Positions 1 to 64,000 of a stretch of 64,000 nt of DNA are shown here, piece by piece (the stretch's first letter is position 1; each line of letters opens with the position of its first letter). A program made the translations under genes and the position numbers. The DNA comes from Schizosaccharomyces osmophilus (Eukaryota; Ascomycota; Schizosaccharomycetes; Schizosaccharomycetales; Schizosaccharomycetaceae): positions 1,605,001-1,669,000 of the forward strand of contig NC_079240.1 of assembly GCF_027921745.1 (NCBI RefSeq). Direction: 5' to 3'. The notes under the pieces were generated by a model. That model was given only the letters and a program-made list of their open reading frames with translations, was not told the DNA's origin and searched no databases.

Positions 1-228
1 ATTCATAGAAATAGCGATTTTATTAAGACATAAAAAGAAGCATCTCAGAGTATGATACAAAAATATAAGAAATACGGGGTCCTGCGGCTGAAGGCCTTTT
101 GAAAACAAACAATCAATGTACAGTGGTTTCTGAGCTTGGAATTTACTAAAAGTCCTAGTTGCCAGAATATTTGACAAAGGAATAAACAGTAAATTTCAAA
201 AGAAAAATGAGATCACCCATATATCCTT
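1..228. other. 3' flank of the Uaf30/Spp27 gene
   Basis: AT-rich non-coding sequence downstream of the stop codon of the first gene, which is on the minus strand. It probably holds its 3' UTR. I see no other gene here. Confidence 0.6.
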
Positions 229-1212
229 TTACTCGTCTTTGTTATCTTCCTCCTCCTCCTCGGGAGAAGCTTCAGGCTTGCTCTCTTCCTCAGGGTTTTC
301 AGTATTTTCAGCGTTTTCGGGTGTTTCAACCTTCTCAGCTGCAGGTTCCGCTGGGGCTGGTTGTTTGGGGAGCTTGTCATCAGGAATCTTGGTCATTAAC
401 GAAGTCAAGTACTAATTCATTAGCAAACATAAAAATTTTTATAAAATCAATTGTATCTTACCTTGTTCATGGTAAACATGTGAAGGTTGTCCACATTGAA
501 TACATGTTTCAACTTGTCATCACACAAGATGGTACGCTTGTCATTGGGGTCCTGGAGATCGTTGGCCTTAATGTACTCCCATAGTTTTTTTACGGTTTGA
601 GGACGAGACATCTGTTACGTTAATAAGGATTTTGAAGTCATACAGCAGATAGCGCTTGTCTAAGAATATGCCTATTCCTCGACTTTCTTGTCTACCAAAA
701 AATAGAGCGACAGCTGCTGTTAATGAAGTTTTTACCTGTTCGACATTAAGAAACTCGGCAAGCTTGGGGTCCAACTGCATGGGCCTGTTCAAAGGGTTGT
801 TGGCCGGGTCCACATTGCGTTTCTTTTTCTGACCGTCTTCACCTTCTTCAGCACCCTTGCGCTTTCTAGTCTTCTTAGCTGGCTTAGCGCCTTCAGCAGC
901 ACCGTCCTCAGTGTTCTTGGAGCCACGAGACTTCCTGGCGGGCTTTGTCTCTAGAAATTCAGCTGTCAGCAACATGCATTTGAAATATACAAAACGTTAT
1001 TGTATTTCAATTTGCTTACCCGAGCCGCCTCCGCTCTGAGGAGCAGCTGTTTCATCGAAACATTGCAAAATTAGTGCGTTTAACTCTTTTTTGCTCGAAC
1101 TTAAATCAACCTTCTTTTTTTCTTCCAGTAATTGTCGAACTTGTTTAGCTGACACAGTTTGACGATTTACTGTACCAAGAATATCCTTTATATCGCTCCT
1201 ATACTGATCCAT
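229..1212 (-). CDS. spp27: RNA polymerase I upstream activation factor subunit (Uaf30/Spp27), DEK_C + SWIB
   Basis: Four exons on the minus strand: 1212-1020, 950-736, 611-462 and 411-229, giving 246 aa. Residues 1-60 look like a DEK_C helical domain (DIKDILGTV...VSAKQVRQLLEEKK). A Lys/Arg-rich linker follows (KKTRKRK, QKKKRN). A SWIB/MDM2 fold spans about residues 117-200 and is split by two introns (NPLNRPMQLDP | MSRPQTVKKLWEYIK | LTSLMTKIPDDKLP). The C-terminal tail is very acidic (EEEEEDNKDE). In yeasts this protein is a subunit of the UAF complex, which commits rDNA to Pol I transcription. All three introns have clean GT/AG ends and the phases fit. S. pombe has a neighbouring spp27/msh6 pair in the same divergent arrangement (recalled). 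The family is secure; paralogues with the same domains exist, so the symbol is less so. Confidence 0.88.
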
Positions 1213-1560
1213 CCTTCTATTACTATATATTACAGTGTTACTATGACCTTATTATAAGTTGGTCAAGGTATAGTGTAGTAAGTGGTGTTGGTAGTAGAAC
1301 TTCCAAGTCGCCGACCAAGGGAATACGCACTTCCACGAAATTTGACCTCATATAATACTGTTGTTGGCATAAGAATATTTCAATAATAATGAAAAACGCG
1401 TCAAATACTTATATTAAATGTGTTATTAGTTTTTAATTAGCTTGTATGAAAATTTTTTGTATATGTATTTAATGTATATATGGAACGCGTTTTTGTTTAT
1501 TAGTCCGTGTCGCGATCGGCGTAAACAACTTGCCCAAAACCATATTCAAATTGAAGAATT
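1213..1560. other. Divergent promoter region between spp27 and msh6
   Basis: Shared upstream region of two divergently transcribed genes. The only motifs I can name are two ACGCGT boxes near the msh6 end, listed separately. No gene is seen. Confidence 0.6.
1396..1490 (+). promoter_or_regulatory. Two MluI cell-cycle boxes (ACGCGT) upstream of msh6
   Basis: ACGCGT occurs at 1396-1401 and 1485-1490, 71 and 165 bases before the msh6 start codon. ACGCGT is the core element bound by the MBF (Cdc10/Res) G1/S factor, and MSH6 is cell-cycle regulated through such boxes in budding yeast. That they act here is inference from motif and position. Confidence 0.5.
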
Positions 1561-4500
1561 ATGAGCAAGGGAAGAGTGGAAAAAGTACAAGGAAATGAGC
1601 AAATTGAACCAATAAAATCAAAACAAAGAACTCTTTTTGGGTTTTTCTCCAAAATCCCGACTCCTAAGAAAGAGTCTCCATCTTCCTCCATACCTTTGCA
1701 AAAGTCTTCCGCGTCGCCAACTGCCGGCGGTACCGGCGACGCCAAACGGAAACCATTACAGAGTCAAGAGAATGAATTGCCTGTTCGTATTCCCGAAGAA
1801 TCCCTTCAAAACACTTTTTCGTCTCATCCATCTAGTGATCCCTTTTCGTCTCCATTGTCGAGTAACGTACAGCGGTCCTCACCAAAGAGGCCTTTGGATT
1901 CGTATGAGGATGGGAACACTCCCAAGAATGTGAATGGAAAATTACTTCGAACTTCAGAACACATGGATACTGCTGTTCATTCCCCTCCCCGTGACAACGA
2001 CTCTGATGTTTCCTTGGATTCCCCCACCAAAAATAAGTCACAAAATATTGAATTGGATTCCTCTTTACAGTCAGACCCTCAATTTTTCCCTTCTAGCCAT
2101 CTCACGTTATCTTCCTCTTCAACAACACATGAAGACCCTGAGAAGAAATCGAATCCCCAAAGTGGGGGAAGGAGGTCCAGAAAGGTATGTAGTATCTTCC
2201 CAGTGTTCGTCGTATTCCTTTACTAACAATTAAGCCTGTGTCGTACCAAGAAAGTGACGAGGAGGATGCAGTATTGGCAGACGTGAAAGGATCAAGAGCC
2301 AATCGTCGTAGAAAAATAGTACTTGATGACGACGATGCTGATTTCGAAGAATATGTAGAGCCAGAACAGGAAAATGAGGCTTCTTCTGATGAGTCCATTC
2401 CAGCCAAAGAAGAAATACCTGAAGATGACCTTATGGACGAGGAAAACGAAGAGATGGATGACGATGATCATAATCCTCCATTGGCAGCCCCAAAGCCAGT
2501 GAACAGATCAAAGCCTTCAAAATCAATGTATGAAAATTATCGTTTGGGTTCAAACTTGGCCTCTGCAGATTTACCTTCCCCTAGATCCGCCTCTCCCTCC
2601 AAGGCAACCGCATCTGGTGTTATGAATAGAGAAGAAAAACGAAGATTGCGCATGGAAGCCTTTAAAAAGGATAATCTAGAACGCTATGAATGGCTTTTAG
2701 ATGTGCGTGATGCTGATAAAAATCGTCCTGGTGATCCCAACTTTGATCCTCGAACTCTTTATATTCCTCCTTCAGCCTGGTCGTCTTTCAAACCATTCGA
2801 AAAACAGTTCTGGGAAATCAAGAAAAATCTTATGGACACTGTAGTCTTCTTTCAGAAGGGAAAGTTCTACGAGTTATATGAGAATGATGCCGCAATTGGT
2901 CATCAAATTTTTTCTTTGAAACTCACGGACCGTGTTAACATGAAGATGGTCGGAATTCCAGAAGCCAGCTTTGACTATTGGGCTTCACAGTTTGTGGCCA
3001 AAGGCTATCGTATTGCTCGTGTTGATCAGCTCGAAACTGCTTTGGGTAAAGAAATGAAGGATCGCCAACGAACTCAAAAAGAAGAAAAGGTTGTACAACG
3101 GGGCTTGACACAGGTTCTTACTAGTGGCACTCTAGTTGATGAAGCTATGCTAACATCCGATCTTTCCACTTATTGTATGGCAATTAAAGAGCTCATTCGC
3201 TTCGATAGTGATGAGCCATCATTTGGCATCTGTTTTATCGATACTTCTACTGGTGGATTTCAACTTTGTGAATTTACGGATGATATCCATAGAACGAAGC
3301 TTGATACTCTGCTGACTCAAACGCGTCCGAGGGAGCTTATCTTAGAAAAATCTGAAGTATCTCAGAAATCTATGAAAGTGATGAAGTACTGTGTTTCTTC
3401 AGCAGCAATTTGGAATTTTATAAAGCCATATACTGAGTTTTGGGATAAAGAGAGGGTTATTCGAGAAATTATTTCTGCAAACTATTTTGAAAATGGACTA
3501 AAAGAAGCTCCCAAAGTACTTTCGAGAGTTTTAGAAACCAAAGAACTAGCCTCTAGTGCGTTTGGTGCTTTGGTTTGGTATTTGCGTCAACTGAAAATGG
3601 ATAAAGATATGTGCTCTATGGGTAATTTTATGGAATACGATACATCCCAACATTCTACTTCTCTCCTTATGAATGGTCAAACCTTGAAAAACTTAGAGAT
3701 TTTTTCTAATTCATTTGATGGTGGTGATAAAGGTACGCTGTTCAGTCTTTTATGCCGTTGTGTAACACCTTTTGGAAAGCGGTTGTTTCACACATGGTTA
3801 TGTCATCCTTTGAGGTCACCTGTTGCCATAAATGCCAGGTTAGATGTGATTGAACTAATTGCAGATAATCCTTCCATTAGAGACACGATATGGGGCTTCA
3901 TGCATAAACTTCCCGATCTTGAGCGATTAATATCGCGAGTCCATGCTGGAAGAAGCAAGGCAAGTGATTTTGTTCGTGTATTAGAAGGATTCCAAAAGAT
4001 ATCTTTAGCATTTCAACAACTTCAGTCTGAATTTCAGGATATTGCTAAGGGTACTTTATTAGCACAATTGATAGAAAATGCTCCCGATATGCAAGAAGAA
4101 CTTCAATCTTGGACACGTGCTTTCAACTGGCGGAAAGCATCAGAAGAAGGCGTGTTTGTCCCAGAACCTGGTTTCGAAGCTGAATATGATCAATCCCAAC
4201 AATACCAGACTGAGCTGAAATCTGAGCTGTATGAGCTATTAGAGCAGTATAAGAAGCAGCTTCGTTGCTCTTCTCTTAATTTCAAGCATGTCGGTAAAGA
4301 AGTGTATCAAATAGAGGTACCTTCTGATGTCAAAGTACCAGTAAATTGGTGTAAAATGTCAGGCACGAAGAAGGCAAATCGCTATTATAATGACGATTTG
4401 AGGAAAAAAATTAGGAAGTTACTCGAAGCTGAAGAAGTTCATTTGTCAATTATGTCGCGAATGCAGGACAAGTTCTACACAAGATTCGATGGTAATTATG

Positions 4501-5441
4501 AAAAATGGCTAGCATTAATCAAATGTACTGCTTCTATAGATTGCTTTTTCAGTCTTTCTCAGGCTGCTGCTGCGTTGGGTGAGCCCTACTGCCGACCAGA
4601 AATTGTTGAGGGTGACAAAGGTGAATTGGTATTTGATGAGTTAAGGCACCCATGCATAAACGCTACGGCTGCCGCTACATTTGTACCAAATGACGTTACA
4701 CTAGGTGGGAATTCAGCCAACATGGTGGTCCTGACTGGTCCCAATATGGCTGGTAAATCTACACTGCTTCGTCAGGTGTGCGTAGCAGTCATCATGGCTC
4801 AGCTTGGCTGTTGGGTACCTGCGAAATATGCTAGATTGACTCCTATGGACAGTATTCATACACGATTAGGTGCCAATGATGATATCATGTCAGCTAGAAG
4901 TACCTTCATGGTGGAGTTGTCAGAAACTAAAAAAATAATCGAAGAAACTGGACCAAAGAGTCTAGTTATTTTAGATGAGCTTGGACGTGGTACCAGTACG
5001 CATGACGGTCATGCAATAGCGTATGCTGTTTTGCATCATTTGGTGTCCAAGCTCGGTTGTCTGGGATTTTTCTCCACACATTATCAAAGTCTCTGTATAG
5101 ACTTTATAAAATATAAACAAGTTCGGCTTATGCAGATGGCTGCAGCTGTCGATGAGGAACATCGACGTGTTACGTTCCTTTATAAATTAGAGGATGGTAT
5201 TTGTCCAAAGTCTTATGGTATGAATGTTGCCAACATGGCTGGATTGCCGGAGGCAGTTATCGATGCAGCAGAACAGAAGGCCGAAGATATGGAAGCAACG
5301 ACAAAAAGTTTTCATAAAGCAACAGATGACATCGCTCTGGTTAGTGATTTCTTTCAATTAATGCGTATCAATGAAGGAAAAGAGCCATCGACGATGGCAA
5401 ATCTTCCCTTGATGCTTGACTGTATAGCAGGAGACAATTAA
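1561..5441 (+). CDS. msh6: DNA mismatch repair ATPase MutS-alpha subunit Msh6
   Basis: Two exons, 1561-2184 and 2235-5441, give 1276 aa; the 50-nt intron has a perfect TACTAAC branch site. Residues 22-29 (QRTLFGFF) are a PCNA-interacting PIP box, followed by a disordered, acidic N-terminal region of about 350 residues that is typical of Msh6. The MutS body starts near residue 385. The mismatch-reading Phe-x-Glu motif is intact in GKFYELYE (about residue 418). The C-terminal ATPase has Walker A GPNMAGKST (about 1042), the STFMVELSE signature, the Walker B motif VILDELGRGTSTHDG and the FFSTHYQSL switch. With Msh2 it recognises base mismatches and small loops in nuclear DNA. The long downstream open frame begins at a non-ATG codon inside exon 2, so the upstream ATG with splicing is preferred. 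Confidence 0.97.
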
Positions 5442-5948
5442 GAAGAAGCATATACATGATTTGATATGAACCTACTGCTAAAAGTCTCCTTTTATGAATG
5501 ATTTAGGTGCAGGGAGGACTAATTGGTTTGCTGGCAAACCAAGTCAGATGAAAGTCTTTACTTTCTCTTGTGATTCTTAAGGTATTTAAATATTAATAAT
5601 ATTGTATTGAGTAATTGTTTAAGGTAAATTATTCCTTTGGTGGCTGCCATGAATATGAATTTTAATATAGTTACTTTTGTACAGCTTTGATTCCATAATA
5701 AGTTTCAGAAGATTTAAAGCAAATATTCATAAACTGAGGCCAGCTTTCCTTCAATTATTAAAGGCTTTAACATACTCTATAAAAGGAATACAAAACCCAC
5801 TTCGTGAAAGTTGTTTGTTTATTAACGCAATGCATTTGCACTCGCTACTCCACTATACCGAATCTCACCACCATCTCTATTTGGTTTCGTGACTGTTATT
5901 TCCATTCATATCAAAACTTGTACACTGAACGCGTAGTTTTCAACAAAC
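5442..5948. other. Intergenic: msh6 3' end and rps28 promoter
   Basis: About 500 bases of AT-rich sequence with no credible reading frame. The last 60 bases hold a HomolD-like element for the ribosomal protein gene that follows. Confidence 0.6.
5888..5895 (-). promoter_or_regulatory. HomolD-like box of rps28
   Basis: CGTGACTG (CAGTCACG on the minus strand) matches the fission yeast HomolD box CAGTCACA at 7 of 8 positions. HomolD replaces TATA in most S. pombe ribosomal protein promoters. It lies 54 bases before the rps28 start codon, the expected distance. Confidence 0.5.
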
Positions 5949-6203
5949 ATGGATTCCTCAAAGGTCCCAGTCAAATTGGCTAAGGTTATTAAAGTCCTTG
6001 GACGTACCGGATCTCGGTAAGTAGATTGTGGAATTATAACAAAAATTGACTAACATCTGTTTAGTGGTGGTGTCACCCAAGTCCGTGTCGAATTCATGGA
6101 TGACACTTCTCGTTCCATCATTCGTAACGTTAAGGGTCCTGTTCGCGAAGACGATATCCTTGTCTTGTTAGAATCTGAACGTGAAGCTAGACGCTTGCGT
6201 TAA
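5949..6203 (+). CDS. rps28: 40S ribosomal protein eS28
   Basis: Two exons, 5949-6016 and 6065-6203, encode 68 aa, the exact family length. The intron (48 nt) splits an Arg codon inside GRTGSR|GGVTQ, and the C-terminus [18 protein letters not shown] is diagnostic of eS28, an OB-fold protein of the small-subunit head near the mRNA exit. Codon use is strongly biased, as expected for a ribosomal protein gene. S. pombe has two rps28 copies; this is the msh6-linked one (recalled as rps2802). It converges with trs130, with only 95 bases between stop codons. Confidence 0.97.
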
Positions 6204-6298
6204 AAAATTGAAATCAAAGAGGATATTATTTTGCGATTCTTCATCGCCAATGTTTATTTGATTTTATTTCAGAGTACTTCAGCATGGTCCGGACGATT

Positions 6299-9200
6299 CT
6301 AAGGAGAACGACCAACCACAGCGTACTTTGGATTTTTCACTGTCAAAATATTATCATCCTTTGAATGAACATGTATATCTGGTAGCAAAAGTCTTCCTGC
6401 TGTTAGGAATATAACTGTAAATGTTTCTCGTATTGTAGCTCCCATTCCTTTCAAACTTATTTTTTTCCGTATAGGACCAGCAAAAAGAATAGAATTTGTA
6501 AAAGTTGATACCTCGTACATCAGCTCAAACCTGTGCTTTTCACAATCGGCGTCAGTACTGCTTGGCACATGGGCAACCGTGAACTCAAGTTCTACCTTTG
6601 TGGGAATATTCAAGGATATGTTTGTTGGTAACTTCCAAACGCAATCAACCTGGACTATGTCTTTCTTATTTTGTATCGTGATAGGTCCCAACGTATGCAA
6701 ACAGTTCATCGGTGTTACGAAACATGCTGTTTCTTTCGTTCTGTGAGGCAATTGCAATGTCGATAAAACGTCCTTTACTGTCAATGGAGCTTTCAAACGC
6801 TTCAAAAGACAAGAGAACTCTTCCAAAAATATTTGGTTGCTTTTCAATAACAGCTTCGTTTGCTTAGTCTCAGGCATACTTATTAATTCAGGCAATGAAA
6901 TTTGGCCATTCGACCAAACTATGGTATCATTAGTTTTACGACAAATAGATTCAATCCAATTTGTTATAACGTTTATGTTCATTCGGCTTAGATATCGTTC
7001 ACACTCATTGTACAAATATTCGAAAAGAAGGTCAGTAATTCGCAAACAGTCCACAGTGACAATATGTTGTTTCCGTTTCCAGCCCTTCGAGGGGATCTTT
7101 TTGAAACAATCTATTATATCCAAAATTGTTAGTTTGTAAGGTATCGCGCAATCATCTGTTTCTTGACTATCCAGGTTCGTAGTTTTTATTCTCCAACCGA
7201 AAAATAAAATTGGTTCCTTGGGCTTTAGCCGAAGAAAAAAAGTTTGAAAATCTTGTTCATTCTCGTCAAGCTCACAGGAAACCTCTGCAAAATCTATTTT
7301 CTTTTTCAATACCGGCAGATAAAAATTAATAAGCTTTTCATCTTGAGTTTTGTAAGTTAATTTTATGTTCAACTGCAAGTTTAGGTTAGTAAAAGCAACC
7401 GATTGGTATGAACGTACATCATTATTTTCATCATCATCATTTCTTAAAGGAAAGTGCAAAACAACCTTTCCTAGTCGCTTAATATTTTCAAGATAAGCGA
7501 CCTCATTATGAATTGATAAAGTACAGTCAGAATATTCGTCAAGGAAGCATTGACTTGTTCTATTGTGCTCTTCTTTATTATTTGATTCAAAAGTTAAGCC
7601 CACTTTCTGATTTTCTTCAAATTGTTCTCCAAAGCATATCCGAAAAACAGATTGAAATCTATCATTCACATAACGTTGAGGTACAGATGCTTGAACTGTG
7701 GAAAGATGTCGTCCACTTAGGGAGGGTTGGAAAACTGATATTTCTTGTTGAGGATCAAATGTATCTTTCTTGAAGAGTACCGGCATCCCCTTTGGTTTTA
7801 TTATCATTTCACTTACGGAGTAACTCCCGGGAAGGATATCCTAAGTTGTTAGTATATGCATAAAAAGACTAAGATCGTACGTTACAGCTCAAAATAATCG
7901 TTGAATCTTTCTCAATGCTTTTTAAGCGGAATTTTAATTTGAACGGCCGGGAATTAGAAATCAAAGTACACATGACAGATTCCAGCATATCCAAACTAAA
8001 GATAGAAGAAGTGATTTTTACTTTAAGCTCTAGAGCCGTCTCCTCGGACACATTTGTTAAGTTCGATAAACTGACACAAAAGAAATCATCCAAAGTCAGA
8101 TCCGTGGTAGGAGGAATACGGTCAACTATTTCACCGGCTGCTTTAAAACAATCAGGATTTTTGTATTCTTTGAGCATGTTTACTAAGAATTCGATGGCCT
8201 CATGAGCTTTATCAACCTTCATTAGTATATCAATGTAAAATTGAATCCATTTCTCTTTGAAGGCATCGCTTTTCCAGAAAAGTGGTAGACTCGAGGTTTG
8301 TAGCATTTCGTAAGCCTTATCATAATTGCCAAGCATATAAAGTACTACAGCAGCTTCAGATGCGGTGTTGCTGAAGGACAAGCGATTTTTTCTCTGCCCA
8401 AAAATATGTAAGGCTTCTTCAGAAAGTTGCAAATATTTTTTTAAAAAAGATTCCAAACTGTCAATTTCTTCAATGCCTTGAAATTCTTTATGTATATCAT
8501 CATCGCGCTCTAACTTTGGTAGAGAACCTTCCTCATGCCAAAGTAGCAGCGTATTCTCGTGTAATAAGTTTTTCAAATAGGCCATTTTAAGAAGAATAGA
8601 ACGAGTAAATAGAGCTAATCTTGCATTAGAAGTAGGTACCTTGACGTCGTTATCCTTTGCATTTTGATTTATGAGACTCTTCAAATAATTGCAGGAGTCA
8701 TATTTAAAACGTAGAAAAAGTAGAGGGTTCTTATTCACAAACTGATCAAAAAAATGATAATTTAGGAATTGGAATGACTGTTGAAGTAGTGAATATGATC
8801 TGTCGTAATTTTTTATCTGCAAATTCAACTGAATCAGCTTTGAGAACAAGTAAAACCCAATGTGAAAAAAAGAGAACTTTTCAGAAGACAACAACTGCTG
8901 AAGATTTGCGGAAGTTGAATCAAAAAGCAAGGCCTTAGCATTCAATTCCAAAGGAGCCGGTACCACATCTGATCCTTCACCAAAGTATTTTACCATATCG
9001 GGTTTTCCATCTACAGTCCTAAGAATTTCATTGAAAGTTCCAAACATTTCGCCAAATTGCTCAACAGACTCGTTGTATAAAGATAATTCCAAATAACTAG
9101 CTCCTAATCGTTCTTTTTGTAAAAAGTAGACCAAAAAATCAGAAAAGATCGACGTATCCTGTAAGTTTATGAACTTGGCTTGTTCAGAAAGCTGAAGAAA

Positions 9201-9887
9201 CCGATAATTTAAGGCATCCAAAACCGACTTTTGTAAGCAACCTAAAAATGTATTCCAGCATTCCGCATCAGGAGTTCCAAATCGAACATAGTCCAGCCTT
9301 GTACACCGATTTGTATTAGCTGTATTAAAGTCATTCCTAAGGCGGTCAATAGTAGACTTTGCTACAAAGTAGGAGCTCGACCTTGAATGCGACCTGCCTA
9401 ATGGACCAGATGATCGTTTGACGCCCTGAGATCGTGCTACCAAGAGAATCATCCAGGATTGACTGTCATTTTGAGAGACCTTTTTCGACCAATCCAATGC
9501 TAAAGGACGGTGTTGCATTTTATACGTATCCGAATCCTAGTTACACGTTAGTAAGAATAGGCCCAGTGAGAAGAAAAGCAATACCTCTTCTGGCAAAATC
9601 AACATGTTCACCAGCGGAGTCTTTAATAATGTTGCATCTTTAGAATTATCGAGCGAAGTATAATGTTCCACCCATGGAACGAATTCAAGCTCCAAACTCG
9701 TGATAAAATGCTTTTTATACTGAAATGATTCGACCCACTGTAAATTTCGTAAAGGAATTTTACTTTTCACGTCCGTTGCTATTGTGGACCACACGCCAAA
9801 TGGATCATAGTCTTAAATCTATATGAGTAAACGCGTTCTACAATTATTTCTTCACTTACACTGAACTGAAGGCTTTGTTTTTACCAT
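6299..9887 (-). CDS. trs130: TRAPPII complex subunit Trs130 (TRAPPC10)
   Basis: Four exons on the minus strand: 9887-9860, 9811-9585, 9536-7881 and 7840-6299, giving 1150 aa. The first exon is only 28 nt (MVKTKPSVQ) and is joined by a 48-nt intron to YYDPFGVWS, which matches the conserved Y-x-DPF start of Trs130/TRAPPC10. Introns 2 and 3 each carry TACTAAC branch sites. The C-terminal third contains the beta-rich domain ending FLTAGRLLLPDI...NPKYAVVG, typical of the family. Trs130 is part of the TRAPPII tether and nucleotide exchange factor that activates Ypt31/Rab11 at the late Golgi. Position between rps28 and nup60 matches S. pombe. Sequence divergence is high, as usual in this family, but the conserved ends and length fit well. 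Confidence 0.9.
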
Positions 9888-10385
9888 TAACCAAAATAAA
9901 AGTAGGAAAGCACTCCTTTTTCTTTCCTCAATGGCGTTTCTATTTATTTGTTGACAGCCAGAGTGAGCGTGAAAGGCTGTACTAATCCCGTGCTACATGA
10001 CAGTAAATGCTTTAACGGATTGCATAAAACTAATACGGCAACCATGGTGATGAGAAGCATTCGTAGTAAGTTAGGCATGCAAACAAAAGCAAAAAGAATC
10101 CATATATGGGGCAAACGCATTCATGGTAACGATCTTTATAACTAGTAAAGTTTACAGTAGTTATGAATTTATTGAATTCCATAAAGGGAAGAAGCTCTTT
10201 TCAGAATTGTTGTTTTGTGTATTCTATCGCATTGCAGAGTGGTACGCTATTTACACCTACGCTTTTTTGGGTTATTGTTATTTCTTCTACCACCAAGCAG
10301 GATAGTTATCCAAAGGGAAGAAAAAACAGTTGTTGTTCTGTAATAAAGGTATTTCAATCCTATTGGTTTGAATAAGAACGCGAAA
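9888..10385. other. Divergent promoter region trs130/nup60
   Basis: Non-coding interval between two divergent genes. Several short open frames exist but none has a credible start context or recognisable sequence. No specific element identified. Confidence 0.55.
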
Positions 10386-12560
10386 ATGTCTTCAGGACCT
10401 GTTCGAACGAATCGAAAGGATAAATCAGTGCACAAAAACAAGCCATATGATAGAATTACAGAGTCTTCGCCATTGAAATCACCACAAACACCCTCGAAAT
10501 CGATCGTGCAACGCGCAAAAGAATGGCTGACACCTTCTTCTTGGAAAAAGACAATTGCCTTTTTAAGTAAGATCCCGTCTGAAGAATCGGAAGACGAAGA
10601 GCGAGGCTTAATGACCGATAGCAGCGAGGAAATTAAGTCAGAAGATCGTTCCTTTCAAAAGCAGCCTCGAACACTCGAATCTCCAAAGACTCCTGCTGTC
10701 CCCCGTGGTAGCTCATTACCTCCAATTTCCAATCAAGATTCACCAAACCAGCTTTTAGCTATGTTTTTTTCAAACAAGGGAAAACAGCCCCTAAATGAGG
10801 TGGAACGCGAAGGAGTCATGAGCCTTTTGTCTAGAAATGGTTCTCCTACTTCAACAACCCATCATTCTCCTTCCGTCCCTTCCCAACAATTTAGCACTCC
10901 CAAATACGCTGATCCTCATCGTGCTGTTTCAAGTGAGTCTCGCATTCAAACCTCAAGCTCTTTTCACCCTAGCCCTAATTCTTCTAGGCAATGGCCTGCT
11001 TTCCGTTCTACTTTCTCTCCGGTTCTCGGGCATTCGAAACCTCTTAATGTATCAGGAAATTCGCCGCTTTCAGCTCAAAAAACTAGTTACTATGGACCTA
11101 CAATGTCTACCCCTTTTCGCAAAAACTTACAACGGAAACGTCATTCCACTACTCCTGTCGGTGCTTCAAAGTTAACTTCTTTGATTTCGTCTACTACTCC
11201 CGACTTTGCTTCAAAGCGTAGCAAGAACGAGTCTTTTAATGGAAGCTTTACCGCAAATGAGGATTCTTTCAGCACCGTCCCCGCTTCTTCCCCTTTTCCT
11301 CCTTCGCAAAGCACACCTCAGCAGAAAACACCCAGTCGTACGGCCGCAAACCTAATGAGCATTTTAGAAAGTAAAGAAAGTCCAGCCACTAGCTCTCCCA
11401 AAGAAAGCATTGCAAAAACTACGAAAGCTTCTTATATCAGTCCCTATGCGAGACCTGGCGTTACTACTTCCCGTCGCCGTCATACGCTTGCCAAGGAAGA
11501 AGCTCGTCCCTTGAAGACAATAGAGGAAAAACAGGAAGTACCAGCTGTTGAGGCTCTTGATAAGTCATCAAACTTACAAACATTTAAACCTGACTTTACT
11601 CCTCAATTCCTAAAAGAACCCGCCGTTTCTGAAACCAAAAAGGAACCGGAGTTCACTTCGAAGGAAACCGGCGTTGATTCTTCAAAGACAACTCCGGTAT
11701 TTAAATTCACTGCCGCATCTAGTAGTCCCTCAAATAGCATTTTCTCCAAGTCAACAAAGCCTACTGAAAATGTAACAAAAGAACAGCCTACCGTAGCAGC
11801 TGAGCAAGAGGAAGCAATTGATGTTGACATGGAGGAGTTGAAGGAAGAACCCAAGAAAGAGAAAATAAATATTTCTTCTCCTAAAAAGCCGTCTGAAAAA
11901 CAACCGGCTTTGGGGGAATCTTTTGCAAACCTTTCAAAGTCAAAGCCTCTTACAACTTCGGTAGAAGCTCCTAAAGCTACTGAATCTCAAGGTTTTTCTT
12001 TTGGTTCCCTTGCCAATAAATCAGCGTTTACTGGTGGCTCTTCCGTTGAGCAAAAGAAAGATGATAAATCGAGCATTCCCTCAATTCCATCCATGAGCTT
12101 TGCTGCTTCGGCTACCGATGCAGATACTGGGGCTTCTGGATCTATCAAAGAGCCTAAGCCGTTTTCCTTTGCTGCTCTTACCACGTCCCCAAAGGCGGAT
12201 GAGAAGCCGACAGAAAAACCAGCTTTTACCTTTGGAAATGTTGGTAAAACTCAAGCTGCCAAAGAGCCTAAACCATTTTCCTTTGCAACTCCTACTGCGT
12301 CTCCAAAGGTTGAGGAAACCCCAAAAGAAACTCCTGTTTTTACTTTTGGTAGTACCGGAAGCAACGCCTTTTCTTCCGCCGCTCCTACTCTCGCGCCAAA
12401 GGAAGAAGGCGTTTCTGAAGAAGCAAACTTGCCTCAGTTTTCATTCACTGTTTTGCCGAAGAAGGACATTCCTGGTGATACTACAGACGAAAAGGCACTG
12501 TCTGTTACAGACGAGGTACCGTCCTTTTCTTTTTCAACTTTAGAAAAGAAAGACGAATGA
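10386..12560 (+). CDS. nup60: Nuclear pore basket nucleoporin Nup60
   Basis: Single exon, 724 aa. The N-terminus has basic clusters and an amphipathic segment (AKEWLTPSSWKKTIAFL, about residues 43-60) like the membrane- and lamina-binding helix of Nup60/Nup153. The central region is low-complexity Ser/Pro/Thr-rich. The C-terminal third carries FG-type motifs (FSFGS, FTFGN, FTFGS and several FSFA variants) separated by Lys/Glu/Pro-rich spacers; two spacers form an in-frame 114-nt tandem repeat near 12150-12377. Nup60 anchors basket components and supports transport and SUMO-protease tethering. The fold cannot be confirmed by motif alone because the protein is mostly disordered, but composition, FG motifs and the S. 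pombe position (beside lsm7) agree. Confidence 0.88.
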   Translation: MSSGPVRTNRKDKSVHKNKPYDRITESSPLKSPQTPSKSIVQRAKEWLTPSSWKKTIAFLSKIPSEESEDEERGLMTDSSEEIKSEDRSFQKQPRTLESPKTPAVPRGSSLPPISNQDSPNQLLAMFFSNKGKQPLNEVEREGVMSLLSRNGSPTSTTHHSPSVPSQQFSTPKYADPHRAVSSESRIQTSSSFHPSPNSSRQWPAFRSTFSPVLGHSKPLNVSGNSPLSAQKTSYYGPTMSTPFRKNLQRKRHSTTPVGASKLTSLISSTTPDFASKRSKNESFNGSFTANEDSFSTVPASSPFPPSQSTPQQKTPSRTAANLMSILESKESPATSSPKESIAKTTKASYISPYARPGVTTSRRRHTLAKEEARPLKTIEEKQEVPAVEALDKSSNLQTFKPDFTPQFLKEPAVSETKKEPEFTSKETGVDSSKTTPVFKFTAASSSPSNSIFSKSTKPTENVTKEQPTVAAEQEEAIDVDMEELKEEPKKEKINISSPKKPSEKQPALGESFANLSKSKPLTTSVEAPKATESQGFSFGSLANKSAFTGGSSVEQKKDDKSSIPSIPSMSFAASATDADTGASGSIKEPKPFSFAALTTSPKADEKPTEKPAFTFGNVGKTQAAKEPKPFSFATPTASPKVEETPKETPVFTFGSTGSNAFSSAAPTLAPKEEGVSEEANLPQFSFTVLPKKDIPGDTTDEKALSVTDEVPSFSFSTLEKKDE
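12150..12377 (+). repeat. In-frame 114-nt tandem duplication in nup60
   Basis: Two diverged copies of a 38-codon unit, starting at 12150 and 12264. Each reads EPKPFSFA, then a Thr/Ser-Pro-Lys spacer, then a PxFTFG core. Copies have drifted at many third positions, so the duplication is not very recent. It adds one FG cluster. Confidence 0.7.
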
Positions 12561-12859
12561 GATAATGGCTCGAAAAGATTTAGCTTGTCGAGTTTTCATT
12601 TGGGACGATGATGAGATACTCGTTTCGCAAACTTTTTGAAATATACTGAGATTGTTTTAATTTTTGAATAGATTTTACGAGTAAAATTGGGAATATATGA
12701 TGAAAAAGGGTAACGGGTGATGATAAATTTAGTTGATTTGTACAATTGATTTCATTCATGTAAAATAGAAAGACATTTCCATTACAAATGAGGGATAATA
12801 CATATAAAAGTAAAATTTTGTCTTGTTCCTTTTTCTTTTTTCTTCTTTTGTTCATTCAA

Positions 12860-13252
12860 TTACTCTTGTTGCAAAAATGGATTAGGGATTTCCTCAGAAC
12901 CATCCATTGGAGCAAGGAGAACCAAAGTAGTACCACGTACAACTATCAAACCAAGTTTCCTGGTTTTGTCTAAGAATTTACCGTCTTCGGGGTTTTTTAA
13001 ATGTTCATCCACGTCGTCTAAAACAAGATTCATAAGCTGATCATAACCTTTGAGCACACCGCTAATTTGACGTCCTCCTGTAAAGGTAGCTTGGATTCGT
13101 TGATCTTGGTATCTCGACAAGTCTAAGATGGATTCTTTCCTGGGTTTTTCTCTATACAACAGCTGTTTAGTAACGATGTTCTCAATGGATGAGATTCCTT
13201 ACGTGGGCTGACTAGAATTAGTAGGTCCTGGGCGCTTTTGAAAGGAAGACAT
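12860..13252 (-). CDS. lsm7: U6 snRNP-associated / mRNA decay Sm-like protein Lsm7
   Basis: Two exons on the minus strand, 13252-13203 and 13151-12860, encode 113 aa. The 51-nt intron has a TACTAAC-type branch; the near AG right after the branch is skipped in favour of TATAG, which restores the frame. The Sm1 motif is ILDLSRYQDQRIQATFTGGRQISGVLKGYDQLMNLVLDD and Sm2 is RKLGLIVVRGTTLVLLAP. Lsm7 belongs to both the nuclear Lsm2-8 ring on U6 snRNA and the cytoplasmic Lsm1-7 ring that promotes decapping. It converges with nup60, as in S. pombe. Confidence 0.96.
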
Positions 13253-13959
13253 ATTGATTGAATTCTTGTTTCAATTATAACCAACTTTTAAACAAAATGG
13301 TAAATTTTGGGAAATGCTGAATATCATATAGGTAGCTTTCATGAACCCATGGAGGATTGGGAAGTCGAAGACGCACTCACTATATACAAAGTCATATGTG
13401 ATTTTATACATATATGGTAGAGCAATGTATGAATTAAGTTATACTTTTTGGTGGGTTAATTCATATGAATACATGAAGAAATTAGAGATTTGATTAGAAA
13501 ACGACCAAAGCGTCTCGCTTGAAAGCCATCGTAGGAATGTCTATCGTCGTTACTTGTGAGCAATAATCAATTCAGCTATTGACAAGTCGATAGTCCTAAA
13601 AACAAAAGACTCGAAATAAATATAATGTAGTTTATAAGATGTAATAATGAAATGTAAAAGGCATGCAACTTCCTATAATACAAAAGTTCGTTCTTGGATT
13701 GAATGTTAACGATGGTTTCCTTGGTAAAAGAAATGTAAAGACAAGAATTTGCTTTCGAGATAAAACGTATATGGCATTTGAAAACACGCAAAAAGTAAAG
13801 GAAGAATCAAAACTAGAGAAAGCATTTCATGGGATACTGCTCATATAACAAGAATCAGGGCGACGTTAGCAACAAAAAAAGAATATAAGAATTAGAATGA
13901 ATAGAAAATTCCACAATGGGGAGAACCGGCGATAGAACACGACTGTGTATTCTTATCAT
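13253..13959. other. Intergenic: lsm7 promoter and 3' flank of the UBX gene
   Basis: About 700 bases, AT-rich. I looked for C/D or H/ACA snoRNA boxes and tRNA arms and found none. Short open frames here show no recognisable sequence. Confidence 0.55.
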
Positions 13960-15396
13960 TTAATCTTCTAGTTCGACAACAACGGTGCCACTAGGAAACA
14001 CGGAAGGAAGATTGCTAATTGTTGCATCCGCTACCAAAATCTCCCTTGGAAGAGAGGAGTAAAGACTAAATTGAAATTTGTATTCATAATCCTCAGGAGG
14101 CGTAAGATTAGCGGACGAAGACATAGCTTCTTCATAAGCTTCGGGGTTTTCTTTAGCGAAAAGCAAGCTGTCCACGAATTCGTAAACGCTTTTCACAAGA
14201 CTATCATTCTCAAATCTCCGAATAACACGAGACCCATCAGGCAAGCGAATAGAAAGACGAGCTGCTTTCGTGTTGGGTTGTGGTTCAGAGGGAATGTTAA
14301 CAGCCAGCCAAGAGCGATACTGAAGAGATAATTCTTTCAATTTCTCTTTTTCCTCTTGTTCCTTTTGTTTAAGCTCACGTTCTTTCTTGGCCTGCTGTTG
14401 TCTCTGGCGATCGCGAGCAAGCGATACTTGATAAGCATCGTCTTGTTGGCGTCTTAATTCTCTGGCAGATTCCCTTTCATCTATCTCCGTACGGAACCTT
14501 TCCAGAGAAGGCAGGTGGCGTGCTAATGCATTTGTCAATGTACTTTGAAGGAGAGTTGAATCTGTAGGTCCATGCAAATGAGCTGCGACCACAAGCTCTG
14601 AGAGTTGAGGAGAATACATAACTAATACGGCAGAAGGAAACTTTGTACAATTAAATTTTCTCGATCCCTGAAAAGCTTCGTCTTCGCAAACGTCACCTAT
14701 CCAGCAAAGAATGTTGCGGCGGGATAAGAATCCTTTAACTTCTTCATCCATGAGAACTTTCTTCGAAAAGTCCTCCATTTCGTCACTCTTCGTGCTAGTG
14801 AAAAACAAAAGAGCTACCCCACAACTACGCTTCGTCCGTGCCAATGCTTCCATATACCCACCTTCGGTGAAGAAGTCAACATGATCTGTACCATACTGTT
14901 CTTCCAAATTTTGAAGCAGCTTGTTTGCTGCATCGGCTGGCGATAAGTAGCGTTTCCTGGGGCCTAAAATAGGAAGGAATGTCGGTAGTAATGGCACTCG
15001 TGATAAAAATATCCAAAACTTGCAGAAGCCACTGAAAATAACAGAGAACATGGAATGAAAGAATCCAACTCCTGAAGCCGACTCCTTTTTTCTGCTTTCC
15101 TGGGAAGACTCACCTGTCAAAAACTCTACGGCCTCCTAAAGTGCACGGTTAGTGACATCTGAAACAAAGCATGTCATAAATCGCTGATAGAAAACAAAAT
15201 AAATTTCTATTATAAATGAAATGCACCTGTCAAAGCAATGGCTTGATGGTTTGTCTATCCATCCTTTAATGAGCATTAACTCACATACCTCAACGTTCCA
15301 ATTAAAGGACTCTAAAACAGAATGGGCAGTATCCACAGGAACATCTAAAGAGCTCTGTAAAGCTTGAATTGCTTCCTGTTCACCAGATCTTGACAT
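13960..15396 (-). CDS. ucp10: UBA-UAS-UBX domain protein (Ucp10, FAF2/UBXD8 family)
   Basis: Two exons on the minus strand, 15396-15289 and 15135-13960, give 427 aa; the 153-nt intron ends CACTAAC...TTTAG. Residues 1-40 form a UBA domain (EQEAIQALQSSLDV...VLESFNWNVEEAVEFL). A hydrophobic hairpin near residues 57-90 (FFHSMFSVIFSGFCKFWIFL) would insert into the ER or lipid-droplet membrane. A UAS thioredoxin-like domain follows (about 115-240), then a Gln/Lys/Glu-rich coiled coil (about 255-320), and a C-terminal UBX domain with RLPDGSRVIRRF and a closing beta strand. Members recruit Cdc48/p97 to ubiquitinated ER substrates. The order UBA-hairpin-UAS-coiled coil-UBX is that of FAF2/Ubx2. The start was chosen at the ATG just before the UBA; a longer in-frame extension upstream lacks similarity. 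Confidence 0.92.
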
Positions 15397-15933
15397 ATTG
15401 TCGATATTGGTAAACGGATACCTTGCCCTCAGTGGGAGTCCAACATCATACATGGAAGCATACGTTCACCAACACGTTACTAAATGCTGAATCAAATCAG
15501 CAGCGTCAATTCTTTCTAAATTAGAATATTTTTCTCTTTAATTTCTAGAATTAAAGACTATAACTTGTTTTATTTTTAGATATCATTTCTTAGTCGTAAT
15601 CGCAGAATTGGGTTGTACTCATCTGTCTCTGTGGAGTAATCACCAGGTACACTTTTGTTTCTGTTCATAAACTATTATTAAGAAAGAAAAGACTGTTTTT
15701 TCACAGAATTTTTGAGTGGAACTGAAAAATAGTCAGGCGTTACTGGTTTCGGACTCTTTAAGGAAACGTAACAAGTTTAAAATCACTACTTTTTCTACTT
15801 TCCTGTAAATCGTTTCAAAATTTAATAACCTGTTGAAAAGGGCATGGATTGCTAGGGCTACGATTTCGAAACGTTAAGCATCAAACTACAAAAAAGGATC
15901 GCATTACTACTTTCTTGTTGGATTTCTGTGAGT
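15397..15933. other. Divergent promoter region ucp10/ear1-like gene
   Basis: About 540 non-coding bases between divergent genes. No conserved element recognised. Confidence 0.55.
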
Positions 15934-17100
15934 ATGCCTTTCTCCATTAAGCAGGAGCTTATTAGTCAAGATGATGAGTCTGATGATGCCTTGCTGAAAT
16001 TCGTCCTTTTTCTGTTTATAAGCTTCTTTTCAACATTGGGTGCACTCATGTTTGTAACACTAGTGTTGGTTCTGTTTCGATATGCTGGCCACGCAAGGAT
16101 CTTGTTACGAAATAATACTCCCGGTGAATTGGATGATGAAGCAATTGAGAATAATAACATCGACGAAGAAGGATTTGCTCATCTAAGTGAACCCGCAAAA
16201 GAACGATTTTTGCAGGCTCGCGATTTTGAGATGAGTGCTGCTCAATCCCGCATCAATACCGATGCGAAATTAATTGATTTTTTGCAAGTTCAGGAAAAAG
16301 GGGTGTTTGCGTGGCACTTTATGCCCAATTTGGACTTGGGTGCTTATGCAACCAACCGGACGGAACTTTCTTTCACTAAAAACGAAGAATGTTGTCTTCA
16401 AACAAATCTCCCATTGCAACGAATCAACGAAGTATATTATTGGGAAGCTAAGTTGTTGGAAGTCGACGAAAATACTACAATCTCTATAGGATTGACTACG
16501 AAACCGTATCCGCCCTTTCGCATGCCAGGTTGGAATTTCTGGTCGCTGGCGTATATCTCTGACGGAACACGAAGATGCAATTCGGCTTTTACGAGCAAGT
16601 CGTATGCATCTTTTTATCAAAAGGGAGACGTAATTGGAGTGGCTTATAAACCAAAGGCGAATAGAGTGTTTTTTACAAGAAATGGCCGCCGCTGTGCTGA
16701 ATTGCCGTGCACATATCGAAACGTGTATCCGACAGTGGGTGCAACAGGTCCATGTGTTGTGCATGTCAATCTTGGTCAGGCTGGATATGTCTTTATCGAA
16801 GCAAACATTAAAAAGTGGAGATTGGCTCCTCCGGTAGGAAGTTTAGCACCACCTCCTTCGTACTCTACACCGCAACCAACCGTAAATTGGGACACAATCA
16901 GTGAATCATCTGCTCAAACGGTCACACAAACAGATGTAAATCCTCCGCAAAATCCGCAATTTAATTCTTCTGGTAATATTAGTGGGTCACTTTCTTCATA
17001 TAATACAGCTGTACAAGGGTTTCCTTCTTCCTCTTATGCCCAATCTTATCCCATGCATTCGATGCCTGCACGCGACAAATCTGAAGATGAACAGCAATAA
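15934..17100 (+). CDS. SPRY-domain ubiquitin-ligase adaptor (Ear1/Ssh4 family)
   Basis: Single exon, 388 aa, starting at the first true ATG; a slightly longer frame would need a GTG start. One strong transmembrane segment lies at about residues 23-50. A B30.2/SPRY domain spans about 125-270, with YYWEAKLLE, ISIGLTTKPYP, GDVIGVAYK and VFFTRNG. A PPSY motif at about residue 306 is a PY motif for WW domains. This arrangement (TM, SPRY, PY) is that of budding yeast Ssh4/Ear1, endosome/vacuole adaptors that bring cargo to the Nedd4-type ligase Rsp5 (Pub1 in fission yeast). The C-terminal tail is Ser/Gln-rich and disordered. An S. pombe SPRY protein lies in the same position. Function by family; cargo unknown. 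Confidence 0.88.
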   Translation: MPFSIKQELISQDDESDDALLKFVLFLFISFFSTLGALMFVTLVLVLFRYAGHARILLRNNTPGELDDEAIENNNIDEEGFAHLSEPAKERFLQARDFEMSAAQSRINTDAKLIDFLQVQEKGVFAWHFMPNLDLGAYATNRTELSFTKNEECCLQTNLPLQRINEVYYWEAKLLEVDENTTISIGLTTKPYPPFRMPGWNFWSLAYISDGTRRCNSAFTSKSYASFYQKGDVIGVAYKPKANRVFFTRNGRRCAELPCTYRNVYPTVGATGPCVVHVNLGQAGYVFIEANIKKWRLAPPVGSLAPPPSYSTPQPTVNWDTISESSAQTVTQTDVNPPQNPQFNSSGNISGSLSSYNTAVQGFPSSSYAQSYPMHSMPARDKSEDEQQ

Positions 17101-17805
17101 ATGATGACTTATCGTGTGCCTCCTATAAGATTTTCTTTTTTTGAAAAGATACAATGAATAATTTATGATTTTTTTTTCTCGTTCAAGTTACTGTCATGGT
17201 TTTTTCTTTGCATTGTTGTACGATGTATAGGTTGCAAAGTTGAGGGATTCATGCACTTGGTTTTTATGAAAAATGAAAGAACTCTGTATATTCTAAAGAA
17301 TGATAATAATGGTATTCTTGGAGTGAGTGTAGGAACAAATGTAAGCAGCAAATTAAAAGACTTGTCACAAACTGTCTCAAAGATAAAACTGTTGCGCTAA
17401 ATAAATATATGATGGAAGAATTGCTAAAAGGTTTTTTGTTGAACCTACAATGTTTTTAAATCGCACGTTTGCTTCCCTAGGGTCTTGCTAGAGGAAGTGA
17501 ACGACGGAATGCGACCTTTTTTTGGTCTGCGATTTCCGTCCGCTTATATAACTAAAAAAAAATTTTTTCTGCAAGTAGATACATCTTGGAATTCCACAAA
17601 TTCTCGTTTACTTCGTATTTCCTTTCCAAATGGAGTTTGTTTATTAACAGCACGCATCGAAATGCAGTATACCATTTAAATGGAGCATCATTAAGTTCGC
17701 TAGGTTTATCTTGAGCTTAACACACGAGTACGTCAACGTGACATAAAAAAGAGAATTAAGACTGAAAGCTTTAGGTCCTATAGAGGTGCATCCTTAGCCA
17801 AAACC
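17101..17805. other. Intergenic: cgs2 upstream region
   Basis: About 700 bases. A TATATAA element at 17545-17551 lies about 255 bases before the cgs2 start codon and could serve as its TATA box, implying a long 5' leader. A 64-codon frame at 17485-17679 begins at a non-ATG codon and shows no recognisable sequence. Confidence 0.5.
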
Positions 17806-19068
17806 ATGCATCCTACAGTTGAAGGAAAAGCTGAAAAACCATCGAGAAAACGATATTCTGAGACGTCTCATGAATCTTTCACATTATATTCATTGGTATG
17901 CTACTTTTTTGGGTCGAAAAGGTTATGTTAACGTTCATTAGGGCACAAATGTAAGAACGCAAAAATAGGAGAAGAGTAAAGAGCTTACACAGCATAGGGG
18001 GGGCCATTAGAGTCAGGTTGTAGTGCTCATCTTTTGTCGGATGGGACATTTAAGGAGATCGTCTCAATCGACGGAGGAGGACATCTTTCTGCATTGGCGG
18101 AGTTGATAGAAAAAAAACTACTGACAGTCGACATTGATGAGCAGAACTTCCAGTTTGCAGGAGAAGGAACACCTCTTAACAGTATATATGCAAAAGCGTG
18201 GTTGTTTTCCGAGCAGCGTATTAAAACTTTCTTAATTTCACACTGCCATTTAGATCATATATACGCTTGCGTTATTAACAGTGCAATGTTTGGTCCACAA
18301 AATCCGAGAACAATCGTGGGCTTGGAATACGTGATCGATACCCTTAAAAAGCATATATTCAATAACCAAGTGTGGCCTGCGTTAGATAAAGCTGGTTTTA
18401 TAAATTTCAAGATGTAAGGATAAAGGGCGCTTTTTCTACCGTACCAATTGCAGACGAATATTTAGAACATAATGGAACGGATAGAGCGGTTGTTGTTTTG
18501 CTTTGTTTTGTTTGTGTGGTTACTAACACTTTTTAGAATCAATGAAGCCACGTATACCAACATAACCTCTACCTTGTCTGTATTACCTTTTCCCGTGAAC
18601 CATGGCTCATCGTTTGGACATGAATTGAAGTCGTCGGCATTTCTCATTCGCAACATGTTATCCGACCGGTATTTCGTAGCCTTTGGGGACGTAGAGCCAG
18701 ATAGAGTAGCATCAGATTCGCTTAATATCTATATATGGAGAGTCTGTGCTGAACTCATTGCTAAAAAGAAGCTATCCCATATATTAATTGAATGCTCTAC
18801 TCCCGATATATCTGATGCCTTACTGTTTGGCCATTTCTGTCCTCGGCATCTAGTGGATGAGCTTTGCTCGCTTCGGTCTTTTGTTAATGAGCTAGGTGAA
18901 AGTATGGATAATGTCACTGTATTAATAACTCACTTGAAATCTCATCCTCTTGAGGTAATCGATCCTGAAGTCGTCATCGTGGAGCAGCTTGAAGCTTTGA
19001 GTAAAGCATGTTCCTTGCCCGTTAAATTTAAAATAGTCAAACGAGGACAGTTTTATAGATTTTCCTGA
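17806..19068 (+). CDS. cgs2: Class II cyclic-AMP phosphodiesterase Cgs2 (Pde1)
   Basis: Four exons: 17806-17895, a nine-base microexon 17942-17950 (GGC ACA AAT), 17998-18413 and 18537-19068, giving 348 aa. Without the microexon the conserved motif SLGTN-GGPLESG, equivalent to ILGANGGP in Pde1, cannot be built. The metal site HCHLDH is at about residues 114-119. Further family motifs are LPFPVNHG, SSAFLI, FGDVEPD and ILIECSTPD. Intron 3 (123 nt) ends TTACTAACACTTTTTAG; joining at the GTAAGG after FINFK keeps frame. The enzyme hydrolyses cAMP to AMP and so limits PKA signalling, which controls mating and glucose response. Length and position match S. pombe Cgs2. Confidence 0.93.
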
Positions 19069-19763
19069 AAAGGGGTGTTACGGTCTTGGTCACAGATTTT
19101 ATATTCGGTTTGCAGTAATGCAATGTGTATGATCATAATCACTCGCTTTTCATTTGTTTTTGAAATTACTTTTCAATTTACATCTTCTTTGTTTATTCTT
19201 TTCTTTTCCTTTTTCTTATTATACGAAGTTTTGCATTACTTACCTCCATCATTAGAATTTTTATACATTACATGCGATTGGGATTTTGGACATAAGGGAA
19301 CATTATTGTTAATTAAAGCTCGATGTTTTATTAATTGGTTTTTGACTATACCGGTTACTCTATGGGTTCAATTAGAACAGCACGCTTCATACTAATCCGA
19401 GAAGGATGATTAACTACTAGTTGTACAATGGAATGAATCATAATATAGCATTTTAACATGACCTGATGGTGTTTGATTTTTTGGCTTAACAGTAAATTTT
19501 TTTATTGTTCACAATAAAAAAGCAAATAAACGTATATACAAAATAGCGGATATGTCGTTGACTAATTTACTAGAGCAGATGAGCAAAGATCAATACCATC
19601 TAGGAAATTTCATTGACAACAATATTCAGTTTTCACTTGATCTACAAATAGCTGGGTGAAAATAAAAAGAATGAATATTACAAGTATAGGCAAGCATTAG
19701 AAGAGAAAAACAATGTTAAGCGAAACCGAGGAATTATAACAAAGGGGTCATTGGCTGTATATT
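19069..19763. other. Intergenic between convergent cgs2 and delta-COP genes
   Basis: About 700 bases of T- and A-rich sequence. I looked on the minus strand for a missing delta-COP C-terminal domain and found no such coding sequence. A 106-codon frame at 19075-19395 begins at a non-ATG codon and is rich in Phe/Leu from T-runs. Confidence 0.6.
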
Positions 19764-20737
19764 TTAAAACATTGGAGTAGTTGTTTTTTTCTTACCTAAC
19801 TGCATACCCTTCGCCCGAGGGGCAGATGCAGCATTTGCAGCAGAACGATATGATTCCATAGCAGATTCTTCTTCTGCATTAGCGGTCATGGTAGTATTGA
19901 CGGTTTGGTATCCAACCGACTCATAAATATCAGATGAAGCATGAAGAGCACCACGTTTAGCATCTTTCTTTTGCATTTCTAATTGTTTAATGCGACGTTT
20001 TCTTTCTTCGGTTGCTTCCAGTTCTTTATTCTAAACATCAGTGTTAGCCGTCTTAAGAACTCGAACAAAAATTAGGACAGTCATCCATAAATGGATATAT
20101 TGTTGCAAATAAAATATTTCTCAACATATATTCCAACTACATAAGGATTTGCCCATGATAGAGCATGTCTATTGCAGTACTTACCCTTGAGACAATTTCT
20201 TGAATCTTTTCTTCATGACTTTCCATTTCCAAGTACATTTTGACCTGTGGGAGCGTAACATTATCCCGGTAACCCAGGCTCGTAACTTCGTCAAATGCTA
20301 CGAAAATCTCAAAAGCATATTCCAAAATCTCTCTTTCATCTGAAGACGCACATATAGAAGTTAATGCTTGGGACAGTAAATGAAGAGTGTCAATGTCTTG
20401 TAAAATATTTGATTGCAAATTCGTCGTCAATACCATGTACAGTTCATCAAAAGGTTGGTATACGAAACGAACATTTTCTGTCTCTACAGTCGTATTTTGT
20501 GATTTTCCAGAAACCAATCCAGGAAAGGATGACAAAAGACTCTCGACACGAGCCCTAGACATTTCACGGAATTGACGGGAAATAATGGCTAGTCAAAATG
20601 TTAATTCACTTTCTACCCTCAACAAACAGCCGAGATATCTTGTTACAACGAACCTTTACCACCTCGATTCACAATACTTGCTGCTAACACAACCTAACAG
20701 GAATTAGCACATCATTTCACTTCTTGTAGCATACCAT
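19764..20737 (-). CDS. ret2: Coatomer delta subunit (delta-COP, Ret2), short form without mu-homology domain
   Basis: Four exons on the minus strand: 20737-20735 (the ATG alone), 20693-20654, 20588-20185 and 20030-19764, giving 237 aa. The spliced N-terminus reads VVLAASIVNRGGK then SRQFREMSRARVESLLSSFP, the longin domain common to delta-COP. Next come YVYQP-like FVYQPFDELY, the ILQDIDTLHLLSQ helix, a charged coiled coil and the linker motif KGMQLGKK. Most eukaryotic delta-COPs are near 500 aa with a C-terminal mu-homology domain; here a stop follows six residues after GMQLGKKK and no MHD lies downstream. I recall S. pombe delta-COP also being about 240 aa, so this is a lineage trait, not damage. 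It works in the COPI coat for Golgi-to-ER traffic. Confidence 0.9.
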
Positions 20738-21231
20738 TTTAAAAAAGAAATTGCAATCGAATTGGAACAACCAAATCTATGATTTTGTTAATGGAAGGTA
20801 GATTCGCATGGTGTTGCATGAAAGGAGGTTTGCATAGAATTTCGATGTCGTAATAATTTCTACCGAAATGTACCACGGTCTTATAATAATTTGCGATGGT
20901 TGGTGTAGCTCTTTATCAGGAAAAAGTAAATAAACATTCCAAAAGAAAAATAAAATCAGAATAAGCCAAATCTAAGATAAATCAATCAATTTCCATGGAA
21001 TCGTATCCAAATGTATGTTTTTAATTAGGGAATTGATTTCATTTTGGTTCTTTTCGAAGCGAATCGACTTTTTCATTTTACTCATATTTGCAAAAGCCTC
21101 AATAAAACAAATCCACCTTTGAGTTGGATGAATAGATTTTCCCAGTAATATGTAAGAAAACACTTTTTTCTTTTAAAAATGAAAAACAAAATACAGAGGA
21201 ATCCAAAACAATAATAATTGTAAAAAAAGAA
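20738..21231. other. Intergenic: delta-COP promoter and tRNA 3' flank
   Basis: About 490 AT-rich bases between the delta-COP start and the 3' end of a tRNA gene. No reading frame or RNA structure recognised. T-runs on the minus strand just past the tRNA (complement of the A-runs near 21220) would terminate Pol III. Confidence 0.5.
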
Positions 21232-21306
21232 CTCCCACTGCGAGACTCGAACTCGCAACCTTCCGGTTAAAAGCCGGACGCTCTAATCCGATTGAGCTAA
21301 ACGGGA
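21232..21306 (-). tRNA. tRNA-Lys, anticodon UUU
   Basis: Read on the minus strand, the gene begins TCCCGTT and ends AGTGGGA plus discriminator G, pairing into the acceptor stem. The D arm holds TAGCTCAATCGG, the A box. The anticodon loop CTTTTAA has anticodon TTT, flanked by a CCGG-rich stem. The T arm contains GAGTTCGAGTCTC, the B box. It has no intron and no encoded CCA, as usual for eukaryotes. It lies alone between a COPI gene and the Asf1 gene. Confidence 0.97.
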
Positions 21307-21638
21307 CTTGTTGATAACTACAGTTTAGAAAACACTGTATAGTAAAAATATAAATTAAGTAACTCCTATAGATTTGTATTGTTTCTTACTTAGCTGCTTT
21401 GTACGCATAATAGATCCCTTATAAAGGTAAAAGGCTTCTACTTTTGATTCTTTTATCGTTCTATGAATTCGATCTTCTGAACGGGTGGATTTTCGAGATA
21501 ACATATTCGAGCGTAGATCAGGATATACGGTATCGAACGATTGGGGAAAGATTTTACAAGTCACTATATGGACCGTCAACAAAGACTGGAAGTGAAGGCT
21601 TTCTGACTCTGCACCATCCTAGACGCGTTAAAACAAGG
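21307..21638. other. Intergenic: tRNA-Lys / cia1 promoter region
   Basis: An open frame runs into cia1 in frame from 21444 but starts at a non-ATG codon or needs an unsupported 65-residue extension absent from Asf1 proteins. An ACGCGT box (21623-21628) sits 11 bases before the chosen ATG; it could be an MBF site. Confidence 0.5.
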
Positions 21639-22376
21639 ATGTCGATCGTCAATATCCTAAGCGTGAATGTCTTGAACAATCCAGCCAAGTTTTCAGACTC
21701 GTACAAATTCGAAATCACTTTTGAGTGCTTAGAACCGTTGAAAAGCGACCTGGAATGGAAATTAACGTACGTGGGTAGTGCTACATCTCAAAGCTATGAT
21801 CAAATTTTGGACACGCTTTTGGTGGGACCTATTCCTATTGGAATCAACAAGTTTGTTTTTGAAGCAGATCCACCCAACATCGACTTGCTTCCAGAACTCA
21901 GCGATGTATTAGGAGTTACAGTGATTTTGCTGTCTTGTGCTTATGAGGAAAACGAATTTGTTCGCGTTGGTTATTATGTAAACAACGAAATGGAGGGAAT
22001 CAACTTGCAAGAAATGGAAGATACCGAAATCAAGAAAGTCAAGGTTGACATTTCAAAAGTATGGAGAAACATCCTAGCCGAGAAACCAAGGGTGACAAGG
22101 TTCAACATTCAGTGGGATAATCCTGACTTTGATGATGCACCGCCTGTTCATCCAGAAGCCGAGGAGGAGGAGGAAGAAGAAGAGCCAGAGGAGGCCGACG
22201 AGGAACTCGAAGAGGACGGGGAACCCGAGGAAGAAGACGAAGACGAGGAAGAAGATGCTGGTGATGAGGAGGAAGAAGAAGAAATTGATATCGAAGACGA
22301 AGAAGAACCTTCCACCTCCCAACCTCAAAATCCCAAAAAAGAATCTAAAGCTCCCGATTCCACCGAGAAACAGTAA
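21639..22376 (+). CDS. cia1: Histone H3-H4 chaperone Asf1 (Cia1)
   Basis: Single exon, 245 aa. The start was placed at [15 protein letters not shown], the universal Asf1 N-terminus. Residues 1-155 form the immunoglobulin-like Asf1 core ([21 protein letters not shown]-type strands, [36 protein letters not shown]). From about residue 165 the tail is extremely acidic, with long Glu/Asp runs, as in other yeast Asf1 proteins. Asf1 hands H3-H4 dimers to CAF-1 and HIRA during replication-coupled and replication-independent nucleosome assembly, and is essential in fission yeast. An MCB box close to the start codon would suit S-phase expression (inference). Confidence 0.97.
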
Positions 22377-22826
22377 ATTCGAATAATTGTTTTTGTTGAA
22401 TGAATATCCATTCCCAATCCCTTTGTCGTCCTTTTCACTGGTCCTAAAACTCCGTTGATAATTATTCCTCAAGCTTGGAGCTCTTTAAGCACTAGAGTCT
22501 TGCCCTTCTTTGTCTTTCTTTTCTGCCAATACGAAGCGATATAATGCACCAGCACAGGGTTGTAGGGCTGGTTTCCTCAGTAGATTTGTTTATTTATGTT
22601 TTTGTTTACACGGTTCAGTCCGTGTATGAAGGACAAACCATCCTTTGCTCTTTAATCATTTTGTTTTTCTTTTCCTGAGATAGCGCGCTGCATCACCTTT
22701 CGTAACCCAAGGTCACAACCATTGAGTAACAGCCACGTAGGCTGAATGCGAACACTCAGACCATGATTTGACAGTACGCCTCAACCTATACTTTGAAAAA
22801 AAAAACCAGAAAAAGCGCATTCCTCG
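22377..22826. other. Intergenic between cia1 and the SCOC-like gene
   Basis: About 450 bases, no recognisable gene. It holds the cia1 3' UTR and the promoter of the small gene that follows. Confidence 0.55.
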
Positions 22827-23114
22827 ATGAGTACGGATTCCTTACCACGCAATTTAATGGAGCAGTAAGTGCATGGACAAGAATTGTGCTAAGAAAGCAG
22901 AAAAGCAATGGAGCTCCAGCAGCAATTGCAAGGTACGAATGCTTAAAATGAATGGCAAATTCGTGAACAATGGCTAATTTAAACAGCACTGTTGGACGAA
23001 ATTGATCAAAATAAACAGGAATCGGAAAACATTAGCAGAGAGAGTGAGTATCTGTGCCAATATATTGGTAGCATGATGGCCTTCCAAAATCGGCAAAACG
23101 TCCTTAAAAAGTGA
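22827..23114 (+). CDS. slo1: Short coiled-coil protein, SCOC/Slo1-like
   Basis: This gene appears only after splicing. Exons are 22827-22864, 22901-22932 and 22987-23114; introns of 36 and 54 nt carry GCTAAG and GCTAAT branch points, and phases agree. The product is 65 aa: a short N-terminus, then a continuous heptad-like helix (MELQQQLQALLDEID, then NKQESENISRESEYL) ending in CQYIGSMM, which resembles the LGQYIENLM end of human SCOC. SCOC proteins bind Arl1-type GTPases at the Golgi and modulate autophagy. I recall a SCOC-like gene (slo1) near rpl39 in S. pombe. Coiled coils align easily, so the family call is moderate; the gene structure itself is well supported. Confidence 0.72.
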
Positions 23115-24350
23115 GCATCTCATCATGAATCGTGTTTCAAGTGGAACCTTCTTACCAAAGAAAGACGCGCCTGCAACCGAGAAACCAATCCTGGCCTTCC
23201 TTGGAGTCATGCTTCGGTCCATCCGATCTATTTTCAGATGAAGTCATAAGAAGTTTACGAAAGCAAAAACTCTTTTTCACTACCCATCTGGTAATCATGG
23301 ACGATGGTTTCGGACTGTACCAATTTGCATTCCTTTTTCTTTTCCCCTTAATCACATATCAGGTTGTTCGCTTTGTCTACAATTATTTTTCATGAAAATG
23401 TTATTGTTAACTTTTTCCACGATTATTTCTTTGCGTTTTGTCCCGATCGAATGAATCAATTCTTCAACGTTCTTACAGTCGACGTAGGTAAGGGGTTCGT
23501 TTCCGTTATCGAGCATCCTATACTTGCGCTTTTTCCTTTCTATTTTCCCCTTTGTCAGTTCTTCACGTATTCTTATTCTCTATCCTGTTCCCGTTTCGTT
23601 TGGGCTCACCCATCTTTTCTTTTCCCTTCTGTTCTGTAACCTTAGTCTTGTTTTCTTTTTTGTTTATTATAACTGAATTTGAATCTTAAAAAAAAGAGCA
23701 TGACCCCATTGAACAAGATTCATTCATCATTTGCGTGTTATGTTGCGGTTTCATTCCTAGTCTTTTGCGTATTTTAGAATGCACTTAATTTAATGCTACT
23801 TTTTCACATATGTTTTTCAACAAGTAGAGACTTGTAATCAAATGCATATCGCTGCAACTCACAAGTTCACAACGGCCACAAAATTTTGGCAATTCATCAA
23901 AAAGGCAGCATAGACAGTTCCTTAAAACAAAGAATTTACAAACAAGAACGGTTTCTCTGTCATTTCCTTTCATAAATACTATGCAAGTTTAATGAATTGC
24001 GCTCAAATCTGCATCTCAACTCACCTTTGTCTAAAACCCGTTTTTCCCTCTCCAGCCATTCTTTACGCTTATGTTACGAAGGTTTACTCTGCTACTCCTG
24101 ACTACACAGCTACAGCGGCTTGGTCAAATCTCACAAATACAAAGATATACAACCATTAGCCTACGCCAATATATGAAGAAAAAAGAATATGAGGTTGACT
24201 CAATAAAATGCGATCCATTCAAAAATTTGCACAAAAACGGAACACTATATGAAAGAAAAACACATAATCCAATACAGAAGTACAACCGAACTAGTCTTTG
24301 ATTAGCTGCCACGTTCGAAACCAATGTACACTCAATTTTCCTTACCATTT
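23115..24350. other. Intergenic between slo1-like gene and rpl39
   Basis: About 1.2 kb without a confident gene. It contains two weak candidates discussed as findings: a 38-codon ATG frame at 23125-23241 (MNRVSSGTFLPKKD...), and a possible two-exon frame starting at 23451 and ending with an open tail before 24160. Long pyrimidine tracts occur around 23520-23660. No RNA gene recognised. Confidence 0.5.
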
Positions 24351-24506
24351 TTAAAGGTTCAACTTAGTACGTCTCCAGTGTCTTCTCTTCATGTTGTAAT
24401 GGATGGTGTTTCCAGTACGAAGGCGGATCCACTGAGGGATGGGGCGGTTTTGACGCTGAGCCTTAGCAAGCTTTTGCTTGGTACGGAAAGTCTTGTTGGC
24501 AGGCAT
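24351..24506 (-). CDS. rpl39: 60S ribosomal protein eL39
   Basis: Single exon, 51 aa, the exact family length. It is recognised by [29 protein letters not shown] and the end [12 protein letters not shown]. eL39 lines the polypeptide exit tunnel. Upstream on the minus strand, TAGTCACA at 24556-24549 matches the HomolD box at 7 of 8 positions, about 45 bases from the ATG. Three GTAAACA forkhead-type motifs lie further up. The longer open frame upstream of this ATG is not part of the protein. Confidence 0.97.
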
Positions 24507-24935
24507 TTTGTGAAGAGTAGATTGCATACTCTGGCTACAAATCCTTTTGTGACTATCCAAAAAATATGTGACTGTTTTTTGGGTAGACCACAACGTACAG
24601 TTAGCCGTCGCTAAAAGTTACGTTAAAGCATGTAAACATAAAGATGTAAACAAACGAAATATGTAAATTCCTATTTCGTGTTTTGCAAACGGTGGAATGG
24701 TAAACAAACAGAAAACAACACCTTAAAGGATCGTCTTTTCCAAACCCTTATATCGTATATCCCATTTGCAAAAGGAATCTACAAAATAATAATCAATATT
24801 AAGTAAAATTCATTCGTATCTAAGTTCTATATAACTTGTATCAGAAATGTAGAAAAGTTTGGATTCCACAACACCAAAAAGCATGTAAGGGGAGTTGCCT
24901 TCTTTTATATTTATTTTACTCCTTTTATCTCTTTT
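24507..24935. other. rpl39 promoter and pmd1 3' flank
   Basis: Contains the HomolD-like box at 24549-24556 and forkhead-type motifs GTAAACA at 24632-24638, 24646-24654 (GTAAACAAA) and 24700-24708 (GTAAACAAA). No gene seen. Confidence 0.5.
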
Positions 24936-27900
24936 TTACTTTGTTTCATCTGCTCCAAGACCTTGTTCGACCACGAGTTCATGATAACGACCGCCTTGGT
25001 TCACAAGTTCATTGTGTGTACCAGCTTCAGCAATTACGCCTCCATCAAATACAAAGATACAGTCAGCATTCTGAATTGTTGATAAGCGATGAGCAATTGC
25101 TACAGTGGTACGTCCTTCTGAAGCTTTGTTTAAAGCTTCTTGTACCACCTTTTCACTATGACTGTCCAAAGCACTGGTTGCCTCATCTAACAGTAAAATT
25201 TTAGGATTTCGAATCAAGGCACGAGCAATAGCGATTCTCTGTTTCTGTCCACCAGACAGAGATGACCCTTTCTGTCCCGAAAGCGTTTCATAACCGTTAG
25301 GCAAACCCATGATAAAATCATGAATATTAGCCATCTTACAGCATCCAATAAGTTCTTCTTCCTTTACTTTTCTTGAAGCACCAAGAAGGATATTCTCTCG
25401 AATACTTCCCTGGTATAAGGTTGGCTCTTGCGACACGAGAGCTATTTGCTTGCGGTAGTCATTAATGTTGTAGTCACGGATATCGACACCTCCAACTTTT
25501 ACAGATCCACTTTCGCAGTCATAAAAGCGTTCAATTAAGCCAATCGTTGTTGACTTACCGCATCCTGAAGCACCCACGAAAGCAACAAATTGACCAGGTT
25601 TAACCGTCAAGTTGAGACCACGAAGTACCTGGATGTGCTTTCTCGTAGGGTACCGGAATGTTACATCTTCAAATACAATGGAGGAATCTTCCAAAGATTC
25701 AATTTTGCGTCCTTCTTCAGACCAGGTATCAATTTTTGGTCTACTATCACACAAATGTTTAATTGATCCAGCGCTCGATTTTGCTTTCGTAAAGTCACCT
25801 GCAAAGCCCAAAAATTGTCCAGCTTGCTGGATACCGAAGACAATAGCTATAAAGCAAGTATAAAATTGGGCTAAATTATATTCACCTCTTCTCATCAGTG
25901 TAGCACCATACCAAAATGCCAGCGCATTGACCAAAAATGTAACTGCTTGCGACGCAGAAAAGAACAAACCAGATATTAGGGAAGATACAGCTGTTTCTCT
26001 ACCAGGTTGAACCAACGATGTACAGTAAATTTCATATACGTTTGATTCTCTGGTGAGACTGGCAACTGTTCTAATGGCTGATGTAGATTCGCAAGCATAT
26101 GCAGCAGACGATTTGTACGCAGTTGACAACTTACTCTGAATACGATTCAATGCAGCAACCCGATAATAACCAGCCATAATCATGACAGGGGAAGTAGCTA
26201 ATGTAACCAAAGCCAGCTTCCATCCAGTGGCCAGTGAAAGAATTGAAACAGAAATTATATTTGTAAAAATTTGCACAAATGTTCCAAGATAAAATCCTGA
26301 CAGGCCCTCTAGGTTCTGAATGGAGGTTGAAAGTGAAGTAGTCAAAGCACCTACTGTATTCTCAGCACGGTCAAAGAATTCGATATCCTGACGAAGGAGG
26401 GTACGGAAGAGATGCCAGCGAATACGTTGTTGAAGACACTCCAGCACATAAGACAAAGAATATTGACTTAAAGAATAACCGAATAATTCTGCAATAGCAA
26501 GAATCAACCAGTAAACTCCAAATACATTAATTTTATGAAAGTAATTCGGCGAGTTCAAATCTGTAAAGATATTCAAAAACCTGGCATACACCACTGCTTG
26601 TACGGGGTACGCGGCACCACAAACCATGGATGCTAAGATACCGATCATAAGGTACAAAAATTCTAAAGTACCTTCAACAAAAGAATGAATAAAAACCATT
26701 GCTCTCCAGGAGCTGATGTCAGTTGCGTTACTCTCAAGCTGCGAAGAAGAGTCAAGTTCTACACTCGGAGTTTCGTCATCCAGGGCGTCCATAGTTTTAT
26801 TTGGCAAATCCGGAACGGGATCGAATGGCAAGTGACCAAGTGGAGTATCGCGAAGCGAGATTGCGTCTTTTTCTTTTTCATAAAATGAATTGCGAGTCGA
26901 AGAGCTATCATCTTCACCTTGTGTAGTCGTATGAACAATTTCGTCAACTTCCTCTTCTCCCGGTTCAATGACAGCATCATCGTTATTCGTTTCAGCGAGT
27001 TGCTGCACTTCAACTAATTTGGCATAAGCTCCATTAAAAACCAATAAATCAGAGTGCTTTCCCTGTTCAACAATCTTTCCATTATTGACTACTACGATGT
27101 TATCGGCATTGCGGATTGTTGATAAACGATGAGCAATGACAATTGTTGTGCGAGATCTAGAAGCATTGTCTAGAGCCTTTTGAACAATAACTTCGCTTTT
27201 TGAATCTAAAGCACTTGTCGCTTCATCCAAAAGTAAAATTTTAGGATCACTAATAATAGCTCTGGCAATTGCAATTCTTTGCTTTTGTCCACCCGACATT
27301 AAAAAGCCGCGCTGGCCTACATTGGTATCAAATTGTTCGGTCAAAGTCATTATAAAATCATAAGCATTTGCGGTCTTGGCAGCATCGTAAACGCGCTCTC
27401 GCAGTTCATCCTCGGTAAGTGTTGATTGCATATCGTCAGTCAATCCATAAGCAATGTTATCAAAAACGGTAGCTCCAAACAGAACTGGCTCTTGCTGCAC
27501 TAGAGAGATATGAGCGCGTAAAGAAGCAACGTTTAAATCACGAAGATCTTCACCATCCACCATAACCTGTCCTGCAATAGGATCATAGAATCGCTCGACA
27601 AGACCTACTATAGTGGACTTTCCACTACCACTCGCACCGACAAGTGCAGTGATTCTACCAGCTGGGCACAGCAAAGAAAAGTTGTTTAAAACCACAACTT
27701 CAGGTCTGGTAGGGTATACGAACTTTATATTCTTCAATTCTATTTCTCCATTAAGATGTTGAATGGTTTTACCAGTGGGCGAGAAGGCGTCAATTGGACT
27801 CGCTCGGTCGATCGTGTCAAAAATCTTTTTGGCAGCTGACGAGCAATTTACAAACGCTTGCATTCTTGGAGCGATATTTGCCAAACTATAAGACGCAATT

Positions 27901-28970
27901 AGGACAGCAAAGAAACAATTAATCATTTTGTCGACATTTATTTCTCCAGAATGCAAAAGACGGCCACCTTCCCAGAAAGCAAGACCATAAGCACCATAAC
28001 CAACAAAAAACATCCATCCCATCATGATACCCTTAACCATGGATTTCTTGACGCCATTGACTTTGGCAGGGTTCAAAAACTTTGTATAAGAGTCGGATAG
28101 TAAGTTCTGGGTACCAAATGCAAATGTATTACGTATATTGGATAAAACCTCTTCAACAAAAGTACTAGAACTGGATAGCTGGGCAATCTGGGCTTTCGTA
28201 AACTGTGTTATAAATTTAACACCGCAAGTAATGCCACCAAGAATCGCCAACAGCATGGAACTGATAATAAGGGTGAACTTCCAATGCCGAATGAAAGCAA
28301 TGACGAATCCAGACAGAAACGTAGCAAGAGCAAAAAGCACCAAACCAACCTTTTCGCCCAAACCATCTTGAATGTAATCTGTGTCACTAGTAATACGCGT
28401 GGTTATTTCGCCTGCACCAAGACGATCAAAGTAACCGATGTTTTGACTGAGGACGGCATGCAGATATTGTTGGCGAATGCGACGAGAAATCCGTTCACCA
28501 GATATGATAAATGTGACTGTAAAGGTATAAGAACACCCAAAAACACCGATGGCAATATAAATAAAATACAGTACAAAATGGTTAACGTCGTGTTGGAAGG
28601 TCTCAGCACCACGACCGCTTGCAAGATCGGTAAAAGCTTTGGCTAATTTACCAGCGACAACGGACATCAAGGGCATACCAAGTCCAGCACCAATAGCGGT
28701 GATACAGCCAGCCAACTGAAGCAAATAATCCCATTTATCACCGCATGTAACAATTCGCATATACCCTGCTACTTTCGCCTTGGTATCATTCACCTGACGA
28801 TACAAGATCTCGCGCTCTTTTGGAGTATACTGTTGAAAAGGATCTTTTACAACATCGACAATTTTTTCTGAATTCTCAACGCTACTCGTGGAAAACTTAT
28901 CGACAAGTATGCTCTCATTATCTTTTTCAATATTAAATTTGTTCGACTCCGAATTTCTTGAAAACGACAT
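24936..28970 (-). CDS. pmd1: ABC multidrug exporter Pmd1 (leptomycin B efflux), full-size ABCB
   Basis: Single exon, 1344 aa, arranged TMD1-NBD1-TMD2-NBD2. NBD1 has Walker A GASGSGKST near residue 441 and signature LMSGGQKQR near 557; NBD2 has GASGCGKST near 1129 and SLSGGQKQR near 1235. Both NBDs keep LLLDEATSALDS and the switch AIAHRLSTI, so both ATP sites look competent. Each half has six predicted membrane spans. A Glu/Asp-rich linker (about 640-740) joins the halves. This is the P-glycoprotein type; S. pombe Pmd1 confers resistance to leptomycin B and other drugs. It lies beside rpl39 as in S. pombe. On its far side the order departs from S. pombe, where I recall a wtf element and ekc1. 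Confidence 0.96.
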   Translation of the reverse strand: MSFSRNSESNKFNIEKDNESILVDKFSTSSVENSEKIVDVVKDPFQQYTPKEREILYRQVNDTKAKVAGYMRIVTCGDKWDYLLQLAGCITAIGAGLGMPLMSVVAGKLAKAFTDLASGRGAETFQHDVNHFVLYFIYIAIGVFGCSYTFTVTFIISGERISRRIRQQYLHAVLSQNIGYFDRLGAGEITTRITSDTDYIQDGLGEKVGLVLFALATFLSGFVIAFIRHWKFTLIISSMLLAILGGITCGVKFITQFTKAQIAQLSSSSTFVEEVLSNIRNTFAFGTQNLLSDSYTKFLNPAKVNGVKKSMVKGIMMGWMFFVGYGAYGLAFWEGGRLLHSGEINVDKMINCFFAVLIASYSLANIAPRMQAFVNCSSAAKKIFDTIDRASPIDAFSPTGKTIQHLNGEIELKNIKFVYPTRPEVVVLNNFSLLCPAGRITALVGASGSGKSTIVGLVERFYDPIAGQVMVDGEDLRDLNVASLRAHISLVQQEPVLFGATVFDNIAYGLTDDMQSTLTEDELRERVYDAAKTANAYDFIMTLTEQFDTNVGQRGFLMSGGQKQRIAIARAIISDPKILLLDEATSALDSKSEVIVQKALDNASRSRTTIVIAHRLSTIRNADNIVVVNNGKIVEQGKHSDLLVFNGAYAKLVEVQQLAETNNDDAVIEPGEEEVDEIVHTTTQGEDDSSSTRNSFYEKEKDAISLRDTPLGHLPFDPVPDLPNKTMDALDDETPSVELDSSSQLESNATDISSWRAMVFIHSFVEGTLEFLYLMIGILASMVCGAAYPVQAVVYARFLNIFTDLNSPNYFHKINVFGVYWLILAIAELFGYSLSQYSLSYVLECLQQRIRWHLFRTLLRQDIEFFDRAENTVGALTTSLSTSIQNLEGLSGFYLGTFVQIFTNIISVSILSLATGWKLALVTLATSPVMIMAGYYRVAALNRIQSKLSTAYKSSAAYACESTSAIRTVASLTRESNVYEIYCTSLVQPGRETAVSSLISGLFFSASQAVTFLVNALAFWYGATLMRRGEYNLAQFYTCFIAIVFGIQQAGQFLGFAGDFTKAKSSAGSIKHLCDSRPKIDTWSEEGRKIESLEDSSIVFEDVTFRYPTRKHIQVLRGLNLTVKPGQFVAFVGASGCGKSTTIGLIERFYDCESGSVKVGGVDIRDYNINDYRKQIALVSQEPTLYQGSIRENILLGASRKVKEEELIGCCKMANIHDFIMGLPNGYETLSGQKGSSLSGGQKQRIAIARALIRNPKILLLDEATSALDSHSEKVVQEALNKASEGRTTVAIAHRLSTIQNADCIFVFDGGVIAEAGTHNELVNQGGRYHELVVEQGLGADETK

Positions 28971-30881
28971 CGTGAAAAATTATGAAATTAAGTAAGAAAA
29001 TCCGCCAAAAACAAAAGAAGGGAGGATGAGAAGAGCCAAGAAAGAGAAAACCTAAGAACCCAATCGAATCTATATAGGGAATAAATCGGTAAAATAAATA
29101 AATGAATCAAGGTCCAATACCCAAAGAAATTACCAGTTGAGAGATTAAAAAAAGCGTGTCAATGGAACTTAGAAGATGCAACAATGACAAAATCGTAAAC
29201 AAGGCCAACGATTCTTTCAATTGCTGGAATTGCTTCCAGATATTTTATAAAAGAACGTGTTTAAAAAGAACCAAGAAATGGTAAAAAAACGTATGTAAAA
29301 GGCGAAATCAATCGGCGCGTAGATTTATATGCAAAATCCCGAATCCACGACCGCCATGGAGTTAAGTATGTACAAGAGTATAACTAGTAGAGCTAAAACT
29401 TTGAGACTCCCAGTCCAATCTCCTCGGAGGTTACCAAAATCAGATTGTGGCTAAATTAAACCCAAAGAGAGGAATAAGCTATATCTTAACGATTTGTTAC
29501 GACGAATAGTAAATAAAGCGAATGTAAACAAATAAAAAAAAGCGTAAATAAAGTGAAATGTCAAAAAATGGACATGTAGTTGTTGAATCTCACATTTTTT
29601 TTTCACGGGCGTTCTACAAGGTAGGGTGGCGGTTTTCGAAAATCAGGGAATAGAAACATATCATACAAAAAAATTCCTACAGTTGAGAAGTATGTTCGCG
29701 GAGTAATGTTAGTCTTAGTTTACAGGCATCCAAGGAATTATATTTTTATGGATTGGTTCTCCACTCTAGAAGTAATCATCAACCCTTCAGTTAGGATCAG
29801 TCGTACTTTTAAGGTCTTGAGTAGTCACAAACCGGTTGAGCATTATTCAGACTGAGCAGTGGTTCACCCCTCACTAGGGAATTGGTAGAAAACGGTCGAG
29901 TGCATCTTTGCTTGCTTTGTATACTCTGAAGCAAGCCAATCGGATTCCCGATCAAACATGAAAACTTAACCTCTACGGCAGTTCACAAACATGTGGATGA
30001 CTTGCTGCTTTCAACGAACAACTTGCCATTTATTTTTTTCTTGATCCGATCTGGGCCTGTTCTTTCCTTCGCTTTCGCAAATTGATGTTCTCAAGTTAAG
30101 GCCATCGAACGCTAATAACGCTTTAGCACCGAGGCAGTTCGGCCGAAATTCCAAGTCAACCTGTATGCCCATGCATTCTCTCTAAACCTGGAAAATAATT
30201 TCTTAGGAAAACTGCCGGGCATCAGCTTTATATAAGAACCGACGTACGATTCGGTAATTCATTTCAGATAAGAGACATACATCGAGGGCAAGAAACGAAA
30301 ACATTTTTACCTCGTTTCCCTTTATCTTGATTTCCATCTTTCCAATGTCATGGTCAACCGAAGACATACTACTAATTCATAGTGGGAGGAACTTCGCCAA
30401 AAGAATGACTTTAAAAAAGGACCTGGAGAAAAACGAAAAAAGAATGAGAAAAAAACAAACAAACAAATCATTTCGTAAATAGCTATAGTTTAAATCCTTT
30501 GGTTTCAATGCGCATTCGTGCATGTCGTCGAAATCCACATAAAGAATTAGGGGTTTTGAGGGAAAATCAATTTATCATTGAGGTTTATTTGCCAATGAAG
30601 AAAACAATCCTTTGTATGTATTTTTTTTGTCGTTGTGAGGGTAAACAAACAGTTTGCTTCATCGAAAATTTTTCTTCGTACGAAGGCGGAAACACACGCA
30701 TGGCACGGACGAGGACTGATATGAATAATTATATATATGTAGTGCTTTCTTTCATAATTTTGAATCAAGACAGCTTTTAAAACGTTATTGATTTACGGTT
30801 ACTCCCTTCTGACTAGAAAGCAAATCTCGTAAACATTAAAGAACCCGTAACTTTACGTTGACCTTGCGATACCTTTTTGAA
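28971..30881. other. 1.9-kb intergenic interval between pmd1 and the A-T-R reductase
   Basis: The longest gap in the window. Both flanking genes are transcribed away from it, so it must hold two promoters. I see a 10-bp perfect palindrome TTCGGCCGAA (30138-30147) and a TATATAA element (30229-30235) ahead of the reductase, about 650 bases from its ATG. A 91-codon ATG frame at 30508-30780 shows no family features. No wtf gene, LTR or tRNA is recognisable, although gene order breaks here relative to S. pombe. Confidence 0.55.
30138..30235 (+). promoter_or_regulatory. Candidate control region of the A-T-R reductase: CGG/CCG palindrome and TATA box
   Basis: TTCGGCCGAA at 30138-30147 is a self-complementary 10-mer with CGG and CCG half-sites, the kind bound by fungal Zn2Cys6 factors. 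TATATAA follows at 30229-30235. Together they would place transcription start near 30260 and leave a leader of about 600 nt, which could also be a separate upstream RNA. The assignment is inference from motif and spacing. Confidence 0.35.
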
Positions 30882-33794
30882 ATGACTAAAACCATTGTAC
30901 CCACCCCCGTGTCCGTATTATTGGAAAAGGCAAACTCCAAGCCTGACGAAACCTTCTTGGATTTCTATAACGAAAATGGGATCCAGAAATCCTATTCCCA
31001 TCTAGAAATCCTTCAGCGAACCAACACGATTGCTAGATTCTACCAGCAAAACGTGCCTTCGGGAGCTACCGTCGGTGTTTTTATGAGACAGGAAATGGAT
31101 CTTGTGTGTTCCATTCTCGCCTTGTGGGCAACCGGACACACAGGTGTCATATTCAATGAAGACTGGGACTCAGATATTGCAGCTATTATTAGCGAACGCT
31201 TGCAGGTATCTTTCTTGGTTTTTAGCGATCTTACCGAAAAGTATCATCTTCGCGGTGTAAAATCACTACATTTAACCACTCTTCAAACGGACCCCAATGC
31301 ACCTTGTATTCAGACAGGATATGAGCCAGAAATCGCATTGATTAACCACAGCAGTGGATCTACCGGTATCCCCAAATCAATTCCCTATCGCATGGAAAAG
31401 TACGTACCTGCAGCTGACTGGGGTATATCATCGTTGGACCATCATCTTAAAACCGCAATAGTTATGGCTCCTAACTTTGCTCTTACTACATTGGTTTGGA
31501 TGACTGCTTTATTAAATCCAGGTGGTAGTATCATGTGTCCCTCTATGCTTACACGTCCACCCGTTCCAGTTAGCTCTAAAGCCGAGCAACTAGCGTGGAA
31601 CCTGCACTATGCCTTAAAATACGGATGTGAACGTCTCTGTATCTTGCCTAAGCTGCTCTTGTTGATGTTACAAACCACTGTAAAAGAAAACGAATCATTC
31701 CCTAGTTGTAAGAAGGTTTTGGTTGCCGGTGAAATGATCCCTCCAAACTTGCCTGAATCCTGTCAGCGTGCTTTGCCAAATGCTAAATTCGGTGCGGCGT
31801 ATGGTTCTACAGAAACTGGATTTAGTGGATTTTATGCCGAACTTAAAGATAGCAATTTAACATACATTCCCGGTTTAACCATCAAAGATTTAATGCTTTT
31901 GAACGAAGACATGAAGCCCATTCCTCGCGAAGTTGGAAACAAAGGATTTGTTTGCGTCATCACTGATGCACAATCTGAACCTTATGTAGGAGAAGACGAG
32001 GAAACGCAAAGTGCGAATCGAGAGACATACATTACAATTAACAACCAGCCCGCCATTCGTTTTGCAGACCTCGCGACTTGGGAACAAAAGGATGGAAATT
32101 GGGGAATTTCAGTGAAAGGACGTTTGGGCCGTATTGTAAAGCGGAATGGTGTCTTCTACGATTTAAATCATCTGGATAAAATCGCCAACTCCTTGGATGC
32201 TTTCAAGGAAGCCTTCTCTTTCCTTGTCAATAACCGATTTGTTTTATGCTATATCCCCAAAGAAGCCACTCTTACTTCTGACGAAGCACTCAACGTCTTG
32301 AATAAAGCATTGAAGTCGAGTGTTTGGTTTTCTCATTGTATCCCCATTAAGACATTATTGTTTAATGCTTCAGGTAAAGTTGACTTGAAGGCATTACAAT
32401 CTTATGTGCAAGATCGTATGTTTGAAGAGGACAGCAAATTACCCAGCCTTACGGATCATTTTGCTATAGAAATCAGCAAAATCTCCGCCAGAGTTTTGGG
32501 TAACAAATCATTGGAAGGAAAGGAAGTTCTGTTTCAAGCACATGGATTAGACTCCATCAAGGCAGTGCAATTCTCATCCTTGCTGAAGAAAGAACTGAAC
32601 TGTGAAATCTCCGTAACCGTTTTATTGCATCCTGAGTGCTCCCCCAACAGTTTGGCTGCTGCTGTGAAAGAGGGAGGTACCAATAAGTTGTCTGTTTCTG
32701 TCAACGAAGTAGAAGCCGATGCTATTAAATTAGCAGGCGAACTAGGCGGCGTCAAGCCATTGGCACCTATAAAGGATTCTTGGGTGTTGTTGACCGGCGC
32801 TACTGGATTCCTTGGAAAGAGATTGCTGACGCACTTTTTGAATGGAGGAGAAAAGGTCATTTGCCTTATTCGTGGATTGAACGACGCAGATGCCGAGAAG
32901 AGAATGTATGGAATGTGCCCAAATTTGCAAAAGTATGCAAATTCTTCTTTGATTGTATGGGCTTCCGATTTAAGCGATGACAACCTGTCCTTGTCGTCTG
33001 AAAAATGGGAATTTTTGGAGAAGCATGTTTCCAAGATCGTCCACAATGGAGCAATGGTACATTGGACCAAGACCTATTATGACTTGTGGAAACCCAATGT
33101 GTTGAGTACAAAGAAGTTGCTTGATTTGAGCATGGTGGGCCCCAAGAAACTCATCTTTGTGTCAGGAGGTGCACAACAAGAGTTGAGTATGGTAGACCGT
33201 GCAGCTAAAGGGCAGTCTATGGGCTACACGCTTTCAAAATTTGCTGCTGAAACGGTTTGTTACAAAGCCAAAGAAAATGGAAACCCTGAAATCTATACAA
33301 TTCTTCCAGGATTCATTTTGGCGAACGATGGAGAAATCCTTGCACGTGACTTTTTCTGGAGATTTGTACAAACATGTGTACGAATGAAGAAATGGCCTAC
33401 TCGGGCTGATGGTGGTTCTTTGCCCTTGCGTATTTCGTCGACGGAAGAAATTGCTCGTTGCATGCATGAAGGAATAGAGCATCAACAATACTTCCCTGAA
33501 GATAAGGACGGACGCGTTATGAGCTATGATGGAATTGACGGAAATGTAATGATTGCAGCATGCGAAGAGAAACGAGGAATCAAGTTGCAAAAGGTCCCAT
33601 TGTCTGTTTGGTTGCAGCAAGTGGACAAGGACTTGGAAGAAGAGAAGGAATATCACCCATTGTTTGCATTGAGACATTTGACAGAGGGAGCCGTCCAAAT
33701 AGGCTTACTGGACGATGGCGCGAGCGGCATCAAACAGAAGCATTTCTTGAGCGTTGATGCTTTCAAGAATGGACTGGAACAGCTTGAAGTATAA
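30882..33794 (+). CDS. NRPS-like carboxylic acid reductase, adenylation-thiolation-reductase (A-T-R)
   Basis: Single exon, 970 aa, from the first ATG (MTKTIVPTPVS); a few in-frame codons upstream have no ATG. An acyl-adenylating domain spans about 1-510, with A3 core HSSGSTGIPK (about 156-165) and A5-like YGSTETGF. A phosphopantetheine carrier domain lies at about 525-600, with the attachment serine in HGLDSIKA (about 557). A thioester reductase follows: NAD(P)H loop GATGFLG (about 636) and catalytic YTLSK (about 780). Such enzymes activate an acid, load it and release it as aldehyde or alcohol. It is not Lys1/Lys2: fission yeast Lys1 is about 1400 aa with an extra N-terminal half. All catalytic motifs are present. 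The substrate is unknown, and I know of no S. pombe orthologue. Confidence 0.9.
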   Translation: MTKTIVPTPVSVLLEKANSKPDETFLDFYNENGIQKSYSHLEILQRTNTIARFYQQNVPSGATVGVFMRQEMDLVCSILALWATGHTGVIFNEDWDSDIAAIISERLQVSFLVFSDLTEKYHLRGVKSLHLTTLQTDPNAPCIQTGYEPEIALINHSSGSTGIPKSIPYRMEKYVPAADWGISSLDHHLKTAIVMAPNFALTTLVWMTALLNPGGSIMCPSMLTRPPVPVSSKAEQLAWNLHYALKYGCERLCILPKLLLLMLQTTVKENESFPSCKKVLVAGEMIPPNLPESCQRALPNAKFGAAYGSTETGFSGFYAELKDSNLTYIPGLTIKDLMLLNEDMKPIPREVGNKGFVCVITDAQSEPYVGEDEETQSANRETYITINNQPAIRFADLATWEQKDGNWGISVKGRLGRIVKRNGVFYDLNHLDKIANSLDAFKEAFSFLVNNRFVLCYIPKEATLTSDEALNVLNKALKSSVWFSHCIPIKTLLFNASGKVDLKALQSYVQDRMFEEDSKLPSLTDHFAIEISKISARVLGNKSLEGKEVLFQAHGLDSIKAVQFSSLLKKELNCEISVTVLLHPECSPNSLAAAVKEGGTNKLSVSVNEVEADAIKLAGELGGVKPLAPIKDSWVLLTGATGFLGKRLLTHFLNGGEKVICLIRGLNDADAEKRMYGMCPNLQKYANSSLIVWASDLSDDNLSLSSEKWEFLEKHVSKIVHNGAMVHWTKTYYDLWKPNVLSTKKLLDLSMVGPKKLIFVSGGAQQELSMVDRAAKGQSMGYTLSKFAAETVCYKAKENGNPEIYTILPGFILANDGEILARDFFWRFVQTCVRMKKWPTRADGGSLPLRISSTEEIARCMHEGIEHQQYFPEDKDGRVMSYDGIDGNVMIAACEEKRGIKLQKVPLSVWLQQVDKDLEEEKEYHPLFALRHLTEGAVQIGLLDDGASGIKQKHFLSVDAFKNGLEQLEV

Positions 33795-34134
33795 AGGTTA
33801 TGAATTTAAGAATTATTAAATTGAAAGAAAAAAAAAGAAAATGAAGAAAATGAATAGTTACGAGACGATGAAAAACAGATAGTTCCTTTAGATAAGTAAC
33901 AATGAATAAATGTTACCCATGAGAAGAAGATGTGACACCAAGGGAAGAAGGGAGAGTAACAAAAACCAATTTCTAAGAGTGTAAGATAGGAATTGACAAG
34001 TGTTGGTAGGATTGTAGATTGAGAGATCAATAAAAAATTGGACAAAAACGAAAGAGAGCATGAGATTTTTCCTGCGTTTGTATTCATTTACGTAAGGAAT
34101 TTAGGAACATCAGAGCAAGATACAGTCTGTTGAA
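33795..34134. other. Intergenic: reductase 3' end / SNRNP27 promoter
   Basis: 340 AT- and A-rich bases with no gene. It must contain the reductase terminator and the next promoter; no motif is clear. Confidence 0.5.
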
Positions 34135-34944
34135 ATGTCGAGCAGCCGAAGAAATTATGAAAGAGAGGAAAACGATTTGTCGTATCGCTCCCAACGCGTA
34201 GAAAAGGAGGGTTTACCGCGAACTACGTATAGGGATGCAAGAGAAAGTGGAAGAGGTAGACAACGAGAGGGAGGACGATTTCAACGAGAAAGAAGTCCAG
34301 AGAGAAGAAGCGACAGGTATGCGCGAACGCGGAATTTCAATCGAACGAGTGAGGATGAGTCTGTGCGATCTCAGGACCGGGAGCGAAACCGAAACCGAAA
34401 TCGAGATTGGGATCGAGAGGGTGAGCGTGGGCCTGAACGCGACCGGATGGTTCGACGAGACCGGTATGACCGTTACGACCGACACGACCGTGAGGAAAAA
34501 CGGAGAGAAGATGTAGGAGAAAGGCCTAGAGGGGGTGGTCGAAGGGGAGAGCAAGAGCAAAAGCAAAAACAAGAACGGACGGAGCGACAAAATCGACGTG
34601 ATTTCACGACTAGCAGCTACCGACAAGAGCGCGTGCAACCGGTATCATCACCTCCAAGGAGAGATGGTCAACAACAAAAAAGACAAAGTGAAGGAGAGGA
34701 TAACTCATTAGAAGCAGTGCCTTCTACCTCCTCGGCAAATGGAAATAGTCAAGAGGAAATTTCCGTGCAAGAAGAATTGGACCCGGTGGCCGACATGCAA
34801 AGTATGATGGGATTTTCGGGATTTGGAACGACGACGGGAAAAAAGCATGGAGACGTTGGAGACGTCTTTAAGCAAAGAAAGGCAAGATATCGTCAATACA
34901 TGAACCGTCCTGGTGGATTCAATCGTCCTTTAGAACGCGATTGA
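34135..34944 (+). CDS. U4/U6.U5 tri-snRNP 27K-like protein (SNRNP27)
   Basis: Single exon, 269 aa. The first 200 residues are a low-complexity Arg/Asp/Glu/Gln-rich stretch (RD/RE and RS dipeptides such as RERSPERRSD). The last 60 residues match the conserved SNRNP27 domain: MQSMMGFSGFGTT, then GKKHGDVGDV and RQYMNRPGGFNRPL. In metazoans and most fungi this protein contacts U6 in the pre-B spliceosome and influences 5' splice-site choice. I recall an S. pombe gene of this type adjacent to adh1 (SPCC162.01c), consistent with the order here. The RD-rich part differs in length between species and carries no fold. Confidence 0.9.
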   Translation: MSSSRRNYEREENDLSYRSQRVEKEGLPRTTYRDARESGRGRQREGGRFQRERSPERRSDRYARTRNFNRTSEDESVRSQDRERNRNRNRDWDREGERGPERDRMVRRDRYDRYDRHDREEKRREDVGERPRGGGRRGEQEQKQKQERTERQNRRDFTTSSYRQERVQPVSSPPRRDGQQQKRQSEGEDNSLEAVPSTSSANGNSQEEISVQEELDPVADMQSMMGFSGFGTTTGKKHGDVGDVFKQRKARYRQYMNRPGGFNRPLERD

Positions 34945-35260
34945 CCATCGACTGATCAATGTCCAATTGTGTTTTGTTTACGGGGCATTCGTTACCGAGG
35001 TGGTGATTAACCGAAAGAGAAGCGAGGAAGGGTGTGACAAAGGTTCCTTGGAAGGAAAGAGGAAGGTGGAAGAGAGTGTGTGTAAAGAATGGAAGGAAAG
35101 GAAAATTAGACATCACTGTGAAAACGTAACGTCGTTTCAATTTTCGTCTATCTTTTTCCAATTGACTTTTTAAAAAAGAGTTCATCTATTCAACCAATGG
35201 TTCCAATGAAAACCTTGCTTTCAGGCTCACCGACACACTCGACTGACCTACTGACCTGTT

Positions 35261-35286
35261 GCTCTACTGCTCTACTGCTCTACTGC
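35261..35286. repeat. GCTCTACT x3 minisatellite
   Basis: Three perfect 8-bp copies plus two extra bases, flanked on both sides by sequence rich in CGACT/CTGACC words. It looks like local slippage in the adh1 upstream region. Confidence 0.8.
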
Positions 35287-35999
35287 CCCAAATGACTCGA
35301 ACGACTTATTCGACTCAACCGACTCGACCGAGCGAACCATTCTTCGTATCAACTGAATCTATTCCTACTAGACCTAGCGTTGTTCCCTTTCCTTCTGCCG
35401 AAATTCTATACACTTCCATGGACGACATCATGCGTACGTTCGCTCGTTTTCCATTACGCTAACCGAAGATAAGGAAACCAATCGATGTCGAAAAAGAAAA
35501 TTAGGAAATTTACCAAAACCTTACCGAAGCAATAATTTTCTCTATGGAAGAAGAAATCAACAACGTTTCAATAAGGACCAACCAGAGGAGCAAAGAGGTA
35601 TAAAGAAAAAGCAAAACGATAAAAACACCTATCTGAGTGGATGAGGAAAGTTTGACCAAAGTTGCAAAGGTGGAATGGATGGATGATCCCCGCAATAAAG
35701 CGGAAGGAGGAAAAAGTTAACTTTGAATTTTTTCCGTCCATTGGTTGATGGAAACTTTATCCGGAATTTATCTAGAACGGTTTCGGGCTATTGGAAAATC
35801 GGAAAAATTAGAATGGGAGTCGATGTCACCTATCATTCCACAATTACGTCGGGACCATGGATGTTGTCATACGCTTCTGGCTTGAATGTGAGGTTGTCGG
35901 CATTTCATTGGTCGAAAGCTCCGACCTTTTTTCGCCAGGATGGGAGTCGCTCCGAAGAATTTAGAGATGAGAAAATTTCGTTTAGCCGCTCGGAAAGAC

Positions 36000-36007
36000 T
36001 ATATAAA
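36000..36007 (+). promoter_or_regulatory. TATA box of adh1
   Basis: TATATAAA, 48-55 bases upstream of the adh1 ATG. In S. pombe the TATA-to-start distance is 25-40 bases, so transcription would begin about 10-20 bases before the start codon. Strong expression of adh1 fits a consensus TATA. Confidence 0.7.
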
Positions 36008-36054
36008 GAGGGTGTCCCCTGCTTGGACAACTGTACATCCATATACTATACACA

Positions 36055-37104
36055 ATGACTTTTCCCGATAAGCAAACAGCAGCCGTTTTCCACAAGCACG
36101 GAGGACCCGAGAACGTGAAGTTCGAAGAAGTCCCTGTTGGTGAGCCCGGTGAAGATCAAGTCTTGGTTAACATCAAGTACACTGGTGTCTGCCACACTGA
36201 CTTGCACGCTCTTCAAGGTGACTGGCCTCTCGATGTCAAGCTCCCCTTGATCGGTGGTCACGAAGGTGCTGGTGTCGTCGTTAAGGTTGGCCGTGGTGTC
36301 AACCGTCTTAAGATCGGTGACCGTGTCGGTGTTAAGTGGATGAACTCCTCTTGCGGTAACTGCGAATACTGCATGAAGGGTGATGAGACCATCTGCCCTC
36401 AAATTCAACTCTCTGGTTATACTGTCGACGGTACCTTCCAACACTATGCCATCGCCAATGCCACTCACGCTACCCTCATCCCCGAGTCCGTTCCCCTCGA
36501 GGTTGCTGCCCCCGTCATGTGCGCTGGTATCACCGTCTACCGTGCCTTGAAGGAGTCCGGTGTCGGACCCGGTCAATGGGTCTGCATTCCCGGTGCCGGT
36601 GGTGGTCTTGGTCACTTGGCCGTTCAATACGCCAAGGCTATGGCCATGCGTGTCGTTGCCATTGACTCTGGTGAAGACAAGAAAGAACTTGTTTCCAGCT
36701 TCAACGCTGACGTTTTCGTCGACTTCAAGACTGACGACGTTGTCGAAGTCGTCAAGGAGAAGACTGGCGGTGGTGCTCACGGTACTTTGGTCTTGTCTAC
36801 CTCCCCCAAGTCTTACGAGCAAGCTGCTTCTTTTGCTCGTCCCGGCTCTACCATGATCACTGTTGCCATGCCTGCCGGTGCTAAGCTCGGTGCTGACATC
36901 TTCTGGTTGACCGTCAAGCAACTCAAGGTTTGCGGTTCTCACGTCGGTAGCCGTCTTGACTCTGTTGAGGCTATGGACTACTTGGCTCGTGGCCTCGTCA
37001 AGCCTTTCTACAAGGTCCAACCCTTCTCTACTCTCCCTGAAGTCTACAACCTTATGCACGAGGGTAAGATTGCTGGCCGTATCGTCTTGGATCTCTCCAA
37101 GTAA
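36055..37104 (+). CDS. adh1: Alcohol dehydrogenase Adh1 (zinc-dependent, fermentative)
   Basis: Single exon, 349 aa, full family length. Catalytic zinc ligands are in GVCHTDLH (Cys46), GGHEGAG (His69) and the Cys of APVMCAGITVY; the four structural-zinc cysteines are in CGNCEYCMKGDETIC. The NAD-binding loop is GAGGGLG. The enzyme reduces acetaldehyde to ethanol, the terminal step of fermentation. Codon use is the most biased in the window (GTC, GCC, GGT, CTC, AAG), as expected for an abundant protein. Because of that bias the opposite strand is open over the whole gene (36046-37113), which I treat as a by-product. In S. pombe a zinc-responsive antisense RNA represses adh1. Confidence 0.98.
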   Translation: MTFPDKQTAAVFHKHGGPENVKFEEVPVGEPGEDQVLVNIKYTGVCHTDLHALQGDWPLDVKLPLIGGHEGAGVVVKVGRGVNRLKIGDRVGVKWMNSSCGNCEYCMKGDETICPQIQLSGYTVDGTFQHYAIANATHATLIPESVPLEVAAPVMCAGITVYRALKESGVGPGQWVCIPGAGGGLGHLAVQYAKAMAMRVVAIDSGEDKKELVSSFNADVFVDFKTDDVVEVVKEKTGGGAHGTLVLSTSPKSYEQAASFARPGSTMITVAMPAGAKLGADIFWLTVKQLKVCGSHVGSRLDSVEAMDYLARGLVKPFYKVQPFSTLPEVYNLMHEGKIAGRIVLDLSK

Positions 37105-38069
37105 ACTGAGCACGTCCCACAGTTTTATGTGTAGATGAGAAAGTTTTCAAGAGCTCAGCAGGGATTGCCTCTAGAAATGCAAGGATGTTTCTCTTCTCGA
37201 ATAAGTAATCTACAAGTGTTTTCGTATTGAATGTTCTCATCTGGCATTAATCCCAAGCACTAGTCGTCAGACGATTCAATTGCGAAAAAAAAAAAATGCC
37301 TCTGAACTCTTGCATGAATGTTTTTGTTATAAAAATGAAATTTAGATGTTTTGAAATTTGATCATCGGTCGTAGTGTGTAGCCAACTGAAGAGTTAGAGT
37401 TACCCATTCTGTAGTACAAGAACGTTTGAGTAGAAAAAGGATGTGATCCGCTACAGTAAGAGAGATCTCTTCACATGGAAAGCACTTAATAATCAGCAAG
37501 GAAGCAAACGATCTTGTAAAGCATCTGGGATGTCATGCAGATCCCATTTGTACCTCTTGCAGAGAATGAGTTGTGCGAGGTAGATCCTCATTATATAGCA
37601 AAAAAAAGCAAGGTTGTATGATCGTCAGTATTGAAATGATTTGCGTGATTTACAACATGGTGTCCTTTAATTGGATGATGGCTCATATGACGATCAATGA
37701 TTGGCGTGGAGATTAGATTAGGATCTCTGCAGGCCTTGGAAATGGATCCTTCACGAAAAGCAAAGAACATCCTCCAAGGTAAACCAACAAAATTAAATAA
37801 TAACTAAATTAAATTGAACAAAAATGCTACACACGATCAAAAACTAGCGCAACAGGGAACCGGAAAGCAAAAGGGGAAAAGTTGCGATTTCTTATGATTT
37901 GCAGTGCTCTCACGAGTTTGAAGCATTTCGTTATCCACTTTTCCACGCTGTAACCTTTCTATGCTATCGTATACTTTCCAGCCTGAACGCAGCTCGGTAT
38001 TTGGGGATTCATTTTCGATGGAGAGAACGTCGTTTCGAGTTGTCTCTTACCAAGTGTTTGTACTCAAAA
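37105..38069. other. Intergenic between adh1 and gtr2, GATC-rich
   Basis: 965 non-coding bases holding the adh1 3' UTR and gtr2 promoter. Eleven GATC words lie within 37360-37838. An inverted repeat GGGAT...ATCCC lies near 37529-37546. No snoRNA or tRNA found. The gtr2 frame is open from 37899 but the conserved protein starts at 38070. Confidence 0.55.
37360..37838 (-). promoter_or_regulatory. Candidate promoter of adh1 antisense RNA (GATC cluster)
   Basis: GATC occurs at 37360, 37445, 37464, 37510, 37540, 37583, 37620, 37692, 37722, 37745 and 37835. In S. pombe, the zinc sensor Loz1 binds sites with a GATC core and controls an antisense transcript that starts downstream of adh1. No site here fits the full published consensus as I recall it; the best partial fit is GGTAGATCCTC at 37579-37589, with a mismatch at the first base. 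The function is inference. Confidence 0.3.
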
Positions 38070-39077
38070 ATGAAGCCCAGAAGAATCATTTTGATGGGTC
38101 TTCGACGAAGCGGCAAGTCTTCGATTCAAAAAGTCGTCTTTTATAAAATGCCGCCGAACGAAACTTTGTTTCTGGAATCTACAGCCCGTCTCACACAAGA
38201 ACACATTTCGTATGTCTCCCCCAGTCTTTTCTGTTATCCATTTGGATTTTTTACTAACTCAATTCCTAATAGCTCGTTCATTGACTTTTCGGTCTGGGAT
38301 TTTCCCGGTCAAGTGGACGTGTTTGACGCAGCTTTTGATTTTGAAAGCATCTTCATTCAAGTTGGAGCACTTATCTTTGTTATCGATGCACAAGATGATT
38401 ATCTAGATGCATTGGCTCGTTTGCATGTCACTGTTGCTCGTGTTGTAGCCATTAATCCCAATATCTGTATTGAAGTATTTATACATAAAGTGGACGGCCT
38501 TAGTGATGAATTTAAAATAGACACTCAGCGTGACATTCAACAGCGAACTCAGGATGAGCTTGCAGATATTGGCCTTGAAAATGTCCCCATTTCATTTCAT
38601 CTTACTTCCATTTTTGACCATTCCATCTTTGAAGCCTTCAGTCGTGTCATTCAAAAACTGATTCCTCAGCTGCCTACGCTCGAAAATCTTCTCAATATCT
38701 TTTGTGCCAATTCTTTGGTCGAAAAGGCTTACGTTTTCGACGTACTCTCAAAAATTTATATCGCTACGGATAGTTCCCCAGTTGACGTTCAAAGTTACGA
38801 AATTTGTTCTGATTTCATCGACGTTATCCTTGATATTGGATCTATTTATGGAGGTGCTCGTGAAAACCATTCCGAGCGACACCCTGATGCTTTGGACGAA
38901 ACTTCCTCCATCATCCGATTGTCCAACGACTTGGTCTTGGTTCTACGGGAAATGAATCAATACCTAGCCTTGGTTTGCATTATTCGTGCCGATAACTTCA
39001 AGAAATCGGGGCTGATTGAATATAATGTTCAATGCCTCCAAGCAGCCATTCAGTCCCTCTTTTCTGCCAAGTCGTGA
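38070..39077 (+). CDS. gtr2: Rag-type GTPase Gtr2 (RagC/D)
   Basis: Two exons, 38070-38209 and 38273-39077, give 314 aa; the 63-nt intron carries TACTAAC and, because its length is a multiple of three, it can be read through in frame, inserting 21 spurious residues. The G1 loop is GLRRSGKSS, preceded by RRIILM. G3 is WDFPGQ, with no Glu or Gln beyond the Rag pattern, and HKVDGLS serves as G4. The C-terminal roadblock domain includes the conserved [17 protein letters not shown] and [15 protein letters not shown]. Gtr2 pairs with Gtr1 on the vacuole to relay amino-acid status to TORC1. The ATG chosen immediately precedes the G domain, as in other Gtr2 proteins. Confidence 0.96.
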
Positions 39078-39482
39078 GAATCCATACGATCGCTAGCTAG
39101 GATTACCTCTTGTTTGTTTTCATTTACGTCTTATAGATGCTGAAACGTTTTCTTTTAATTCTTTTTTTTTGTACATCATGCTTTTTTTACAACTATAATT
39201 TATAATCATGTTTTGGCTCACTGACTTAAATAAAACTTTAGAATTCTCATGCGCGTATACTAATAAAGCTAAAAGCAAAAGAAACGGTTAAAAAATGTGC
39301 ATATTATTGAATATGAACAAAGAAACTTTGAAAACCAAAACATAAAAAGGTGCGAACGCATTATTTTACAACGTAAAGAAATTGAAAATATAATAATAAA
39401 ATAAAATAAAAAGGTAAAAGTATAAGTATAAGTATAAGTAAAAGTAAAGATGATAAATTTGTCGTTTCTTCGCTCACTGGAT
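39078..39482. other. Intergenic between convergent gtr2 and hydrolase genes
   Basis: About 400 AT-rich bases with the two 3' UTRs and a small AAGTAT/AAGTAA repeat near 39413-39447. No gene. Confidence 0.55.
39413..39447. repeat. AAGTAT-type hexamer repeat
   Basis: About six imperfect copies of a 6-bp word (AAAGTATAAGTATAAGTATA then AAGTAAAAGTAAAG) in the 3' flank of the hydrolase gene. A simple repeat. Confidence 0.7.
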
Positions 39483-40529
39483 TTAGACGTTAAATTCTAC
39501 AATTTGGCCATCATATGCTGGCTCGGTCGGAACGCTTAATTTTGAAAATTCTTCTTTCATCTCATCGTGTTCCGCGGAATGATTAAATCCGGTGTACAAA
39601 ACCCGTCTTGGAGCTGGTGTAAGGGAACTGGCAAATGCGTGAGCTTGGTTAAAAGTAAAGTGGGATGGATAGGGTTTCTGCCGAAGTGCGTCTAACACAA
39701 CGACTTGAGATCCAACCATCAAATCTTTTGTTTCTGGAGGAATATAGTTACAATCAGAAATATACGATAAATCACCAATTCGAAAACCCATATTGATAAA
39801 TGGAACACTCTCCTTACCGGGAGAGAAATAGACTCCGTGGTGCACGGGTAATGGTACAGTCGTGATATCGAGCCCCTCTAACTCGAATGGCTCTTCCGGG
39901 TTAAAGATTCGATAGTCAAACGTAGGAACACTACCACCTCCAGTGGCTTGCGTAACATCCACCATATAGGGAAACGAATTTGAAATTGACATGAATGTAT
40001 CCCGTGTTAAATATATTTTCATAGTGTCTTGAACAATCCCCCCAGACGTCCACGCTAAAAATTGAACGTTAGTATTAACATATTTTACAGAAAAAAAAAC
40101 TTGGGAGAAAAGATTTCAAGCGTTTTCCTTTCTCTATTGTATTCGCTTTGCATTGTTCATGCAAGAGCAACTCAGCATACCCCTTAAATCATCCAACCCA
40201 TTGATTGCATCGGCATGAGCATGCGTCAATAGAACTGCATCGATGTTTCGAATCTTATGCTTCACCATAAATTCCATCGCGGCCATGTAAAAAGTCTTTC
40301 CGCAATCAATTAAGATTGTTTTCGGACGACTCCATCCCTCTGCATCAATCTGCACAATTGCTCCTGTATTGTTTCTCTTGTTCTTTCGTCCCTCCGGTGT
40401 CAAACTGGCTGAGCATACGCGACATGTAGGATTTGGGACGTTCAAACAACAGACATTAGGGATGCCATTGGACGTTCCAGTTCCTAAAAACAAAATTCTT
40501 GCATTTTGATTTTTAATATTATTTACCAT
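39483..40529 (-). CDS. Metallo-beta-lactamase fold hydrolase, PhnP-like
   Basis: Two exons on the minus strand, 40529-40181 and 40054-39483, give 306 aa; the 126-nt intron ends TACTAAC...TTTTTAG. The start [15 protein letters not shown] is typical of the family. The metal-binding motif is [15 protein letters not shown]; the later histidines lie in PVHHG and NHSAEHDE, and an aspartate in SDCNYIP. A paired [12 protein letters not shown] near residue 30 suggests an extra zinc site, seen in PhnP-type enzymes. Bacterial PhnP is a cyclic-phosphate phosphodiesterase. The S. pombe neighbour of gtr2 is annotated only as a hydrolase (recalled). Fold is clear, substrate unknown. Confidence 0.88.
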
Positions 40530-42113
40530 ATTTCTACTATATCCTTGTACAGCAAGAATTCAAAGAAACGACCGTTTTCTTGCTTTACGCAAAAGACAAA
40601 TGCATTCTTACGCTAGAAAAATGGTTTTCTACCCAAAGTAACAGTGTCTCTTATCCGTGCTTTAGCAATTGCGCTATCCTCTCTGCGTCATTGCTGCATA
40701 GTCCTCTATCAGATTTTCTTTGCTTTCGGTTAATGATATACTTAGTTTCTGTTACTCCTACAAGAGAGGTATCATAAACAAAGAGTTTCCTGTTTTATAA
40801 TGCGTATCTTTGTTCATTCAATAAAGTTAAAAATGTTTTTCTAAAAACAAGAATTTTCAGGAAATTAAGCCTGATGCCTAGAAGACGTGCAGGAACTTGG
40901 CTTTGAATTAGCAGGGGAAAATCAATGATTTAGAAATCCTGTAAGGCAGAAAAGAAAGCCTTTTACTTTTAGGAATACAATAAATTTTTTGGTTAATTTC
41001 TTCAATTCGTCACACCTTTTGTCAAATTTAGTTTGGAAACAGGTTTCCAAACATTTGTATATACTCACTTCAGAAAACTCAATCGACTTATAGGCTGCTA
41101 GTCAAAAAGGATATACAGTGCCTTTTTTTTTATTTTTTTTAAAAAAAATAAACTTATTCTCACGCGCTTACACACTTTCCTTTTTCGTTCCTGGCTAAGT
41201 AAACAAGCACTCACCAAGTTACAAGCTAACAGTAACATATTAGTACGATATTTTATTTAACTCAATGGAGGGCAAACTAATGTATAGAATTCAGCATTCT
41301 ATTTCTCAAGAATGAGACATCTCAATATAAAAGCAAGAGAAAAGAACTAAAATATTATAATTGCTTGCTTTTATCCTTGTTTTGATCAATCAATGCTTTT
41401 GTAGAACGATAATTTGGATTGACATAGAACTAAGACATAAATTGGCTCCTCATGTGCTTTCGATCTCTACTTTACGAAACGAGCTCCTTCCTTTCTACCC
41501 ATGCTGGATGTGTTTACAGGGTCAGCGTACACAAAACCAAAAAAATACAGATGCGACAAGGAAAAATTCATGGAAATAGAATTTAAAGCATTTATTAAAA
41601 AACAAAACACTTGGATCAAAAGTAACATTGCTTTACAAGTAACAAAATTGACAGGCACTGTCCCAAGACCAAAAATTACAAATCCTTTCCTTTGCGGAGC
41701 CTGATTAGTAAGAGATTTCAGTTCTATGTATATTAAAAAATAGATTTGTTGTTGCTTAAGTGATCTCTAATATTTAACCATTTCGTTTGTGCCATTACAG
41801 GTATCCTTTTTTTTTGTTTATATATTCAAAAAGTAAGAAGTACTTACCATCTAAAAAACAGATTATCATTTTGAACAAAGATACTTCCTTCTTTAGCTCT
41901 TTGTCCAGTGGATTATCATCAGTGTTTTCGTTGTTTTGTTTGTTGTGTGTGTGTGTGTGTTTTTTTTTTTTTCTTTTTTTTATACTCTACCAGTGAAGAA
42001 TTCAAATTACCTTTTCCTATTGTACATTTGTTTCCAGCCTGATTATATATGTATTTTACGTTCAAAAACTGTCTCGTGGTCTATTAGAATGCTTTTCTGG
42101 TTTTAAACATACA
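40530..42113. other. 1.6-kb gene-free interval
   Basis: Upstream of both flanking genes, so it holds two promoters, but it is unusually long for this region. It is AT-rich with an A/T inverted tract at 41116-41150 and a (GT)n plus poly-T tract at 41946-41980. Frames up to 72 codons show no family features. A D-arm-like stretch near 40660-40690 (minus strand) lacks a T arm. Nothing else supported. Confidence 0.5.
41946..41980. repeat. (GT)n microsatellite and poly-T tract
   Basis: About seven GT dinucleotides followed by a long T-run interrupted by one C, upstream of the mannosyltransferase gene. Confidence 0.8.
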
Positions 42114-43295
42114 ATGACTTCTCTCGCGTTTTCTTACAGGTATATACTCCTCTGTTTTTTTATCCTTTGTACTCCTATAATTTACAAGAGTTTCAGCAAA
42201 TCCCAAGTTCACCTTTCCGTTAATTATGAGCCTTTACATTTTACCAAGCACGATATTCCAAGTGGTGATAATGGTACGGACATCCAACAGCCGGCCCTCA
42301 TGAAAGCTACCTTGTTTATGCTTTGTCGCAATAGAGATCTTGCCGCCGCACTTAGTTCCATCCAGAATGTTGAAGATCGTTTTAATAACCGATACCATTA
42401 TCCATGGACATTTATGAATGATGCACCATTTTCGGAGGAATTCATCAATGCTACCTCCACGATGGCCAGCAGCGATACTACTTACGTCCAACTTCAACAA
42501 CATGAATGGGGTTTGCCCAAAAATCTCAACATGAATCGTGCATTAGAGACAATCCGTGACATGATGAGAAGACACATTATTTATGGCTTTTCGTTGAGTT
42601 ATCGAATTATGTGTCGGTTCAATTCTGGCTTCTTCTACCGAAACTCTGCTCTTAAAAATTACGACTATTATTGGCGTGTGGAACCCGGTGTTATTTATTC
42701 TTGTGATATTCCATAGTAAGCTGTTCAAGTATCGTGTAATTGCTAACTTTGCAGTGATCCATTCCGTAGGCTTCGCGACGAAAAGAAAGCTTATGGATTT
42801 GTGATTTCTTTACCTGAATACCCAGAAACTATTCCTACCCTTTGGAATACTACCAGAGACTTTATCAAAAAGAGTCCTCATTATCTTGCTCCAGATAGTT
42901 CTTTAGACTTTATTACAGATGATAACAAGGGCTTAGACGGTGAATATAACAATTGCCATTTTTGGAGCAATTTCGAAATTGCTGACTTGAACTTTTTTAG
43001 AAGCGATGCCTACAACGATTACTTTGAATACTTGGATCAAAGGTTTGGCTTCTTCTACGAGCGCTGGGGTGATGCTCCTATACATACCCTTGCTGCGTCT
43101 CTATTTCTCAACAAATCACAACTTCACTATTTTGAAGATTTCGGATACTACCATTTGCCTTGGAATCATTGCCCTTCAGATTATAAACTCCATGTTAAGG
43201 GCCGATGCATTTGCGATCCTGCCGATACTGTTGAGATTCAGTATGGATTTTGTTACCCCAGATGGCTTCACAATATGCGAAATGTTAATACATAG
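42114..43295 (+). CDS. Golgi alpha-1,2-mannosyltransferase, Ktr/Kre2 (Omh) family, GT15
   Basis: Two exons, 42114-42715 and 42755-43295, give 380 aa; the 39-nt intron has GCTAAC and splits the Tyr codon of CDIP-YDPFR. Residues 10-27 form a type II signal anchor (YILLCFFILCTPIIY). The lumenal domain carries ATLFMLCRNRDL, YPWTFMNDAPFS, SYRIMCRFNSGFFY, YDYYWRVEPGV and the catalytic YNNCHFWSNFEI with its glutamate. These enzymes add alpha-1,2-mannose to O- and N-glycans in the Golgi using GDP-mannose. S. pombe has several (omh1-6 and gmh types); an omh gene follows gtr2 in S. pombe, but which number I cannot say. Confidence 0.94.
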
Positions 43296-43533
43296 ACTTT
43301 AAACCAAAATCCTAGACATAGCTTTTACCCCTTATTATAGATAACTTTATATTTAGGTATTTATCTCATTAAATTACAAAAATAGACAGCCATTAGCAGA
43401 GTAAAATTAAATCTCCATCAATACTGGTTAAATAATTATCAACAACGTTAGTATTCTCCAAAAAATAAAAGGTTATGAACAAGGAATTAACCTCGGAAAA
43501 GCTGTTTAATATATACCTGAAACACGGATCAAA

Positions 43534-44835
43534 TCATTCATGAACGATGAGCAGAGAACGGACTTTAGAAGCAAGCTTAACCAATTCTTTTTCGTGTTGG
43601 TCGTTTGAATGCACACTTGCTAGCATACTTAATATTTGAAACAACCGAGCATAAACACCAGAAAGATGGTCTGAGCGTGCTAACGTCTCGCTCTGTTTCT
43701 GAATGATTCTTTGGATACAATCAGCGGCAGGCAAAATCATGCAATCACGAAATGAAGTGAGCATAAGTCTCTGAACATTTAGCTTTTCTCGATTTGTATG
43801 GCAATACTCATTAATCTCATATGGCAATAATGCTTTTTCCTGGCTGTCAAAAATTTTTGTTTTAATAGGCAAAAATATACCCTCTATATATGGTAGAATA
43901 GAAGACAAAAAAAATGGCCAAATTTCAAGTAACTTCGACAAAAAATATTCTTCTGGAATGAGAAACAGTGATTCCGATAACTTATTGGTAGCTTTTGGAA
44001 ACAAAGAATCTAAATGACTGGTGAAAAGATCCATCGTTCTTTCCCGAACGCAAGACTGAAGATGTAGGACCAAAATCCCGTTCAAGTCCTCAATGGTATA
44101 ATGCAAGCTTTCCCAATTATATAATGTGCAAACTTCCGTTTCTAAGATAGACCAAGTATCGTCTGCTGACATTAAATTCGTATTGAATTTAGAATCCAAA
44201 GGGGACCGCACCTTACTTAGTTTAGCAAATGCAAGGGATGCGGCACCAAAGCCATTTATCATCTGGTTATTAACTAAAGATTGAGGAATGGATGACCCGA
44301 ATATTCCAAACGAATCCTTTCGACTCCTTAAAAAACTGCGAGGCCCATATATTGATTTTTGCAAAGCCGAAATGTCTAATCCTTCTTTCCCCTTTCGACC
44401 TTTATGAGGGGAATGATTCAACAAAGATGTTTGGTTTTTGCTACTTTTTTCACCAGATTGTTCTGCAGTATTCGAAATTTGATTTACTAATGAGGGTTTT
44501 CTTTTTCCCGACCTTTTAGAATAGTGTTTAATCCAATGCTTGTCTTCCATAGCAAACATAGAGCTGCTTTGACTGGATCTTCGACTAAAAGGCCATTGTC
44601 CATTAAATGGAAGCTGCTGAACTTTTTGCTCGGGCGTTTCTGGCCTGTTCGTGATTGAGGTATTGGTATTAGTATCAACACTAGTGTTTTCTGCTTCCTT
44701 TTTCCTTGAATCTTCTATATCTTGATTGAGAAAAGGAAATGTATTTGTTGGGCTTTCTAAACTGCTTCTCCTAGCACCCGGAGTCCAATTAGAGGATGTA
44801 CTAGAGGTGGATGAAACCGAAGTTCTATCTGGCAT
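43534..44835 (-). CDS. bit61: TORC2 subunit Bit61 (HbrB/Avo2-like)
   Basis: Single exon, 433 aa. Residues 1-200 are Ser/Thr-rich and disordered. Residues about 225-430 form an HbrB-like helical domain: YLSKLLEIWPFFLSSILPYIE, IFLPIKTK, then RLMLTSFRDCMILP. Proteins with this domain (Bit61, PRR5/Protor) bind TORC2 near Rictor and modulate its action on AGC kinases. S. pombe bit61 lies at the corresponding place before arg1. Only the HbrB domain is conserved, so the N-terminal half cannot be checked by motif. Confidence 0.87.
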   Translation of the reverse strand: MPDRTSVSSTSSTSSNWTPGARRSSLESPTNTFPFLNQDIEDSRKKEAENTSVDTNTNTSITNRPETPEQKVQQLPFNGQWPFSRRSSQSSSMFAMEDKHWIKHYSKRSGKRKPSLVNQISNTAEQSGEKSSKNQTSLLNHSPHKGRKGKEGLDISALQKSIYGPRSFLRSRKDSFGIFGSSIPQSLVNNQMINGFGAASLAFAKLSKVRSPLDSKFNTNLMSADDTWSILETEVCTLYNWESLHYTIEDLNGILVLHLQSCVRERTMDLFTSHLDSLFPKATNKLSESLFLIPEEYFLSKLLEIWPFFLSSILPYIEGIFLPIKTKIFDSQEKALLPYEINEYCHTNREKLNVQRLMLTSFRDCMILPAADCIQRIIQKQSETLARSDHLSGVYARLFQILSMLASVHSNDQHEKELVKLASKVRSLLIVHE

Positions 44836-45501
44836 GCTCGGCTTTTTCCTTCTTTCTTTTGTTTTTTAAATAACTTAAGGACAAACGTTTTATAAAAAGA
44901 GTAATAAGGTATACAGTTGGAATTCAATTTGGTTTAGACAATCCTGTTGATGCGAAAGAAGCAGATCCTCCAAACTAGTTCGACATTGCGAATGTTTGCT
45001 AATCAATTGTAAGACGTTACTCTTTTAAGAATTTTCTTTCAGTAATGATTGCTATAGGCTCATGCGTTAGGGTATATATGTCAAATACGACAGGAAACTC
45101 CCAGGTTGGGTGTGGGGTGTATGTTAGTTTTCGCCAACTTGTATGCGCGACGACTACTGTACTTAATTACGCAGAAACAAAAGGATAAATTGTACATATT
45201 TTATTTTTACAACCAATTAATATCTCCAAAGAGAATAACCAACACAATCTAAGTCAAACCTGGTTAAATTTCTTCCATATGTTTGATACCAGAATTCAGA
45301 TTAAAAATCGCCCAAACGCAAATATAAGAGGTAAACAAAATCATTTCCTATATAAACCAAAAACAAAATTTAAAGTCCATTTGTAGGGCATAATACAGGT
45401 TTAGCTTGAGCTCCCAAAAACTTTGTATCCTTCTATTTTAAAAATATTAATAAAGTCCAGGTGATTGCGTTCGTACATCCACAATTAAAATCAAAACACA
45501 T
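44836..45501. other. Intergenic: bit61 promoter and arg1 3' flank
   Basis: About 665 AT-rich bases. Tandem same-strand genes lie on both sides. No gene or motif recognised. Confidence 0.5.
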
Positions 45502-47066
45502 CTACTTAGACAAGTGCTTCAAAGTATCGTCCATGATGTCCAAACCATCAGCAATGACGGAGTCTTTAACGTTCAAGGAAGGAAGAACACGGGTATTGTT
45601 GTTACCACCTGGTAGAAGCAAAAGGCCCTGTTTACGAGCAATGTTGATAAAGTCAGTAGGGGATTGATTGAATTGCAAACCTAAAAGAAGACCACGGCCA
45701 GCGTAACCACGAATTAAACTAGGGTACTTAGTAGTAAACTCGGCAAAACGAGAAGTAAGAGTGTTATGTTGCTTGCGCACGTTGTTCAAAATTTTTGATG
45801 AACTCAATTCATCGACACAGAAAGAACCGACTCGGCAAGCAACGGGATTACCGCCGAAAGTGCTTCCATGCTCACCGGCATGAAGAGTTTCGGCTACTTT
45901 AGAAGAAACAATTGTGGCACTGATAGGTAAGCCGTTAGCCAAAGGCTTAGCAACAGTGATGATATCAGGGCTAGCTTGATCCTTAACAATAGAATGGGCC
46001 CAAAAGTCACCACTACGACCAAGACCACATTGGATCTCATCGTAAATTAAAGATGCGTTGAATTTATCGCAGGCCTTGCGCAATGCCACCAAGAACTCGG
46101 CATTGGCGGGGCAAATACCACCTTCACCTTGAACAGGTTCAACGATAACAGCAGCGGTCTTGTCATTGATGACTTGCTTAATCGACTCAATATCGTTGTA
46201 GGTAGCTTGAACAACACCGGGAAGTAAAGGCTCAAAACCACGGCGGTACTTGGGGTTGGCTGTGATACTTAGGGAACCAAGAGAACGGCCGTGGAAAGAG
46301 TTGTTGAAGTAAACAATTTGAGACTTGCCTTCACCATTAGTCTCGTAGGCGGCTTTGCGAGCAAACTTCAAAGCAGTCTCATTTGCCTCGGTACCACTGT
46401 TTGAGAAGAAAATCTTACTGGGAGTGGAAATCTTGCTGTTTTGAGCTAAAGAATTGTTTAATTTTGAAGAAAGCTCAATAGCAGGCTCGTTGTAGTACAA
46501 GTTACTGCTGTGAACCAACTTGGTACATTGATCACCAGCAAGGCGAGCGACTTCAGGGTGACCGTGACCCAAAGAAGTAACGGCAACACCAGAGGTAAAG
46601 TCAATATATTTACGACCCTCCTTGTCAAATAGATAAGAGCCCTGGCCATGGCTCATAACAAGGGGATAACGAGCATAGACACCGATGATGTTGCCCAATT
46701 CTTGGTCAACAATATTGGCTGTGGTAGTACCAGGTGCAGGGTCTTCATGAGTAACCTACCAAATGTTAGCACAGCAAATCTCGAGACAATATGCCGATGT
46801 CCGCAGTTTGGCCATTCAGTAAAATCGCAATTTTTGTTCATTTCATTCCAAGCGAATAAAAAAAAATACTTAATTAAATACTAGTGTTTTAGTTGTTTTT
46901 GACATTTGAAAAACTGAATAATGCTTTCCATTATCCAATCAGTCTAAAAAAGCAACCAAATCGCCAAAACGCTTGAACAACGTCTTCAACTTACGCTCAA
47001 GAAACGACGAGAAAGTGTTTGAAAGCCAGGTTGGCGGAGGCCTTGAAGAGAACGTTTGCAAAGCAT
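45502..47066 (-). CDS. arg1: Mitochondrial acetylornithine aminotransferase Arg1
   Basis: Two exons on the minus strand, 47066-46995 and 46755-45502, give 441 aa. Exon 1 encodes an Arg/Ser-rich presequence (KRSLQGLRQPGFQTLSRRFL) suited to mitochondrial import; the 239-nt intron ends GCTAACATTTGGTAG. The enzyme is a class III PLP transaminase with SNSGTEANETALKFAR, EPVQGEGGI, DEIQCGLGRSG and the PLP-lysine motif AKPLANGLP. It converts N-acetylglutamate semialdehyde to N-acetylornithine in arginine synthesis. The 3' open frame alone begins at a non-ATG codon, which is why the upstream exon was sought. Length equals the S. pombe protein as recalled. Confidence 0.96.
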
Positions 47067-47325
47067 TTTCTAATGGATTTGAGGTGTTCTGTATAAAACT
47101 GGTGTCTTGGGAGTACCAATTTAAAATAGTACAGATAGGGAAATGGTAGTCCGTCTCGCTATAGTTTCAGGAAGCAGGAGATCATTTTGATAAACTCGGT
47201 AAATGTATTTGGATTTATTTATTTTTTTTTAAAAAAAATATATATATTTTAAAAAAAAAAAGAAAAGAAAAGAAAAACAAACGGAAGGAGAAAAATGGAA
47301 AAGGTAGACCTTTTTTTTTTTTTTT

Positions 47326-48276
47326 TTATGAAAGAAGGACATTGTCAAAACCATCACCATGCACAGTTCCACCTTGCATAGATGTTTTCACTCGTGCTCC
47401 AAAACCTCTAGGATCATTGCGTAAATCAGCCGCAGCTTCTGTTTTTTACTTTTGTTAGCGCTGACGGAAGGACAACACAAGCTTTTCCTCGTCTGAATAA
47501 CCTTTCTATTAACAGGAAATAATTCCCATTTCGTAGACTTGACATTGATGTCTTTTTAGACTACGAGGACCATCTGGACTTACCTTTATTGAGCGGATCT
47601 TCAGCATTAGGTGCAAGGAACAAAAATTGGAGTCCCACTAAAATAGAATTTAAATTGAGCACGGGATTCCATTCTTGTCTCAAGATGTTTAAACAAACAT
47701 TTCCTTGTGTATCGATGTTGGGATGGTAGATCTAAAGAATGTATTAGCAACACAGATTGGTATCCCATCGAAACTATTATAAGAAGAACATGGTAAAAAG
47801 AAAGAAAGAAAGCGTATCTTGTGAGCCATCCTCTTGAACTTACCTTCTTCAAGCATCGCACTTTTGGAGGATCATGCGGGTAATTGCTACCAATATGAAT
47901 GGAAAACGGGAATTTTCCACCATGATAATACCCTTAGCAAACAAGTTAATATATTTGTATACTCTCAACCTCAAAGACAGGGTACAACAGTTACTGTCTT
48001 TCTGTGGTTGACAATCTTACCCTCGTCTGGGCGAATTTCCAACAGTAACTCGTGAAGCTTGGTCACATCTGGCCAGCTTGTTGACATGGTAGAGGGCACA
48101 TCCAGTTCTGAAATGTCTATACAAGAATGGTAGTTAGATTTCTGACACGTTTGCGTTTTCTTTAAGATTGGTCCACAAACAATACCTTTTTGAATCCGAA
48201 TTTGAGCAGGACTAATTCCTGAAGAACTTTTCTCTCTCTCAGCCTCTTTTTTCTTCATCTCCCACAGTTTCCTCAT
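47326..48276 (-). CDS. ubc12: NEDD8-conjugating enzyme Ubc12
   Basis: Five exons on the minus strand: 48276-48186, 48116-48021, 47932-47844, 47731-47584 and 47438-47326, giving 178 aa. All four introns have GT/AG ends, clear branch sites and matching phases. The Ubc12-specific N-terminal tail ([13 protein letters not shown]), which docks on the NEDD8 E1, is present. The E2 core shows [23 protein letters not shown], and the active-site Cys105 in [12 protein letters not shown], followed by [13 protein letters not shown]. Ubc12 passes Ned8 to cullins. The third-last residue region ends DGFDNVLLS. Confidence 0.95.
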
Positions 48277-49160
48277 TGTTCACGCGTTTCTTATTATATG
48301 TAGAATTTGGCTAGTGACAACATGTCTTGATGTAAACAATACAAGACGTTTTCCATACGCGTTTGCTGTCATTAAATACATTTTCCGAACAAAACCACAA
48401 TTCGCTATATAAAATAACTTTTTTTTGTATTACCTCACTAAAAATTATTTATAGCTTCACAAAAATACGGCAAACGTATTTTTTAAGCGTTTGTTTACGT
48501 CTGTGTAAACAAAAGGGAACAGTGCCAGGTAGAAATAGAAATGGTCTAGAAAATGATTTAAATAGCAACAGACATCAATCGATATTTAAACGAATAAAGA
48601 AGAAACAACCGCTGCCGTAGCAATTCTCAAGGCGAGTTGAATCTTTGATTTGGATGGCATGACCTACTCCTTTCCAATGGGCCCAATATCAAACCTCCTT
48701 TAAAAGTAAATCAGCCATAACAATAATGTGCTTTTCATTTCTGTTCAGACTTACGAAGAGGTATGCAAGACACTCAAAAAAAGGTAAACATCTTTACGAC
48801 ACACTATAACGAGATGAACAATCCAGTTACCTTTTAAGCTATCTAAATTTTTCTTTTAAGCTTTTAAAAGTAATATTTTTAGGCGTTTGAATTCAATGAC
48901 CCTGCTATTGCCATATTTAGCCTTCAAATTTTTTGCACGGAAGACCCTTGTTACGAGTATAGGCGATACTTGGACAATGCCAAACTAACCATTTAAGAAA
49001 AAATAGAAAACAGCGTTTTTTTGCTTCTTTTTTTAGAGTAAATTTGCATATTATTTTTTGAAATTACCCTGTTTTTTTCCTTTTCCTTTACTTTTCTCCT
49101 AATTTCTAAATTTGCCCATCACAAATTCCCGATTATACCCTTGCTGTAGAAACGATCAGA
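48277..49160. other. Intergenic between divergent ubc12 and GatC-like genes
   Basis: About 880 bases. One weak spliced candidate lies at 48773-48997, described as a finding. A GTAAACAAA motif lies near 48507. Otherwise AT-rich sequence with long T-runs. Confidence 0.5.
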
Positions 49161-49550
49161 ATGACTTTTTTAAAGCCATCTTCTTTTTCATTAGCTAAAC
49201 TACTAACCGCAAAACCTCCCGGTGATTTGTCATTAGAGGCCTTTCAACATTTATCACAGCTAGTCGCTATCGATGTTCCTTCCTCCGAAGCAGAGAAAAA
49301 GGATATGCTAAACAAGTTAAATGAAGGAATTGGCAGAATGCGTGCTATGGAGCAAGCTGATACTTCTCACGTCGATCGTCCATTTCACACATTGAGTTTT
49401 CCTGTCGACGCAGAAGAATTAATTAGCCCTACAGAAGAACATCAAACGAAATGGGATGTCTTTCAAAATTCCAAAATGTCAGAGCCTCCATATTTCATTT
49501 CCAAGTTGGCTCATTCCAATCCTTCTGTCGATGAACCTTCCCGAAATTAA
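49161..49550 (+). CDS. Mitochondrial GatC/GatF-like subunit of glutamyl-tRNA(Gln) amidotransferase (probable)
   Basis: Single exon, 129 aa. The N-terminus (FLKPSSFSLAKLLTAK) could be a mitochondrial presequence. Residues 22-95 resemble GatC: a helix LSLEAFQHLSQLVAID, an acidic second helix with AEKKDMLNKLNEGIG and the closing motif EQADTSHVDR followed by a PVDAEEL strand, like DTxxVxP...LREDxxx. GatC-type subunits stabilise GatA-GatB, which convert Glu-tRNA(Gln) to Gln-tRNA(Gln) in the organelle. The short size also fits fungal GatF. The family is called from pattern only. Confidence 0.62.
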   Translation: MTFLKPSSFSLAKLLTAKPPGDLSLEAFQHLSQLVAIDVPSSEAEKKDMLNKLNEGIGRMRAMEQADTSHVDRPFHTLSFPVDAEELISPTEEHQTKWDVFQNSKMSEPPYFISKLAHSNPSVDEPSRN

Positions 49551-49744
49551 AATATTTTGTTTTAAAAAGGAGAACTCGCAGGTAAATTGTTTTGTAATTT
49601 TTTATTATTTTTATTTATCTATGAATAGATACATATGCTCTTCATAAGACTTCTTGTTGGTCATTGACAATCACATGCCACGATTGCCGTCGCAATGTGC
49701 AAATGTTTGAAACGAAAAATATACTGGACAAGTTTGTCCTTCCA

Positions 49745-50592
49745 TTATTTAGCCTTTCTAAGTTGATCCTTTTGTCTTCTTTTTTCGTTTAACCTGCGGA
49801 TAAACAGAAGTGACAGTACAAACATAGCAGAATTAATCAATAGGGGTGTATACGGGCTATTAAATTTACTGTAGAAAGAAAGGGCCTTACCGAGAAGCTT
49901 GTAAAGAGGCTGAAGAGGACCCACCAAAGAAAAGAATCCCTGAACTCTTTCAAACTCTAAGAATTGGTGCTTCGAGTAAGCTGCCAATGCTTCCTTCACT
50001 GGTAGCACTGATGGGGGAATAATATAATAATTATTTCCATTAATAAAATAGTAAACAGGAAGCGTTTCAACCAACAAACGGACAGTCAACTCGGGATTCT
50101 CATTCATATAGACTCGGCCAAACTGGATGTTGGGGTAAATTTCTTTCATTTGATGGGAAAGATCCTATAGGTTAGTATATCATCTTTCAATGCGCATATG
50201 CTCTCTCAATCTGCATTTCATTTTGATTTTCATCTTCGTTACAAAATCAAGATGCAAGCACATCAACAAAGCAACGACAAAAATGCTTGGTTTCAACTTA
50301 CATTGAACATATACTCTTCCTTATGACATAATTCACAAGGCTCTATAGTAAATTGGAGGATCCATTCACCAGACTTAACTGAAGAATCCCAGGTTCTGTC
50401 AGTTAGATTGTTTACCAAAGATGAATCCAAAGCGCAACTAGGTGTTAACTCGAGCTCTTTCCAAGAAATGCCTGAACTTTCTAATGCTTCAATAGAAACT
50501 GATTCATCGGAATTGCAAGTAATGGACTCGACTCCTTGCATTAAACTCCCAAAAAAAAGACAAACTCCACTTAGTTTTTTCAGAAAATACAT
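49745..50592 (-). CDS. ER-type membrane protein with a thioredoxin-like domain
   Basis: Two exons on the minus strand, 50592-50302 and 50164-49745, give 236 aa; the 137-nt intron ends TACTAACCTATAG. Residues 1-22 are a signal peptide. A thioredoxin-like fold occupies about 45-180, with WILQFTIEPCELCHKEE (a Cys-x-x-Cys pair) and the cis-proline region VETLPVYYFIN. One membrane span lies near residues 201-222 (PLLINSAMFVLSLLFI), followed by a Lys/Arg-rich cytosolic tail (RRLNEKRRQKDQLRKAK). The layout resembles TMX-like oxidoreductases. An S. pombe thioredoxin-family gene holds the same position (recalled as SPCC777.12c). Redox activity is inferred from the CxxC only. Confidence 0.82.
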
Positions 50593-51156
50593 TCTCCTTT
50601 TCGTGTAATGAACAAAGTTTTTCCAAAAAAGTATGTGAAAATCCTAAATATTTGAAAATTGTTCTGTTAGTGTTAGGTTAATCTTAAAGGCTACGAAGCG
50701 AGTGCTACTTTTCTACGATATTTTGAACAATCGACGACTCTATGTACTTGAGTATAAATTGTATAAATTCTGTTAGCCAAAATCTATTCTTTACACTTGG
50801 AAACTAATTTGTAGTATGATGCTCATAAATATGTAGATGACCATAAACAATAGTGGGTGGAATCAATAATAAGCGATCTTGAATACTAAAACTATTTAAA
50901 ATTAAGAGGAGGTTGAGAAAAAGCAAGCAATAGGCGTCAGGAACACGAGGGGACATCCTATTTCCAACGATGCTACAGAAGAATCGAATTCGAATCGACT
51001 TTGTGCTTCAAAATTATCCATCAACTAGAAAATAAAAAGTTGAGCAGCAACTTATCCTGCTCTTCATCATAACAGCACTTACTATATGCTGAAAATTATA
51101 AGATACGCAAGAGGCCTGTCACAATTATACCAAAAAGAGAATATGATATAAATCGA
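50593..51156. other. Intergenic: thioredoxin gene promoter and mrpl50 3' flank
   Basis: About 560 AT-rich bases between two minus-strand genes. No motif or gene identified. Confidence 0.5.
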
Positions 51157-51650
51157 TTAAGGCAGCTGAGAACTTTCTGGTCCTTTTGCTGATGCGGTTT
51201 CTTCTACTGTTTTATTTTTCAAATTTACAGCAGAGACCGCAAGCGCTCGTCTTTTGAGAAACAACACGTTTCGATAGTACCCTCTAGAAACTGAAACCAC
51301 ATCTCCTATGTCATATGTTAGTTAATTCCTAGAAATGAGGGAAGCCATTTAAACGACAGTGGGAACTTTGAGGCGATATTACACAACGCCAAGGAGCGTT
51401 GAACGGTCTAATTCATGTGTCCTCTTTATCATTCTTCAGAGAATAAAAGACATACCCAATTTACCAAGCTTTGGCGTATCGTTGCTTAAGAGCTGCACCA
51501 AAAAAGGTTTTGATTTCTGACGAAAGTGCCGCTGGGAATTAGAAAAAATTTGAGAATAAGCCTAGTTTATACCTTCTGAACCCAAAGCTTATCGAAAGCC
51601 AAACGCGTCGGTAAAAAGAAGTGAGAAAAACCAAACAATATTTTGCTCAT
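51157..51650 (-). CDS. mrpl50: Mitochondrial large-subunit ribosomal protein bL9m (Mrpl50-like)
   Basis: Three exons on the minus strand, 51650-51573, 51531-51456 and 51305-51157, give 100 aa. Intron 1 is 41 nt with a TTCTAAT branch; intron 2 is 150 nt and ends AACTAACATATGACATAG. Across the junctions the product reads FLVQLLSNDTPKLGKLGDVV then SVSRGYYRNVLFLKRRAL, the N-terminal L9 domain (V-x-LL...LG..GDVV.V..GY.RN.L). The bacterial second domain is missing, as in fungal mitochondrial bL9. A longer open frame in exon 1 begins upstream at a non-ATG codon and is not used. It is a part of the mitoribosome. Confidence 0.85.
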
Positions 51651-52134
51651 AATGAAAGTGTACCGAATTGTTTTCCAACTTAAACTAATATAGAAATACA
51701 AAAAGAATAAAAAAAAGGAATTATCTTTAGCAAGCAGCACGAGGATCTCTTCAATTCCTTTATAACTCAACGAGAAATTGAACACGAGCTTTTTAAGTAA
51801 AGAAGAAAATGTAATTCCAATGTATTGGTAAATTTTATTTGTGCTATGTATTTCTTTTTGTGTCACTACCGCTTTTTGGTGGAACTGGATCCAAAATCAA
51901 TTTCTTGTCGAAAGACAACTTGTGGTACTACATTGTAATTATATCAACGCCATAATCCCATTTTCATTTTTAGCTGTCTACTACTATTATTTCCAACAAA
52001 TCTAAATCCAAAAAGGATTTCGTTTCTTTAATTGAAAAGAAGTTTCTAGCTGACGCTAAATCCGGAATAAATTGAACTCATTTCGCAATTGCAAAGATAG
52101 TTTTCTAGGCTAATAGAAACAGGTATCGAGACCA
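51651..52134. other. Divergent promoter region mrpl50/vps35
   Basis: About 480 non-coding bases, AT-rich. No element recognised. Confidence 0.5.
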
Positions 52135-54874
52135 ATGAATAACACCGTGCCAGTAAATGAAGAAATATCGAGACCTTTGGAAGAATCATTGGTAATATGC
52201 AAGCAGTCAAGCCGACTGATGCAAAAGAATCTGCAGACTGGAAAGTTAATGGATGCCTTTCGAAACTGCAGTATGAGTCTGGTAGAAATGAGGAACAATG
52301 CTCTTTCTCCGAAACAATATTACGAACTGTATATGTTTACTACAGAAACCCTACGGCGGCTTGGTGAAGCGTTGCTGGAGACACACCTGAACGGTACGCA
52401 TCATTTGATGGATCTTTACGAACTTGTACAATATGCGGGAAGTGTTCTTCCTCGTCTGTATCTAATGATAACAGTAGGAAGCGCATATCTGGAGACTCCC
52501 AAAGCTCTCGTTAAAGAAATCATGAACGACTTAATCGACATGTGTGCCGGTGTGCAGCATCCTTTACGTGGATTATTTCTTAGACATTACTTATTGACAC
52601 AAACAAGAAAAGGACTCACACAGGATCCCGACCATGATGATGCTGACCCGAAGACGGAGACTCTTATGGACTCTGTGAAATTCTTGCTCTTAAATTTCAC
52701 GGAAATGAACAAATTGTGGGTTAGGATTCAACATTTAGGGCCTATGAAAGATTACATGAGGCGAACTCAAGAGCGGAATGAGCTTAAGGTTCTTGTCGGT
52801 CTTAATCTCGTCCGACTGTCGCAACTCAATTTCGATTTGGACACGTACAAAAATGAGATCCTTCCAGCTATTGTTGAACAGGTAATTGAGTGTAGAGATC
52901 CCTTAGCCCAAGAATACTTGTCCGAGGTTATTTGCCAAGTTTTTCCAGACGAAATGCACCTGGAAACCTTGGACATATACTTTAGCACTATCATGAAGTT
53001 AAATAGAAGCGTAAACATTACGCCTTTGGTTATTTCTATGCTGAATAGACTTACCGCTTATGTTCAGCGCGAATGCGAAGTTGAGTCTTCTGATAGAGAA
53101 GGTTCAGTAAACCAAACAATGCAAAACTTGTCCCTTGAGGATCAATCTTCTGATCCCGAAAACAAAATATGCCCGGGTGATAGGGTTATTTCCCCAAAGT
53201 TAGCTATCCAGGAAGTACTATGGACTTATATTGTGGATGTTCTCAACGCCCGTAATGGTATTGCTTTGGGCGATATTGTACAGATACTTTCAAGTATCCT
53301 AAATTTTTTCTTACAATGTTACCCTTACCAAACTCAATATGCCGATAGAGTATTTCAGGTTATAAACGAACGTATTCTACAACAGCCATCTTTGCAAACA
53401 GAACTGAAGGAGCGGTCACTTCAAAAGTCGCTATTTTCAATACTGGTGCTCCCAATTGTCTCATTCCCTTCATTTTCATACTGCTTGAATTTACCAAGCT
53501 TTCTCCCTGTCTTCAAAGCGCAGCCAATTAATATTCGATATGACATAGCGAAAATGATATTGGAGAAGGTTATTGAGAAAGAGCAGATGATCAGCGATTT
53601 GAAGGATGTTCAAGAGCTTTTTGGGGTTATTTCAGTGATAATAAAAAATAACGGCAATGATACTATAGAAGACTTGAAAACGATAGCTATATTGGTTCAT
53701 TACCTACATAATGAAGACCCTCAAATTCAAATTGAGGTATGGGTTTAAAAAACATTTATTATACTAACAATATAGATTCTGCGTTGTTTGAAGGATAACT
53801 TTGTACAAGCTGGTGAGAATGTAAAGTACTTACTCCCTGTGGTGGTAAACAAATGTATCTTTCTGGCCCGTGAATTTCGATTATTTAAGGTAAAACAAAG
53901 AAAGCAAAAGCTGATGGCTAATAAACAATAGTGTGTTGACTGGGCTGAAAAGGTTCGTATCTTATGGGATTTTGTTAATGCTTGTATTGTCATTCTTTAT
54001 AACCACGGCGATTCCGCCGAGCTATCCCTTGTTCTATACCTATTTGCCGCAGAAATGGCCGATATTGAAAGTTATCCAGACTTTGCTTATGAGTTCTTCA
54101 CCCAAGCTTTTACCATATATGAGGAGTCTGCTTTGGATTCGCGATTACAATACCAGCAGCTATTAATGATTACAGGAAAGCTTCAAAAGACCAGAAACTT
54201 TTCTGTTGATGACTATGATACATTGATTACAAAATGTACACTTTACGCATCGAAATTGCTTAAGAAACCAGATCAATGCAGGTATGTTTTTATATCCAAT
54301 GTCTGTTGATTAACATATACAGAGGAATCCTTCATGCAAGTCATTTATGGTGGCAGAACGAAACGACCGAAGAAACAGTGGTATGTATAGAACGACTTTA
54401 TTTAGTATATTTCTCTTTTGTCGATTCTATTTATTAACAAGTAAAAGATATTTAGGGATTCCAAACGTGTTTTAGAATGCCTTCAAAAGAGTCTGAAGAT
54501 TGCAGATTCCTGCATGGATCAGGTAAGGCTCGATGACAAATGAAACGTTTACTCTAACAAAGAATTAGATTACCAGCCTAAAATTGTTTATCAACATACT
54601 AGAACAGTATTTTTACTACTATGATCAGCGTTGCGATTCTATTCTAGCCAAGCATATTGGTGGTTTAATTGATTTGACCGAGCAAAATATGCGATCATTG
54701 CTTGCGTCTTCCCCTAATGATCTTATTTTAAATGATCCCAATGCTTATGCTAGTTCCATTTGGGAAACGGCGGGTGGTTCCTCAGTTGATAACCTGAGAA
54801 ATCATTTGGAGAAAACAACTGATCTAGCTGAAAAACGGTCAGAAGATGAACGATGGGCGAGCATTTTTCAATAG
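52135..54874 (+). CDS. vps35: Retromer cargo-selection subunit Vps35
   Basis: Six exons: 52135-53736, 53776-53889, 53932-54281, 54323-54380, 54448-54522 and 54569-54874, giving 834 aa. The N-terminal Vps26-binding region holds the family motif LRGLFLRHYLL (PLRGLFLRxYL). The C-terminal alpha-solenoid that binds Vps29 contains LLKKPDQCR and RDSKRVLECLQKSLKIADSCMD. In intron 4 (54381-54447) the 3' site is the internal AAAAG, not the later TTTAG: only that choice keeps phase and restores IFRDSKRV. Retromer recycles receptors such as Vps10 from endosomes to the Golgi. Introns are 39-67 nt. Confidence 0.95.
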
Positions 54875-55288
54875 TTTGTATTTGAAAACAATTATCTTGA
54901 TCTGCCGTTTCAACAATGAAATCATGTTTCCTTTACAATTTGCCCCGTAAGCGAAAATTATGAAACAGCAAATATATTACTTAATTTTAAATGTAATTTA
55001 GGAAAAAGAAATTAAATAAACTAGCTTATTCTCTAAAGGAGCACAGAAGACGAAGTATGCTTTTACGTCTTTGCAGCTGTTGAACTACTTGGAGAGACAA
55101 TTTGTACCACACACTCATTTTGCCAAGAAACGGTTTTTTAAGAGCCTATTTATTAATTGCACTGAATTAAATTATATTTGGAAGGGAATTTATGCTCAGT
55201 TTTTGACTATATAACTAACACAACTAAAATATTAAATATATATTACGATCGTCAGGCCTGACGCATCTGCAAAGTTTGTACTAATTTA
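54875..55288. other. Intergenic vps35/prp4
   Basis: About 410 AT-rich bases between tandem plus-strand genes. No gene seen. Confidence 0.5.
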
Positions 55289-56764
55289 ATGATGAATGAT
55301 AGTCCATTGACTGAAGATGAAATCATAGAACAAAGACGAAAAAGACGATTGGAGATTTCGAAAAAACATCAAGCTGAAGGTTCCAAGCCTACACCGTCGC
55401 AAGCTTCGACAACGGATCATCTTGCTTCAAAAATAACAAAATCGATCTCTAAAACAGATGCGGCAAAGCTAGAAAATGAACAGCCTTCATTGGATAACCA
55501 GCACTCTAATGGGGAGAACGACTCGATTTTAGCAAAACCAGATTCAAACGAGCCATTTTCTGAAAAGGCCTCCATGGAAGACGATGAGGATGAGGAAGAC
55601 GACATGTTTGCAGACAGTCCACTTCCCACTCATAAGAAACGGAAAACGGACAAAAAACCGTCTACCGTTAAAAGGAGTCTTGCTGGAATGCAAGACACCT
55701 GGGATGACGTTGAAGGATATTACAAGGTAATACTTATGGAAGAACTTGATTCACGGTATCTCATCCAGTCCAATCTTGGCAAAGGTATGTTTTCTAGCGT
55801 GGTCAATGTAATGGACCAAATGACAAAAGCGTCGTTTGCAATCAAAATTATTAGAAACAACGAAGTAATGTACAAGGCTGGCATGAAAGAGGTGTCTATT
55901 TTGGAACGTCTTCAGGCTGCAGATCCTGAAGGGAGGAGGCACATAGTTCGGTACGATCGGTATTTTATGCACAAAAATCATTTATGTATGGTATTTGAAA
56001 TGCTTAGTTTAAATCTTCGTGATATTTTGAAAAAATTTGGGAGAAATGTCGGATTAAACATTAAGGCGATTCAAGTGTATGCTTATCAAATGTTCACAGC
56101 CCTTCATCTCTTGGAGGAATGTAACGTTATCCATGCTGACATCAAGCCGGATAATATGCTTGTGAATGAAAAGAGAAACATTTTGAAAATATGCGATCTT
56201 GGATCTGCTTCTGATGCTGCTGAAAACGAGATAACACCATACCTTGTGAGTCGCTTCTACCGAGCGCCAGAAATCAGTAAGTCACTTACTTTGTTTTAAG
56301 CTAATATCTTAGTTCTGGGATACCCTTATTCATGCCCAATTGATACATGGAGTGTTGGATGCTCTTTATTTGAGTTGTATGCTGGACAAATTCTATTTCC
56401 TGGACGAAGCAATAATCAAATGCTTAGGCTTATGATGGAATGCAAGGGAAAGTTTAGCCATAAGATGCTCAAACGTAGTCAATTTACTTTTGATAATTTC
56501 GACGAAAATTATAATTTCATTAATAAGGAACTTGATCCTATAAGTGGGCAAGAAACTCAGAGAATCTTAAATTTTAGTAAACCTGTTCGAGACATAAAGT
56601 TTCGATTAATGGATGTGCTTGCTTCCACAAATGAGGAAGTTGTGATTCAGCAAGACTTTATACTTTTGTTAGAACAATGCTTGGAACTCAATCCAGAAAA
56701 GAGAATTACGCCCAAAGAAGCATTAAAGCATCCTTTTTTTAAAAACAGTCGCCCTTTTCGGTAG
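55289..56764 (+). CDS. prp4: Spliceosomal serine/threonine kinase Prp4 (PRPF4B)
   Basis: Two exons, 55289-56276 and 56313-56764, give 479 aa; the 36-nt intron lies within RAPEI-ILGYPY of the activation segment. Residues 1-135 are charged and disordered. The kinase domain has the glycine loop LGKGMFSSV (about 162-170), VAIK-type AIKII, catalytic loop HADIKPDN (about 281), in which Arg of HRD is Ala as in PRP4 kinases, and DLGSA in place of DFG. The region after it (RFYRAPEI) is dual-specificity-like. Prp4 phosphorylates Prp1 and other tri-snRNP proteins before spliceosome activation and is essential in fission yeast. A second in-frame ATG follows immediately. Confidence 0.97.
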
Positions 56765-57069
56765 GCTTACATCTTAAATGAATCTGATTTTTTGGTTCTA
56801 TGAATGAATTAAAATAATGGTTTTCTGAAAATTCAACTGGTTTTGTAGTTGTGAATTCTCAAGTAATTTCTTACCTTGGCAATAAACGTAGTTTACCTCC
56901 CAAGATAGATATAAATATTCTTGAAAAAAAAAGATAGCGTTTATTTGGAAGTTAATTTACTGGTTACATTTTTGTACTCAAAACCTGTGGTTCTGTATGA
57001 GTTCTCTAACAAGACCTGTGTTATGTAGTAAGAACTACCAACTTCTAATCATAGCTACATAGGATAGGA
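56765..57069. other. Intergenic prp4/dus4
   Basis: About 300 AT-rich bases between tandem genes. No gene seen. Confidence 0.5.
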
Positions 57070-58062
57070 ATGGCAGAATTGACGAGTCGTGACCCTAATA
57101 AACACCCGGTGAAAATTTTTGAAGCCAAAAAAGGCAAAAGACCTGTCTATATAGCAGCCCCTATGGTCAGGTACTCTAAATTACCATTTCGACAGCTGGT
57201 ACGAGATTATCAAACAGACATCGTATATACTCCTATGATTTTAGCGAATGAATTTTTGCATCCAAAAGGAAGATATTTTGATTTCTCCACAAACGAAAGA
57301 GACACGAGTTTAATCCTCCAATTCGGTGTTGAGGATCCTGTCATTTTGTCGAAAGCTGCCGAACTTGCAGGCCCGTATGTGGATGGAATTGGAATTAACT
57401 GTGGCTGTCCCCAAAGTTGGGCTATTCATGAAGGAATTGGATCTGCGCTTTTGAAGGAACCTGAAAGAGTGCATCAATTGATCAGAGCGGTCAAAAACAC
57501 ATTAGGTGAAGATTTCTGTGTTGAGGCAAAGATACGCGTTTCAAAAGATTTAGATGAAACACGTCATTTAATGCAAACAATTCAACGTGCTGGGGCCGAC
57601 TTTCTGACTGTACACGGTCGAACCAAACAGGATCGTTCTTCATTTCCTGTTAACTTAGATGCTATTCGAGAAGTCCGTTCTTGTGTAAATATTCCTGTAG
57701 TCGCCAATGGCGACGTTAATTCCCTTCGTGAAGGTTACGAGATTGCCAAGTTCACTAATACAGACGGTATAATGTCTGCTAGAGGATTATTAGAAAATCC
57801 AGCTCTCTTTGCTGGGTTTGAAGAAACACCATGGGGATGTGTAGAACGGTTTATTTCCTATTCCACTGCTTATTCTCTGAACTTTCAGTTGTTTTACCAT
57901 CATCTAATTACCATGATGGGTAAAATGACAACGAAACGGGAACGCATGACTATCCCTAAAGACAGCTTTGCTGCTGTTATGGACTGGCTCGATGCAACAT
58001 TTATCGTACGTCGTCCAGGAGAACCATTATTTGGCGAAACAGTGCTTCCTGTGAGACGATAG
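57070..58062 (+). CDS. dus4: tRNA-dihydrouridine synthase 4 (Dus4)
   Basis: Single exon, 330 aa. It is an FMN-dependent TIM barrel with the start YIAAPMVRYSKLPFR, the catalytic-cysteine motif GIGINCGCPQSWAI and the FMN-phosphate region TVHGRTKQDRS and VVANGDVNSLREG. The Dus4 subfamily reduces uridines 20a and 20b in the tRNA D-loop. The QSWA after the Cys sequence is the Dus4 pattern, unlike the QxxA-K of other Dus classes. Position next to prp4 follows S. pombe. Confidence 0.93.
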   Translation: MAELTSRDPNKHPVKIFEAKKGKRPVYIAAPMVRYSKLPFRQLVRDYQTDIVYTPMILANEFLHPKGRYFDFSTNERDTSLILQFGVEDPVILSKAAELAGPYVDGIGINCGCPQSWAIHEGIGSALLKEPERVHQLIRAVKNTLGEDFCVEAKIRVSKDLDETRHLMQTIQRAGADFLTVHGRTKQDRSSFPVNLDAIREVRSCVNIPVVANGDVNSLREGYEIAKFTNTDGIMSARGLLENPALFAGFEETPWGCVERFISYSTAYSLNFQLFYHHLITMMGKMTTKRERMTIPKDSFAAVMDWLDATFIVRRPGEPLFGETVLPVRR

Positions 58063-58897
58063 GTTTGGGTTGTCAAAGGTTATGGACTCTATGTAGCTAG
58101 TGTTAGGTTTTAATGAGTATGAAGTTAATGTATTTTAAGGTTGCGTTTACTTTTCCTTTCTTGGTTCCTGTGCTTTGTAATATCAAGTTTGTTAATTTGA
58201 AGCAAACGGGCCTACATAATCTTAAATTTTTTCGGTGTAGTTAGTCATTTCCTTTATACCGGGTTTCCTTTTGCTGAACGAGCAGAATAACTTCACTACA
58301 AAATGCAATGCATTGTGCATTTTTGGCTGTATTTGAAAAGTATAATTATAAAAAACAAGTATATATGGAAGCTTTCGATTAAATCATAAGTTTTATGTGA
58401 TTAGAAGTATCTCACAAATTAGCCTTCATTCATTCGTGAATAATATAAAGACAAAACTAAATCAATCTTAAGAAACCTCAGATAATTTTAATGGGAGAGG
58501 ATTTCGAGTAAGCTATTTTACTCAACATTGTTCAATTCACATCATTTGAACCGAAACTAGCGTTATCACATAAATATCCTTCCAAAGAAAACAAGCGTCA
58601 AAAATGTACATAACAAGATCATACGGACAGAGCAAACATTAGTACATTCTCAATCTAATAAAGCTTGACTATAACAATAAGTAGTTCAAAGAATAAAATT
58701 ACCCCGAATATTAAAAAGTCGAATTGAGTACTAACGCAAGTTTCCTTAATAGCTAACTTTCAAAAAGAACCAATGCTGATGTCAAACATCTCTCTGGACA
58801 AAATCTTGTAAATATGCAGAAAACTATCAACGGATAGTATACAAAGAGAACAATACTATTTACGGTTCTAAATCAAATGTTAGTTGACCATTTTTTT
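58063..58897. other. Intergenic between convergent dus4 and ekc1
   Basis: About 835 AT-rich bases holding two 3' UTRs. No gene or RNA structure recognised. Confidence 0.55.
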
Positions 58898-61393
58898 CTA
58901 GTCATTGCTTTCACTTACCAATACAAGTCCATTAGAATATTCGTCTTCAGCTAATTCACGTTCGCCGTCCGAACTATCGTTTTCATCGTCCTCTTCGCTA
59001 TCAGACTCGTCCCGGTCTGAACTACTAATGAAGAAATTAGAGCGAGGATATTTTTTGTCTTTGCCACGGGATACCCATTCGACTACTTCATCGTCTTCCT
59101 CGTCGTCTTCGTCTGAACTGCTACTGAACTCATCAGGGGGATTATCAGAAATATGTTGAGACATATATTGAGCAAAATGGTCGCGATTGTCTTGTGCACC
59201 ATTAGCTGAATCGAAGCTAAGTCGACGAGACATTTCACGTGATAAAGGATCTTCTTCATTGTTATCAGCATCTTCTTCATTTGATGAGGAATTATTAGAC
59301 AGTTCTCGATGGACTTCAACCACATCATCATCACTGCTGTTGCTATACTCTTGCTCTAATGCAAATTGCATTTCGGGCAAATTATTGGCATCTAACATCT
59401 CACCATCATCCATATCTTCCAAATAACCAACCATTGAAGGTTCGAGTCCACCCAGAAGCTGATTATCACGAGCACGAGTATCTGCCAAAGTATTATTAAC
59501 AAAGAGTTGCCATTTTTCATCATCAATTAATTCTTTAACTTCAGGGCTAAACAAATGAGAGTAATGTTCAATAAATTTCACAACTTCATCGGCAATTATA
59601 GTAAGATGTCCCATATAACCAGGTCTAAATCCATTAGGCTCAGATGTGGCCTTATCGCTCATCTCTTGACCACGAACAATTTTCTCTGTAATCTTTCCAC
59701 GCAAAAACATATCAAATGCTAATGCGCAGTTTTGTTCCTTCTCCATAGGGCCGTTCAAGACTTGTTGGACAACGTCATATACAACATTGTGAAGAAAATT
59801 GTTCCAGGGATATTCAAAGAAATGGTCGAGTACTGTCGGAATTATATAGTTCTCAGTAAATTTGATTTTGAGAAAATCACCAATTACAGGCTCTTTTTTC
59901 AATTTATCAAGAACGCTTTCAGGTATTGGTTCATACGAGTCGTTTGATGTAGTTTCCTCTAAGTCTGGTTGAATATATTTTGAGGTTTCGCTGACGTCTT
60001 TGTACTCTTCGTTTGCAACGGGCTCAGCATCTTCCATCGGTGAATCACCGCCAACCTCAGGAGACACGTCTTTATAGTCCTTTGAAATTTGAGGAACTTG
60101 TCCATGCATAGGATCACTGGCTTGCTTATCCGTGAAACTAGAATCAGCATCTTCGTCATCGGATACACTGAGCTCTCGAGCGCAGTTGTTATGGCGGAAG
60201 AGATAGTCCCGTAAATTATCTCTTTGCATAACAAGAGCCTCTGCATTAGCATCGCTCAAAAGTGACATATTACTACAATGCAAAAGCTCAGCATATAATT
60301 CGCAAATACGAAACCGCTCGAATCCTAAAGGTTTGATGGTGCCAAAGCTGGTAGCAGCTTGCTCAGGAGTAGAAGATGGCTTCATTAAGATTTGTTGAAA
60401 AATTGGAATTTTTTCAGCAAATAAACGAAGCATGGTTCCCAAGTAGATAGGGTCACGTGTAGTAGGGGGATGAGTATCGAGAGGCATCTGTAAAACAGGA
60501 GTCACATCGTAGTCGCTATTGTTTTTACGGATGAGTTCAATGACGATGCTAACGCCATTGATCAAAGAAGTAGATGAGTAAGGAGCTTTGGAATCAATCA
60601 TATAATCAGTAAGAGTAGTAATGGTACGGCGTGATACCAACTCACGGGATAAAGAATTAGGGCCGATAACGCCTGGCTCATTAGAATTGGCAGAAATAGC
60701 AATGATAGCTTTTATGACATCTGCCACAGTGGATTGTACATCAGGATCAACATAAGGATCGAGTAAACGAAGCAAAGACTGAACTAATCCCTGAGAATAC
60801 AACCAGTCAGCAATTCCAACGGTTGTATTGCAGCGATCCATGGAAATAAATTTAAGCAAAAGATCCATAATAGCGCTGGTCTCAGCATGACGAAGAATCT
60901 TGTCGACAAAGTTTTCGATGGACTGTATGAAAGCCACAGTCTCTTCGGTTTTTTTGTCTAGAAAATGTTCATTCACTTTGGCAAAATAGGAAGCCTGTAA
61001 AGGATTTAAAGGGCCTTCATTGTCGAGAAAAGACCATAACTTTTTCATAAGCCCCTTATTTTCGACACAAGCATCGCATATAGACCAAACATCACTACTG
61101 AGAATTTCACTTGCGATAAAAGATAGTCTGCTTTGTTCCAATTCTTCAAATCCACCCTCAATAGGAGTAAAATCTTCTTCGTTAACCTCGAGAATAAAAT
61201 CGATGAGTTGGCTCAAAATCTCTGGTTTACAAAGATAATCTAAAAGCTTTGGATTGTGACTCTTGCATTCATCTAAAACTCCGTTTTCCTCTAATAATTC
61301 TGGCAAATCAATCTCTTCTTCTGGTTTGTTCAATATAGCCTCAATGGCTGTTGAACTTTGAAATCCAAACCCTTGGCCTAGTCTCCAAAACAT
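58898..61393 (-). CDS. ekc1: Protein phosphatase 6 regulatory subunit of the SAPS family (Ekc1)
   Basis: Single exon, 831 aa, from the ATG of FWRLGQGFGFQ; an in-frame extension upstream has no ATG. The family hallmark at the start, followed by AIEAILNKPE and the FLDNEGPLNPLQASYF segment, marks the SAPS helical-repeat domain (about 1-600). The C-terminal 200 residues are very acidic and Ser-rich (SSDEDDEEDDE, DSEEDDENDSSDG), with many CK2-type sites. Ekc1 binds the Sit4-like phosphatase Ppe1 and affects chromosome segregation and cell shape. In S. pombe I recall it near pmd1; here pmd1 is about 30 kb away, so gene order has changed. Confidence 0.94.
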   Translation of the reverse strand: MFWRLGQGFGFQSSTAIEAILNKPEEEIDLPELLEENGVLDECKSHNPKLLDYLCKPEILSQLIDFILEVNEEDFTPIEGGFEELEQSRLSFIASEILSSDVWSICDACVENKGLMKKLWSFLDNEGPLNPLQASYFAKVNEHFLDKKTEETVAFIQSIENFVDKILRHAETSAIMDLLLKFISMDRCNTTVGIADWLYSQGLVQSLLRLLDPYVDPDVQSTVADVIKAIIAISANSNEPGVIGPNSLSRELVSRRTITTLTDYMIDSKAPYSSTSLINGVSIVIELIRKNNSDYDVTPVLQMPLDTHPPTTRDPIYLGTMLRLFAEKIPIFQQILMKPSSTPEQAATSFGTIKPLGFERFRICELYAELLHCSNMSLLSDANAEALVMQRDNLRDYLFRHNNCARELSVSDDEDADSSFTDKQASDPMHGQVPQISKDYKDVSPEVGGDSPMEDAEPVANEEYKDVSETSKYIQPDLEETTSNDSYEPIPESVLDKLKKEPVIGDFLKIKFTENYIIPTVLDHFFEYPWNNFLHNVVYDVVQQVLNGPMEKEQNCALAFDMFLRGKITEKIVRGQEMSDKATSEPNGFRPGYMGHLTIIADEVVKFIEHYSHLFSPEVKELIDDEKWQLFVNNTLADTRARDNQLLGGLEPSMVGYLEDMDDGEMLDANNLPEMQFALEQEYSNSSDDDVVEVHRELSNNSSSNEEDADNNEEDPLSREMSRRLSFDSANGAQDNRDHFAQYMSQHISDNPPDEFSSSSDEDDEEDDEVVEWVSRGKDKKYPRSNFFISSSDRDESDSEEDDENDSSDGERELAEDEYSNGLVLVSESND

Positions 61394-62333
61394 ATTTTTG
61401 TTCTTGTTTACTTGAGATCGAACCAACTGCTAATCCTTTCTTCTTTCGCGATAGACCCAAGTTAACGGGCTTTATGTAATCAGATTCCGCGAGCCTTAAA
61501 CTTCTTGCACTAAAACGACTTATCCAAGTTGAATTTTCAACCTATACTGGCTTTCAATACCTGCACAGTCGTTACTTTTGGGTTTCGAAACCTCAATTTT
61601 AAAGAGTTTATTCCTTTTGCTCTTGAAACAAGCAGTTGTGTTTGTATGTTGTTGGGCTGAGGACAAACCTATATGAATGGTCAACTCTACGTATTGAATT
61701 TCCCCAAAGACTAGGCAGTATCGAGCTAGTGCGCATCAGTAAATGTGCAAATAGCCCGCCGTGTAGCAACTTTGTGTAGTACGGTATGTGTTTTGTGGAT
61801 ATGGTTGGAGTGCGTTATATTGTAAACAAATAACGAAAAATGAAACGAATGAAATCGACTTTGGATTGACTTTCAATACGGATTGTATATGAATTGGAAT
61901 GGTGTTTTACAATAGAGAAAACGAGTATAATACCCTTTCTGTTTAGCTGCTTTACTTGCAAATCCAGTAAGAAATTTTCGTTTTCGTTTTCGATTTTGAT
62001 TTTGATTTTGGAAGAAAACAGCTGGTGGAAAGTACACGTATCGATCAACTGAGAATTGCTCTTAACAAATCCTAGAAATTCTATGAACGCACCGCTTGCT
62101 ATTCTTTAAAGAAAAAATTCCCCAATTAATTCCTTACGAAACGACAGACAAATAGGTTCAAGATGCGGTATGTCACGTTTTACAACGCAATATGGTTTAT
62201 GAGTTTCTAATGCATTTCAGTAAAGTGGATACGCGATTCACTAGCTTCCACTATTCGAATTGTATTAAGAAAGATGATACTTCAAAGTGAAACAATTACT
62301 AGAAGCATTGCTAAAAGGAAATGAAATAAGTTA
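61394..62333. other. Intergenic between divergent ekc1 and coq3
   Basis: 940 bases. It contains the hexamer repeat at 61974-62011 and a GTAAACAAA motif near 61821. No gene, tRNA or wtf-like sequence recognised. This is a probable rearrangement junction relative to S. pombe, since an SPCC663-type gene abuts SPCC162-type genes. Confidence 0.55.
61974..62011. repeat. (TTTTCG)n(ATTTTG)n hexamer repeat
   Basis: Three copies of TTTTCG run directly into three copies of ATTTTG, differing by CpG-to-TpA-type changes. It lies in the coq3 upstream region. On the minus strand it opens a frame rich in Lys-Ile-Glu-Asn, which is an artefact. Confidence 0.75.
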
Positions 62334-63146
62334 ATGATGATGATGAAACATAGTCTTTTAAGGACAGGAAGCAGAAGCTTAGGAGGTGGTCTTTGGCGAT
62401 CATTGTCGCAACAGAGGAACCATACAGTGTCAAATCAAGAAATCCAACATTTCGACGCATTGGCGAAGACTTGGTGGGATTGGGATGGTGAGAGTCGACT
62501 TTTGCATTTAATGAATCCTACCCGAATCGACTTTATGTCTCAAATCGTACGTCAGAAAACCCCATTTGCTGGTAAACAAATTCTTGATGTTGGATGTGGA
62601 GGAGGGATTCTTAGCGAAAGTATGGCTCGTTTGGGTGCCAATGTTACAGGTATAGATGCTTCGAAAAAAGCTTTGGAAGTAGCAAGAGATCACTCTGAAA
62701 AGGATCCAAGCCTTTGCGGTCGTCTTGAGTACATCCATGGACCTATTGAACAGCAAAATTTTAAGAAACAGTTTGATATTGTCACTTGCATGGAAGTTGT
62801 AGAACACGTTACGGATCCTCGGGGTTTTTTAGAATCGTTAATGGATCTGGTCAAGCCCAATGGCTATTTAATGCTATCCACGATTTCGCGGACCCTCATG
62901 GCTCGTTTTCTAACAATCTTTTTAGCTGAGAGGGTACTTGGAATCGTTCCCAATGGAACCCATAATTATGAAAAGTATATTCGCCCAGAAGAGCTCACCG
63001 AATTCTTCCGTGAACATCAATGGAAAATAAACGATGTTCGAGGGGTCATGTACCATCCTCTTGAATCTAAATGGGTCCTTGCAAAGCCAGGTGATCAATG
63101 TTTGCCTCCTTTATGCAATTACATTGCGTCTGCGCAGAAACCATAA
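62334..63146 (+). CDS. coq3: Ubiquinone biosynthesis O-methyltransferase Coq3
   Basis: Single exon, 270 aa. The first 30 residues (KHSLLRTGSRSLGGGLWRS) form an Arg/Ser-rich mitochondrial presequence. Four ATG codons in a row open the frame; the first is used. The UbiG-type domain has HFDALAKTWWDWDGES, SAM motif I ILDVGCGGGILSE (about 83-95), VTGIDAS, and CMEVVEHVTDP with EHPT-like spacing. It carries out both O-methylation steps in coenzyme Q synthesis in the matrix. The C-terminal motif VRGVMYHPLESKWVL is typical. Confidence 0.96.
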   Translation: MMMMKHSLLRTGSRSLGGGLWRSLSQQRNHTVSNQEIQHFDALAKTWWDWDGESRLLHLMNPTRIDFMSQIVRQKTPFAGKQILDVGCGGGILSESMARLGANVTGIDASKKALEVARDHSEKDPSLCGRLEYIHGPIEQQNFKKQFDIVTCMEVVEHVTDPRGFLESLMDLVKPNGYLMLSTISRTLMARFLTIFLAERVLGIVPNGTHNYEKYIRPEELTEFFREHQWKINDVRGVMYHPLESKWVLAKPGDQCLPPLCNYIASAQKP

Positions 63147-63286
63147 CTACTTTTCTATATATCTTTGGCAATGACACTTTAGTTTGCCTCTTTATTATAA
63201 ACTATTATATTTTTTTGTCGTAAGAATGAAGGATTAAATTGAATTAAAATGAAGGCGTAGAATATCATAAACTTTTCCACTGCTTT

Positions 63287-64000
63287 TCACTGAGCAGTAT
63301 TTGCAGCTTCCAGTTGTTCTTCGTCAACGAAATTCGGAAGCTCGTTTGACGGCTGCAAATAGCTAGGCTGCTCTTGGGCTAATTGGTCTCCTCCAAATGA
63401 GGCTTCTTGTTGTAGAGCTTCTAACTCGGCATCCAGTTCTTCTTCATTAACATCCACGTTTGCCGTATTTTGCCCAAGAATGTCATTAAATTCTCCTGCC
63501 GTGTCCATGTAATCTTGAATTTGATCCTGTAATCTTTCAATTTTTTCTATAGAAAGGCTCTTGCTTTGCGATTTCATCTGTCGTGCAGTATCCTGCATCG
63601 TCTGGACAGTGGTCATGGTATTCTTCATGGACTCCGTAGTCATGGCTGCTTGTTCCATATTGAAAGATTGTTGTTGCAATTGCTGCAATTGAGCCTCATA
63701 CCTTGTAAAGTGTTAGTGAATGCCTTTTCTTTACTAATCATTGTTACATTTTCTTTTGTCGTAAGATGTTCATAGCCCGTTGCTTTAGAGTAGTCTGACC
63801 TGGACCAGGCCGTGTGTTTGATATTTTCTGTTGGAATACAGATAGTTGAGAGTCTAACTTTGAAATCTTCACTTCAAGTGAATCACTTCGTTTATCCAAC
63901 TACAAGCATTGTAAGTATTTCTTTTCTTTCTTCCAGCCTCGTACCGAATCAATCGCATCTGTTAATGAAGGGGCTGTCCCCGCGGTCTGCTTTTTTCCAA
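63287..64000 (-). CDS. vps60: ESCRT-III related protein Vps60 (CHMP5), 5' end beyond the window
   Basis: Three exons are visible on the minus strand: 64000-63945 (partial), 63899-63748 and 63701-63287, about 207 aa. The visible start GKKQTAGTAPSLTDAID is the CHMP5/Vps60 N-terminus, so only about five residues are missing. The Snf7 core continues LDKRSDSLEVKISKLDSQL, then RPGPGQTTLKQRAMNILRQK. The third exon joins as KMYEAQLQQLQQQSFNMEQA, a CHMP5 signature. Acidic C-terminal helices and an MIM-like end follow. Intron 2 ends CACTAACACTTTACAAG. Vps60 regulates Vps4 through Vta1 at endosomes. Confidence 0.94.

Follow-up and report, generated by a model that had tools for sequence, protein, structure and literature searches.

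Gene and neighbourhood

The window, a stretch of 64,000 nucleotides of the Schizosaccharomyces osmophilus contig NC_079240.1, contains a gene for an A-T-R carboxylate reductase at positions 30882-33794 of the plus strand. It is a single open reading frame (ORF) that runs from an ATG to a stop codon without an internal stop and encodes a protein of 970 aa. A preliminary description, made from the letters of the sequence, had named it an intact, intronless A-T-R gene; the uninterrupted frame and the presence of all three domains confirm this, and each of the five motifs quoted there was found in the translation. The region 30882-33794 is a real, intact gene of a known enzyme class.

An orthologue of SNRNP27 (34135-34944; Pfam SNRNP27, 2.1e-21) follows after 340 bp as the next gene downstream, with the same orientation, and is used here as synteny anchor. 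A second anchor is the gene of a zinc alcohol dehydrogenase (ADH) of the yeast ADH1/ADH3 type, recognised by its family match (36055-37104, plus strand), whose counterpart in S. pombe we take to be adh1 (SPCC13B11.01). With a GC content at third codon positions (GC3) of 0.583 this gene lies above the other 19 ORFs examined (maximum 0.451), as might be expected of a highly expressed gene. On the other side, the divergently oriented neighbour encodes an ABC transporter, presumably pmd1, in which Pfam finds two membrane regions and two ATPase regions (24936-28970, minus strand). The 1.9-kb stretch between the transporter and the A-T-R gene (28971-30881) is free of Rfam matches at gathering thresholds. 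Judged by S. pombe gene names, the break in gene order relative to that species would lie here, upstream of the A-T-R gene, and not downstream. A role for the adjoining transporter was not adopted, as adjacency alone links the two genes. Neither was a common pathway of the A-T-R protein and the alcohol dehydrogenase, since the latter is of the ADH1/ADH3 type and its position fits a conserved gene order.

The 970-aa ORF has a GC3 of 0.434; of the remaining 19 ORFs examined in the window, 18 range from 0.322 to 0.451. Its synonymous-codon fit was the ninth lowest among 20 window ORFs. Both measures agree with the host-like codon use noted before, and the composition of 30882-33794 gives no sign of recent arrival.

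Domains and catalytic residues

Three domains follow one another in the protein in the order adenylation, carrier and thioester reductase, which is the general layout of A-T-R carboxylate reductases. The adenylation (A) domain covers about residues 15-509 (30924-32408) and carries the core motifs A3 (SGSTGIPK) and A5 (YGSTE) as well as Asp396 (A7), Arg414 (A8) and Lys499 (A10). The carrier domain (residues 536-594, 32487-32663) has its phosphopantetheine serine, Ser558, in the motif HGLDSIKA, and the reductase (R) domain (residues 635-935, 32784-33686) contains TGATGFLG and the triad Ser761-Tyr782-Lys786. The corresponding Pfam models AMP-binding (residues 15-362, 1.2e-24), PP-binding (residues 536-594, 3.8e-06) and NAD_binding_4 (residues 637-842, 1e-33) all matched above their curated cut-offs. 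Taken alone, the R domain scored 205 bits against TIGR01746, the model for thioester reductases, slightly below the cut-off of 213. PF07993 matched in all 14 named control genomes and is therefore unspecific by itself, so that the assignment as an A-T-R protein stands on the three domains jointly.

Relatives for a comparison of residues were collected from bacteria. A scan of bacterial genome contigs with the single protein found no relative. With a four-sequence alignment as query at least 591 stretches of these contigs matched; 315 were confirmed among the matches listed, of which the best 80 were kept (best segments 21-35% identical). The plasmid search returned 110 records; in two, a single place spanned 80% or more of the query (23.7% and 20.3% identity). 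IMG/VR yielded no match to the single protein and three loci with the alignment; the best of the three, L085, is situated within an NRPS ORF of 2565 aa, and a link to viruses led nowhere. Altogether 93 loci were read (80 from genome contigs, being the best of the matches listed, 4 from plasmids, 3 from IMG/VR and 6 pieces of plasmid records). Usable A-T-R segments were obtained from 54, of which 49 entered the alignment A2 and 45 the alignment A3. These segments, drawn from the best matches listed, show 18-23% identity to the target in A2 and 17-22% in A3.

Nine catalytic positions are invariant in the 45 bacterial segments of A3, and all nine are kept in the target, the segments being just 17-22% identical to it and not independent of one another. 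Five belong to adenylation (Glu311, Asp396, Arg414, Lys420 and Lys499), one to the carrier (Ser558) and three to reduction (Ser761, Tyr782 and Lys786). For the fungal carboxylate reductase (CAR) NcCAR, the carrier Ser and the reductase Tyr and Lys are reported to be needed for activity (PMC5826065); the equivalents here are Ser558, Tyr782 and Lys786.

Two further positions of A3 are Asp in 45 of 45 bacterial segments and differ in the target. One is the column of GrsA Asp235, occupied by Ala200, although the A4 stretch is aligned with less certainty, a phmmer alignment with LgrA and the four-sequence alignment placing the gaps differently from A3. The other is the hinge Asp of A8, which is replaced by Gly416. 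In addition, A7 reads IRFADL in place of YRTGDL. The glycine at the hinge and the altered A7 mean that adenylation could be weak. Together with the low scores of the A domain they might even suggest an inactive or moonlighting relic past adenylating, which we consider very unlikely in view of the intact frame of 970 aa and the nine catalytic positions kept across all three domains.

The AlphaFold model of the protein has a mean pLDDT of 78.5 and a pTM of 0.59. In the model a helix begins at residue 200, directly after Phe199, which fits a replacement of Phe-Asp by Phe199-Ala200. NRPS modules, adenylation domains and DltA make up the best 50 Foldseek rows listed (E-values from 5.2e-35 to 6.6e-28). 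The best solved matches include EntF, LgrA and DltA and are driven by the adenylation half.

Among known systems, bacterial NRPS terminal A-T-R modules are the closest among the matches listed and share its three domains and all nine catalytic positions with the target. They differ from it by their 17-23% identity over A-T-R and by having Asp, in 45 of 45 cases, both in the Asp235 column and at the A8 hinge. A recent bacterial origin was rejected, no donor being present among the matches listed from genome contigs and plasmids.

Subfamily and predicted reaction

Since the target shares the A-T-R order with the alpha-aminoadipate reductases Lys1 and Lys2, a truncated or diverged paralogue of these enzymes had to be considered. 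The reductase half indeed has their model, TIGR03443, as second-best family (98 bits), which marks the R domains as related. In contrast, the whole protein scored 104 bits against a curated cut-off of 1030, and with the A domain alone TIGR03443 was not matched at E<=0.001 among the 20 families listed. The target is also shorter than Lys2 and is devoid of an N-terminal extension. Moreover, the column of the Asp that would anchor an amino group holds an Ala. A Lys1/Lys2 paralogue is accordingly highly improbable, and the distinction from Lys1/Lys2 made at the outset is borne out by the profile.

For the A domain, TIGR01733 (amino acid adenylation) was the best general model, matching weakly with 85 of 317 bits. 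The ten code positions of GrsA, aligned to the target, give the pocket A L L I L A A F S K, with the numbering of the positions and the roles of the residues taken from GrsA. In amino acid-activating A domains the Asp in the column of GrsA 235 is the residue holding the alpha-amino group. The target has Ala200 there, in a stretch whose alignment differs between runs, and the pocket is without any acidic anchor, from which we infer that the acid is hydrophobic and bears no alpha-amino group. The predicted substrates would thus be hydrophobic acids of the aryl, aryl-aliphatic or fatty type and not amino acids, bearing in mind that the codes of ordinary NRPSs are a poor guide to the substrates of divergent A domains.

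An amino-acid or betaine reductase of the fungal clade I or ATRR type is, on these grounds, quite unlikely. TIGR01733 as the best general model speaks for it, and a betaine reductase could presumably do without the Asp; the weakness of that match and the missing anchor speak against an amino-acid reductase. NPS10 and the A-T-R-R enzymes, which include the glycine betaine reductase type, carry an extra C-terminal reductase or dehydrogenase domain according to PMC2823734 and PMC8403587. Unlike in these enzymes, no Pfam domain was found in the target after NAD_binding_4, which also speaks against this reading.

A published comparison sorts 84 fungal CARs into seven clades (PMC9605436). The characterised enzymes NcCAR, AtCAR, SbCAR and TvCAR share with the target the A-T-R order, the carrier Ser and the reductase Tyr and Lys. 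The motifs given in PMC5826065 set them apart: there, the A domain of fungal CARs needs the His of a PxxH motif and the Glu of a GEK motif, and the place expected for the A10 Lys is taken by a hydroxylic residue. In the target, the A4 sequence corresponding to PxxH of types II-IV is Pro197-Asn198-Phe199-Ala200, with Phe at the aligned position; the A8 region reads RNGVFYD instead of containing the GEK Glu, as judged by eye against the published motif; and the A10 Lys is present as Lys499. At the positions compared with these published motifs, the A domain differs from the characterised fungal CAR type as far as the alignment indicates. In its architecture the target is thus an A-T-R protein; its A domain is NRPS-style, and the protein falls outside every subfamily compared.

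From the catalytic residues kept, the following mechanism can be proposed. A phosphopantetheinyl transferase would load Ser558. The A domain would then use ATP to convert a carboxylic acid into its acyl-adenylate, and the acyl group would move to the carrier arm, bound there as a thioester. With NADPH as predicted cofactor, the R domain would reduce this thioester and release an aldehyde, which may be reduced further by a house-keeping dehydrogenase. The predicted activity of the gene product is therewith probably the conversion of a carboxylic acid into an aldehyde.

The probable S. pombe counterpart

According to PMC4889648, SNRNP27 is the human homologue of S. pombe SPCC162.01c. With SNRNP27 being the next-door neighbour of the A-T-R gene, the systematic numbering leads to SPCC162.02c as the syntenic gene in S. 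pombe. Its position beside SNRNP27 and its strand correspond to those found here, the adjacency in S. pombe being read from the systematic numbers and the strand from the suffix 'c'. The PomBase product of SPCC162.02c is presumably 'AMP-binding dehydrogenase (predicted)', which is a fitting description of an A-T-R protein, so that the presumed domain content agrees, too. The order A-T-R, SNRNP27, ADH in the window is consistent with a conserved order of all three genes, adh1 being the presumed counterpart of the last. It is therefore very likely that S. pombe possesses an orthologue of 30882-33794, and the absence of a counterpart there, stated in the preliminary description, is probably an error.

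The survey of Bushley & Turgeon 2010 (PMC2823734) is contrary to this: in its Table 1, S. pombe and S. japonicus have two NRPS-type genes each, an alpha-aminoadipate reductase (AAR) and a siderophore synthetase. Either a divergent A domain may have escaped the survey, or the product name given above for SPCC162.02c may be incorrect. A full-text literature search of main texts found none naming SPCC162.02c. The main texts of the fission-yeast genome papers PMC10085805, PMC8537764 and PMC7144085 contain neither 'reductase' nor 'aminoadipate', and 'SPCC162' does not occur in PMC10085805 and PMC9562144.

If the count of two is correct, the gene would be missing in S. pombe, having either been kept in the lineage of S. 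osmophilus and lost there or been transferred from another fungus. Exchange within the genus has been suggested by the authors of PMC7144085 for S. octosporus-like genes in the S. pombe strain Wilmar-P. The A-T-R gene of the window also adjoins the presumed break in gene order. These points are opposed by the downstream neighbour, an orthologue of SPCC162.01c on the same strand, and by the presumed annotation of SPCC162.02c. Transfer is further disfavoured by the host-like codon use and GC3, and no close bacterial source was seen among the matches listed from the collections searched. We regard absence from S. pombe as unlikely, and arrival by transfer, one of the two routes proposed at first, finds no support in either composition or close bacterial relatives within that same scope.

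We consider it likely, then, that the gene is a resident one in fission yeasts and encodes an intact A-T-R carboxylate reductase of a single module, with SPCC162.02c as its most likely, predicted orthologue. Of the original interpretation, the intact stand-alone A-T-R protein, different from Lys1/Lys2 by profile, has held, but the supposed absence from S. pombe probably has not. Most likely the enzyme is at home in fission yeasts, where it has gone unstudied, and is not a novelty of one lineage. A wider proposal, which we put forward tentatively and with slightly more doubt than trust, is that it represents a third, overlooked NRPS-type enzyme common to fission yeasts and a separate subfamily of A-T-R reductases, whose A domain lacks the amino-anchoring and the hinge Asp; it would have kept its place next to SNRNP27 ever since S. 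pombe diverged and would make an aldehyde or alcohol in primary metabolism. Should this be true, S. pombe would gain an uncounted carboxylate reductase in comparison with the two NRPS-type enzymes of the survey cited (PMC2823734). This would define a small, tractable gap in the metabolism of a model organism, and the reductase would be one not covered by the fungal CAR types characterised so far. Orthology with SPCC162.02c would also open the enzyme to direct study in S. pombe.

Several other features of the window were recorded. An Asf1-family protein (21639-22376) is identical to S. pombe Cia1 at 154 of 161 aligned positions, with 7 differing. Close to it, a tRNA-Lys gene (TTT; 21232-21306, minus strand) is the one feature of the window reported by ARAGORN and the one reported by Rfam at gathering thresholds. 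Partial matches to Pfam models were obtained for Mannosyltransferase (42114-42716), Vps35 (52135-53748) and a protein kinase (55289-56299), all on the plus strand, as expected of genes split by introns. A TRAPPC10-type protein is distributed over two adjacent ORFs of 502 and 549 aa on the minus strand (6299-9518), the 61 bp between them probably reflecting an intron.
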